This document shows positions 1 through 43,521 of a stretch of DNA of 43,521 nucleotides, in pieces. The DNA comes from Sedimenticola sp. Its GTDB lineage: Bacteria > Pseudomonadota > Gammaproteobacteria > Chromatiales > Chromatiaceae. The notes beneath the pieces were generated by a model. It did no database searches and had not been told where the DNA came from. It worked only from the letters and a program-made list of their open reading frames with translations. Every line of letters starts with the position of its first letter. Positions within the stretch are counted from its first letter, which is position 1. The position numbers were made by a program, and so were the translations under genes. The DNA lies in contig JALVEB010000021.1 of the NCBI GenBank assembly GCA_027008705.1, forward strand, positions 1 to 43,521, written 5' to 3'.

Positions 1-300
1 CTGGAGAAAGAAGCGAAGGCAAAGGCCAAGCGCGAACCGGCCGACTATGAACGGAAGCTTCAGGCCCGTGACCGGCGCCAGGGGAAGGCCAAGGGCAAGA
101 AACCCAAGCCACCGGATGACACCCCGCCACCGGACAAGCAGAGCCATCTCACCGACCCGGACTCGGCGCTGATGCGCAAGAACAAGGGTAGTGAGTACCG
201 CCAGAGCTACAACGCCCAGGCGGCGGTGAGCACCGATGGCAGCCAACTGGTGGTGGGCAACCGGATCAGTCAATCGGCCAGCGACCGCAATATGACCCCT
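1..300 (+). pseudogene. 3'-truncated transposase fragment, IS1182-like
   Basis: The frame is open from base 1 and reads about 99 codons of transposase-like protein. A basic, Lys-rich stretch is followed by a T/S-DPDS-x-LM-x-K motif and the words YNAQAAV and QLVVGNR, which I associate with the middle of IS1182-type DDE transposases. Similarity stops near base 297-300. Beyond that the same frame runs into the antisense of moaC and is no longer transposase. The 5' part of the gene lies outside the window and the catalytic C-terminal part is missing, so this is a decayed remnant that ends about 22 bases from the moaC stop. The family assignment is from memory of motifs, with moderate certainty. 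Confidence 0.6.
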
Positions 301-321
301 TCGGCCCAGTCCGACAGACTG

Positions 322-801
322 CTAGGGACGCACCCAGTGCCCCGATTTCCCGCCCAGCTTCTCGACCAACCGCACCTGGTCGATCGACATGCCGCGATCG
401 ACCGCCTTGCACATGTCGTAGATGGTCAGCAGCGCGACCTGGGTGGCGCACAGCGCTTCCATCTCTACCCCGGTCTGGCCGCTGGTCTCGGCGCGCGCGC
501 GGCAATGGACGCCGGGGTCCTCGTGATCCAGCGTGAAGTCGAGGCCGACATGGGTCAGCGCCAGCGGGTGGCACAGCGGCACCAGCTCGGCGGTGCGCTT
601 GCTGGCCATGATGCCGGCGATGCGCGCGATGCCGAGCACGTCGCCCTTCTTGTGTCCGCCGTGCTCGATCAGCGCCAGAGTCTCGGCGCGCATCCGGATC
701 CAACCCTCGGCGATGGCGACGCGCCGGGTGTGCGCCTTGGCGCCGACATCGACCATGTGCGCCTGGCCGGCGGCGTCGAAATGGGTCAGCTCGTCACTCA
801 T
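322..801 (-). CDS. moaC: cyclic pyranopterin monophosphate synthase MoaC
   Basis: MoaC converts 3',8-cyclo-dihydro-GTP, made by MoaA, into cyclic pyranopterin monophosphate in molybdenum cofactor synthesis. The 159-residue length is normal. Recognisable blocks are MVDVGAK near the N-terminus, [10 protein letters not shown] in the middle and [13 protein letters not shown] followed by [11 protein letters not shown] in the C-terminal half, which holds the active-site Lys and Asp region. The ATG overlaps the stop of the phosphoesterase gene upstream in an ATGA, so the two are probably translationally coupled. No other moa genes are in the window. The broken transposase lies just past the stop, so the 3' flank has been rearranged, but the protein itself looks intact. 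Confidence 0.95.
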
Positions 802-1352
802 GAGCCGGCGCTGGCCTTGCGATCATTGTATTCGACCGCCTTCGAGACCTCGTGAACCTCGAAGTTCATATCGTCGAGATCGCCCAGCACCCAGGTCGCC
901 GGCGCGCTGCCGACGCCACCGATGGTGCCGGGGTTGACGATCCAGGTCTCGCCGCCGGCGACGTTGACGACCTTGTCGATCGCGACCTTGTGGCTGTGGC
1001 CGCAACAGACCAGGTCCCAGTCGCCGGTCGCGGCCATCGCGCGCGCATAGTGCGGGTAGTGGACGACGAAGATCCGCCGCCGGCCGAGGACGATACCGGC
1101 GTCCATGCCATGGTACTCGACCACGCTGTCGCGACGCGCCGAGACCTGGGTCATGGCGAACAGATCGCCGGAGTTGTTGCCATGGATCACATGCACCGGC
1201 AAGCCGTGATGGTTCAGGCAGCGCAACGTGCTCGGTGCGACCACGTCGCCACAGTGGATCACCGCCTCGGCGCCGAGCGCCTTGGCGTCGGCAACCGCCG
1301 CGTCGATCAGGCGGATGTGGTCATGGCTGTCCGAGAGGATGCAGATCTTCAT
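798..1352 (-). CDS. YfcE/MJ0936-type metallophosphoesterase
   Basis: A 184-residue calcineurin-like phosphodiesterase. The metal-binding motifs appear in order: SDSHDH at residues 7-12, HCGDVV, GNNSGD, a single H in VVHYPH, and CGHSHK near the C-terminus. Family members hydrolyse phosphodiester bonds with two divalent metals; the natural substrate is usually unknown and cannot be read here. I chose the ATG at 1352 because the D-x-H motif follows it at the usual distance. The frame stays open upstream, but only into ppa sequence. That ATG shares one base with the ppa stop (TGATG), and the end overlaps moaC by four bases, so ppa, this gene and moaC form one overlapping unit. Confidence 0.85.
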
Positions 1353-1900
1353 CAGAAGGCGGGCTTCTCGGGGGCTTCCTGAAACATGCGCACGCTGTTG
1401 AGGATCTCCTCGCGCGCCGCGTCGGCTCCCAGCCAGCCCTCGACCCGCACCCATTTGCCTTCGTCAAGGTCTTTGTAGTGCTCGAAGAAATGGGCGATCT
1501 GCGCGAGCAGACCGGCGGGCAGGTCATCCGGCCCCTGGGCGTCGGCCCACTGTTTGCAGATGTCGCTGGCCGGCACCGCGAGGATCTTGGCGTCATCGCC
1601 GGATTCGTCGGTCATCTTCAGCATCGCGACCGGACGGCAGCGGATCACCGAGCCGCTGAGCAGCGGGATCGGGGTGACCACCAGCACATCGGCCGGATCG
1701 CCGTCATCGGAAAGGGTGTGCGGGATGTAACCATAGTTGCACGGATAGTGCATCGCGGTGGACATGAAGCGGTCGACGAACATCGCTCCGCTGCCTTTGT
1801 CGACCTCGTACTTCACCGGGTCGGAATGCGCCGGGATCTCGATGATGACGTTGACCTCGTTGGGCAGGTCGCTGCCGGAGCTTACCTTGTTCAGACTCAT
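1352..1900 (-). CDS. ppa: inorganic pyrophosphatase, family I
   Basis: This soluble cytosolic enzyme hydrolyses pyrophosphate to phosphate and so pulls biosynthetic reactions forward. The 182 residues match the family I hexameric enzymes. Visible features are [15 protein letters not shown], the [12 protein letters not shown] block and the metal-binding signature DGDPADVLV. The C-terminal [16 protein letters not shown] segment is also typical. The gene is first in an overlapping set with the phosphoesterase and moaC. A perfect TATAAT hexamer lies 74-79 bases upstream of the start codon. The ATG at 1900 is preceded by AAGGAACACCCC, a usable ribosome binding site. Confidence 0.96.
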
Positions 1901-1973
1901 GGGGTGTTCCTTGCGCCGCCGCCGGGCGGATTTATGACGGGATAAAATCGTTTATTGATTGCGGCAGCGGCGC

Positions 1974-1979
1974 ATTATA
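1974..1979 (-). promoter_or_regulatory. candidate -10 element for ppa
   Basis: The minus strand reads TATAAT here, a perfect sigma-70 -10 hexamer, 74 bases before the ppa ATG in the only gap upstream of the gene. No good -35 hexamer is seen 16-18 bases further upstream, so the assignment rests on the -10 alone. Confidence 0.45.
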
Positions 1980-1998
1980 GCGGATTCCCACCACAGCT

Positions 1999-3309
1999 TC
2001 ATTTCACGCCGGGAATATGGTTCGTTAACACCAAGTCGTCAGCGGTATTGTATCGGCCATCCGCGCCGGCGGAGCGGAAGGAATAGGCCTGCCCATGGGT
2101 CTCGAAACGGATCGGGCGACGCCAGGCATCCCGCCAGGTGGAATCCGGAACCTCCAGATCCTTCGACAGCCGTTTCGGGTCGAGCAACCCGGCACTCGTG
2201 ACGCTATGCCGAATCAGCCAGACCCGGGTGCCGATCGCCAGGCTTTCGAGCCGTGTCATGGTTTCGCGCTGTTCGGGGGTGAGCTTGTCTTCATGGAGGT
2301 CGGAGCGGCGGTGAGATCGGCCGGAAACGGATTCGATCGCGCCACTCCGGCTCCTCGCCAGGTGCTGACCGATCGCGGCGAGCCGTGGCGACAGCAGACT
2401 GGAGAGGCCCGTCATCACGAGGAGGCTGGCGAGGATGCCGAGCACCACCGCCGCGCCGCTGACGCCACCGGCATCGGCCGCGCGATCGAGCGCGTCGTCG
2501 CCACGATAGCGTTGCGCGATCAGGCCGAGGCGCCGCATGGCATAGCGATAGTACAGGTAGTTCGCGGTCAACGGCCAAACCAGCCACAAGGCGAGATCCA
2601 GCAACGACAGCGCGCCAACCAGCCAGGGACTGGGCGCATAACCGTGGCTCATCATCACGACGAGCCCAAAACCGAAGCCGAATGGCAGCAGAAAGGTCGC
2701 GAGCCACATCAACAGCGCCCAGACCCACAGCTTGCGGTATAACGCCCACAGATAGGGCGCGAAGGTCGCCGGCCAGTGCCAGGTCGGCGCGAATTTGCCG
2801 CCAAGACGGGAAAAACGCTGAAACTTCGGAAGATATCGCTCGACGTTCACGGCAAGGAACTCCGGCAGCAGATCCTCGGGCGTGTACTGGCGCCGTTGAT
2901 CGCTGTGCTCATCGTCCGGCGGCGGCATGACCTTGTCGAAGACCACCCCACAGCGTTCGCACGTCTCGCCGCCCAGCTGTTCGTGACCGCATTTCGGACA
3001 ACTCTTCGCCGCACTCGACGACGCCGGGGTGTCTTCGATCGGCTCCAAGGTGAGTTCCGGCAGGGTCGTCGCCGCAACCGCCGGAATCGCCTCGACACGC
3101 GCGCCCACCCCGATATGTTGCAGTTTTCTCTGAATCCTCTCGGCCTTTTCCAGCGGCAGCTCCCGCTTCAACGGGCGCGGCTTGCCATCGAGCATGCCGG
3201 CGGCCTGGTGAATCTGAATCCGAAACAGCTCGGCCAACCGCCGCACGGCTTCTTCATGATCCGCACCGGGCAATACCTGCCCGCTGAGTACGATTCGATA
3301 GCCTGACAC
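1999..3309 (-). CDS. zinc-ribbon membrane protein with DUF2628-like region and GspG-like tail
   Basis: A 436-residue protein of unknown function. Residues 1-75 form a small domain (YRIVLSG, EKAERIQRKLQ) of a type often found ahead of zinc ribbons. C104-C107 and C117-C120 form a CxxC-CxxC zinc ribbon. Residues 170-195 (KFAPTWHWPATFAPYLWALY) resemble DUF2628 membrane proteins. Hydrophobic segments follow near 193-222, 229-252 and 284-310. The last 45 residues (SAGADGRYNTADDLV) resemble the calcium-loop tail of type II secretion pseudopilins. I chose the GTG at 3309 because AAGGGGAGCGAG stands directly in front of it; the longer open frame upstream is a shadow of the NfeD gene. It follows the stomatin and NfeD genes on the same strand, 77 bases after the latter. 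Confidence 0.75.
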   Translation of the reverse strand: MSGYRIVLSGQVLPGADHEEAVRRLAELFRIQIHQAAGMLDGKPRPLKRELPLEKAERIQRKLQHIGVGARVEAIPAVAATTLPELTLEPIEDTPASSSAAKSCPKCGHEQLGGETCERCGVVFDKVMPPPDDEHSDQRRQYTPEDLLPEFLAVNVERYLPKFQRFSRLGGKFAPTWHWPATFAPYLWALYRKLWVWALLMWLATFLLPFGFGFGLVVMMSHGYAPSPWLVGALSLLDLALWLVWPLTANYLYYRYAMRRLGLIAQRYRGDDALDRAADAGGVSGAAVVLGILASLLVMTGLSSLLSPRLAAIGQHLARSRSGAIESVSGRSHRRSDLHEDKLTPEQRETMTRLESLAIGTRVWLIRHSVTSAGLLDPKRLSKDLEVPDSTWRDAWRRPIRFETHGQAYSFRSAGADGRYNTADDLVLTNHIPGVK

Positions 3310-3386
3310 CTCGCTCCCCTTGTGATTCGTCAGCTGTCTTCCCCACCGCGGGAGAACCGGTCCATCGGATCCCGTTCGATCCCTGC

Positions 3387-3851
3387 CTATTCGGCCGCCT
3401 TCGCCGGCGCGACCTGCAAGACCACGCCATCGGCGCCCACCACCTCGACGCGCGTGCCCGCCGGACAATCCGGCCCCTCGATGCGCCACAGGCTGTCGTC
3501 CACTTGAAGACGCCCAAAGCCGTCGACGATGGGTTCCTCGAGCACGAAGGAACGCCCGACATACTGTTCGGCGCGCCGGTTCAGTTTCGGGCCATTGCCG
3601 TCGTCCGCTCCGGCCGGCGCCCAGCGCAGATAGAGGTGCCAGGCCGCCACACTGAGCAACGAGATCGCCGCGAACCAGGCAAACTGGTAATACCAGGAGA
3701 GCTCCGGCCGCCACCAGACCAACAGGCCGACCAGCCCGGCGGCGACCGCCATCCAAAGGAAAAAGACACCGGAAAGCAGCATCTCCATGATCAGGAAGAC
3801 GATCGCCAGGGACCACCAGTGCCAGTAGTCCATCGCTTGAATCCATTCCAT
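3387..3851 (-). CDS. NfeD-like membrane protein
   Basis: A 154-residue short NfeD protein of the YbbK type. The N-terminal half is membrane segments (about residues 10-75), including WWSLAIVFLIMEML at the start. The C-terminal half, from about residue 90, is the small soluble OB-fold domain, with VGRSFVLEEPIVDG-type and VDDSLWRIEGPDCPAGTRVEV sequence. Family members associate with stomatin-like proteins in membrane microdomains, and here the start codon directly abuts the stop of such a gene. The pairing is therefore the standard one. The precise cellular role is not established. Confidence 0.88.
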   Translation of the reverse strand: MEWIQAMDYWHWWSLAIVFLIMEMLLSGVFFLWMAVAAGLVGLLVWWRPELSWYYQFAWFAAISLLSVAAWHLYLRWAPAGADDGNGPKLNRRAEQYVGRSFVLEEPIVDGFGRLQVDDSLWRIEGPDCPAGTRVEVVGADGVVLQVAPAKAAE

Positions 3852-4766
3852 TCAGCTTTCCTTCTTCATTGCGTCGCGCGCCAGTTCGCCGATGCCGGCG
3901 AGCGAGCCGATCAGGCTGGAGGCCTCGAGCGGCATCAAGATGACCTTCTGGTTCTCGGCGCTGGCGATGTCGCGCAGCGCCTCGGTGTATTTCTGGGCGA
4001 CGAAGTAGTTCACCGCATTGACATCGCCCTCGGCGATCGCGCGCGAAACCATCGCGGTGGCGCGCGCCTCGGCCTGGGCCAGACGCTCGCGCGCCTCGGC
4101 CTCGCGAAACGCCGCCTCCTTCTCGCCATCGGCCTCGAGAATCGCGGATTGCTTCAGCCCCTCGGCTTCGAGGATCGCCGCCTGCCGCCGACCCTCGGCC
4201 TCGAGGATGGTCGCGCGCTTGTCACGCTCGGCCTTCATCTGACGCGCCATCGCATCGACCAGATCCTTCGGCGGCGTGATGTCCTTGATCTCGATGCGCG
4301 TGACCTTGACGCCCCATGGCGTGGTCGCCTCGTCCACCACCGTCAGCAACTGCTGATTGATCGCGTCGCGCTTCGACAACAGCTCGTCGAGATCCATCGA
4401 CCCCATCACGGTGCGGATGTTGGTCATCGTCAGATTCAGGATGGCGTGGGTCAGGTTATTGACCTCGTACGCCGCGCGCGCGGCCTCGACGACCTGGAAG
4501 AACACCACGCCGTCCACCGTCACCATCGCGTTGTCGCGCGTGATGACCTCCTGCGACGGCACATCGAGTACCTGTTCCATCATATTCAGGCGCGCGCCGA
4601 TGCGGTCCATCAGCGGCACGATGAAATTCAGGCCGGGGTGCAAGGTCCGTACATAGCGTCCGAAGCGCTCGACGGTGAACTCCTTCCCCTGCGGCACCGG
4701 CTTGATCGCCAGCACCAGCACGACGATCGCCAACACCAGGAAAACGATGATAAAGGAAAGGGGCAT
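3852..4766 (-). CDS. stomatin/prohibitin-family membrane protein (QmcA-like)
   Basis: A 304-residue SPFH protein. One N-terminal membrane helix (residues 1-20, [17 protein letters not shown]) is followed by the band-7 domain ([16 protein letters not shown], then [14 protein letters not shown]) and a long helical repeat of the form ILEAEGxxxxAILEAEG at about residues 185-225, the oligomerising coiled coil. Such proteins form membrane rings with NfeD partners and sometimes bind the FtsH protease. The ATG at 4766 has GGAGG eight bases upstream and puts the membrane helix at residue 1. The open frame upstream lacks that logic. It is the first gene of the stomatin, NfeD and zinc-ribbon group. Confidence 0.9.
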
Positions 4767-4798
4767 CGATACGACCTCCAATGCGAAACTTGGAGCCG

Positions 4799-4804
4799 AG
4801 TATA
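4799..4804 (-). promoter_or_regulatory. candidate -10 element for the stomatin-NfeD operon
   Basis: The minus strand reads TATACT, a five-of-six match to the -10 consensus, 33 bases before the stomatin ATG. No convincing -35 hexamer is seen, so it is only a candidate. The rest of the 216-base divergent gap (4767-4982) shows nothing else I can name. Confidence 0.35.
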
Positions 4805-4982
4805 GCCGAGTCGACGCGAAAAACGCAGACGGCAATATTGAAGTGGAGGCCGCCACCTAAATAATCATGGAATTCCCAGAGCACGGAAAAAGCCCGGTGG
4901 CGGAGGATCCGGCTTGGGAGTAACCTACCCCGGCGGGAATCGATGGCGATTCCGCAATTCGACGATCCGCCAGGTCTCCGCG

Positions 4983-5720
4983 ATGGACTCAGCCCCACGA
5001 ACCCCACCCAAATCCCTGTTGCGCAAGGTCGGCCGCGCCATCGCCGATTACCGCATGATCCGCGACGGCGACCGCGTTTTGCTCGGCGTCTCCGGCGGCA
5101 AGGACTCGCTGTCGCTGTTGCAGGTGCTGCTGCATCTGCAACGTCATGCGCCGGTGCGCTTCGAGCTCGGCGTCTTGACCGTCGACCCGGAGGTGGAAGG
5201 CTTTGAGCCGGCCGGCCTGAGCGATTGGTTCGAACGGCTCGGCGTGCGCTGGCACTACGAACGCCAGCCGATCATGCAACAGGCGCGCAGCCACATGCGC
5301 GGCGACTCCTTCTGCAGCTACTGTTCGCGGATGAAGCGCGGCATCATGTACAACTGCTGTCGCGCTCATGGCTACAATGTGCTGGCGCTCGCGCAACACC
5401 TGGACGACTTCGCCGAGAGCTTCCTGATGTCGGCCTTTCGCGGCGGCCAGTTGCGCACGATGAAGGCCCACTATGTCAACGACGCCGGCGATCTGCGCAT
5501 CATCCGCCCGCTGGTCTACGCGCGCGAGAGTCAGACCGCCGCGTTCGCCCGGGACGCCGAGCTGCCGGTGGTGCCCGACAGCTGCCCGGCCTGTTTCTCG
5601 GCGCCGACCGAGCGCGAACGCATGCGCCAGCTGCTGCTCGCCGAGGAACGCCACAATCCACAGCTGTTCGCCAGCCTGCTGCGGGCGATGCGGCCATTGA
5701 TTGACGAAACACCGCCTTAA
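4983..5720 (+). CDS. TtcA-like PP-loop tRNA thiolation protein
   Basis: A 245-residue PP-loop ATPase. SGGKDS at residues 37-42 binds ATP. C111-xx-C114 (CSYCSRMKRG) and C201 (DSCPAC) match the three cysteines that hold an Fe-S cluster in TtcA, which makes 2-thiocytidine 32 in tRNA. HLDDFAESFL and IRPLVYARE are further TtcA-type blocks. It is shorter and more divergent than E. coli TtcA (about 311 residues), so it may be a paralogue with another tRNA target. I took ATG 4983. A TTG at 4914 in the same frame has GGAGG seven bases before it and is an alternative start adding 23 residues. Transcribed divergently from the stomatin gene. Confidence 0.8.
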   Translation: MDSAPRTPPKSLLRKVGRAIADYRMIRDGDRVLLGVSGGKDSLSLLQVLLHLQRHAPVRFELGVLTVDPEVEGFEPAGLSDWFERLGVRWHYERQPIMQQARSHMRGDSFCSYCSRMKRGIMYNCCRAHGYNVLALAQHLDDFAESFLMSAFRGGQLRTMKAHYVNDAGDLRIIRPLVYARESQTAAFARDAELPVVPDSCPACFSAPTERERMRQLLLAEERHNPQLFASLLRAMRPLIDETPP

Positions 5721-5723
5721 TCC

Positions 5724-5782
5724 TTGTCGCTCATCCATTTTCGGCTGTTGCGACCGCCCCTCACCCGTGGGCGGCGAGTATA
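5724..5782. repeat. R2 intergenic palindromic repeat, copy A
   Basis: Contains TGTCGCTCAT, TTCGGC, TTGCGACCGC, CACCCGTGGGCG and a terminal GCGAGTATA. The same words in the same order occur at 16426-16475, and shorter matches at 15284 and 35119. The right end is nearly the reverse complement of the TATACTCGTCGC start seen in other copies, so this copy spans both arms. It fills most of the gap between the TtcA-like gene and pip. Confidence 0.65.
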
Positions 5783-5792
5783 GACTGGGGAT

Positions 5793-5851
5793 CATGGAGG
5801 ACAACCCGCCCACTGGTTCCCTCGCTTACGGGTTGGTAGACTCCCTCCATG
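5793..5851 (+). promoter_or_regulatory. long inverted repeat enclosing the pip start codon
   Basis: CATGGAGG (5793-5800) plus CAACCCG (5802-5808) can pair with CGGGTTG (5829-5835) plus CCTCCATG (5844-5851). The second arm contains the pip ATG. No Shine-Dalgarno sequence precedes that ATG; the only GGAGG is in the opposite arm. If transcribed, the start codon would sit in a 15-base-pair interrupted stem. Whether it regulates translation is inference. Confidence 0.5.
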
Positions 5852-6799
5852 CGTACCCTCTATCCTGAATTGTTCCCCTACCGCGCCACACACCTCGCCG
5901 TGGACGACATCCATCGCCTCTATATCGAGGAATCCGGTCGCCACGATGGCCAGCCGGTGCTGTTTCTGCACGGCGGGCCGGGGGGCGGCACCGAATCCTG
6001 GCATCGACGCTTCTTCGATCCCGGGCGCTACCGCATCGTGCTCTTCGATCAGCGCGGCTGCGGGCGCAGCTCGCCCCACGCCGAACTGCGCAACAACACC
6101 ACCCAGGAGCTGATCGCGGACATCGAGAAAATCCGCCGTCATCTCGGCATCGAGCGCTGGCTGGTGTTCGGCGGCTCCTGGGGCTCGACGCTGGCGCTGG
6201 CTTATGCCGAGGCCCATCCCGAGGCGGTGCGGGGACTGATCTTGCGCGGCATCTTCCTGTGCCGTGACGAGGAGATCCGTTGGTTTTACCAACGTGGGGC
6301 CGACCGCGTTTTTCCCGATTACTGGAAGGATTTTCTGCATCCGCTGCCGCCAGAGCACCGCGATGACCCACTCCCGGCCTATTACGAGCTGCTGACCGGT
6401 AACGATGAAATCCGGCGCATGGCCGCGGCCAAGGCCTGGTCGACCTGGGAGGGACGCACCGCGACCTTGCTGCCGAACGACGGCGTGGTCGAGCACTTCG
6501 CGCGCCCGCATATCGCCCTGGCGATGGCGCGCATCGAGGCGCATTACTTTGTCCACCATGCCTTTCTCGAACCGAACCAGCTGCTCGATCAGGCGCATCG
6601 CCTGGCCGGCATCCCCGGCATCATCGTGCAAGGACGCTATGACATGATCTGCCCGATGATCTCGGCCTGGGAGCTGCACCGCGCGTGGCCGGACAGCGAG
6701 CTCGAGATCGTCGCCGACGCCGGTCATTCCGCCGGCGAACCGGGCATCATTGATGCCCTGGTGCGCGCCACCGACGCCTTTGCCGGCCGACGCGCGTGA
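5849..6799 (+). CDS. pip: proline iminopeptidase
   Basis: A 316-residue alpha/beta hydrolase of peptidase family S33 that releases N-terminal proline from peptides in the cytoplasm. HGGPGGG is the oxyanion-hole motif, GGSWGST holds the catalytic Ser, GRYDMICP the Asp and AGHS the His. DQRGCGRS and the ENNTT-like RNNTTQELIADIE stretch are also typical. The start MRTLYPE is the family's usual N-terminus. The gene overlaps dtd by a GTGA at its end. It lacks a visible ribosome binding site and its ATG lies in an inverted repeat. Confidence 0.93.
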   Translation: MRTLYPELFPYRATHLAVDDIHRLYIEESGRHDGQPVLFLHGGPGGGTESWHRRFFDPGRYRIVLFDQRGCGRSSPHAELRNNTTQELIADIEKIRRHLGIERWLVFGGSWGSTLALAYAEAHPEAVRGLILRGIFLCRDEEIRWFYQRGADRVFPDYWKDFLHPLPPEHRDDPLPAYYELLTGNDEIRRMAAAKAWSTWEGRTATLLPNDGVVEHFARPHIALAMARIEAHYFVHHAFLEPNQLLDQAHRLAGIPGIIVQGRYDMICPMISAWELHRAWPDSELEIVADAGHSAGEPGIIDALVRATDAFAGRRA

Positions 6800-7233
6800 T
6801 CGGGCTGCTGCAACGGGTCGATGAGGCCGCGGTCACTGTCGCTGGCGAGTGCGTCGGCGCGATCGGGCGCGGCCTGCTGGTACTGGTCGGAGTACAGAGG
6901 CACGACGACGAGACACGCGCCGAACGCCTTCTCGAACGCCTGCTCGAATACCGTGTCTTCGCCGATGCCGACGGCCGCATGAACCGTTCGCTGCGCGATT
7001 GCGGCGGCGGTCTGCTGCTGATACCGCAGTTCACGCTGGCCGCCGACACCCGCAAGGGCCGGCGGCCCAGCTTTTCGAGCGCGGCGCCGCCGGAGCAGGG
7101 GCGGCGGTTGTTCAACGCCCTGCTGGCGCGCGCCCACGCCGTTCACCAGCCGGTCGCGTCCGGGGTATTCGGCGCCGATATGCGCGTCTCGCTGGTCAAC
7201 GATGGACCGGTGACCTTCTGGCTGGAAAGCTGA
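6796..7233 (+). CDS. dtd: D-aminoacyl-tRNA deacylase
   Basis: DTD removes D-amino acids, and glycine mischarged on tRNA-Ala, by hydrolysing the aminoacyl ester. The 145-residue length is standard. The cross-subunit proofreading motif is present as [12 protein letters not shown] at the C-terminus, and the start [14 protein letters not shown] is typical. The usual SQFTL motif reads PQFTL here (residues about 76-80), a Ser to Pro difference that I cannot weigh without an alignment. It begins at a GTG that overlaps the pip stop (GTGA), so translation is probably coupled. The gap to hisB is 73 bases and holds a likely his promoter. Confidence 0.93.
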
Positions 7234-7271
7234 GGCGACATTTTTCTTCTGCGACACGCCGCGTTTTCGGC

Positions 7272-7277
7272 TAGAAT
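7272..7277 (+). promoter_or_regulatory. candidate -10 element for the his-tat operon
   Basis: TAGAAT, five of six matches to the -10 consensus, lies 30 bases before the hisB ATG in the only gap of the region. Seventeen bases upstream stands CTGCGA, a weak -35. No leader peptide with a run of His codons is visible, so attenuation of the classical enteric type is not supported. Confidence 0.4.
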
Positions 7278-7306
7278 CCGCTCTTTTCACAGCTTGGGAA
7301 CAAGCC

Positions 7307-7897
7307 ATGGCGCGCACCGCCCGCATCCAGCGCGATACCCGCGAGACCCGCATTGCGGTCGAGTTGAATCTCGATGGCAACGGTCGTGGCGATTACCAGA
7401 CCGGGGTGCCTTTCCTCGACCACATGCTCGACCAGGTCAGCACCCACGGGCTGGTCGATCTCCGCATCCAGGCCGATGGCGATCTCCACATCGACGACCA
7501 TCACACCGTCGAGGATATCGGCATCACCCTCGGCCAGGCCTTTGCCGAGGCGCTTGGCGAGAAGCGCGGGATCCGGCGCTACGGTCACGCCTATGTGCCG
7601 CTCGACGAGGCCTTGTCGCGCGTCGTGATCGATTTCTCCGGACGCCCCGGGCTGGAGTTTCACGTGGATTTCCGGCGCGGCATGATCGGCGCCTTCGACG
7701 TCGATCTGTTTCACGAGTTCTTCCAGGGCTTTGTCAATCACGCCCGCGCGACCCTGCACATCGACGGCCTGCGCGGGCGCAACGCGCACCACCAGGCCGA
7801 GACGGTGTTCAAGGCTTTCGGTCGCGCGCTGCGCATGGCGATCGAGCCCGACCCGCGACTCGGCGACACCATTCCGTCGTCCAAAGGCAGCTTGTGA
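7307..7897 (+). CDS. hisB: imidazoleglycerol-phosphate dehydratase
   Basis: HisB removes water from imidazole glycerol phosphate to give imidazole acetol phosphate, step six of histidine synthesis. At 196 residues it is the stand-alone dehydratase, not the enteric HisB that is fused to a phosphatase. Metal-binding motifs are [19 protein letters not shown] and [24 protein letters not shown] is the usual C-terminus. It is the first of five his genes, seven bases before hisH. The start follows a plausible ribosome binding site (TTGGGAACAAGCC). Confidence 0.97.
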
Positions 7898-7904
7898 GGT
7901 CTTG

Positions 7905-8540
7905 ATGCGCACGATAGCCGTGGTCGATTACAGCATGGGCAACCTGCGCTCGGTATCCAAGGCGATCGAGCACGTCGCCGATGCGGTGCGCGTGGTGGTC
8001 ACCGATGACGCCGATACCATTGCCAACGCCGAGCGCGTGGTGTTTCCCGGCCAGGGCGCGGCGCGCGATTGCATGGCCGCGATCGAGCGCCACGGCTTGC
8101 GCGAGGTCGTTCTCGATGCCGCGCGCAACAAGCCGTTTTTGGGGATCTGCATGGGCCTTCAGGTGCTGCTGCGCCACAGCGAGGAGAACGGCGGCACCCC
8201 GCTCCTCGGGCTGTTTCCCGGCGAGGTGCGACGTTTCCCCAGCGGCATGCAAGCGAACGGCCAACGGCTGAAGATCCCGCACATGGGCTGGAGCCGGGTC
8301 GAGCGCCGCGGCGAACACCCCTTGTGGCGCGACATCGCCGACGGCGAGCGCTTCTACTTCGTGCACAGCTACCATGTCGATCCGGAAGACCCGGCGCTGA
8401 GCGCGGCCACCACCGATTACGGCATCCGCTTCACCAGCGCAATCGCGCGCGACAACCTGTTCGCGGTGCAATTCCACCCGGAGAAGAGCGCGGATGCCGG
8501 CCTGACCCTGTTACGCAACTTCGTTCAATGGAATCCCTGA
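7905..8540 (+). CDS. hisH: imidazole glycerol phosphate synthase subunit HisH
   Basis: The glutaminase subunit of IGP synthase; it supplies ammonia to HisF. The 211-residue class I amidotransferase shows the nucleophile elbow GICMGLQ with its catalytic Cys, and the His-Glu pair in QFHPEKS near the C-terminus. The start [16 protein letters not shown] is typical. ATG 7905 follows TGAGGT. The frame is open further upstream only through hisB in another reading. One base separates its stop from the hisA start, consistent with coupled synthesis of the pathway. Confidence 0.97.
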
Positions 8541-8541
8541 G

Positions 8542-9290
8542 ATGCTGCTGATCCCGGCGATCGACCTGAAAGACGGCCAATGCGTGCGCCTGCGCCAGGG
8601 GCGCATGGAGGACGACACGGTATTCTCGGACAACCCGGTGGAGATGGCGACGCGCTGGGTGGATGCCGGCGCGCGCCGCCTCCACCTGGTCGATCTGAAC
8701 GGCGCCTTCGCCGGTGAACCGGTCAACCGCGCGGTGATCGAGGCGATCGCCACGCGCCACCCGGAGCTTCCGATCCAGGTTGGCGGCGGCATCCGCGACG
8801 AGGCCACGATCGAAGCCTATCTCGATGCCGGCGTCGATTACGCCATCATCGGCACCCAGGCGGTGAAGGACCCGGCCTTCGTCGCGCGCGCCTGCCGGGC
8901 CTTTCCCGGCCATGTCATCGTCGGCCTCGACGCCAGGGATGGATACGTCGCGATCAACGGCTGGGCCGAGATCACCACGCAACGCGTCGACGAGCTGGCC
9001 AAACGCTTCGAGCAGGATGGCGTCAGCGCCATCGTCTACACCGACATCGGCCGCGACGGCATGCTCTCGGGGCCGAACGTGGAGGCCACCGCGGCGCTGG
9101 CCGACGCCAACGCCATCCCGGTGATCGCCTCCGGCGGGATCACCGACATCGATGACATCGAAGCGCTGTGCCAGGCTGCCCGCAAACACAACATCATCGG
9201 CGCGATCACCGGTCGCGCGATCTATGAAGGCACCCTGGACTTCGCCGCCGGCCAGGCGCTCGCCGACCGCCTGAGCGGAGGAGACGCCTG

Positions 9291-9291
<1 letters not shown>
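8542..9291 (+). CDS. hisA: ProFAR isomerase HisA
   Basis: A 249-residue (beta/alpha)8 barrel that performs the Amadori rearrangement of ProFAR to PRFAR. Catalytic Asp residues are seen in [13 protein letters not shown] and [14 protein letters not shown]. Phosphate-binding loops are QVGGGIRD and IASGGITD. The stop shares a base with the hisF start (TGATG). The order hisH-hisA-hisF follows the standard arrangement. Confidence 0.97.
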
Positions 9292-10060
<769 letters not shown>

Positions 10061-10064
<4 letters not shown>

Positions 10065-10375
10065 GTGATACACTGAACCGGCTGGCCGAGGTACTGGAAG
10101 CGCGCAAGGGGGCGGACCCCGCCTCTTCCTACGTCGCCAGTCTCTATGCCAAGGGGCTCGACGCCATCCTGAAAAAGGTCGGCGAAGAGGCCACCGAAAC
10201 GGTGATCGCGGCCAAGGATGGCGAGCCCGACCAGATCATCCATGAAACCGCCGACCTGTGGTTTCATTCGCTCGTGATGCTCGCCCAGCAAGGGCTGCAT
10301 CCACAACAGGTTCTCGACGAGCTGGAGCGCCGCTTCGGCCTCTCCGGGCTGGAAGAGAAAGCCAGCCGAAAATGA
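10061..10375 (+). CDS. hisE: phosphoribosyl-ATP pyrophosphatase HisE
   Basis: HisE cleaves pyrophosphate from PR-ATP, step two of histidine synthesis. The 104-residue all-alpha MazG-like fold shows the metal-binding [15 protein letters not shown] and [14 protein letters not shown]. The start is a GTG that overlaps the hisF stop. No HisI domain (PR-AMP cyclohydrolase, with Cys-rich zinc motif) is fused at either end or present as a gene nearby, so that step must be encoded elsewhere. Next comes tatA, 30 bases on. Confidence 0.95.
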
Positions 10376-10405
10376 CAACGCAATTGCTCTGCAACGAGGT
10401 GAATT

Positions 10406-10645
10406 ATGGGATTGGGTGGAATTAGTATCTGGCAACTGCTGATCATCCTCGTGATCGTGCTGCTGCTGTTCGGCACCAAGCGCTTGAAGAATCTCGGTTC
10501 CGATCTCGGCGGCGCGCTGAAGGGCTTCAAGAAGGCGATGGCCGAGGAAGAAGCCAAAGAGCCGGAAAAGCTCGACCACGACGCCAAGCGCGATATCGAC
10601 GCCGACGCCCGGCGCGAAGACAAAGACAAAACCCGGGACGCCTGA
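10406..10645 (+). CDS. tatA: Sec-independent translocase subunit TatA
   Basis: A 79-residue TatA/E protein that forms the size-variable pore of the twin-arginine pathway in the inner membrane. A short membrane helix (residues 6-21, [16 protein letters not shown]) ends in the conserved [14 protein letters not shown], followed by an amphipathic helix ([11 protein letters not shown]) and a charged tail. A good ribosome binding site, CGAGGTGAATT, precedes the ATG. Part of the his-tat run. Confidence 0.95.
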
Positions 10646-10660
10646 CGGAGGTCCGCTCGC

Positions 10661-11032
10661 GTGTTCGATATCGGCTTCTGGGAGTTGGTGCTGATCGGCG
10701 TGGTCGCGCTGCTGGTGATCGGACCGGAGCGCCTGCCCGCGGTCGCGCGCACCCTCGGCGTGTGGATCGGGCGTGGCCGGCGCCTGCTCCACCAGGTCAA
10801 GGCCGACGTCGCCCAGGAGATGAAGGCCGAGGAACTCAAGCGCCTGCTCGAACAGCAAAAGAACAGCATCGCCACTGAAGAGATCCTGGAAACCACGCGC
10901 GATACCCTGAAGGACATCGGCCAGGGTTTCGGCCAACCCGCTTCCACGCCACCACCCCAGGCGGATGACCGACCCGCTTCCGAATCCAACGACGCCCCGC
11001 CTCCGGCCAAGCCGGAGCCGCCCCGATCATGA
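10661..11032 (+). CDS. tatB: Sec-independent translocase subunit TatB
   Basis: TatB binds twin-arginine signal peptides together with TatC. The 123 residues comprise an N-terminal membrane helix ([20 protein letters not shown]), the [12 protein letters not shown] hinge, an amphipathic helix and a Pro-rich C-terminal tail. The gene starts with GTG, with ACGGAGGT nine bases upstream. The stop overlaps the tatC ATG (ATGA). Confidence 0.93.
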
Positions 11033-12129
11033 ACGGCGCACCCAATATCCAGGATAGCGAGCAACCCTTCCTCGCGCATCTGATCGAACTGCGCGACCGC
11101 CTGTTGCGCGCGGTGATCGCGGTCGGGCTGATCTTCCTCGTGCTGTTTCCGTTCGCCAACGACATCTACGCCTTCATCGCCGAACCGCTGATGGCGGTGT
11201 TGCCGAAAGGCACCAGCATGATCGCCACCGAGGTCGCGTCACCGTTTCTGACCCCGTTCAAACTGACCCTGGTGGCCTCCATCTTCCTTGCCATTCCGGT
11301 CATCCTGCACCAGATCTGGGCCTTCGTCGCACCCGGCCTGTACCAGCATGAGAAGCGCCTCGCCGCGCCGTTGTTGGTCTCCAGCGTCACTCTGTTCTAC
11401 CTGGGCATGGCCTTCGCCTATTTCGTCGTCTTCCCGCTGGTGTTCCGCTTTCTCACCGGCACCGTGCCCGAGGGCGTGCAGGTCGCCACCGACATCAGCC
11501 GCTATCTCGATTTCGTATTGACGCTGTTCTTCGCCTTCGGCGTCGCCTTCGAGATCCCGATCGCAACCATCCTGCTGGTGATGGCCGGCGTCACGACACC
11601 CGAGAAACTGGCCCAGAAGCGCCCCTATGTGATCCTGGGCACCTTCGTCGTCGGCATGTTAATGACCCCGCCGGACGTGATCTCGCAGACCCTGCTGGCG
11701 ATCCCGATGTGGCTGCTGTTCGAGGCCGGCGTGTTCTTCTCGCGCTTCGTGCGGGCGCGTGGAAAGCAGGCCGCGCCCGAGACGGCCTCCTCCGCGGCGG
11801 TCGCCTCGGGCGCCCCATCGAGCGCGCCAGACGGCGGCTTCCAGCCGCTCAGCGACGCCGAGATGGAGGCCGAACTCGACCGCATCGAAGAGGAAGAAGA
11901 CGACTACGACGCCGAGGAAGAGGTCGAGGACGAAGCGCCAGACGACCGCTATCGCCCCGACCCCGACGACCCGGTCGAACGCATGCTGCAACAGGCCTAT
12001 GAACACCGCCTCGACGGCGACGACGACATCGCCCGCGGGTTGCTGCACGAGGTGCTCGCCGATGGCAACGAACAGCAGAAGAAGGTCGCGCGCAACATCC
12101 TGAAACAGCTCGACGATTACAGCGGATGA
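11029..12129 (+). CDS. tatC: TatC with an acidic FimV-like C-terminal extension
   Basis: The multispanning receptor of the twin-arginine translocase. Residues 1-245 are a complete TatC core: [13 protein letters not shown] at the start, [14 protein letters not shown] (with E108, the equivalent of E. coli E103) in the first cytoplasmic loop, and TPPDVISQ near the end. Normal TatC stops near residue 250. Here 120 more residues follow: an Ala/Ser-rich linker, an acidic run ([18 protein letters not shown], 284-301), and a helical module (317-361) with [18 protein letters not shown] that resembles the FimV C-terminal domain. The extension would be cytoplasmic. The stop overlaps the next ATG. Confidence 0.93.
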
Positions 12130-14024
12130 ACCTGCGCGGGCTGCTCGCCCTGCTGCTTTGGGCGTGCGCGCTCGGGCGCGCCGTAGCCGACGACACGCCG
12201 CTGAAAAACCAGCTTGCCGGCCATCCCTCTCCCTACCTGGCGATGCATGGCCACGACCCGGTCGCCTGGCAGGCCTGGGGGGAAACCGCATTGCGGCGCG
12301 CGCGCGAAAGCGGCAAGCCGCTGTACCTCTCCAGCGGCTACTTCGCCTGCTATTGGTGCCATGTGATGCAACACGAGAGCTATGCCGACCCCGAGGTCGC
12401 GAAATGGCTCAATCGCTACTTTATCCCGGTCAAGATCGACCGCGAGCTGCAACCCGGGCTGGACGCTTACCTGATCGAATTCGTCACCGCCACGCGCGGC
12501 CATGCCGGCTGGCCGTTGAACGTCTTTCTGACTCCGGACGGCTACCCCATCGTCGGCTTCACCTACCAGCGGCGCGATCCCTTTCTCCGCCTGCTGAAGC
12601 GCCTGGCCGGCGCCTGGAAAAACCAACGCGGCACGCTCGAACGCATGGCGCGACGCGCCTCGTCCGAGCTGCTGCAAACCTCGGTAGACGACCGCAAGCC
12701 GCGCGACATCAGGCCCGACGTGCTGCGCGCGCGCATCCTGAAGCAGGCTCGCGCCGCCGGCGACGAGCTGCAAGGCGGCTTCGGCAACCAAAGCAAATTC
12801 CCGATGCCCGGCCAGCTCGATCTGCTGCTGGATCTGCTCGCCGGGCATGACGACGGCTGGACGCGCGAATTCCTCACCTTGACCCTGGATCACATGGCCC
12901 GGCGCGGACTGCGCGACCCGCTCGGCGGCGGCTTCTTCCGCTACTGCGTCGACCCGGCCTGGCGGACCCCACATTTCGAGAAGATGCTCTACACCCAGGC
13001 CCTGCTCGCGCGTCTCTACCTGAAGGCCGCGCGGGTACTGAAACGCCCAGACTATCGCGAGGTCGCGCGCGACACCCTGAACTTCCTGCTCGCCACCCTC
13101 AAGGCGGGCGATGGCGCCTTCATCGCCAGTCTCTCCGCAGTCGACGACCAAGGGATCGAAGGGGGCTACTACCGCTGGTCACGCGCCGAGCTGACGCAAA
13201 ACCTGGAACCCGACGAACGCCGTCTCGCCGGCTTGGCCTGGGGGCTCGGCATCGGCGAGCCGGACGACGAAGGCGGCTGGCTGCCGCGCCAACGCGCCAC
13301 GCCAAGCGAACTGGCCCGCGCCCTGAAGCTCGATGAAGCCACCATACAGCAGCGCCTGAAGGCCCTGCGCGGCAAGCTGCTGAGCCTGCGAAGCAAGCGC
13401 TCGCTACCCCGAGACAGCAAGCCGCTCGGCGCCTGGAACGGACTCGTGCTGTCGGCGCTGGCCGATGCCACGCTCGCCTTCGACGACGCCGCCTACCGCA
13501 CCGCCGCCCGGCGCCTGCGCGACTACCTGGCCCAACGGCTGTGGGATGGCCGGCGACTGGCGCGGATGCGCCTCGGCGAGCGCGCCGTCGGCGTCGCCTC
13601 GCTCGCCGATTACGCCTACATCGCCGCCGGTCTCGCCGACTGGGCGCGCGCCAGCGGACGCGCCGAGCCCATGCTGCCAGCCATCCTGCGCGCCGGCTTC
13701 CGTTACTTCGCCAGCGACAAAGGCTGGCGCAACGCCAGCGCGCGCCTGTTGCCGGCGGTCACCGTCACCCCGGCATACGACGACGGCGCCTTGCCGTCGG
13801 CCTCCGGGGTTCTGATCGCCACCGCGCTGGCCAGCGGTGACGCCGAACTCATGGCCAAGGCGCGCAAGATGCGCCGTATCGGCTCCGCCGAGGTCGTCGG
13901 GCAACCGCTGTGGTATGCCAGCCACGCGCGGCTGCTGCTGACCGAACCGCCATCGCTCAGTGCGGGACCGGAAGCGTCCCGGCCCGCAAAATCAAAAGAT
14001 CAACGAAGCCTTCATTCAAAGTAA
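12126..14024 (+). CDS. exported DUF255 thioredoxin-domain protein (YyaL/SSP411-like)
   Basis: A 632-residue protein with an N-terminal signal peptide ([21 protein letters not shown]) and then the DUF255 thioredoxin-like domain. [22 protein letters not shown] and C75-YW-C78-HVM are the family hallmarks, with [15 protein letters not shown] in place of the cis-Pro region. From about residue 200 it becomes an alpha/alpha-barrel of the six-hairpin type, with [10 protein letters not shown] and [10 protein letters not shown]. Most family members have no proven role. Here the signal peptide suggests periplasmic action, perhaps on disulphides. It overlaps tatC by ATGA but has no twin-arginine in its own signal. 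It converges on engB with only four bases between. Confidence 0.85.
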
Positions 14025-14028
14025 GCAC

Positions 14029-14625
14029 TCACATACCAAACCACTGATCGAGTACCGCATGCGCCTCGTCGATCCCCTGACGCCTGAGCGCCGAGAACGC
14101 CTGCACGCTGAACCGCCCATCGTGCTCCGCAAGCACCTTGCGCAGTTGCAACACCCGGGCCGCCGCCGGTCCTTTCTTCAACTTGTCGGCCTTGGTCATC
14201 AATACATGCGTCGGCAGGCCGATGCCGGCGGCCCAGTCGAGCATCTGCCGGTCATGCTCCTTTAGCGGATGACGGATGTCCATCACCAGAAACAGCCCGC
14301 GCAGGCAGGCACGCTGCTCCAGATAACGGCCGAGCTCACCCTGCCACTGCTGCTTGATCGTCAGCGAGACCTTGGCGAAGCCATAGCCCGGCAGATCGAC
14401 AAGGCGTCGCTCCGGATCGATCTCGAAAAAATTCAGCAACTGGGTCCGGCCCGGCGTCTTGCTGGTGCGGGCCAACGCCTTCTGATCGCACAGCGCATTG
14501 ATGGCGCTGGACTTGCCCGCGTTCGAACGCCCGGCGAAGGCGATCTCGATGCCGTGATCCGGCGGCGCCTGCGAAAGCCTGGCCGCGCTGGTCAGGAAAC
14601 GCGCGTTCCGATACAGTGGATTCAT
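14029..14625 (-). CDS. engB: ribosome biogenesis GTPase EngB (YihA)
   Basis: A 198-residue GTPase needed for large-subunit ribosome assembly. The G1 motif GRSNAGKSS is at residues 32-40. [13 protein letters not shown] is switch [12 protein letters not shown] is G3 and [11 protein letters not shown] is G4. I chose ATG 14625 because it yields the usual 20-25 residue lead before the G domain; the frame is open to 14892 but that stretch is antisense to the lipoprotein gene. The ATG overlaps the ATG of the divergent lipoprotein gene by two bases (CATGAT), so each gene's upstream signals lie inside the other's coding region. Confidence 0.93.
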
Positions 14626-15070
14626 GATGAGACGAGAGTTCCTGTGGCTGATTCCGTGGCTGATGCTAACGGCTTGCGACGACAGCGGGCAAGCCGGCCC
14701 GCCCGTGACGCGCCTGGCGACGGTGACCGACTGCGACCTGCAACGGCAAGACTGTGATCTGTCATTGCCCGGCGGCGGCTCGCTGCGCGTGCGTTTCAAC
14801 GACCGCCCGGTGCGCGCGATGGACGAATTCCTGGTCGACATGCGCGCGCCTGGCGGGCGGGTCCGCAAACTGGTGGCGCGCGGCGTCAACATGGAGATGG
14901 GCTATAATGAGTTCCTCATCGAGGAGGTCGGCGAATCGGTCTACCGCGCCCAGGTCCTGCTGCCGATCTGCATCCGTTCGCGCATGGTCTGGGACTTGCA
15001 TGTCTATGTCGAAGTCGGTGGACGGCGCTTTGATGCGCCATTCCGCTTCGAGACCCACGGTCGCGGCTAA
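14624..15070 (+). CDS. putative small periplasmic lipoprotein
   Basis: A 148-residue protein with a lipoprotein signal: short basic start, hydrophobic stretch, lipobox LTAC (Cys18). The mature part is mainly beta-like, with two cysteines in [12 protein letters not shown], then [18 protein letters not shown], a [11 protein letters not shown] motif and a late [12 protein letters not shown]. The layout resembles YtkA/FixH-like immunoglobulin folds, but I do not recognise a named family and assign no function. A second ATG three bases downstream is an equally good start. Its start codon overlaps that of the divergent engB. Confidence 0.7.
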
Positions 15071-15155
15071 CGCTCATGACGCCGGCGACATCACTCCAGA
15101 TCATGGAAAAATCAACCACTTGGCATGCATGCACATTTCTACCTTCACAGACCGC

Positions 15156-15237
15156 TTCACGCGTAGCGGAACCGGCTGCGGCGGCGCCGCAAAACGGCGC
15201 CGCCGCCCGATCCGCGGTACTTGATCGGACCTACGCC
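15156..15237. repeat. R1 REPIN-like repeat, copy 1
   Basis: About 82 bases that align along their length with 39641-39722. Shared words are GCGGAACCGGCTGCGG, GCCCGATCCGC, CTTGATCG and CCTACGCC. The centre is a near-perfect hairpin (GGCGGCGCCG / CGGCGCCGCC). It lies in the 311-base gap between the lipoprotein gene and glk, which also holds an R2 repeat and no gene. Confidence 0.7.
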
Positions 15238-15283
15238 AGGCCAATACCATTTCAGCGGCTGGGTGGGCAGTTATCGAATGCTC

Positions 15284-15318
15284 GTCGCCCATGAGTCTTC
15301 GACATCCGCAGCCGCGAC
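15284..15318. repeat. R2 repeat, copy C (single arm)
   Basis: Reads ATGCTCGTCGCCCATGAG then TCTTCGACATCCGCAGCCGCGAC, matching the left arm of the 16426 copy (ATACTCGTCGCTCATGAAT, TTCGGCCGCTGCGACCGC) with scattered changes. No opposite arm is seen. Confidence 0.5.
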
Positions 15319-15381
15319 AGGCGCATCGACCGCGGGTAATCCCTCCTTTTCGGCGGGGGAAAAGCGGTCCATAATCTTCTC

Positions 15382-16386
15382 ATGAAGCCGTCTCATCCCA
15401 TCCGCGTGCTCGCCGGCGACATCGGCGGCACCAAGACCCGCCTCGCCATCATCGAGGTCGAAGGCACGCGCCTGAAAACCCTGCGCGAGCGCACCTGGCG
15501 CAGCCGCGAGCACGCTTCGTTGCGCGCGATCGTGCAAGCCTTCCTCGAGCAGGTCCAGATCCCGGTCTCGGCCGCGGCCTTCGGCATTGCCGGGCCGGTG
15601 CGCGGACGGATCGCCGACGCCACCAATCTGCCCTGGCATATCGACGCCGATGAGCTCGAGAAACGCTTTGCCATCGGCCCGGTGAGCTTGCTCAACGACC
15701 TCGAGGCCAACGCCTGGGGCATCCAGGCGCTGAGTCCCGACGATCTCCATGAATTGCACCCGGGCGCCGGCGCGGAAGCGGTCGGCAACGCCGCGATCAT
15801 CGCCGCCGGTACCGGGCTCGGCGAGGCCGGCATGTACTTCGACGGGCAGCGCCACCGCCCGTTCGCCAGCGAGGGCGGACACAGCGATTTCAGCCCCTGC
15901 TGCGAACTCGAGATCGCGCTGTGGCGCCATCTCGCCGAACGCTTCGGGCATGTCAGCTGGGAGCGTGTGCTGGCCGGCCCGGGGCTGGTCAATATCCATG
16001 CCTTTCTGCGCCAACACCGCCATGCCGAAACACCCGCCTGGCTCGCCGAGGCGATGCGCCAGGGGGATCCGGCGGCGGCCATCTCGCGCGCCGCCGGCGA
16101 GGGGCGCGACCCGATCTGCGAGGAGACGCTGGAGCTGTTCACGCGCCTCTACGGCGCCGAGGCCGGCAACCTGGCGCTGAAGCACATGGCCCGTGGCGGA
16201 CTCTACATCGGCGGCGGCATCGCGCCGAAGATCCTCGGCTGGCTGAAGCGCGAAACCTTTCTACAGGCCTTTTTCGCCAAGGGTCGCATGCGCCCGCTGC
16301 TGGAACGCATCCCGGTGCGCGTGATCCTGAACGACCGCACCGCGCTGTACGGCCCGGCGGTGTTCGCCGCGCTCGCCCGGCAATAA
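15382..16386 (+). CDS. glk: glucokinase
   Basis: This ATP-dependent kinase makes glucose 6-phosphate from glucose. The 334 residues match the proteobacterial Glk family: GDIGGTKTRLA phosphate-binding loop near residue 14, FGIAGPVRG, LNDLEANAWG with the catalytic Asp, GTGLGEA, and SEGGHSDFSP. The C-terminal GGGIAPKIL is the adenosine motif. It is not a ROK kinase: the ROK zinc motif is absent, unlike mak at 41221. No Shine-Dalgarno sequence precedes the ATG. A CATAAT at 15371-15376 would put a transcript start almost on the ATG, so a leaderless message is possible. It heads the glk-gnd-zwf group. Confidence 0.94.
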   Translation: MKPSHPIRVLAGDIGGTKTRLAIIEVEGTRLKTLRERTWRSREHASLRAIVQAFLEQVQIPVSAAAFGIAGPVRGRIADATNLPWHIDADELEKRFAIGPVSLLNDLEANAWGIQALSPDDLHELHPGAGAEAVGNAAIIAAGTGLGEAGMYFDGQRHRPFASEGGHSDFSPCCELEIALWRHLAERFGHVSWERVLAGPGLVNIHAFLRQHRHAETPAWLAEAMRQGDPAAAISRAAGEGRDPICEETLELFTRLYGAEAGNLALKHMARGGLYIGGGIAPKILGWLKRETFLQAFFAKGRMRPLLERIPVRVILNDRTALYGPAVFAALARQ

Positions 16387-16425
16387 GCCCGCGCCGGCGC
16401 CGGTCTCTTTGCGGATCGCTGTTTT

Positions 16426-16577
16426 ATACTCGTCGCTCATGAATGTTCGGCCGCTGCGACCGCACCCGTGGGCGTCGTTGCGGAAACCCGCCATGGAATG
16501 GGCTAAAGCTCGGCCGGCCTGGCCCACGGGCACGAGGAACGGCCTCGAAAATCCGGAAATTCATGAGCGACGAGTAT
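16426..16577. repeat. R2 repeat, copy B (full inverted pair)
   Basis: A 152-base element whose ends are a perfect 19-base inverted repeat: ATACTCGTCGCTCATGAAT at 16426-16444 and its complement at 16559-16577. Inner sequences CCGTGGGC and GCCCACGG also pair. The left arm shares long words with the 5724 copy. It sits in the gap between glk and gnd and has no coding capacity of its own. Confidence 0.8.
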
Positions 16578-16606
16578 ATTTATCCAAACGACTCACTGGA
16601 GACCCC

Positions 16607-17629
16607 ATGCAACTCGGAATGATCGGCCTCGGCCGCATGGGCGCGAACATGACGCGCCGCCTGATGAAAGCCCGCATCGACTGCGTGGTGCACGACCACA
16701 ACCCGCAAGCGATCGCGGAACTCGCCGCCGAAGGCGCGCGCGGCGCGGACGATCTCGCCGCGCTGGTCGCCGCGCTGGAGGCGCCCCGCCATCTGTGGAT
16801 GATGATCCCGGCCGCCTATGTCGACGGGCTGATCGACGAGCTGCTGCCACTGCTGGAAGCGGGCGACACCCTGATCGACGGCGGCAACTCCTACTACAAG
16901 GACGACATCCGCCGCGCCCGGCGTCTTTCCGAACGCGGCCTGCATTATGTCGACTGCGGCACCAGTGGCGGGGTCTGGGGGCTGGAACGCGGCTATTGCC
17001 TGATGATCGGCGGCGAGAGCGCCGTGGTCGAGCGTCTGGATCCGGTGTTCGCCGCGCTCGCCCCGGGGCTTGGCGATATCCCGCGCACGCCCGGACGCGA
17101 AGGCCCGCCGGCCCCCGCCGAACAGGGCTATCTGCACTGTGGTCCGGCGGGTGCCGGGCACTTCGTCAAGATGGTGCACAACGGCATCGAATACGCCCTG
17201 ATGGCGGCCTACGCCGAGGGCCTGAACCTGCTGCGCCACGCCAACATCGGCCAGGCCAAGCGAGCCGACGACGCCGAGACCACGCCGCTGCGCGAGCCCG
17301 AGGCCTTTCAGTACGACATCGACCTGCCCGAGGTCGCCGAGCTGTGGCGGCGGGGCAGCGTGATCGGCTCCTGGCTGCTCGACCTCACCGCCAGCGCGCT
17401 GCACAAAAGCCCCGGACTCGATTCTTTCTCCGGAAGGGTCTCCGACTCCGGCGAGGGGCGCTGGACCAACATCGCCGCGATCGAGGCCGGCGTGCCGGTG
17501 CATGTACTCAGCGCGGCGCTCTACGACCGCTTCGCATCACGCGGCGAGGCCGAGTTCGGCAACCGCATCCTCTCGGCGCTGCGCTATGAGTTCGGCGGCC
17601 ATCACGAAAAAAAGGACGCAACCTCATGA
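16607..17629 (+). CDS. gnd: 6-phosphogluconate dehydrogenase, decarboxylating (short GndA type)
   Basis: Oxidises 6-phosphogluconate to ribulose 5-phosphate with loss of CO2. At 340 residues it is the short form, unlike the 470-residue NADP enzyme of enterics. GLGRMGANM is the nucleotide-binding loop, the following strand ends VVHDHN, then IDGGNSYYKDD, DCGTSGGVWGLERG, and the active-site GAGHFVKMVHNGIEY. The residue pattern after the loop suggests NAD use, but this is inference. The ATG at 16607 follows TGGAGACCCC; the frame is open upstream only through the R2 repeat. It overlaps zwf by ATGA. Confidence 0.94.
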   Translation: MQLGMIGLGRMGANMTRRLMKARIDCVVHDHNPQAIAELAAEGARGADDLAALVAALEAPRHLWMMIPAAYVDGLIDELLPLLEAGDTLIDGGNSYYKDDIRRARRLSERGLHYVDCGTSGGVWGLERGYCLMIGGESAVVERLDPVFAALAPGLGDIPRTPGREGPPAPAEQGYLHCGPAGAGHFVKMVHNGIEYALMAAYAEGLNLLRHANIGQAKRADDAETTPLREPEAFQYDIDLPEVAELWRRGSVIGSWLLDLTASALHKSPGLDSFSGRVSDSGEGRWTNIAAIEAGVPVHVLSAALYDRFASRGEAEFGNRILSALRYEFGGHHEKKDATS

Positions 17630-19170
17630 GCGACCCCGCAGCCACCCCAAGGGCGGAACCGGCGCCTCCCGGCGTGATGGTGATCTTCGGCGCCCACGGC
17701 GACCTCACCAAGCGCAAGCTGTTTCCGGCGCTCTACTACCTGGCGCGCGACGGCCTGCTCGATCCGCGCTTCACCCTGCTCGGCGTCGACCACGTCGACA
17801 GCGACACCGACGCCTACCGCGCCTACCTCGACGAGACCATGGCCGAGTTCCTCGGCGACGCGCTGTCGGCCGATCGCTGGGCCGCGCTGCGCGAGCGCGT
17901 CCACTACCTGCGCGGCGATTTCCTGCAAGACGAATCCTTCCGCGAGCTCGCACAGCGACTCGCGGAGATCACCGATGTCGAGGAGATTCCGGACGACTAT
18001 CTGTTCTACATGGCCACGCCACCGCGTTTCTTCGGCGAGATCGCGCTGCGTCTCGGCCAGGCCGGGCTGGCGCGCGAGGCGGACGGGCGCTGGCGCCGGC
18101 TGGTGGTCGAAAAACCGTTCGGCAGCGATCTGCAATCGGCGCGCGCGCTCAATGCCACGCTGCATGAAGCCTTCGACGAAAGCCAGATCTACCGCATCGA
18201 TCACTACCTCGGCAAGGAAACGGTGCAGAACATCCTGATGTACCGCCTCGCCAACAGCACCGTCGAGCCGATCTGGAACCACCGTTACATCGACCATGTG
18301 CAAATCACCGTCGCCGAGACCGTCGGCGTCGAGAATCGCGCCGGTTACTACGAGCACGCCGGCGCGCTGCGCGACATGGTGCCGAACCACCTGCTCGCGC
18401 TGCTTTCGATCGTCGCGATGGAACCGGCCAACGCGCTCGACGGCGAGGCCATCCGCGATGAACAGGCCAAGGTGCTCAACAGCGTGCGTCCGCTGGAACC
18501 GGAAGAGGTGCTGACCCAGGCGGTGCGCGGCCAATACGGCCCCGGCCACCTCGCCGACGGCACCCCGGTGCCCGGCTATCGCGAGGAACCCGGCGTGGCG
18601 CCCGACTCCAACACCGAAACCTATGTCGCGATGAAGCTGATGATCGACAGCTGGCGCTGGGCCTGCGTGCCGTTCTATCTGCGCACCGGCAAGCGCATGC
18701 GCGGACGCTATACCGAGATCGCGGTGCAGTTCAAGCACGCCCCGAACATGATGTTCAAAGACTCCCTGGTGCGACGCGCCAACATCCCGCCGAACGTGCT
18801 GATCCTGCGCATCCAGCCCGACGAAGGCATCGGCATGTGCTTCAACGCCAAGGTGCCCAACCCGATGCCGCAACTCAGCCAGGTCGAGATGGATTTCAAC
18901 TACGCCGATTACTTCGGCCAGGCGCCGACCACCGGCTACGAAACCCTGATCTACGACTGCCTGTGCGGCGATCCGACGCTGTTCAAGCGCGCCGATGTGA
19001 TCGAGGCCGGCTGGTCACTGGTCGAACCGGTCCTGGATGTCTGGCGCGCGCTGCCGCCGCGCAACTTCCCGAACTACCCGGCCGGCGGCTGGGGTCCGCA
19101 AGAGGCCGAGCGACTGGTGCACGCCGACGGCCGCGGCTGGCGGAAGTGCGCGCACGCGAAGAAGCGCTGA
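17626..19170 (+). CDS. zwf: glucose-6-phosphate 1-dehydrogenase
   Basis: First enzyme of the oxidative pentose phosphate and Entner-Doudoroff routes; it makes 6-phosphogluconolactone and NAD(P)H. The 514-residue length is normal. IFGAHGDLTKRKL is the coenzyme loop (GASGDLAKRK in E. coli), and RIDHYLGKETVQN is the conserved active-site signature with its catalytic His. RTGKRM and IRIQPDEG-like LRIQPDEGI are also seen. The start overlaps the gnd stop. No pgl (lactonase) gene follows, so the lactonase must be elsewhere. Confidence 0.96.
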   Translation: MSDPAATPRAEPAPPGVMVIFGAHGDLTKRKLFPALYYLARDGLLDPRFTLLGVDHVDSDTDAYRAYLDETMAEFLGDALSADRWAALRERVHYLRGDFLQDESFRELAQRLAEITDVEEIPDDYLFYMATPPRFFGEIALRLGQAGLAREADGRWRRLVVEKPFGSDLQSARALNATLHEAFDESQIYRIDHYLGKETVQNILMYRLANSTVEPIWNHRYIDHVQITVAETVGVENRAGYYEHAGALRDMVPNHLLALLSIVAMEPANALDGEAIRDEQAKVLNSVRPLEPEEVLTQAVRGQYGPGHLADGTPVPGYREEPGVAPDSNTETYVAMKLMIDSWRWACVPFYLRTGKRMRGRYTEIAVQFKHAPNMMFKDSLVRRANIPPNVLILRIQPDEGIGMCFNAKVPNPMPQLSQVEMDFNYADYFGQAPTTGYETLIYDCLCGDPTLFKRADVIEAGWSLVEPVLDVWRALPPRNFPNYPAGGWGPQEAERLVHADGRGWRKCAHAKKR

Positions 19171-19173
19171 CCC

Positions 19174-19187
19174 CCTGTTCCGACAGG
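19174..19187. terminator. short hairpin between convergent zwf and cbpM
   Basis: CCTGT-TCCG-ACAGG forms a five-pair stem in the 30-base gap between the two convergent genes. Neither side has a T run, so intrinsic termination is doubtful. Confidence 0.25.
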
Positions 19188-19200
19188 ACTCCGCGGGCGC

Positions 19201-19521
19201 TCAGCACCAGGGGTCGTAACGTCGCAGCCGCGCGCGCAGCCGCTCGATCTCATCGAGCAGCTCCAACGCCAGCGAGGCACCCGCGAGGTTCACGCGCAGA
19301 TCGCGTTGCAGGCGCAGCGCGCGGCGCGCGCGCGCGAGTTGTTCGTGGCTGAACCGCCATTCACGCAGCGTGCGTCCGCGCGGCGCCAGCGCGCCCTCCT
19401 CGACCAACTCGATGATGTACTCGGCATGCACCCCACAGCTTCGACACAGCTCGCCCAGGCTCAGCTCGTCCGCCTCGTCGACCAGCGCGCCACTCAGGGC
19501 CTTCATCAGATCGTTCGCCAT
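19201..19521 (-). CDS. cbpM: CbpA modulator CbpM
   Basis: A 106-residue MerR-like helical protein that binds the J domain of CbpA and blocks its co-chaperone and DNA-binding activity. LSLGELCRSCGVHAEYIIELVEEGAL resembles the MerR-type helix-turn-helix start, and the second half (RRALRLQRDLRVNLAGASLALELLDEIERLRARL) is typical CbpM. It lies three bases after cbpA on the same strand, the usual pairing. A product of the same message would keep CbpA in check. Confidence 0.9.
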   Translation of the reverse strand: MANDLMKALSGALVDEADELSLGELCRSCGVHAEYIIELVEEGALAPRGRTLREWRFSHEQLARARRALRLQRDLRVNLAGASLALELLDEIERLRARLRRYDPWC

Positions 19522-19524
19522 GAT

Positions 19525-20481
19525 TCATACTCCCAGGTGAGCGCGCGGATTGAACGGCAGATGGTCGCGCATGTAACGATAGACTTCCTTCGCCTTCTCA
19601 TCGTCCGCCGGAGGCAGGGCGATCTCCAGCTCGACGTAGAAATCCCCCGGCTGTTTGGCCGGAATCCCGCGCCCCTTCAGACGCAGCTTGCGCCCGTTCT
19701 TCGAGTTCGGCGGGATACGCAGGTCCACCGGCCCATCCGGGGTCGGCACCTTGACCGTCGCGCCGAGCGCCGCCTCCCACGGCGCCACCGGCAGGGTCAG
19801 GTAAACATCCTTGCCCTGCACGCGATAGAACGGATGCGGGTTGAAGGCGATCTCCAGGTACAGGTCGCCGGGCTCGCCGCCGCCCATGCCCGGGTTGCCC
19901 TGACCCGCGAGCCGGATCTGCTGGCCCTCCTTGACACCCTTCGGGATACGCACGTTCAGGCTGCGCTGCTTCATGCGCACTCGACCGTCGGGCCCCAGCT
20001 CTTCGACGCCCAGGGTAATGACCTTGGTCGCGCCCCGATAGGCGTCATCAAGATCGATATGGATCCGCGCGCGCTGATCCGAGCCGCGCATGCGGAACCC
20101 CCCGGCGCCACCCGCCGCGCCGCCGGCGCGACGACCGCGCTGACCGAACAACGATTCGAAGAAATCGCTGTAGGCCGCGGCGTCGTCGCTGGTGAAACCG
20201 CCGCCACCGAAATCGAAACCGCCGGCGCCCCAGTCCGGCGGCGGACGGAAATCCTGGCCCGCCTGCCAGTTGGCGCCGAGCTGATCGTAAGCCTCGCGCT
20301 TCTCCGGATCTTTCAGCACCTCATAGGCCTCGCCGACCTCCTTGAAACGCGCTTCGGCATCCGGCTCCTTGCTGACATCGGGATGATACTTGCGCGCCAG
20401 CTTGCGATAGGCCCGCTTGATCTCATCCTGGGTCGCCTTTTCATCGACACCGAGAATCTTGTAATAGTCTTTGTATTCCAT
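19525..20481 (-). CDS. cbpA: DnaJ-family co-chaperone / curved DNA-binding protein CbpA
   Basis: A 318-residue class II J protein. The J domain (residues 4-70) has [19 protein letters not shown], the HPD triad in KYHPDVSKE and the usual helix IV. A Gly/Phe-rich linker follows ([10 protein letters not shown]), then two C-terminal substrate-binding beta domains ([40 protein letters not shown]). There is no zinc finger, which separates it from DnaJ. It stimulates the DnaK ATPase and can bind curved DNA. The next gene, cbpM, encodes its inhibitor. Confidence 0.94.
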
Positions 20482-20570
20482 TCGGTTTCCACCTGTCTGA
20501 ACATCGGTTGACGTCGCTTGCCGCGACGGCCCGGCATGCGGCGACTAATCTGGGGGCTGGACGACGAAAT

Positions 20571-21437
20571 TCAAGGGGTCGGCGCCGGGCGCGCCGGTTT
20601 CGTCACGACATGAGCACCGACGTAGCCCTGGGCGCGCAGCCTCAGGGCGATACGCCCGGCCTCGCGCGCGTCACGCACCGGGCCGATGCGAACCCGATGC
20701 AGGCCGCCGACCGCATCATCGCTGATGCGTACCCACGCGTCGCGCGCCAGCCGGCGGTCGAGCTCGCGCCGCAGTCGTTCGGCGTTGCTCCGCTCGCGGA
20801 AGGCTCCGACCTGAATCCAGGCGCCCATCGCCGCTGCCGGCGTGCCGGCGTCTTCCGCGCGGCCTTGCGCGCGCGCCCATTCCCGCGGATCGATCGCGAT
20901 CACCTCGACCGGCGCGGTGCCCTTCGCGGCCATGCCGAGCTTGTGCGCGGCGGCATAGGAGAGATCGATGATGCGACCCTCGTGAAACGGCCCCCGATCG
21001 TTGACCTTGACGATCACCCGGCGGCCGTTCTCGAGATTGCGCACCTCGACATAGGTCGGCAACGGCAGGCGCTTGTGCGCGGCGGTCATCTTCAACAAGT
21101 CATAGGGCTCGCCGCTGCTGGTGCGGCGACCGTGAAACTTGGTTCCGTACCACGAGGCGATGCCCCGCTCGCGATAGCCCTTCGCGGAATCCATGACTTG
21201 GTAGGTCTTGCCGAACACCTGGTAACTCGGTGGATTGCCATAGCGGCTGCGCGGCTCGACCCGGGGCACCGCGTCATGCACCCCGGAGAGGTCGACCGGC
21301 CCGGGTGGCGCGCCATCGGCCACCCCGTCCGGCTTCGGGGAACCGCAGCCGCCGAGCGCAAGCCCCAGCGCCACGGCGGCGCAGGCCAGACTCATCGCCG
21401 CGCGCCGCTCAGTCGCTTGCCGTATCCTGTCGTTCAT
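20571..21437 (-). CDS. rlpA: septal/rod lytic transglycosylase-like lipoprotein RlpA
   Basis: A 288-residue outer-membrane lipoprotein candidate. The signal ends in a LGGC lipobox (Cys about 31). Residues 85-185 are the double-psi beta-barrel with GIASWYGTKFHGRRTSSGE and VKVNDRGPF, the catalytic region of RlpA enzymes that cut naked glycan strands. The last 75 residues are a SPOR domain (AWIQVGAFRERSNAERL). The start ATG at 21437 has GGGAGCGG upstream and overlaps the end of mltB by 29 bases; an internal ATG at 21395 would avoid the overlap but has a weaker site. Last gene of the elongasome cluster. Confidence 0.92.
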   Translation of the reverse strand: MNDRIRQATERRAAMSLACAAVALGLALGGCGSPKPDGVADGAPPGPVDLSGVHDAVPRVEPRSRYGNPPSYQVFGKTYQVMDSAKGYRERGIASWYGTKFHGRRTSSGEPYDLLKMTAAHKRLPLPTYVEVRNLENGRRVIVKVNDRGPFHEGRIIDLSYAAAHKLGMAAKGTAPVEVIAIDPREWARAQGRAEDAGTPAAAMGAWIQVGAFRERSNAERLRRELDRRLARDAWVRISDDAVGGLHRVRIGPVRDAREAGRIALRLRAQGYVGAHVVTKPARPAPTP

Positions 21438-22434
21438 GCATCCGCTCCCGTATGCGCTCGCTCAACTGGTGGACCGCCATCGCATAGAGCTTGCTGTGAT
21501 TGTAGCGCGTTATCACATAGAAATTGTCGAAACCCAGCCAGTGCTCGACCCCGTCCGGCTGTTCCAGCGCGACCACGGCGCCGCGCGCGCGCGGCCCGAC
21601 GCCGGGCGGCAGCCCGACCCCGCGCGCACTGAAGCGCGCCAACGGGATACTCGGCTTCAGCTCGTCGGACGCCGCTGCCGGAACCTGTCCGGGCTTCAGC
21701 TTCAATGCCACCGGCCCGCCGGGACGCCAGCCATGGCGCGCGAAGTAGTTCGCGACACTGCCGATGACATCGGCGCTGGAATGCAGCAGATCGCGCCTGC
21801 CGTCACCGTCGAAGTCCACCGCGTAGGCGCGGTAGCTGCTCGGGATGAACTGCGGCATCCCCATCGCCCCGGCATAGGAACCGAGCGTGGCCCGTGGATC
21901 CAGGCCCTCGTCGTGTAGCAGTTGCAGGAACTCGTCCAGCTCGCGGGCGAAGAAGGCGGCGCGTTTCGGGTAGGCGAAGGCGAGCGTGGCGAGGGCATCG
22001 ATCACCCGGTAGCCGCCGGCGCGGCGGCCATAATAGGTTTCGACGCCGAGGATCGCGGTGACGATGTGCGGGGGCACGCCCCACTTGCGCTCGGCCTGCT
22101 CCAGCAAGCGCCGGTGCTCGCGCCAGAAACGCACCCCGGCGTCGATGCGCGCGGGCTGGAGAAAGATCTTGCGGTAACGATACCAGGGCATGCCTTCGGC
22201 GGGCCGGTTCATCGCATCGATGATGGATTTCTGGTAACGCGCCTGCTTCAGCAGGCTTTTGAGCTCGCGCGCGTCCCAGCCATGCCGCGCGGCGACGCGC
22301 GTGGCGAAGCGTTCGATCGCTTGCGACCAGTTCGCGGGCGGCTTCGCCGGCGCCGGCGGCGGCGCTTCCCGCGCAAGCGCCGCGACGGTAAGGGAAACGA
22401 GAGCGAACAATGGGATGAAGGTACGACGGAACAT
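21409..22434 (-). CDS. mltB: membrane-bound lytic murein transglycosylase B family
   Basis: A 341-residue family 3 lytic transglycosylase that cleaves peptidoglycan to 1,6-anhydro products in the periplasm. It starts with a signal peptide (FIPLFALVSLTVAALA) but I see no lipobox Cys, so it may be soluble. The catalytic Glu is in ILGVETYYG; AGAMGMPQFIPSSYRAYAVDFDGDGRRDL is the family signature. ATG 22434 places the signal peptide at the N-terminus. Sits between mrdB and rlpA in the usual cell-wall cluster; its 3' end overlaps the rlpA start. Confidence 0.93.
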   Translation of the reverse strand: MFRRTFIPLFALVSLTVAALAREAPPPAPAKPPANWSQAIERFATRVAARHGWDARELKSLLKQARYQKSIIDAMNRPAEGMPWYRYRKIFLQPARIDAGVRFWREHRRLLEQAERKWGVPPHIVTAILGVETYYGRRAGGYRVIDALATLAFAYPKRAAFFARELDEFLQLLHDEGLDPRATLGSYAGAMGMPQFIPSSYRAYAVDFDGDGRRDLLHSSADVIGSVANYFARHGWRPGGPVALKLKPGQVPAAASDELKPSIPLARFSARGVGLPPGVGPRARGAVVALEQPDGVEHWLGFDNFYVITRYNHSKLYAMAVHQLSERIRERMHERQDTASD

Positions 22435-22442
22435 GCCAACCT

Positions 22443-23585
22443 CTATTGTGGGAGCAGTTTGCGATGGGTATGGATCGACATCAGGATGCCGAGTCCGGCG
22501 CTCAGCGTCAGCAGCGAGGTGCCGCCGAAACTGATGAAGGGCAACGGCACCCCGACCACCGGCAACAGGCCGGTGACCATGCCGGTATTGACGAACAGAT
22601 AGACGAACAGCACCAGCGACAAGGACCCGGCGAGCAGCCGACTGTAGCTGTCCTGCGCCTCGGTGGCGATATACAGGCCGCGCAGGATCACGAACAGGAA
22701 CAGCGCCATCAGGGCGAGGATGCCGGCCAGCCCGAGCTCCTCGCCGATCACCGCGAAGATGAAATCGGTGGTGCGCTCCGGCAGGAACTCCAGGTGCGAC
22801 TGGGTACCGTTCAGGAAGCCCTTGCCCCACAAGCCACCCGAGCCGATCGCGATCTTCGACTGGATGATATGGTAACCGGCGCCGAGCGGATCCTGTTCTG
22901 GATCGAGGAAGGTCAGCACGCGCTGCTTCTGGTAATCACGCATCAGGAACAGCCAGGCCAGCGGCGCGATCGCGGCCAGCGCGGCCCCGAGTCCGAGGAT
23001 CAGCTTCCAACTGACGCCGGCGAGAAACAGCACGAAGACCCCGGCGCTGGCGACCAGCAGCGCGGTGCCCAGATCCGGTTCCTTGGCGATCAGCAGCACC
23101 GGAACCAGCACCAGCAAGGTCGCGATGGCCAGATCTTTCCATCCCGGCGGCAGCGGGTGTCTGGAAAAGTACCAGGCCATCATCATCGGCACCGTGGTCT
23201 TGGCGAACTCGGCCGGCTGAAAGCGGCCGATGCCCAGATCCAGCCAGCGTTGCGCGCCCTTGCCGACATGCCCGAACACCAGCACCGCGACCAGCATCGC
23301 GATCACCGCCAGGTACAGCCAAGGGGTCCAGCGCCGCAGCCGTTGCGGCGGGATCTGCGCGAAAACGAAAAGCGCCGTCAGGGCCGCGCCGATGCGCGCC
23401 ATCTGGGCCTCGACGCGCACCCAGCTGCCATCGGAGGCGCTGTACAACACCGCGAGTCCGACGGCATACAGCAACAACAGGCCGATCAGCAATGGCAGGT
23501 CGATATGCAGGCCGGCGAGCAGGCCCTGACGCTTGTTCGGATCGCTGGGCGGCAACGCGCTGCGCCCGGTTCGCACCGCGCTCAT
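22443..23585 (-). CDS. mrdB: rod-shape SEDS glycosyltransferase RodA
   Basis: The 380-residue multispanning SEDS protein that polymerises glycan strands during cell elongation with PBP2. About ten hydrophobic segments are visible. Typical blocks are KGAQRWLDLG followed by FQPAEFAK, KEPDLGTALL, DPEQDPLGAGYHIIQSKIAIGSGGLWGKGF, and the C-terminal GVPLPFISFGGTSLLT. The ATG overlaps the mrdA stop by four bases. Confidence 0.97.
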   Translation of the reverse strand: MSAVRTGRSALPPSDPNKRQGLLAGLHIDLPLLIGLLLLYAVGLAVLYSASDGSWVRVEAQMARIGAALTALFVFAQIPPQRLRRWTPWLYLAVIAMLVAVLVFGHVGKGAQRWLDLGIGRFQPAEFAKTTVPMMMAWYFSRHPLPPGWKDLAIATLLVLVPVLLIAKEPDLGTALLVASAGVFVLFLAGVSWKLILGLGAALAAIAPLAWLFLMRDYQKQRVLTFLDPEQDPLGAGYHIIQSKIAIGSGGLWGKGFLNGTQSHLEFLPERTTDFIFAVIGEELGLAGILALMALFLFVILRGLYIATEAQDSYSRLLAGSLSLVLFVYLFVNTGMVTGLLPVVGVPLPFISFGGTSLLTLSAGLGILMSIHTHRKLLPQ

Positions 23586-25441
23586 GGTTTCTTGCCGGCG
23601 GCCGCCGGCCGCTTTCCGAGCAGGTAGTAGTCCATGATCGCTTTCGCGATCGGCGCCGCCACCGAGCCGCCATGCCCGCCGTTCTCCACCAACACCGCGA
23701 CCGCGATGCGCGGCGCCTCCAGCGGCGCGAAGGCGATGAACAGGGCGTGATCCCGGTTCTTCTTCGAGACCTTCCTGGCATCGTAGGATTCATCCTGCTT
23801 GACCGTGAACACCTGCGCGGTGCCGGTTTTTCCGGCGAGCCGGTAATCGGGGTTGCGCAGCCTTCGCGCGGTGCCGTGACGACCCTCGATGACATGGTTC
23901 ATCGCCATGCGAATGTCACTCCAGTGTTGCGGGTCGCCGACCGGCACCGCATGCGCGACGATCGGCGTCTCGCGCGCGGCGGCGCCTTCGCCGGCGGACA
24001 CCGAGGCGACGATACGCGGCTCGATGCGCAGCCCGTTGGTGGCGATCACGCCGACCGCGCTGGCCAGCTGTAGCGGGGTCGCCAGAAAATAGCCCTGGCC
24101 GATCCCCATGATCAAGGTCTCGCCGGGAAACCACACCTGCTTGCGCGCCTTGCGCTTCCATTCGCGCGACGGCAGGATGCCACGCCGCTCGCCGGGCAGG
24201 TCGATGCCGGTGCGCTGGCCGAAACCGAAGCGGGCGAGCCAGTCGTGCAGGCGGTCGATGCCGAGGGTATGAGCAAGATCATAGTAATAGACATCGCAGG
24301 ATTCGGTGATCGCCTTGTCCATGTCGACCTTGCCGTGCCCCCAGCGCTTCCAGTCGCGGTATTTGTGCGACTGCTTCGGCAACTGGTAGTAGCCCGGGCA
24401 GAATTTGGTGTCATCGAAACGGATCACGCCGGTCTCGAGACCGCCCAGTCCGATGAACGGCTTCACCGTCGAGCCGGGCGGGTACTGGCCGCGCATCGCG
24501 CGATCGAACAGCGGCTTGTCCGGCGACGATCGCAAGGCCTTGTAGTCCTTGAAGCTGATGCCCTCGACGAACAGGTTGGCGTCGAAGCCGGGCTTGCTGA
24601 CCATCGCCAACACGCCGCCGGTATTCGGATCGATCGCCACCGCCGCGCCGTTGTGGTCGCCGAAGGCCTGCATCGCGATCCGCTGCAACTCGATGTCGAG
24701 AAACAGGGTCAGATCCTTTCCCGGCACCGGCGGCTGGCGGTTCAACACGCGCACGACGCGCCCTCGCGCGTTGACCTCGACCTGCTCGAACCCGACCTTG
24801 CCGTGCAATACCTCCTCCCAGGATTTCTCGATGCCGGTCTTGCCGATGTGCGAGGTACCGGCGTAGTTCACCGGATCGATCGCCTTCAGTTCGGCCTCAT
24901 TGATGCGGCCGACATAACCGAGCACATGCGCGGTCTCCTCCGGGTAGGGATATTCGCGCAGCAGTTTGGCCTCGATCTCGACCCCGGGGAAGCGGTGTCG
25001 GTTGACCGCGAAGGCGGCCACCTCCTCCTCGCTCAGGCGGGTGCGGATCGGAATGCTGTCGAAACGGCGCTTGTGTTTTCGCTGACGCTGGAAACGCGCC
25101 AGGTCTTCCTTGCCGATCGGCAGGATGCGCGCCAGCCGGGCCAGCGTATCATCGAGATCCGGCACCCGCTCGGGCACGATCTCGAGACTGAAGGACGGCA
25201 GATTGTGCGCCAGGATCACGCCATTGCGGTCACGAATCAGGCCGCGCGTCGGCGCGATCGGGAGCAACTTCAGGCGGTTCTCGCGCGACTCGGTGATGAA
25301 TTCGTCGTGATGCAACACCTGCAGCCACGTCAGCCGCACCACCACCACCGCCAACGAGGCGATCACCAATCCCGCCGCCGCCAGCGCGCGGTTGGTGAAG
25401 ATCCGCTGCTCGCGACGGACGTCCTTCAGCGTCTGGTGCAT
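23582..25441 (-). CDS. mrdA: penicillin-binding protein 2
   Basis: The elongation-specific transpeptidase, a 619-residue class B PBP anchored by one N-terminal helix (residues 17-40, NRALAAAGLVIASLAVVVV). The active-site motifs are PPGSTVKPF (S-x-x-K), SCD in ESCDVYYYDLA (the S-x-N equivalent) and KTGTAQVF. The pedestal region lies at 60-230. I chose ATG 25441 (MHQTLKDVRREQRIFTNR), four bases after the mreD stop; the frame is open to 25513 without family-like sequence. Partner of RodA downstream. Confidence 0.97.
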   Translation of the reverse strand: MHQTLKDVRREQRIFTNRALAAAGLVIASLAVVVVRLTWLQVLHHDEFITESRENRLKLLPIAPTRGLIRDRNGVILAHNLPSFSLEIVPERVPDLDDTLARLARILPIGKEDLARFQRQRKHKRRFDSIPIRTRLSEEEVAAFAVNRHRFPGVEIEAKLLREYPYPEETAHVLGYVGRINEAELKAIDPVNYAGTSHIGKTGIEKSWEEVLHGKVGFEQVEVNARGRVVRVLNRQPPVPGKDLTLFLDIELQRIAMQAFGDHNGAAVAIDPNTGGVLAMVSKPGFDANLFVEGISFKDYKALRSSPDKPLFDRAMRGQYPPGSTVKPFIGLGGLETGVIRFDDTKFCPGYYQLPKQSHKYRDWKRWGHGKVDMDKAITESCDVYYYDLAHTLGIDRLHDWLARFGFGQRTGIDLPGERRGILPSREWKRKARKQVWFPGETLIMGIGQGYFLATPLQLASAVGVIATNGLRIEPRIVASVSAGEGAAARETPIVAHAVPVGDPQHWSDIRMAMNHVIEGRHGTARRLRNPDYRLAGKTGTAQVFTVKQDESYDARKVSKKNRDHALFIAFAPLEAPRIAVAVLVENGGHGGSVAAPIAKAIMDYYLLGKRPAAAGKKP

Positions 25442-25445
25442 CCCC

Positions 25446-25922
25446 TCAACCCACGCGGAAGCGGCGGCGCAGATCGCGCAGGATGATATACACCCACGGC
25501 CACAGCAACGCACCGACCAATGTGCCCGACCAGTACATCCACGGCGCCGGGTTGTTCGAGGTGATCGCGACGATCCACAACGAAAGCAGTTTCTCGATCA
25601 GCAACAACACCGCCACCGCGGCCATCTGTTGGTAACGCGGCATCACCCGGATGCGACGATGCAGGGTCACGGTGACGAAGGCCACCAAGGCCAGCGCCAG
25701 CGCGTGCTGACCGAGCAGCGCGCCGGTGAGCACATCGACGAACAGTCCGAGCAGCCAGCCGCCGAGCACGCCGACCCGCTCCGGCAGCGCGATGCACCAG
25801 TAGATCAGCACCAGCGTGTACCATTGCGGCCGGAACGGACGCGCCCACTCCGGCAACGGCATCACCGCCAGCAGCAGCGCCACCGCGAAACTTGCGAGGA
25901 TGACCAACCCGCCCTGTTTCAT
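25446..25922 (-). CDS. mreD: rod-shape-determining protein MreD
   Basis: A 158-residue inner-membrane protein with about five hydrophobic segments. WARPFRPQWYTLVLIYWCIALPERVGVLGGWLLGLFVDVLTG is a family-typical stretch, given here only in outline: residues 30-65 hold the PQW-YW-LP pattern. It links MreB filaments to the wall-building enzymes with MreC. ATG 25922 overlaps the mreC stop (ATGA). Confidence 0.93.
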   Translation of the reverse strand: MKQGGLVILASFAVALLLAVMPLPEWARPFRPQWYTLVLIYWCIALPERVGVLGGWLLGLFVDVLTGALLGQHALALALVAFVTVTLHRRIRVMPRYQQMAAVAVLLLIEKLLSLWIVAITSNNPAPWMYWSGTLVGALLWPWVYIILRDLRRRFRVG

Positions 25923-26800
25923 GAGCCGGCTCCCAAGGGAGGCGAGGCTTCCTCTTTCGACGTGACGCCGGTGAGGTTTTGATCGTGCGACCACACCAAC
26001 AGCACCTCGTGCACCCGGTCGAGGTGCGCCAACGGGCGCGCGACCACCTCGGCGAACGGCTCGCCGGGCTGGTGGGTGACCGAAACCACCTCGGCCACCG
26101 GATAGCCGGGCGGGAAACGACCGCCGAGACCGGAAGTGACGAGGCGGTCGCCGACCCGGATATCGGCATTGTTCGGCAGGTGCGGGATCTTCAGCCGGTC
26201 GATGATGCCGGTGCCGACCGCGATGCCGCGCAGCCCGTTGCGCAGTACCTGCACCGGCAGCGCATGGCTGCTGTCGGTGATCAACACCACGATGGAGTTG
26301 ACCGCGTTGACCTGGGTGACCTGGCCCATCACCGCATCGGCATCGAGCACCGGCTGGCCGCGAAACAGCTTGGAGCGCCGCCCCTTGTCGATCAGGATCT
26401 GCTGCTTGAACGGATCGAGATCAACACCGACGAGCTCGGCGATCAGCACCCGGTCGCCGATCTTGTACGAGGAATCGAGCAGGTCGCGCAAGCGCATGTT
26501 TTCCGCCTGCAACGCGTCGAACTGTTGCAACCGCGCCTTCAACTTGAGGTTGCCGCGACGCAGTCTGTCGTTTTCTTCCAACAGGGCATTCCGCGAGGCG
26601 AAGGTTTCGGAAACCCAGCCTCCGAGCCGTGTCGGCAGATCCGCCAGGGCCTGGATCGGCAGCACGACCAGGCTCAGCGCCTCGCGCATGCGTTGCAGGC
26701 GGCTGCCGTTGTGGTCGGCGATCATCAGCCCGGTCGACAGCAGTATCGCAATCGCCAGCCGCGCGCTCGCCGATCCGCCTTGGGTGAATATCGGTTTTAT
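25919..26800 (-). CDS. mreC: rod-shape-determining protein MreC, probable ATA start
   Basis: MreC is a periplasmic scaffold that activates PBP2. Later motifs are a coiled coil (LLEENDRLRRGNLKLKARL), GQPVLDADAVMGQV and LGGRFPPGYPVAEV. The first in-frame ATG, at 26725, would leave out the membrane anchor. Reading upstream, the frame gives KPIFTQGG and then a hydrophobic helix (ARLAIAILLSTGLMI), the normal MreC N-terminus that begins MKPIF in related proteins. The codon in the Met position is ATA (26798-26800), with GGAGGT seven bases before it. No ATG, GTG or TTG lies between that site and the in-frame stop at 26831. From ATA the protein is 293 residues. Confidence 0.85.
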   Translation of the reverse strand: MKPIFTQGGSASARLAIAILLSTGLMIADHNGSRLQRMREALSLVVLPIQALADLPTRLGGWVSETFASRNALLEENDRLRRGNLKLKARLQQFDALQAENMRLRDLLDSSYKIGDRVLIAELVGVDLDPFKQQILIDKGRRSKLFRGQPVLDADAVMGQVTQVNAVNSIVVLITDSSHALPVQVLRNGLRGIAVGTGIIDRLKIPHLPNNADIRVGDRLVTSGLGGRFPPGYPVAEVVSVTHQPGEPFAEVVARPLAHLDRVHEVLLVWSHDQNLTGVTSKEEASPPLGAGS

Positions 26801-26830
26801 GGCGACAACCTCCGCGCCAGGGGAGCGGGA

Positions 26831-27993
<1,163 letters not shown>

Positions 27994-28005
27994 GGAAAGC
28001 TTCGG

Positions 28006-28036
28006 CGTAGCCCGGCGGATCGAGGGACTCCGCCGG
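28006..28036. repeat. REP-like hairpin between radA and mreB
   Basis: CGTAGCCCGGCGGA followed by TCCGCCGG gives an eight-pair stem (28012-28019 with 28029-28036). The GTAG-CC lead resembles the ends of the R1 repeats, but the inner sequence differs, so membership is uncertain. Confidence 0.4.
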
Positions 28037-28126
28037 AAACCGCGATCAAGTGTCGCAAAATGCCGACATGGGCCACTGAAACCACATGCGCGGCGCCAAG
28101 CAAGCGCGACCATCCGGCGCCTTCCC

Positions 28127-29503
28127 TCAGGCCTCGCTGAAGAAGGCCTCGATGGCATCGCCGAGGCGCGCGACCGGAACGATACGCAGCCCGCGGACGC
28201 CTTTCTTCGGCGCGTTCTGAAGAGGTACGACGGCGGTTTCGAAGCCGTGCTTGGCGGCCTCGCGCAGGCGTTCCTGACCGTTCTGCACCGGGCGGATCTC
28301 GCCGGCCAGGCCGATCTCGCCGAACACCACCAGCTTGCGCGACAGCGGGCGGTCGCGGTGGCTGGAGAGGATCGCGGCGATCATCGCCAGGTCCGACGCG
28401 GTCTCGGCGATGCGCACGCCGCCGACGACGTTGACATAGACGTCCTGGTCGTACATCGGCACGCCGCCGTGACGATGCAGCACCGCCAGCAGCATCGCCA
28501 GACGGTTCTGTTCCAACCCCAGGGCGACGCGACGCGGGTTGCCGAGCGGGGAGTCGTCGACCAGCGCCTGCACCTCGACCAGCAAGGGGCGGCTGCCCTC
28601 GCGGGTCACCAGGATGACGCTGCCCGGCGCGGCCTCGCGGTGACCGCTGAGGAAGATCGCCGAGGGGTTGGCGACCGCGCGCAGGCCCTTGTCGGTCATC
28701 GCAAAGATGCCGAGCTCGTTGACCGCGCCGAAGCGGTTCTTGATCGCGCGAATCAGGCGATACTGGTTGCCGCGATCCCCCTCGAAGTAGAGCACGGTGT
28801 CGACCATGTGTTCGAGCACCCGCGGGCCGGCCAGGCTGCCCTCCTTGGTGACATGGCCGACGAGGAAGATGCTGGTGCCGCTCTGCTTGGCGAAGCGCAC
28901 CAGCTGGGCGGCGGATTCACGGATCTGCGCGACCGCGCCAGGGGCTGATTGCAGGGCCTCGGAATGGATCGTCTGGATCGAGTCGACGACCATGATGCGC
29001 GGTCGCTCGACGCCGGCCTGTTGCAGGATGCGCTCGACGCTGGTCTCGGTCAGCACATGCAGGCTGTCGAGTTGCAGCTCGAGCCGGCGCGCGCGCAGGC
29101 TGATCTGTTCGGCCGATTCCTCGCCGGTGACATAGAGCGATTTGTGTTCGCCGGCGAGGCGCGCGAGCATCTGGATCAAGAGGGTGGATTTGCCGATCCC
29201 GGGGTCGCCGCCGATCAATACCACCGAACCGCTGACCAGGCCACCGCCGAGCACCCGGTCGAGCTCGCCGAGACCGGTCGGCTGACGTTGCACCGGCTCG
29301 GCCGAGACTTCGGAGAGGCGACGCGCGCCGACGGCGGTCTCGCCGGCATAGCCGACCGCGCGCCGCTTGCCGCCGCGCGCCGGCGCCACCGCGACCAGGC
29401 TCTCCTCGAGGGTGTTCCAGGCCAGGCATTCGCCACACTGACCGGCCCATTTCGCGGCCTGGGCGCCACAGGCGCTGCACACAAAGACGCGCTTGCCGGC
29501 CAT
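28127..29503 (-). CDS. radA: DNA repair protein RadA
   Basis: A 458-residue RecA-like branch-migration protein acting in recombination. The N-terminal zinc finger is CSACGAQ with GQCGEC. Walker A is GGDPGIGKSTLL; the family's KNRFG motif is present in RAIKNRFGAVNE; the C-terminal third is Lon-like (VNVVGGVRI, FGEIGLAGEIRPV). The start shares a base with the alr stop. Third gene of dnaB-alr-radA. Confidence 0.97.
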   Translation of the reverse strand: MAGKRVFVCSACGAQAAKWAGQCGECLAWNTLEESLVAVAPARGGKRRAVGYAGETAVGARRLSEVSAEPVQRQPTGLGELDRVLGGGLVSGSVVLIGGDPGIGKSTLLIQMLARLAGEHKSLYVTGEESAEQISLRARRLELQLDSLHVLTETSVERILQQAGVERPRIMVVDSIQTIHSEALQSAPGAVAQIRESAAQLVRFAKQSGTSIFLVGHVTKEGSLAGPRVLEHMVDTVLYFEGDRGNQYRLIRAIKNRFGAVNELGIFAMTDKGLRAVANPSAIFLSGHREAAPGSVILVTREGSRPLLVEVQALVDDSPLGNPRRVALGLEQNRLAMLLAVLHRHGGVPMYDQDVYVNVVGGVRIAETASDLAMIAAILSSHRDRPLSRKLVVFGEIGLAGEIRPVQNGQERLREAAKHGFETAVVPLQNAPKKGVRGLRIVPVARLGDAIEAFFSEA

Positions 29504-30597
29504 CAGCCCTCCTCATCGGGATCGACGACCTCGGTCGCCACCCGGCTGGCGACGCCGCACAGCAACTCGTAAGCAATGGTGCCGGCCTGCCGGGCGATGC
29601 GTTCCACCGCCAGGCCCTCGCCCCACAGCACCGCCTCGTCGCCGACCCGAGCCCACGGCAGGTCGCGCAGGTCGACGCAGATCATATCCATCGAGACGCG
29701 CCCGATCAGCGGCACTTCGACCCCGTTGATCCGCACCGGCGTGCCGCTCGGCAGGTGGCGCGGGTAACCGTCGCCATAGCCGATGCCGATCACACCCACC
29801 GCCATATCCTCGGGACAGCGCCAGCTGCCGCCATAACCGATGGCGTCACCGGCGCGGCGCGGGTTGATCGCGATCAGCGGGGCTTTCAGGGTCATCACCG
29901 GACGCAGCCCGCGCTCCGCGCCGGACTCCCCGTCGAACGGCGATACGCCGTACAGGGCGATGCCCGGCCGCACTACGTCGGCCTGGGCCTCCGGCCAGCC
30001 GAACAGACCCGCCGAGTTGGCCAGGCTGCGCGCGCCGGGCAGGCCCTCGACGGCGCGCTGGAACTGGCGGATCTGATGGTGGGTGGCCATCGAATCGGGC
30101 ACATCGGCGCAGCAGAAATGGGTCATCAGGCCGGGCGTGTCGCGCACCGCGTCGGCCTCGGCGAGGCGCCGCCAGGCGGCGCCGAAGGCCTCGCACGGGA
30201 AGCCCAGGCGGTGCATCCCGGTATCCAGCTTCAGCCAGCAACGCAAGGGGTGCGCCAGGGTCGTGTCGCACAGCAGATCGAGCTGGCTCGGGTGATGCAC
30301 CACCAGCGACAGGTCGAGCTCGGCGGCGAGTAGAATCTCATCGAGCGACAAGCCGCCCTCGAGCACCACGATCTCGCGCATCTCCCCGCCGGAACGCAAT
30401 GCCGCCGCCTCGCCGACGCGCGCGACGGCGAGCGAATCGGCCTGCTCGAGCGCGCGCGCGACGCGCGCCATGCCGTGGCCATAGCCGTTGGCCTTGATGA
30501 CCGCCATCACCCGGGCGCGCGGCGCGGCGGCGCGCACCACGCCGAGGTTGTGGCGCAGCGCGCCCAGATCGATGCACATGCGTGGCGCGTTGCTCAT
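29503..30597 (-). CDS. alr: alanine racemase
   Basis: This PLP enzyme interconverts L- and D-alanine and so supplies D-alanine for peptidoglycan. 364 residues. The PLP Lys is in AVIKANGYGHG near residue 34; the catalytic Tyr region is AIGYGGSW, and GIGYGDGYPR and GRVSMDMICVDL are family blocks. It overlaps dnaB (ATGA) and radA (TGATG), which indicates one message. Confidence 0.96.
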   Translation of the reverse strand: MSNAPRMCIDLGALRHNLGVVRAAAPRARVMAVIKANGYGHGMARVARALEQADSLAVARVGEAAALRSGGEMREIVVLEGGLSLDEILLAAELDLSLVVHHPSQLDLLCDTTLAHPLRCWLKLDTGMHRLGFPCEAFGAAWRRLAEADAVRDTPGLMTHFCCADVPDSMATHHQIRQFQRAVEGLPGARSLANSAGLFGWPEAQADVVRPGIALYGVSPFDGESGAERGLRPVMTLKAPLIAINPRRAGDAIGYGGSWRCPEDMAVGVIGIGYGDGYPRHLPSGTPVRINGVEVPLIGRVSMDMICVDLRDLPWARVGDEAVLWGEGLAVERIARQAGTIAYELLCGVASRVATEVVDPDEEG

Positions 30598-32012
30598 GTG
30601 TAGCCCTCGTCGCCGTAGACGTTGTCGATGAAGTTCTCGAACTTGGTGTACTGACCGAGAAAGGTCAGCCGGGTGGTGCCGATCGGGCCGTTACGCTGTT
30701 TGCCGATGATGATCTCGGCGGTGCCCTTGTCCGGGCTGTCTTCGTGGTAGACCTCGTCGCGGTAGATGAACACGATCAGGTCGGCGTCTTGCTCGATCGC
30801 GCCCGATTCCCGCAAGTCGGCCATCTTCGGCCGCTTGTCGGGCCGCTGTTCGAGACCACGGTTGAGCTGCGACAAGGCCAGCACCGGCACATCCAGCTCT
30901 TTCGCCAGCGCCTTCAATGAGCGCGAGATCATGGATATTTCAGTGGCGCGGTTCTCGCCGGCCTCGGGCGCCTGCATCAGCTGAAGGTAGTCGATCATGA
31001 TCAGCGCGAGGTCGCCGTGCTCGCGCTTCAGGCGCCGCGCGCGCGCGCGCAGCTCGGTCGGGGTCAGGGCGGGGGTGTCGTCGATGAACACCGGCGCCTC
31101 GGCGAGCAGGCTCACCGCGGAGGTCAGGCGCGGCCATTCGTCGTCATCGAGCCGGCCTGTGCGCACGCGATGCTGGTCGATGCGGCCAAGCGACGAGATC
31201 ATGCGCATCGCCAGCGAGTCGCCGGGCATCTCCATGCTGAAGACCGCGACCGGGCGGCCGGTTTTCAAGGCGACGTTCTCGGTCATGTTCATCGCGAAGG
31301 TGGTCTTCCCCATCGAGGGCCGCCCGGCGATGATAATCAGGTCGGAGGGTTGCAGGCCGGAGGTCATTTCGTCGAAGTCATTGAAGCCGGTCGGCAGGCC
31401 GGTGATCGCCTCTTCCTGATGGAACAGGGTCTCGATGCGGTCGACGGCCTTCGTCAGCAGGTGCTTGAGCGGCTCGAAACCGCCCTGCCCCTTGCTGCGC
31501 GCCTCGGCAATCTCGAACACCAGGCGCTCGGCGTTGTCGACCAGTTCACGGCTGTCACGCCCTTCCGGACGGTAGGCGCTGTCGGCGATCTGGGTGCCGA
31601 CCTTGATCAGTTGGCGCTTGACCGCGTGCTCGCGCACGATGTCGGCATAGGCGCGGATGTTCGCGGCGCTCGGCGTCTCGGCCGCGAGATCGGCCAGGTA
31701 AGCCATGCCGCCGCAGTCCTCGAGGGCGTCGAGGCGCTTCAGCTCCTCACCCAAGGTGACCGCGTCGAACGGTTTGTTCTGATCGGCCAGCCGTTCGATC
31801 GCACGGAACATCAGCTGATGTTCACGACGGTAGAAATCGACCTCGACGACGCGATCGGCGATCTGATCCCAAGTCGAGTTGTCGAGCATCAGACCACCGA
31901 GCACCGCCTGCTCGGCGCTGATCGAATGCGGCGGCACGCGCAGTTGCTCGGTGGCCAGATCGGCCGGATTGTAGGCTTCGTCGAAGGGGGGATCCACGGT
32001 GTCGGCGTCCAC
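30594..32012 (-). CDS. dnaB: replicative DNA helicase DnaB
   Basis: The hexameric fork helicase, 472 residues. The N-terminal helical domain has PHSISAEQAVLGGLMLDN; the RecA-like domain has Walker A AGRPSMGKTTFAMN, Walker B LIMIDYLQLM, and LSQLNRGLEQRPDKRP with SGAIEQDADLI. The start is GTG at 32012 with no strong ribosome site in front. A terminator-like hairpin lies between it and rplI upstream, so dnaB-alr-radA may have separate or read-through expression. Confidence 0.96.
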   Translation of the reverse strand: MDADTVDPPFDEAYNPADLATEQLRVPPHSISAEQAVLGGLMLDNSTWDQIADRVVEVDFYRREHQLMFRAIERLADQNKPFDAVTLGEELKRLDALEDCGGMAYLADLAAETPSAANIRAYADIVREHAVKRQLIKVGTQIADSAYRPEGRDSRELVDNAERLVFEIAEARSKGQGGFEPLKHLLTKAVDRIETLFHQEEAITGLPTGFNDFDEMTSGLQPSDLIIIAGRPSMGKTTFAMNMTENVALKTGRPVAVFSMEMPGDSLAMRMISSLGRIDQHRVRTGRLDDDEWPRLTSAVSLLAEAPVFIDDTPALTPTELRARARRLKREHGDLALIMIDYLQLMQAPEAGENRATEISMISRSLKALAKELDVPVLALSQLNRGLEQRPDKRPKMADLRESGAIEQDADLIVFIYRDEVYHEDSPDKGTAEIIIGKQRNGPIGTTRLTFLGQYTKFENFIDNVYGDEGYT

Positions 32013-32070
32013 GGCTGGCGGTGAGCGAGGCCCGCAAGCATAGCGGAATCCGCGCCCGCCAGAAACACGC

Positions 32071-32090
32071 GAGGCCGCTTTCGCGGCCTC
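32071..32090 (-). terminator. intrinsic terminator-like hairpin after rplI
   Basis: GAGGCCGC-TTTC-GCGGCCTC is a perfect eight-pair stem with a four-base loop, 42 bases past the rplI stop and 58 before dnaB. On the minus strand it is followed by GCGTGTTTCT, a weak T tract, so termination may be partial and let some transcription reach dnaB. Confidence 0.55.
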
Positions 32091-32132
32091 TCGATCGGCG
32101 GGTCGTTGCGGAGCAATGCGCTCCCGAACGAT

Positions 32133-32579
32133 CTACTCGGGTACGATGATCAGCTTCAGCAGCGCATTCACATCGGTGTGCAGATGCAGTTGAACCTCGT
32201 ACTCGCCGGTCGCGCGGAACGGCCCTTCCGGCAGGCGCACCTCCTGCTTCGAGAGCTCGACACCGGCGGCGGTGACCGCATCGGCGATATCGTGCGTGCC
32301 GATCGAACCGAACAGACGACCCTCCTCCCCGGTCTTGTGCGCGATCGTGATCTCCATGCTTTCGAGACGGGCCTTGCGCGCCTCGGCGGCGGCAAGCTTC
32401 TCGGCGGCCTGCTTTTCGAGCTCGGCGCGCCGCTTGTTGAACGCCTCCAGGTTCTCCTTGGTCGCCGGCACGGCCTTGCCGGTCGGGATCAGGTAGTTGC
32501 GGCCATACCCATTGCGCACGGTGACCTTGTCTCCGAGGTTGCCCAGATTGTCGACCTTTTCAAGCAGAATGACATCCAT
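32133..32579 (-). CDS. rplI: 50S ribosomal protein L9
   Basis: 148 residues. The N-terminal RNA-binding domain ([36 protein letters not shown] pattern over residues 1-36) is followed by the long connecting helix rich in Lys, Glu and Ala, and the C-terminal domain ([16 protein letters not shown]). L9 binds 23S rRNA near the L1 stalk. Third gene of rpsF-rpsR-rplI. Confidence 0.97.
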
Positions 32580-32594
32580 CGTTCTCTCCCCGGA

Positions 32595-32819
32595 TCAGTG
32601 CTGGTCGCAGAACGGCAGCAGCGCGAGAAAACGCGCGCGCTTGACCGCGGTGGCCAGCTGACGCTGGTACTTCGCGCTGGTGCCGGTGATGCGGCTCGGC
32701 ACGATCTTGCCCGTCTCGGTAACGTACTGCTTCAGCAGCGCAAGATCCTTGTAATCGATCTCGGTGATGCCTTCGGCGGTGAAACGGCAGTATTTCTTGC
32801 GACGAAAATAACGTGACAT
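32595..32819 (-). CDS. rpsR: 30S ribosomal protein S18
   Basis: 74 residues. It starts [17 protein letters not shown] and has [25 protein letters not shown], the S18 signature. Binds 16S rRNA as a dimer with S6. ATG 32819 has GGAGG upstream (CTGGAGGAATACC). The open frame upstream is a shadow of rpsF. Confidence 0.97.
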
Positions 32820-32835
32820 GGTATTCCTCCAGAAT

Positions 32836-33204
32836 TTACTTGGCCGCCGTTGCGGGCTTGGACTCGGCGGCGGGCGCCTCGCGTTCATCGGTCTTCGCCA
32901 ACAGCGAAGGCTCGGTGACCGCGTTGTCACGTCGGATGATCAGATTGCGCAGCACCGCGTCATTAAAACGGAACGCCTTCTCCAGCTCGGCGATCTCGTC
33001 CTGACCGCATTCCACATTCAACAGGATATAATGGGCTTTGTGCAGCTTCTGGATCGGGTAAGCCAGTTGGCGACGGCCCCAATCTTCCAGACGGTGGATA
33101 CGACCGCCGTCGCGCTCGATCACGGCGCGGTAGCGGTCGATCATGGACGGCACCTGATCGCTCTGATCGGGATGCACCATGAACACGATTTCATAATGAC
33201 GCAT
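32836..33204 (-). CDS. rpsF: 30S ribosomal protein S6
   Basis: 122 residues with the S6 ferredoxin-like fold: [18 protein letters not shown] at the start, [21 protein letters not shown] and [12 protein letters not shown]. The Ala/Lys-rich tail (residues about 105-122) is poorly conserved, as usual. TAAGGAG stands five bases before the ATG. First of the ribosomal trio, with a good promoter 63 bases upstream. Confidence 0.97.
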
Positions 33205-33260
33205 GGGAACTCCTTACGGTTATCAGCCCCCCGAAACCCTTTCCGGTGGAGCAAGGAAAG
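33205..33260 (-). promoter_or_regulatory. rpsF leader, possible S6:S18 autoregulatory element
   Basis: The predicted transcript leader is about 56 nt and can fold around CACCGGAAAGGGTTTCGG and GGGGGCTGATAACCG ahead of the ribosome binding site. Leaders of rpsF in many bacteria carry an RNA motif bound by the S6:S18 dimer. I cannot confirm the motif's conserved CCG bulge by eye, so this is location-based. Confidence 0.3.
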
Positions 33261-33266
33261 CGCGCG

Positions 33267-33295
33267 ATTGTACAAGCTGGATGGAAAGCACGCAA
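33267..33295 (-). promoter_or_regulatory. sigma-70 promoter for rpsF-rpsR-rplI
   Basis: Minus strand: TTGCGT (33290-33295), 17-base spacer, TACAAT (33267-33272). The -10 matches five of six positions and the spacing is ideal. Predicted start near 33260, giving a leader of about 56 nt. Confidence 0.6.
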
Positions 33296-33343
33296 GACAC
33301 GCCGAGCCTGGCGTCTCCCTATTATTGAATATATCGGGAAAGC

Positions 33344-33372
33344 GGTAGGCCAATTCAAGCGCAGCGGAACCG
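33344..33372. repeat. R1 repeat, half copy
   Basis: GGTAGGCCAATTCAAGCGCAGCGGAACCG matches the left half of the 39631 copy (TGTAGGCCGGTTCAAG, GCGGAACCGG). It lies between rpsF and the end of nei. No right half is seen. Confidence 0.5.
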
Positions 33373-33412
33373 CGCGACCCCAGATGAAGCCGTTCCGGAC
33401 TGGACGCAAGAT

Positions 33413-34240
33413 TCATGGCGCGGGTTGGCAGGCTGGACACAGATAACAAGGCTGACCGCCGCTGGGAAGGCGAAGCACCGTCGCGCCGCAGCGATAACAG
33501 GGCAAGCCGGCGCGCCGGAACACCTGAAAGCGCGCGGTCTCGAAATCGGCTCCGGCGTGACGCAGCGCCTCGTAGCGCGCCAATGGGTTGGTCACGCCGC
33601 CGCTCGCGGCCGATTGACGCGGCAGCTCGAGCATCGCCGCGACGAGCCGTTCGAGCGCCTCATCGTCCAGCGTGCGCGGCGCGCGCGCCGGATGCAGGCC
33701 GGCGCTGAACAGGATCTCGCAACGCAGATAGTTGCCGATGCCGGCGACAAAGGATTGGTCGCTCAGCAGCCCCCCCAAACGGCGACGCGCGAAAGTGGGT
33801 GAGCGCAGCCGTTCACGCAGCCGCGCCAAGCTGGTGTCGGGCGCAAGCAGATCGGGGCCAAGACGGGACAGGAAGGGATGCCGCTCCAGCGCCCCCGCAT
33901 CCAGCACCTCGATCTCCGAAGCGCTGTAAAGCAACGCGCTGGCGCAATCGGTATGCAGCGCGAGACGAAGCTGGCGGCGGGTCTCGGGTGGAGGCTGACC
34001 CGCCTCGAGCAACTCCCAGCGCCCGTACAACTGATTGTGGCTATAGATCGTCAGGCCATTGTCGAAGGCGGTCAGCAGGGCCTTGCCGCGGCTCGCCACC
34101 CACTCGACGCGGGCATCGGTGAAACGCGCCTCGCATCCCGCCAGAGACGGTAGCCCGAAAAAGATGGCGGTCAGCCGCCGCCCGCCCAACGCGGCGTGCA
34201 GCCGCTGCGCGACACGCCAGATCTCCGGACCCTCGGGCAA
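33413..34240 (-). CDS. nei: endonuclease VIII-type DNA glycosylase (Nei)
   Basis: A 275-residue Fpg/Nei enzyme that removes oxidised bases and cuts the abasic site. After the start it reads PEGPEIWRV: Pro2 and Glu3 are the catalytic residues. The H2TH region has LLSDQSFVAGIGNYLRCEILF. The C-terminal zinc finger is CYRCG with CYLCPAC. PEGPEI and the absence of Fpg-type spacing favour Nei over MutM. The start codon is TTG, directly after the TAA of the cytochrome gene, with GAGGAAG upstream, so the two genes are co-transcribed. Confidence 0.9.
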   Translation of the reverse strand: MPEGPEIWRVAQRLHAALGGRRLTAIFFGLPSLAGCEARFTDARVEWVASRGKALLTAFDNGLTIYSHNQLYGRWELLEAGQPPPETRRQLRLALHTDCASALLYSASEIEVLDAGALERHPFLSRLGPDLLAPDTSLARLRERLRSPTFARRRLGGLLSDQSFVAGIGNYLRCEILFSAGLHPARAPRTLDDEALERLVAAMLELPRQSAASGGVTNPLARYEALRHAGADFETARFQVFRRAGLPCYRCGATVLRLPSGGQPCYLCPACQPAP

Positions 34241-35086
34241 TTACTCGGCTTCCTCAATGAGGGTTTCACGCAGATCGGAAGCCAGGCGATGGACGCCGTG
34301 ACAACGCGCGCAGACCCGAACCGCCAGTTCGCCGAGCGCGCGCCCGCCAGCCTTCACATCTCCGGCGGCGATCGCCGCGCCGAGCCGGTCGGCCGCCTGC
34401 CGATAGCCGGTGCCGAGAATACGCCCGCGTGGCGCGGCATCCTGGTGGCATTGGCCGCAACTTTCGCCAAGGTCTTCGAGACGACGCCCAAGCGCGGCGA
34501 GCGACTCGCCAGCGACCCGCTTGCGCCCGTCGCCGGCGGCGATCTTGACCCGGTTCAACAGCGTGCTCAGGCGTTCCATGACCTTATCAAACGCCTCTTC
34601 CTCCAGCGATTCGGAATCCTCCACGGTGATCCTCGAGAAATCCGGCGCGCGATACAGCACCGCGGCGATCGCGCGGTACTCGCGATGACAGGAACGACAG
34701 CTCGAACCGAGCTTGCGCAAGGCCTTGCCGGCCGCCTTGGCATCTCCGGCGCGCAATGCGGCATGCAACGCATCGAGCTGTTGGATATCCAACTCCTCGC
34801 GCCATTCCGGCACCATCTTACCGATGCTCCGATAGCCCTCGTCGAGACGCCGCGCCCACTTTCCCGCCAGCTTCGGCTTCTCCAACAAGAGGTACTCACT
34901 GACCGCCTGATAGGCGCGCCGCAGACCGAACATGGTGTGCAGCCAGACTTGGCGCTCATTGGCCGGCTTGTACCAACGCCCAAGCGAGGCCGGCGGCAAT
35001 TTCAGCGTGATCTCCCGCTCCGCTTCATCGGCGATGGCAAGCGAAACGAGGCCCAGCAGAAGGAATGAAATCAGAATTCGAATCAT
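34241..35086 (-). CDS. exported triheme cytochrome c
   Basis: A 281-residue protein with a signal peptide (MIRILISFLLLGLVSLAIA) and three heme-binding CxxCH motifs: C130-RS-CH, C210-GQ-CH and C259-AR-CH. The spacing, with helical stretches such as LHAALRAGDAKAAGKALRKL before each, suggests repeated cytochrome c'/c556-like helical modules, or a multiheme electron carrier. No membrane anchor beyond the signal is seen, so it should be periplasmic. I cannot name its redox partner. ATG 35086 gives the signal peptide; the longer frame upstream does not. It is followed without a gap by nei. Confidence 0.85.
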   Translation of the reverse strand: MIRILISFLLLGLVSLAIADEAEREITLKLPPASLGRWYKPANERQVWLHTMFGLRRAYQAVSEYLLLEKPKLAGKWARRLDEGYRSIGKMVPEWREELDIQQLDALHAALRAGDAKAAGKALRKLGSSCRSCHREYRAIAAVLYRAPDFSRITVEDSESLEEEAFDKVMERLSTLLNRVKIAAGDGRKRVAGESLAALGRRLEDLGESCGQCHQDAAPRGRILGTGYRQAADRLGAAIAAGDVKAGGRALGELAVRVCARCHGVHRLASDLRETLIEEAE

Positions 35087-35118
35087 CGGGAAAGGCTCAA
35101 TAGGGAAATCGCAACGCA

Positions 35119-35153
35119 TTATACTCGTCGCCCATGGGTTTTCGATTGTCGAA
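35119..35153. repeat. R2 repeat, copy D (single arm)
   Basis: TTATACTCGTCGCCCATG then GGTTTTCGATTGTCGAAACCG, matching the left arm of the 16426 copy over its first 18 bases. It lies just upstream of the cytochrome gene, at the left edge of the 758-base gap without protein genes. Confidence 0.55.
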
Positions 35154-35784
35154 ACCGATCCGCGCGCCCCGAACCAACATCCGGCGGACGTCGCGATCAG
35201 AAATTTCCTACAACAGCGCCAGCCTTCACCTATGTTCCCGTCCTCCGTCCTGAAGGATACTTTCTCCATCGGCACAGGGACGGGGCCAGGGAAAAGGAAC
35301 CAGGGCATCACAAGCCACGGGGCGGAAATCACCCCAGCATGGACAGCGAATCATGGAAGCCGACGGCAACGGAAACAACGGCCATGGATGCCGGTGAACG
35401 CCAGGAAACGGCGTCACGCACGCGATGGAGACAAGGAACGATGCACCGCTGAAGATTCCGCCGGACGCGGATCGATGCCTCGTCAGGGAACGACACACAG
35501 ACAACGCGGCCATGGGAGGTGGCCCGGAACAGCGGATGACGCCACACAACGGCGCCGTCCGGCGGGCGGGACGGCCCACACGGCGAGGGAAGCGCCACAA
35601 TGCATGGAATGCCAGGACACAAGGAGGTTTGCCAGGAAGGCGGGATCACAGGACAGGATCCTCCGGCCGGGCCAATGGACGGCCCGTCGGACCAGGTGAA
35701 GGGAAGCATTTCTTGTCGCCATCCACGGAAACCCTGGGACACCGGCGCAAGGAAGCGCGACGGAGACACAGATTGCCAGCCAAA

Positions 35785-35800
35785 CCGGCGACATCGCCGG
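35785..35800 (-). terminator. possible mnmE terminator hairpin
   Basis: CCGGCGA-CA-TCGCCGG is a perfect seven-pair stem. On the minus strand, downstream of mnmE, it is followed by TTTGGC, a short T tract. It shares bases 35796-35800 with the plus-strand terminator, so the two structures exclude each other. Confidence 0.4.
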
Positions 35801-35829
35801 GCCACACGGAGGTGGTCCGGCTTTTTTTT
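35796..35829 (+). terminator. strong rho-independent terminator, plus strand
   Basis: GCCGGGCCAC pairs with GTGGTCCGGC over ten positions (one G-U), loop ACGGAG, followed directly by eight Ts (35822-35829). Orientation is plus, and there is no plus-strand protein gene upstream before the zwf region, so it should end a noncoding transcript. Confidence 0.85.
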
Positions 35830-35844
35830 GGCGCCTGAGCAACG

Positions 35845-37182
35845 CTACTTGCCGATACAGAAAGAGGAAAAGATCTCGCCGAGCAGATCATCCGCGCTGA
35901 ATTCACCGGTAATCTTGGCAAGCGCCCGCTGCGCTTCGTGCAGATCCGCCGCCACCAGTTCGCCAGCATGGTGATCGAGCAGGGTATGGGTGGCACGCCG
36001 TAGCGCGCGATCCGCTTCCTCAATCGCGTCCAGATGCCGCCGCCGCGCGCTGAAGCCCCCTTCCTGCGCTTCATGGAAGCCGGCATGCCGCTTCAGAAAA
36101 GCGTGCAACAGGGAAAGGCCGCTGCCAACCTTCGCTGACAGCGCCACCTCCGGCACGCCATTGCGTTCCCGTTCCGCCGGCGGCTCGCCACAGCGGTCGA
36201 TCTGGTTGCGCACCAACAGGCGGGGGATCGCAAGCCCCGCCACCTCGGCATCGACCTTGGGCTCGCCCTCGCGGCAATCGTAGACCCATAGCACCAAGTC
36301 GGCCTCATCCAACGCCTCGCGCGCGCGGCGAATGCCCTCCTGCTCGATCGGGTTGTCGCTGTCGCGCAGACCGGCGGTATCGACCAGGTGCACCGGCAGG
36401 CCATCGATCTGGATGTGCTCACGCAGCAGGTCGCGCGTGGTGCCGGGGATCTCGGTGACGATCGCCGCGTCGGCGCGCGCGAGCAGGTTCAACAGGCTGG
36501 ATTTTCCGGCATTCGGGCGACCCGCCAGCACCAGCGTCAACCCTTCTCGCATCACCCGTCCCTGGTCGGCTTCCCGACGCAAAAGCTCGATCCGCTCCGC
36601 AAGCCGCGTCAAGCGCTGCTCCACGCGCCCGTCGGAAAGGAAATCGATCTCTTCGTCGGGAAAGTCCAGCGCCGCCTCGACGTAGACGCGCAAGGCCACC
36701 AGCTCGTCGACCAGTTCGCGCACGCGCCGTGAGAACTCGCCTTGCAAGGAACGCATCGCCATGCGCGCGGCCTGCGCGCTGCCGCTCTCGATCAGATCGG
36801 CGATCGCCTCGGCCCGCGCCAGATCCAGTTTGTCGTTCAGAAAGGCCCGTTCGCTGAACTCCCCGGGGCGCGCGAGGCGCGCGCCCAGTTCGAGACAACG
36901 GCGCAGCAACAGGTCCATGACCACCGGCCCGCCATGCCCCTGCAACTCCACCACCGGCTCTCCGGTGAACGAGCGCGGCGCCGCGAAATACAGCACCAAG
37001 CCCTCATCGATGGCCTCGCCATCGCCACCCCGGAAAACGCGAAAAGCCGCTTCACGCGGCTTCGGCAGGGTCTTGCAGATCGCTTGCGCGATCGCCGGAG
37101 CACGCGCGCCGGACAGGCGGACGACACCGATGCCGCCATGACCCGGCGGCGTCGCAACCGCGGCGATGGTATCGCGCTCCAT
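35845..37182 (-). CDS. mnmE: tRNA uridine-5-carboxymethylaminomethyl GTPase MnmE
   Basis: With MnmG it modifies the wobble uridine 34 of several tRNAs. 445 residues: an N-terminal folate-binding domain (MERDTIAAVATPPGHGGIGVVRLSG pattern, residues 1-25), a helical domain, and an inserted G domain with GRPNAGKSSLLN (G1), EIPGTTRD (G2), VDTAGLRDS (G3) and RNQID at G4. The usual G4 is NKxD, so Lys is replaced by Gln. The C-terminal catalytic CIGK is present. Six bases after yidC in the rpmH-rnpA-yidC-mnmE run. Confidence 0.96.
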   Translation of the reverse strand: MERDTIAAVATPPGHGGIGVVRLSGARAPAIAQAICKTLPKPREAAFRVFRGGDGEAIDEGLVLYFAAPRSFTGEPVVELQGHGGPVVMDLLLRRCLELGARLARPGEFSERAFLNDKLDLARAEAIADLIESGSAQAARMAMRSLQGEFSRRVRELVDELVALRVYVEAALDFPDEEIDFLSDGRVEQRLTRLAERIELLRREADQGRVMREGLTLVLAGRPNAGKSSLLNLLARADAAIVTEIPGTTRDLLREHIQIDGLPVHLVDTAGLRDSDNPIEQEGIRRAREALDEADLVLWVYDCREGEPKVDAEVAGLAIPRLLVRNQIDRCGEPPAERERNGVPEVALSAKVGSGLSLLHAFLKRHAGFHEAQEGGFSARRRHLDAIEEADRALRRATHTLLDHHAGELVAADLHEAQRALAKITGEFSADDLLGEIFSSFCIGK

Positions 37183-37188
37183 CGAGGA

Positions 37189-38862
37189 TCAGCCGCTACC
37201 CGCCTCGATACGCTTGGTGATGACATACTGCTGCGCGATCGACAACAGATTGTTGACGAACCAGTACAACACCAAACCCGCCGGAAAAAAGGCGAAGAAC
37301 ACCGTGAACACGATCGGCAGCGCCATCATCACCTTCTGTTGCATCGGATCCATCGGCGCCGGGTTCAGCTTCTGCTGCGCCAACATCGTGATCCCCATCA
37401 ACACCGGCAACACGTAATAAGGATCCTGAATCGACAAATCCTTGATCCATAGCATGAACGGCGCCTGACGCAGCTCGACCGCTTCCATCAATACCCAGTA
37501 CAGGGCGATGAAGAACGGAATCTGCACCAACATCGGCAGACAGCCGCCAAGGGGGTTGATCTTCTCCTTCTTGTACATCTCCATCATCGCCTGATTCAGG
37601 CGAGCGCGATCGTCGCCATAGCGATCCTTCAGCGCCTGCAAGCGCGGCGCCAGCTTGCGCATGTTCGCCATTGAGCGATAGCTGGCCTCGGACAGCTTGT
37701 AGAACAGCAATTTGATCGTAATGGTCAGAAAGATGATCGCCCAGCCCCAGTTGCCAAGCACACCGTGGTACCACTTCAGCAGCCAGAACATCGGCTTGGC
37801 CAGTATCGTCAGCCAACCGTAATCGGCGGTCAGCTCCAGCCCCGGCGCCATCTTCGCAAGCTGATCCTGCAACTTGGGGCCAACCACCAGACGGCCGGTA
37901 AACACATGGCGCTGCCCCGGCGCGACCGTGGTCACCGGCGAATAGGCGCCCACCACATAGCGCTGCCCCGGCAACACCTTGGAATAGAAATGCTCGGTCT
38001 CGTCCGCCGGCGGAATCCATGCGGCGAGGAAATAGTGTTGCATCACCGCGATCCAGCCGCCTTTGACATCCCGTTCCAGCGGCTCCTTCGCCATCGAGGG
38101 GAAGGCGATCTTCTCGTATTTCTCTTCCGGCGAGTAGATCGCCGCGCCGACATAGGCGCGCGCCGCGAACATATTGCCACTATCGCCATCGTGCATGCGT
38201 TGCAACTGAGTATAGGCGCGCGCGGCCCACGGCCTCCGGCCTTCGTTCTCGACCACATGCTCGACGGCAATCTCGTAACTATCCCGCTTGAAATGGTAGC
38301 GCTTGGTCACCTTGACACCGTTTTCGCCATGCCATACCAAATCCACCACCAACTCGTTCTTGCCATCGGCAAGCTGGTAGGCATCGGCGCCGGCCTGATA
38401 AAGCGCCTTGTGCGTCGGCGCCTTCGAACCCTTGCCGCTGATCAGCCCCGACTGGGCGATGAACAGCTCCGGCGGAACCGGGGTCAGCAGCTTCAACGGT
38501 ACATCCGGCCGATCGACCGACACCGGGTACTTCAACAGCCAGGCATCGCTCAGGGTACCGCCACGCGTATCGATCAAGATGCGATAGAGATCGGTTTCCA
38601 CCTGAATCTTGCGTGACGCGGCCGCATCCGCCGCCTGCCCGCCAGACACCGCGGGAACCTTGGCATCGGGCAGTTCACCGCCGCCCGTGGACGGCATGGC
38701 CGCACCGTTGCCGGTCCGCGCCAGGCGCCCGGCTTCCGCCATGGACTGCGTGGCCTTGCTCGCGGGAGCCGACCGTGGAGCATAGTCGCGCTGCCAAGCC
38801 TGGTACAGCGTAAGAGACAGGAAAGCGGCCGCGATCAGCAGCAGGATGCGAATATTGTCCAT
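37189..38862 (-). CDS. yidC: membrane protein insertase YidC
   Basis: A 557-residue inner-membrane insertase of the Gram-negative type. TM1 is at the N-terminus (MDNIRILLLIAAAFLSL), followed by a low-complexity linker and the large periplasmic beta domain (about 70-345). Then come the core helices: WGWAIIFLTITIKLLFYKL, ASYRSMANMRKLAPRLQALK, YKKEKINPLGGCLPMLVQIPFF. The last helix region has FFAFFPAGLVLYWFVNNLLS. ATG 38862 gives the family N-terminus; 20 codons of open frame upstream do not match. Confidence 0.97.
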   Translation of the reverse strand: MDNIRILLLIAAAFLSLTLYQAWQRDYAPRSAPASKATQSMAEAGRLARTGNGAAMPSTGGGELPDAKVPAVSGGQAADAAASRKIQVETDLYRILIDTRGGTLSDAWLLKYPVSVDRPDVPLKLLTPVPPELFIAQSGLISGKGSKAPTHKALYQAGADAYQLADGKNELVVDLVWHGENGVKVTKRYHFKRDSYEIAVEHVVENEGRRPWAARAYTQLQRMHDGDSGNMFAARAYVGAAIYSPEEKYEKIAFPSMAKEPLERDVKGGWIAVMQHYFLAAWIPPADETEHFYSKVLPGQRYVVGAYSPVTTVAPGQRHVFTGRLVVGPKLQDQLAKMAPGLELTADYGWLTILAKPMFWLLKWYHGVLGNWGWAIIFLTITIKLLFYKLSEASYRSMANMRKLAPRLQALKDRYGDDRARLNQAMMEMYKKEKINPLGGCLPMLVQIPFFIALYWVLMEAVELRQAPFMLWIKDLSIQDPYYVLPVLMGITMLAQQKLNPAPMDPMQQKVMMALPIVFTVFFAFFPAGLVLYWFVNNLLSIAQQYVITKRIEAGSG

Positions 38863-38925
38863 GAAGACTCGATAGCCAGAAGATAAAAGAGGAAGGCCGG
38901 AAGGGAAACACCGCGCCGGCAAGAC

Positions 38926-39282
38926 TCAGGCGCTGTCTTGCGCCACCTGTCCGAACAAGCGATCCAGCGAGGCGCTCAAGGTGGCCTTGTCGCGCGCCGC
39001 CAGTCCATCACGCGCAAGCACCACCAGATCCCGCGACCCCAGGCGCGCGCGCCAATGACGGAAACGCTCCCGCACCAGACGCTTGACGCGATTGCGATCG
39101 ACCGCGCGGCGCAGGCGCTTCTTGGCGATCGCCAGACCAAGACGCGCGCCCCGGCCACGCCCCGGACGATACAGCACGACAAAATAGCGGTCGGACAGCT
39201 TGATCGCGTCGGAAAAAACGTAGCGGTAATCCGCCGCGTCTGTGAGCCGGGCAGCGCGCGGAAAGGCCTGCGGACCTTCCAC
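38926..39282 (-). CDS. rnpA: ribonuclease P protein component
   Basis: A 118-residue basic protein that helps RNase P RNA cleave pre-tRNA leaders. FPRAARLTDAADYRYVF is the start, and the RNR motif appears in AVDRNRVKRLVRERFR. The start codon is GTG, 14 bases after rpmH, with a poor ribosome site, as is common for rnpA. The 63-base gap to yidC holds no yidD. Confidence 0.94.
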   Translation of the reverse strand: MEGPQAFPRAARLTDAADYRYVFSDAIKLSDRYFVVLYRPGRGRGARLGLAIAKKRLRRAVDRNRVKRLVRERFRHWRARLGSRDLVVLARDGLAARDKATLSASLDRLFGQVAQDSA

Positions 39283-39296
39283 GCCGGTGGAAGGCT

Positions 39297-39431
39297 TCAG
39301 GGCGCCAGGCGCGCGCGCCCCTTGGCTCGACGGGCGTTGATGACCTTGCGGCCGCCACGCGTCGCCATGCGAGCGCGGAAACCATGGGTACGCGCGCGTT
39401 TCAGTCTGCTGGGTTGGAATGTTCTTTTCAT
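39297..39431 (-). CDS. rpmH: 50S ribosomal protein L34
   Basis: 44 residues: [20 protein letters not shown] and the rest of the basic L34 pattern ([19 protein letters not shown]). The first gene of the cluster, with a strong promoter 46 bases upstream. In many gammaproteobacteria dnaA lies upstream of rpmH in the opposite direction; here there are repeats, an intron fragment and cspA. Confidence 0.97.
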
Positions 39432-39476
39432 GACCGTTCCCGGATGCTTAACCTGATACCAGAAAAAAGGGCGCCA

Positions 39477-39505
39477 AGAGTACCGGCCGCTCCCGGATTT
39501 GTCAA
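39477..39505 (-). promoter_or_regulatory. sigma-70 promoter for rpmH
   Basis: Minus strand: perfect TTGACA (39500-39505), 17-base spacer, TACTCT (39477-39482). Predicted start near 39470, about 40 nt before the rpmH ATG. Confidence 0.65.
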
Positions 39506-39570
39506 TCCAGTGGGCGCGCACCAGGGCAATCGCGCTGAATTTCGTTTGACGTTTCCTGATTTCAAAGGCT

Positions 39571-39613
39571 TGGCGCTGTCGCCCGATCCACTCGCTTGAT
39601 CGAACCTACGCCC
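39571..39613. repeat. R1 repeat, right-half copy
   Basis: TGGCGCTGTCGCCCGATCC, then CGCTTGATCGAACCTACGCC, matching the right half of the adjacent full copy at 39631-39722. Confidence 0.55.
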
Positions 39614-39630
39614 ACATTGCAAAAAACCGC

Positions 39631-39722
39631 TGTAGGCCGGTTCAAGTACCGCGGAACCGGCTGCGGTGGTGCCGCGCAATGGCGTCGCTGCCCGATCCGC
39701 TGCGCTTGATCGAGCCTACGCC
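39631..39722. repeat. R1 REPIN-like repeat, full copy
   Basis: A 92-base element. It begins TGTAGGCCGGTTCAAG and ends CTTGATCGAGCCTACGCC, so the ends GTAGGC and GCCTAC are inverted. CCGGTTC and GAACCGG form an inner hairpin in the left half, and the centre is G/C rich. Bases 39641-39722 align with 15156-15237 over the whole length. Confidence 0.7.
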
Positions 39723-39724
39723 CT

Positions 39725-40254
39725 GTCGAGTCAATGGCATTTAAGGGCGCAGGCTGGCCATGACCCGCTCGCGCGGGCTTCTGATGCCTTGCCGTCTCGA
39801 ATGCCACAGGCGTCAAACCCTCCTTCCCGTTCGGCCCTTCGCTCCACCCGGTTTCCCGGGCTTCTTCGCTACTACGGCCTCTGCTGACTTCTCGCTCCGC
39901 CTCGCGGCGTCGCCCTTTACGATGGGCATCCTGCCCACCGCCCTTCGGCCGCGCTCCAGGCGCGGCTCGTCAGGCGTAAGGCGAGATCTCCCCAGGTAAG
40001 GTACGCTCCCCTTCACCGTACAACCGCCGGATTTACACCACTTCGCCTTGGCCACTGGAGCTTCGCGGTTCATGGCCCGCCCGCCCTGCTCGGCTGTGCC
40101 TTCTATCCAGTTCCTGTTCGTCGGCCCGCGGTTTACGCTACACGCTTCCTCCCCACGGTCGGCCACCCTTCCGCAGTGGCGCTTCGCTTCACTCGCCGTG
40201 ACCAGCTCGTGGCGGGACTTTCACCCGCAGGGGGGGCGCCCATGCTGGGCGCAC
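39725..40254 (-). mobile_element. 5' fragment of a group IIC intron
   Basis: On the minus strand the element begins GTGCGCCCAGCATGGGCG at 40254 and continues with GGGTGAAAGTCCCGCC, the 5' end and early domain I of bacterial group II introns of class C. Further in, CTTACCTGGGGAGATCTC and GAAGTCAGCAGAGGCCGTAGTAG match the conserved region before the intron protein in that class. The 5' end lies just past the cspA terminator, the site type favoured by IIC introns. A possible start of the intron protein (TTG at 39816, TPVAFETARH) runs only about 25 codons before repeat sequence. Reverse transcriptase and domains V-VI are missing, so it cannot move by itself. The left edge is approximate. Confidence 0.75.
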
Positions 40255-40256
40255 CA

Positions 40257-40284
40257 TAAAAAAAGGAGGCCGAAGCCTCCTTTT
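40257..40284 (-). terminator. intrinsic terminator of cspA
   Basis: Minus strand: AAAAGGAGGC, loop TTCG, GCCTCCTTTT and three more Ts. A ten-pair stem with T tail, 23 bases after the cspA stop. The symmetry allows some activity on the plus strand too. Confidence 0.9.
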
Positions 40285-40306
40285 CGCTAGCGTGCGACAC
40301 AACCCT

Positions 40307-40516
40307 TTAGATCGGGGTGACGTTCTCAGCCTGCGGGCCCTTCTGGCCCTGAGTCACGGTCATCTCGACCTGCTGACCCTCGTACAGGTTCTTGCGACCG
40401 GTACCGTTGATTGCACTGTGATGTACGAATACATCCTTGCCGCCTTCGCGTTCGATGAAACCGTAGCCTTTTTCTTCATCGAACCACTTAACGGTACCTG
40501 TAACTTGATCTGACAT
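40307..40516 (-). CDS. cold-shock domain protein (CspA family)
   Basis: A 69-residue single cold-shock domain. [17 protein letters not shown] holds RNP1 (KGYGFI) and DVFVHHSAI holds RNP2; it ends AENVTPI. Such proteins bind single-stranded RNA and DNA and melt mRNA structure. Monocistronic, with its own terminator. The leader is long. Which paralogue it corresponds to cannot be decided from one gene. Confidence 0.95.
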
Positions 40517-40747
40517 TGTATCTCTCTTTCAAACGTGTGCCAGCACGAAGCTGACGTTACTTACCTAGTGGCATGCGCCACTTCTTTGCACCCGTGGCGC
40601 CATCGCGACCCACGGGCGACCCACCGTCGCGGCGAGTCATGCAGCGCATAGTGGCAGATAAATCCGCGATTGGCAATGAATATTCCAATAAATTATGCTG
40701 GAGGGCGATTTTCCTCCAAATGAATCGCGGCAACCCCGCAAAGGCCG
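40517..40747. promoter_or_regulatory. cspA leader and divergent intergenic region
   Basis: This 231-base gap separates cspA (minus) from the SixA-like gene (plus). GCGCCAC (40575-40581) and GTGGCGC (40594-40600) form a seven-pair hairpin that would lie about 60-85 nt upstream of the cspA start, as expected for a structured cold-shock leader. TTGCCA on the minus strand near 40670 is a weak -35 candidate; I see no convincing -10. No gene is present. Confidence 0.35.
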
Positions 40748-41224
40748 ATGGCAATCCTCTACCTGATGCGTCATGCAAAATCGGACTGGCACAACCATCT
40801 GAGCGACATCAAACGCCCGCTGAACGCACGCGGGCGCGCGGACGCGCCACGTATCGGCGCCGAGCTGGCGGCCCGAAACGCCCGTCCCGGCGTAATCCTC
40901 GGCTCGCCGGCGAACCGCGCACGCGCAACCGCCGAGGCCATCGCTGCCGCCTTTACCACCCCGCCACCAATCGAAATCATCGACTCACTCTATCTTGCCG
41001 ACGCCAAAACCCTGCGCCATCACCTGCTCGCGGCAGGCGAACCTAAGCCGATGCTGGTGGCGCACAACCCCGGGCTGGACGATCTGCTCGCCCACCTGTG
41101 TGGCGACGACCTCCCCTACACCCGCAACGGCAAGCTGATGACCACCGCGAACGTCGCGATCATTGATCTCGACGGCGCGCGCGGCCACCTCGTCGACCTG
41201 ATCCGACCAAAGGATCTGACATGA
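40748..41224 (+). CDS. SixA-like phosphohistidine phosphatase
   Basis: A 158-residue member of the histidine phosphatase superfamily. LYLMRHAKSDW carries the RH nucleophile motif (RHA, as in SixA, not RHG), SPANRARATAEAI the second Arg, and LVAHNPGLDDLL the second catalytic His. SixA removes phosphate from His of phosphotransfer proteins; here the true substrate is unknown. Its stop overlaps the mak start (ATGA), so the two share a message. Confidence 0.88.
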   Translation: MAILYLMRHAKSDWHNHLSDIKRPLNARGRADAPRIGAELAARNARPGVILGSPANRARATAEAIAAAFTTPPPIEIIDSLYLADAKTLRHHLLAAGEPKPMLVAHNPGLDDLLAHLCGDDLPYTRNGKLMTTANVAIIDLDGARGHLVDLIRPKDLT

Positions 41225-42129
41225 ACGCACCGCCACCCCACATCGGCATCGACCTCGGCGGCACCAAAACCGAGATCATCGCGCTGGACCCACACGGCAA
41301 AACCCTGCTGCGCGAACGCCGCCCCACACCGGCGCACGACTACGGAGCGATACTCGATACCATCGCCGCGCTGATCGAAAACGCCGAACGCCGCCTCGGC
41401 GCGCGCGCCAGCGTCGGCATCGGCACCCCGGGCGCGCTATCGCCGGCCAGCGGCCTGCTGCGCAACTCGAACACCCAATGCCTGAACGGCAAGACACTGA
41501 AACAGGATCTGGAAACCCACCTCGAACGCCCCGTGCGCCTCGCCAACGACGCCAACTGCTTCGCCCTCTCCGAAGCCACCGACGGCGCCGCAGCCGGAGC
41601 CAGCGTGGTATTCGGCGTCATCGTCGGCACCGGCACCGGCGGCGGCATCGTCGTCGACGGACGGGTATTGAACGGGCCGAACGCGATCGCCGGCGAATGG
41701 GGCCACAACCCGCTACCCTGGCCACGTGCCGAAGAGCTGCCGGGGCCGGCCTGCTACTGCGGCCGACACGGCTGTATCGAAACCTGGCTGTCCGGCCCCG
41801 GCCTGCGCCGCGACCATCTTGCAAGCAGCGGCGAACGGCTCGACCCGGCCCAAATCGCCGCACGCGCGCCAGACAAGGCCGCCAGCGCCGCCACCTTGTC
41901 ACGTTACATCGACCGCATGGCGCGCGCGCTGGCGCAGGTGATCAATCTGCTCGACCCCGATGTCATCGTGCTCGGCGGCGGCATCGGCAACATCGATGCG
42001 CTCTACCGAGAGGTACCCCAACGCTGGGGGCAATGGATCTTCTCCGACGTCGTCTCCACCCGGCTGCTGCGCCCGCTGCATGGCGACTCCAGCGGCGTGC
42101 GTGGCGCCGCCTGGTTGTGGCGCGACTGA
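41221..42129 (+). CDS. mak: fructokinase, ROK family (Mak)
   Basis: A 302-residue ROK kinase that phosphorylates fructose, probably with side activity on mannose or glucose. GIDLGGTKTEIIAL is the phosphate loop; LANDANCFALSEATDGAAAGA contains the catalytic Asp; GTGTGGG; AGEWGHNPLPW; and the zinc motif CYCGRHGCIETWLSGPG. The C-terminal HGDSSGVRGAAWLW is nearly identical to E. coli Mak as I remember it, which supports the specific name over general ROK or NagK. Confidence 0.9.
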   Translation: MNAPPPHIGIDLGGTKTEIIALDPHGKTLLRERRPTPAHDYGAILDTIAALIENAERRLGARASVGIGTPGALSPASGLLRNSNTQCLNGKTLKQDLETHLERPVRLANDANCFALSEATDGAAAGASVVFGVIVGTGTGGGIVVDGRVLNGPNAIAGEWGHNPLPWPRAEELPGPACYCGRHGCIETWLSGPGLRRDHLASSGERLDPAQIAARAPDKAASAATLSRYIDRMARALAQVINLLDPDVIVLGGGIGNIDALYREVPQRWGQWIFSDVVSTRLLRPLHGDSSGVRGAAWLWRD

Positions 42130-42130
42130 G

Positions 42131-42811
42131 ATGCCACCCCGCCTGCTGCTGTTCGACCTCGATGATACCTTGTGGCCGTGCAAGCCGACCATCGCGCGCG
42201 CCGAGCGCATCCTCTATGATTGGTTGTGCGAGCGCCTGCCCGGGTTGCGCGAGCGGCACGATATCGACAGCCTGCGCGAGCAACGCAAACGCCTGATGCA
42301 AGCGCACCCCGAATGGGTCCACGACCTGACCCGGGTGCGCCGAGAATCCCTGCTGGCACTGTGCCGCGAGCACCGCGCCGATCCACGGATCGCGGAACAC
42401 GGCAGCGCCCTCTTCTGCCGGGAACGCAACCAGGTGACGCCCTATCCCGAAGTCATCCCGGTGCTGCGCGCGTTGCGCAAGGAATTCACCCTGGCATCCC
42501 TGACCAACGGCAACGCCGATGTCCGCCAGACGCCCCTCGGCGAACTGTTCGACCACGCCATCCGCTCGATCGAGGTCGGCCACGCCAAGCCGCACCCGGC
42601 GATGTTTCTCGCTGCCTGCGAGCGCGCCGGAGCCGCGCCGGAAGAAACCCTGATGATCGGCGATGACCCCGAGCGCGACATCGAGCCCGCCCGCGCCCTG
42701 GGCATGAAGACCATGCTGATCCTGCGCGACCGCCCCCTTCCCGATGACAGCCGGGCCGATCTGGTCGCGCCGGACCTGCGCCCACTGACCACATGGCTGG
42801 CGCGCGCCTGA
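42131..42811 (+). CDS. HAD-superfamily phosphatase (YigB-like)
   Basis: A 226-residue HAD hydrolase. Motif I is LLLFDLDDTLWPC with the nucleophile DxD, motif II is SLTNGN, motif III is the Lys in GHAKPHP and motif IV is MIGDDPERDIEPA. A helical cap lies between residues 20 and 95. YigB-like enzymes dephosphorylate a riboflavin precursor or FMN, but substrates of HAD enzymes are hard to predict. One base after mak, probably the same operon. Confidence 0.85.
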   Translation: MPPRLLLFDLDDTLWPCKPTIARAERILYDWLCERLPGLRERHDIDSLREQRKRLMQAHPEWVHDLTRVRRESLLALCREHRADPRIAEHGSALFCRERNQVTPYPEVIPVLRALRKEFTLASLTNGNADVRQTPLGELFDHAIRSIEVGHAKPHPAMFLAACERAGAAPEETLMIGDDPERDIEPARALGMKTMLILRDRPLPDDSRADLVAPDLRPLTTWLARA

Positions 42812-42835
42812 CCCGCCACCCTGTGGGAACCCGGG

Positions 42836-43312
42836 TCAGAACGCCATGAAGCGCCCGCCACTGCCGATCGCTATCGTGATCAGACCAAGGATGGTATTGA
42901 TGCCGACCAGCCTGCGGATGCTGTTCAGCCTGGCCCCGGCGGCAGGCCAATCCTGATCCGCGACGGCCCGCTTGAGCTTCAGATAGAGCCCGAAGAAAAC
43001 ATGCCCATAGATCAGCATCATGACGATGCCGAGCGCCAGCATGATGTGCACATAAGGCGGCACCTTGGCGAAACCGCCGTAATAGCCGAAGATCATCCAA
43101 AAGCCGGTGGCCAGAATCAGCAGGATCGCCGTCCACACCCACGGAAAGAAGCGACCGAACACCCCGTTCCACAGCGGCAGGCGTTGTGGCGGCTCGAATT
43201 GGGCGACCGCCACCGGACGCAACACCTGGTGGGCGAAAAACATGCCGCCGACCCAAACGACGACGGAAAGCAGATGCAGCACGACGGCTGCCGGAAACAG
43301 GTAAGCTGTCAT
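42836..43312 (-). CDS. CopD-family integral membrane protein
   Basis: A 158-residue protein with four membrane segments (about residues 5-25, 55-78, 83-107, 138-155). LHLLSVVVWVGGMFFAH, with His in the first helix, is typical of the CopD domain, and VHIMLALGIVMMLIYGH carries further His residues. CopD domains are linked to copper handling or heme-like ligands, but small stand-alone forms are uncharacterised. It converges with the HAD gene, 24 bases apart. Confidence 0.8.
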   Translation of the reverse strand: MTAYLFPAAVVLHLLSVVVWVGGMFFAHQVLRPVAVAQFEPPQRLPLWNGVFGRFFPWVWTAILLILATGFWMIFGYYGGFAKVPPYVHIMLALGIVMMLIYGHVFFGLYLKLKRAVADQDWPAAGARLNSIRRLVGINTILGLITIAIGSGGRFMAF

Positions 43313-43521
43313 TCGATGAACCCCGTTGAATCAAATCAATCCCGCCATGATAGCAGCCCGCAAGCAGTTACCGCCAACGCTCGTCCCCTGTGACCCTTGA
43401 TCCCCGGATAAGCTCTGCCCGCCGGCTGATCAGTGGCTTGCCCTGGATGGATTTGAGGTTTTGAGCCTCGATGGGGCTCCAACCAGGCCTGAAGAGGCCA
43501 GATTAAGGAGCGTTGAGGTGT
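43313..43521. other. right end of window, no gene recognised
   Basis: 209 bases without a recognisable gene. GGCCTGAAGAGGCC is a small hairpin near 43478. AAGGAG at 43505 could be a ribosome binding site for a gene that starts beyond the window, since a GTG follows at the very end. Confidence 0.3.

Follow-up and report, generated by a model that had tools for sequence, protein, structure and literature searches.

CsrA and RsmA recognize the word ANGGA in hairpin loops (PMC7652899), and RNAs of the CsrB family are reported to measure between 100 and more than 400 nt (PMC6262261). Escherichia coli CsrB (RF00018), a long non-coding RNA, presents many GGA words in loops, has an intrinsic terminator, and is preceded by a GacA/UvrY-type palindrome of 18 bp (PMC4682653, PMC5027483), for which the consensus is TGTAAGN6CTTACA (PMC4682653). 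In Pseudomonas, RsmX, RsmY, and RsmZ (RF00166 PrrB_RsmZ, RF00195 RsmY) combine an upstream GacA box with GGA hairpins. Pf1, Pf2, and Pf3 of Pseudoalteromonas fuliginea are lineage-specific Csr RNAs known by their GGA words, promoter, and terminator (PMC9927453, PMC11882849). For the Chromatiaceae, no description of an Rsm RNA was found in the literature searched.

The locus described here resembles each of these systems. It lies in a 43.5-kb stretch of Sedimenticola sp. DNA (the window, 43,521 nucleotides), in the gap between a cytochrome gene and mnmE (Table 1), and very probably encodes a CsrA-sponge RNA of the CsrB/RsmZ type that is unusually long. Four features place it in the CsrB/CsrC/RsmX/RsmY/RsmZ group: the GGA repeats; a GacA-type site at fixed spacing; csrA and gacA genes in the same genome; and short homologues in 41 of 61 genera. 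They speak against the new large class of non-coding RNA that an initial annotation of this DNA had proposed, and bear out its alternative, a very divergent RNA of known type. The window RNA is thus of a known kind and belongs to a lineage-specific sequence family, in enlarged form: a family-wide 3′ module joined to a 447-nt extension.

The locus and its GGA words

Table 1. Features of the predicted RNA gene and its flanks (positions in the window)
Feature	Position	Strand	Remark
Cytochrome gene (Cytochrom_C_2, Pfam)	34241 to about 35085	−	One flank of the gap
Predicted GacA/UvrY-type upstream activating site, GATCAG-AAATTT-CCTACA	35195–35212	+	Sequence kept in sister species (G002) and in family
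Putative −10 hexamer, GATACT	35256–35261	+	Identical hexamer at equal spacing in G002
Predicted transcription start	near 35268	+	
CsrA/RsmA-sequestering RNA (predicted), ~562 nt	35268–35829	+	Motif excess; GGA in loops
5′ extension with GGA hairpins, 447 nt	35268–35714	+	29 GGA, 15 ANGGA; missing from short relatives
Family-wide Rsm module	35715–35828	+	Model R1 match; covariation
Contents of Rsm module			Closing stem GUCGCC/GGCGAC; GGA hairpin GCGC-AAGGAA-GCGC; UUGCCAGCCAA linker; terminator stem
Intrinsic terminator, GGA in loop, eight T	35796–35829	+	Compensatory changes at stem position, 39 sequences
mnmE	35845–37182	−	Other flank of the gap

The initial annotation described a plus-strand non-coding RNA gene of about 560 nt with a start near 35268, and this outline holds: none of six open frames on the two strands of the cytochrome–mnmE gap has a Pfam match, and a terminator stands at the end. 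That terminator is as strong as had been claimed (10 pairs in a stem at 35796–35821, followed by the run of T) and is the only terminator-like site within 34900–36000. A protein gene, decayed or unannotated, could be argued from the mechanical frames of 119–255 aa that overlap the stretch; six such frames without a Pfam match, and a conserved part in the sister species that is the RNA module, make this reading so improbable as to be almost negligible. Neither Pfam nor Rfam revealed similarity to a decayed protein gene or a catalogued RNA family. The Rfam scan of 35000–35950 was empty even at E values up to 5, in agreement with the annotation, which had seen no match to RNase P RNA, tmRNA, 6S, or SRP RNA.

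On the plus strand the predicted RNA contains 147 A, 56 T, 194 G, and 165 C, so the excess of A over T that had been remarked on is real; AT skew reaches a maximum of +0.56 at 35400–35599 and is about 0 within mnmE. The accompanying claim of a structured RNA is weaker than stated. Folded as a whole, the sequence has an energy no more than mildly below that of shuffles (z −1.9 on the plus strand, z −1.9 on the minus strand), so energy does not support the description "strongly structured". Similarly, the repeated words that had been listed do occur but are mostly short imperfect pairs; the most telling repeat, GGA/ANGGA, was overlooked.

This repeat is found 34 times as GGA, including 19 instances of ANGGA, on the plus strand of the RNA gene. 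Dinucleotide shuffles (n=3000) averaged 21.3 GGA and 5.5 ANGGA, with maxima of 31 and 15, so that both observed counts lie above every shuffle. ANGGA is absent from the minus strand of the same interval (0 instances), and no comparable density of GGA or ANGGA was found elsewhere in the window. The ANGGA count of the 5′ extension alone was reached by 0 of 2000 dinucleotide shuffles. Moreover, in predicted local structures the two G residues of GGA words are unpaired in 54% of cases, compared with 24% for GG pairs elsewhere in this RNA; the share in hairpin loops is 42% for GGA words and 14% for the other pairs (p 0.0002 at span 40; p <0.006 at other spans). The corresponding placement in the sister species (G002) is a trend only (p 0.04–0.18).

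The expected protein partners are encoded in the genome. These are CsrA (G000:C114); GacA/UvrY (G000:C32), at 281 bits over the curated cut-off; and a hybrid kinase resembling BarA/GacS (G000:C22), whose best match, 644 bits, is below the strict BarA cut-off. Downstream of gacA is a UvrC-like frame; gacA beside uvrC is the classical neighbourhood.

Elsewhere in the window, adjoining the rnpA region, are two matches to group II intron D1-D4 (39834–39925 and 40001–40172, minus strand). The window contains no obvious reverse-transcriptase frame, and the two matches probably represent an intron remnant.

The family-wide 3′ module

A search of relatives for the upstream site yielded short GGA-rich RNAs of about 130 nt, mostly lying about 55 nt (55±2) behind the site. 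Six of these, chosen with the window's genus left out, were aligned to build covariance model R1, whose structure comprises the GUCGCC/GGCGAC closing stem and the terminator stem with its GGA loop. R1 finds a single match in the window's genome, the 3′ module (56.4 bits, E 2.2e-9 genome-wide), with both helices formed. Across the Chromatiaceae it matches 67 of 116 genomes, representing 41 of the 61 sampled genera. The assignment of these relatives to the Chromatiaceae follows from the genome of Candidatus Thiosymbion oneisti, in which the hits lie at the coordinates obtained for family member G114.

The covariation that the initial annotation had suggested looking for is present in this module. 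In an alignment of 39 sequences, 97% of cells pair, and compensatory changes occur in each of the two helices. Compensated double changes number 75 cells; the corresponding counts are 17±3 in shuffles and 7–13 with slid partners. The alignment was fitted to the model, which favours pairing, an effect that the slid controls answer in part. At the loci of five relatives Rfam gave no match at gathering score, and the family-wide module is unlisted in Rfam.

A genome with short relatives has one to four such RNAs, mostly with 5–8 GGA each. Some modules are adjacent: four stand in a row in one genome (G085; L199, G085:C7, 1052–2210), and pairs were seen in G059, G069, and G060.

Within the module, the linker UUUGCCAACCAAGCC is nearly invariant (alignment A4, columns about 89–103; window, about 35773–35784). 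It lies outside the GGA sites and is unpaired in the model. The invariant linker, GCCAACCAA, may have a second function, in base-pairing with a target or in protein binding.

When all 591 bases were searched as DNA against relatives, the sister species and short matches were the only result, since what these RNAs conserve is their motifs and not their sequence. A rigid pattern search for the module found nothing, which is why a covariance model was needed. A scan of named genomes with MnmE returned distant genera only.

The upstream site and the 5′ extension

The candidate activating site stands 55 nt ahead of the predicted start. Its left half is degenerate, with three of six consensus bases. 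The sister species keeps the site, as GGTCAGACATTTCCTACA, together with GATACT and the opening bases of the RNA. Elsewhere in the family, short Rsm RNAs are preceded by TNTCAGN6CCTACA or by a full palindrome, for example TGTAGGAAAATTCCTACA. The pattern TNAGN6CCTACA occurs at only one other place in the whole genome. That second place was considered as another sponge RNA locus and rejected, since the following 700 nt contain only four ANGGA; no RNA of this kind other than the window RNA was found in the genome.

Spacing sets the window RNA apart. From the end of the best site match to the module, most of 37 family members measure about 55 nt (55–58) and a few measure 33–34 or 77–78 nt; the window measures 502 nt, versus 55 nt in the usual relatives. 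The distances cluster near 33, 55, and 77 nt, in steps of 22 nt, or about two turns of the DNA helix.

The additional length is the 5′ extension. Its diverged counterpart in G002 measures 361 nt and contains 22 GGA and 16 ANGGA. The two extensions hardly align, which, with the words kept, is the expectation if selection maintains the words and not the remainder. R1 detects a weak second module (17 bits) inside the G002 extension, and no internal copy above noise in that of the window. Directly upstream of the G002 site, reading by eye suggests the 3′ end and terminator of a further Rsm copy, cut by the contig end (L032, reverse strand, about 60–106; end of G002:C314).

Could the functional Rsm RNA be the 3′ 115-nt module alone, with its own start, and the 5′ 447 nt be unrelated or decaying? 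Such an arrangement would fit the short form of most relatives and the BLASTN alignment to the sister species, which covers just the last 98 nt or so. Yet it is the far 5′ end at which both species keep the upstream site, GATACT, and the first bases; the window's genome has no upstream-type site ahead of the module; and ANGGA exceeds all shuffles in both diverged extensions. A module acting alone is accordingly quite unlikely. Still less probable is that the locus represents a new class of large structured RNA, possibly with a catalytic function. Length, A-richness, and the missing Rfam match would suit it, but GGA words, site, module, and partners are all features of Csr/Rsm systems, and the extension diverges freely between sister species, unlike known large ribozymes.

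The reading of the whole interval as one long sponge RNA leads to the question of its origin. In another genus (G004; L145, about 130–470, G004:C67), a GGA-rich stretch of 341 nt with 22 GGA follows a like site; it includes two GCCAGCCAAGCCC/ACCGACCAAGCCC words and lacks an R1 match. Long forms are therefore not unique to the window's genus. A possible, though rather doubtful, history is that one giant RNA took the place of the customary short Rsm RNAs in this genus, formed as GGA hairpins, with apparently a second internal module in G002, were added ahead of the ancestral Rsm module. If true, this would show a route from short RsmZ-like RNAs to long CsrB-like sponges.

Proposed action and comparison with known systems

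The arrangement of the sequence suggests the following model. When the GacS/BarA–GacA/UvrY pathway is active, phosphorylated GacA would bind the palindromic upstream site, and transcription would begin at the predicted start. The transcript would pass through some 34 GGA words, many of them in hairpin loops, and end at the terminator. These sites would bind CsrA dimers and so titrate CsrA off mRNAs, relieving CsrA control. The 3′ 115 nt is the Rsm module common to the family, and the 5′ extension, present in two species of the genus, would multiply the CsrA sites on one RNA. Transcription, GacA binding, and the binding and sequestration of CsrA are all predictions from sequence features.

Together, these results supply a predicted Gac/Rsm sponge RNA for the Chromatiaceae, with a covariance model able to find its members. 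They also provide a test case for the evolution of CsrA-site number: one RNA with 34 GGA versus one to four RNAs with mostly 5–8.

The short relatives are like Pseudomonas RsmX/Y/Z in size and layout, and often occur in several copies. The window RNA differs from the Pseudomonas RNAs in being over four times longer and in the UUUGCCAACCAAGCC linker within a GUCGCC/GGCGAC closing stem. RF00166 has no match in the whole genome, and the Rfam models for CsrB, CsrC, PrrB_RsmZ, and RsmY have none in 35000–35950.

E. coli CsrB measures 369 nt with 22 GGA (PMC5027483), against the 562 nt and 34 GGA of the window RNA, and its Rfam model gives no match there. The two also differ in the 3′ module and in the centre of the UvrY site, near −183 in E. 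coli and about −64 in the window RNA as counted from its predicted start. Likened by description, Pf1, Pf2, and Pf3 have at most 25 GGA (up to 25 in Pf1, PMC11882849) versus 34 in the window RNA; Pf1, like the window RNA, has a putative GacA site (PMC9927453, PMC11882849). With 562 nt and 34 GGA, the window RNA is larger than any CsrB-family RNA met in this non-exhaustive comparison with the literature.
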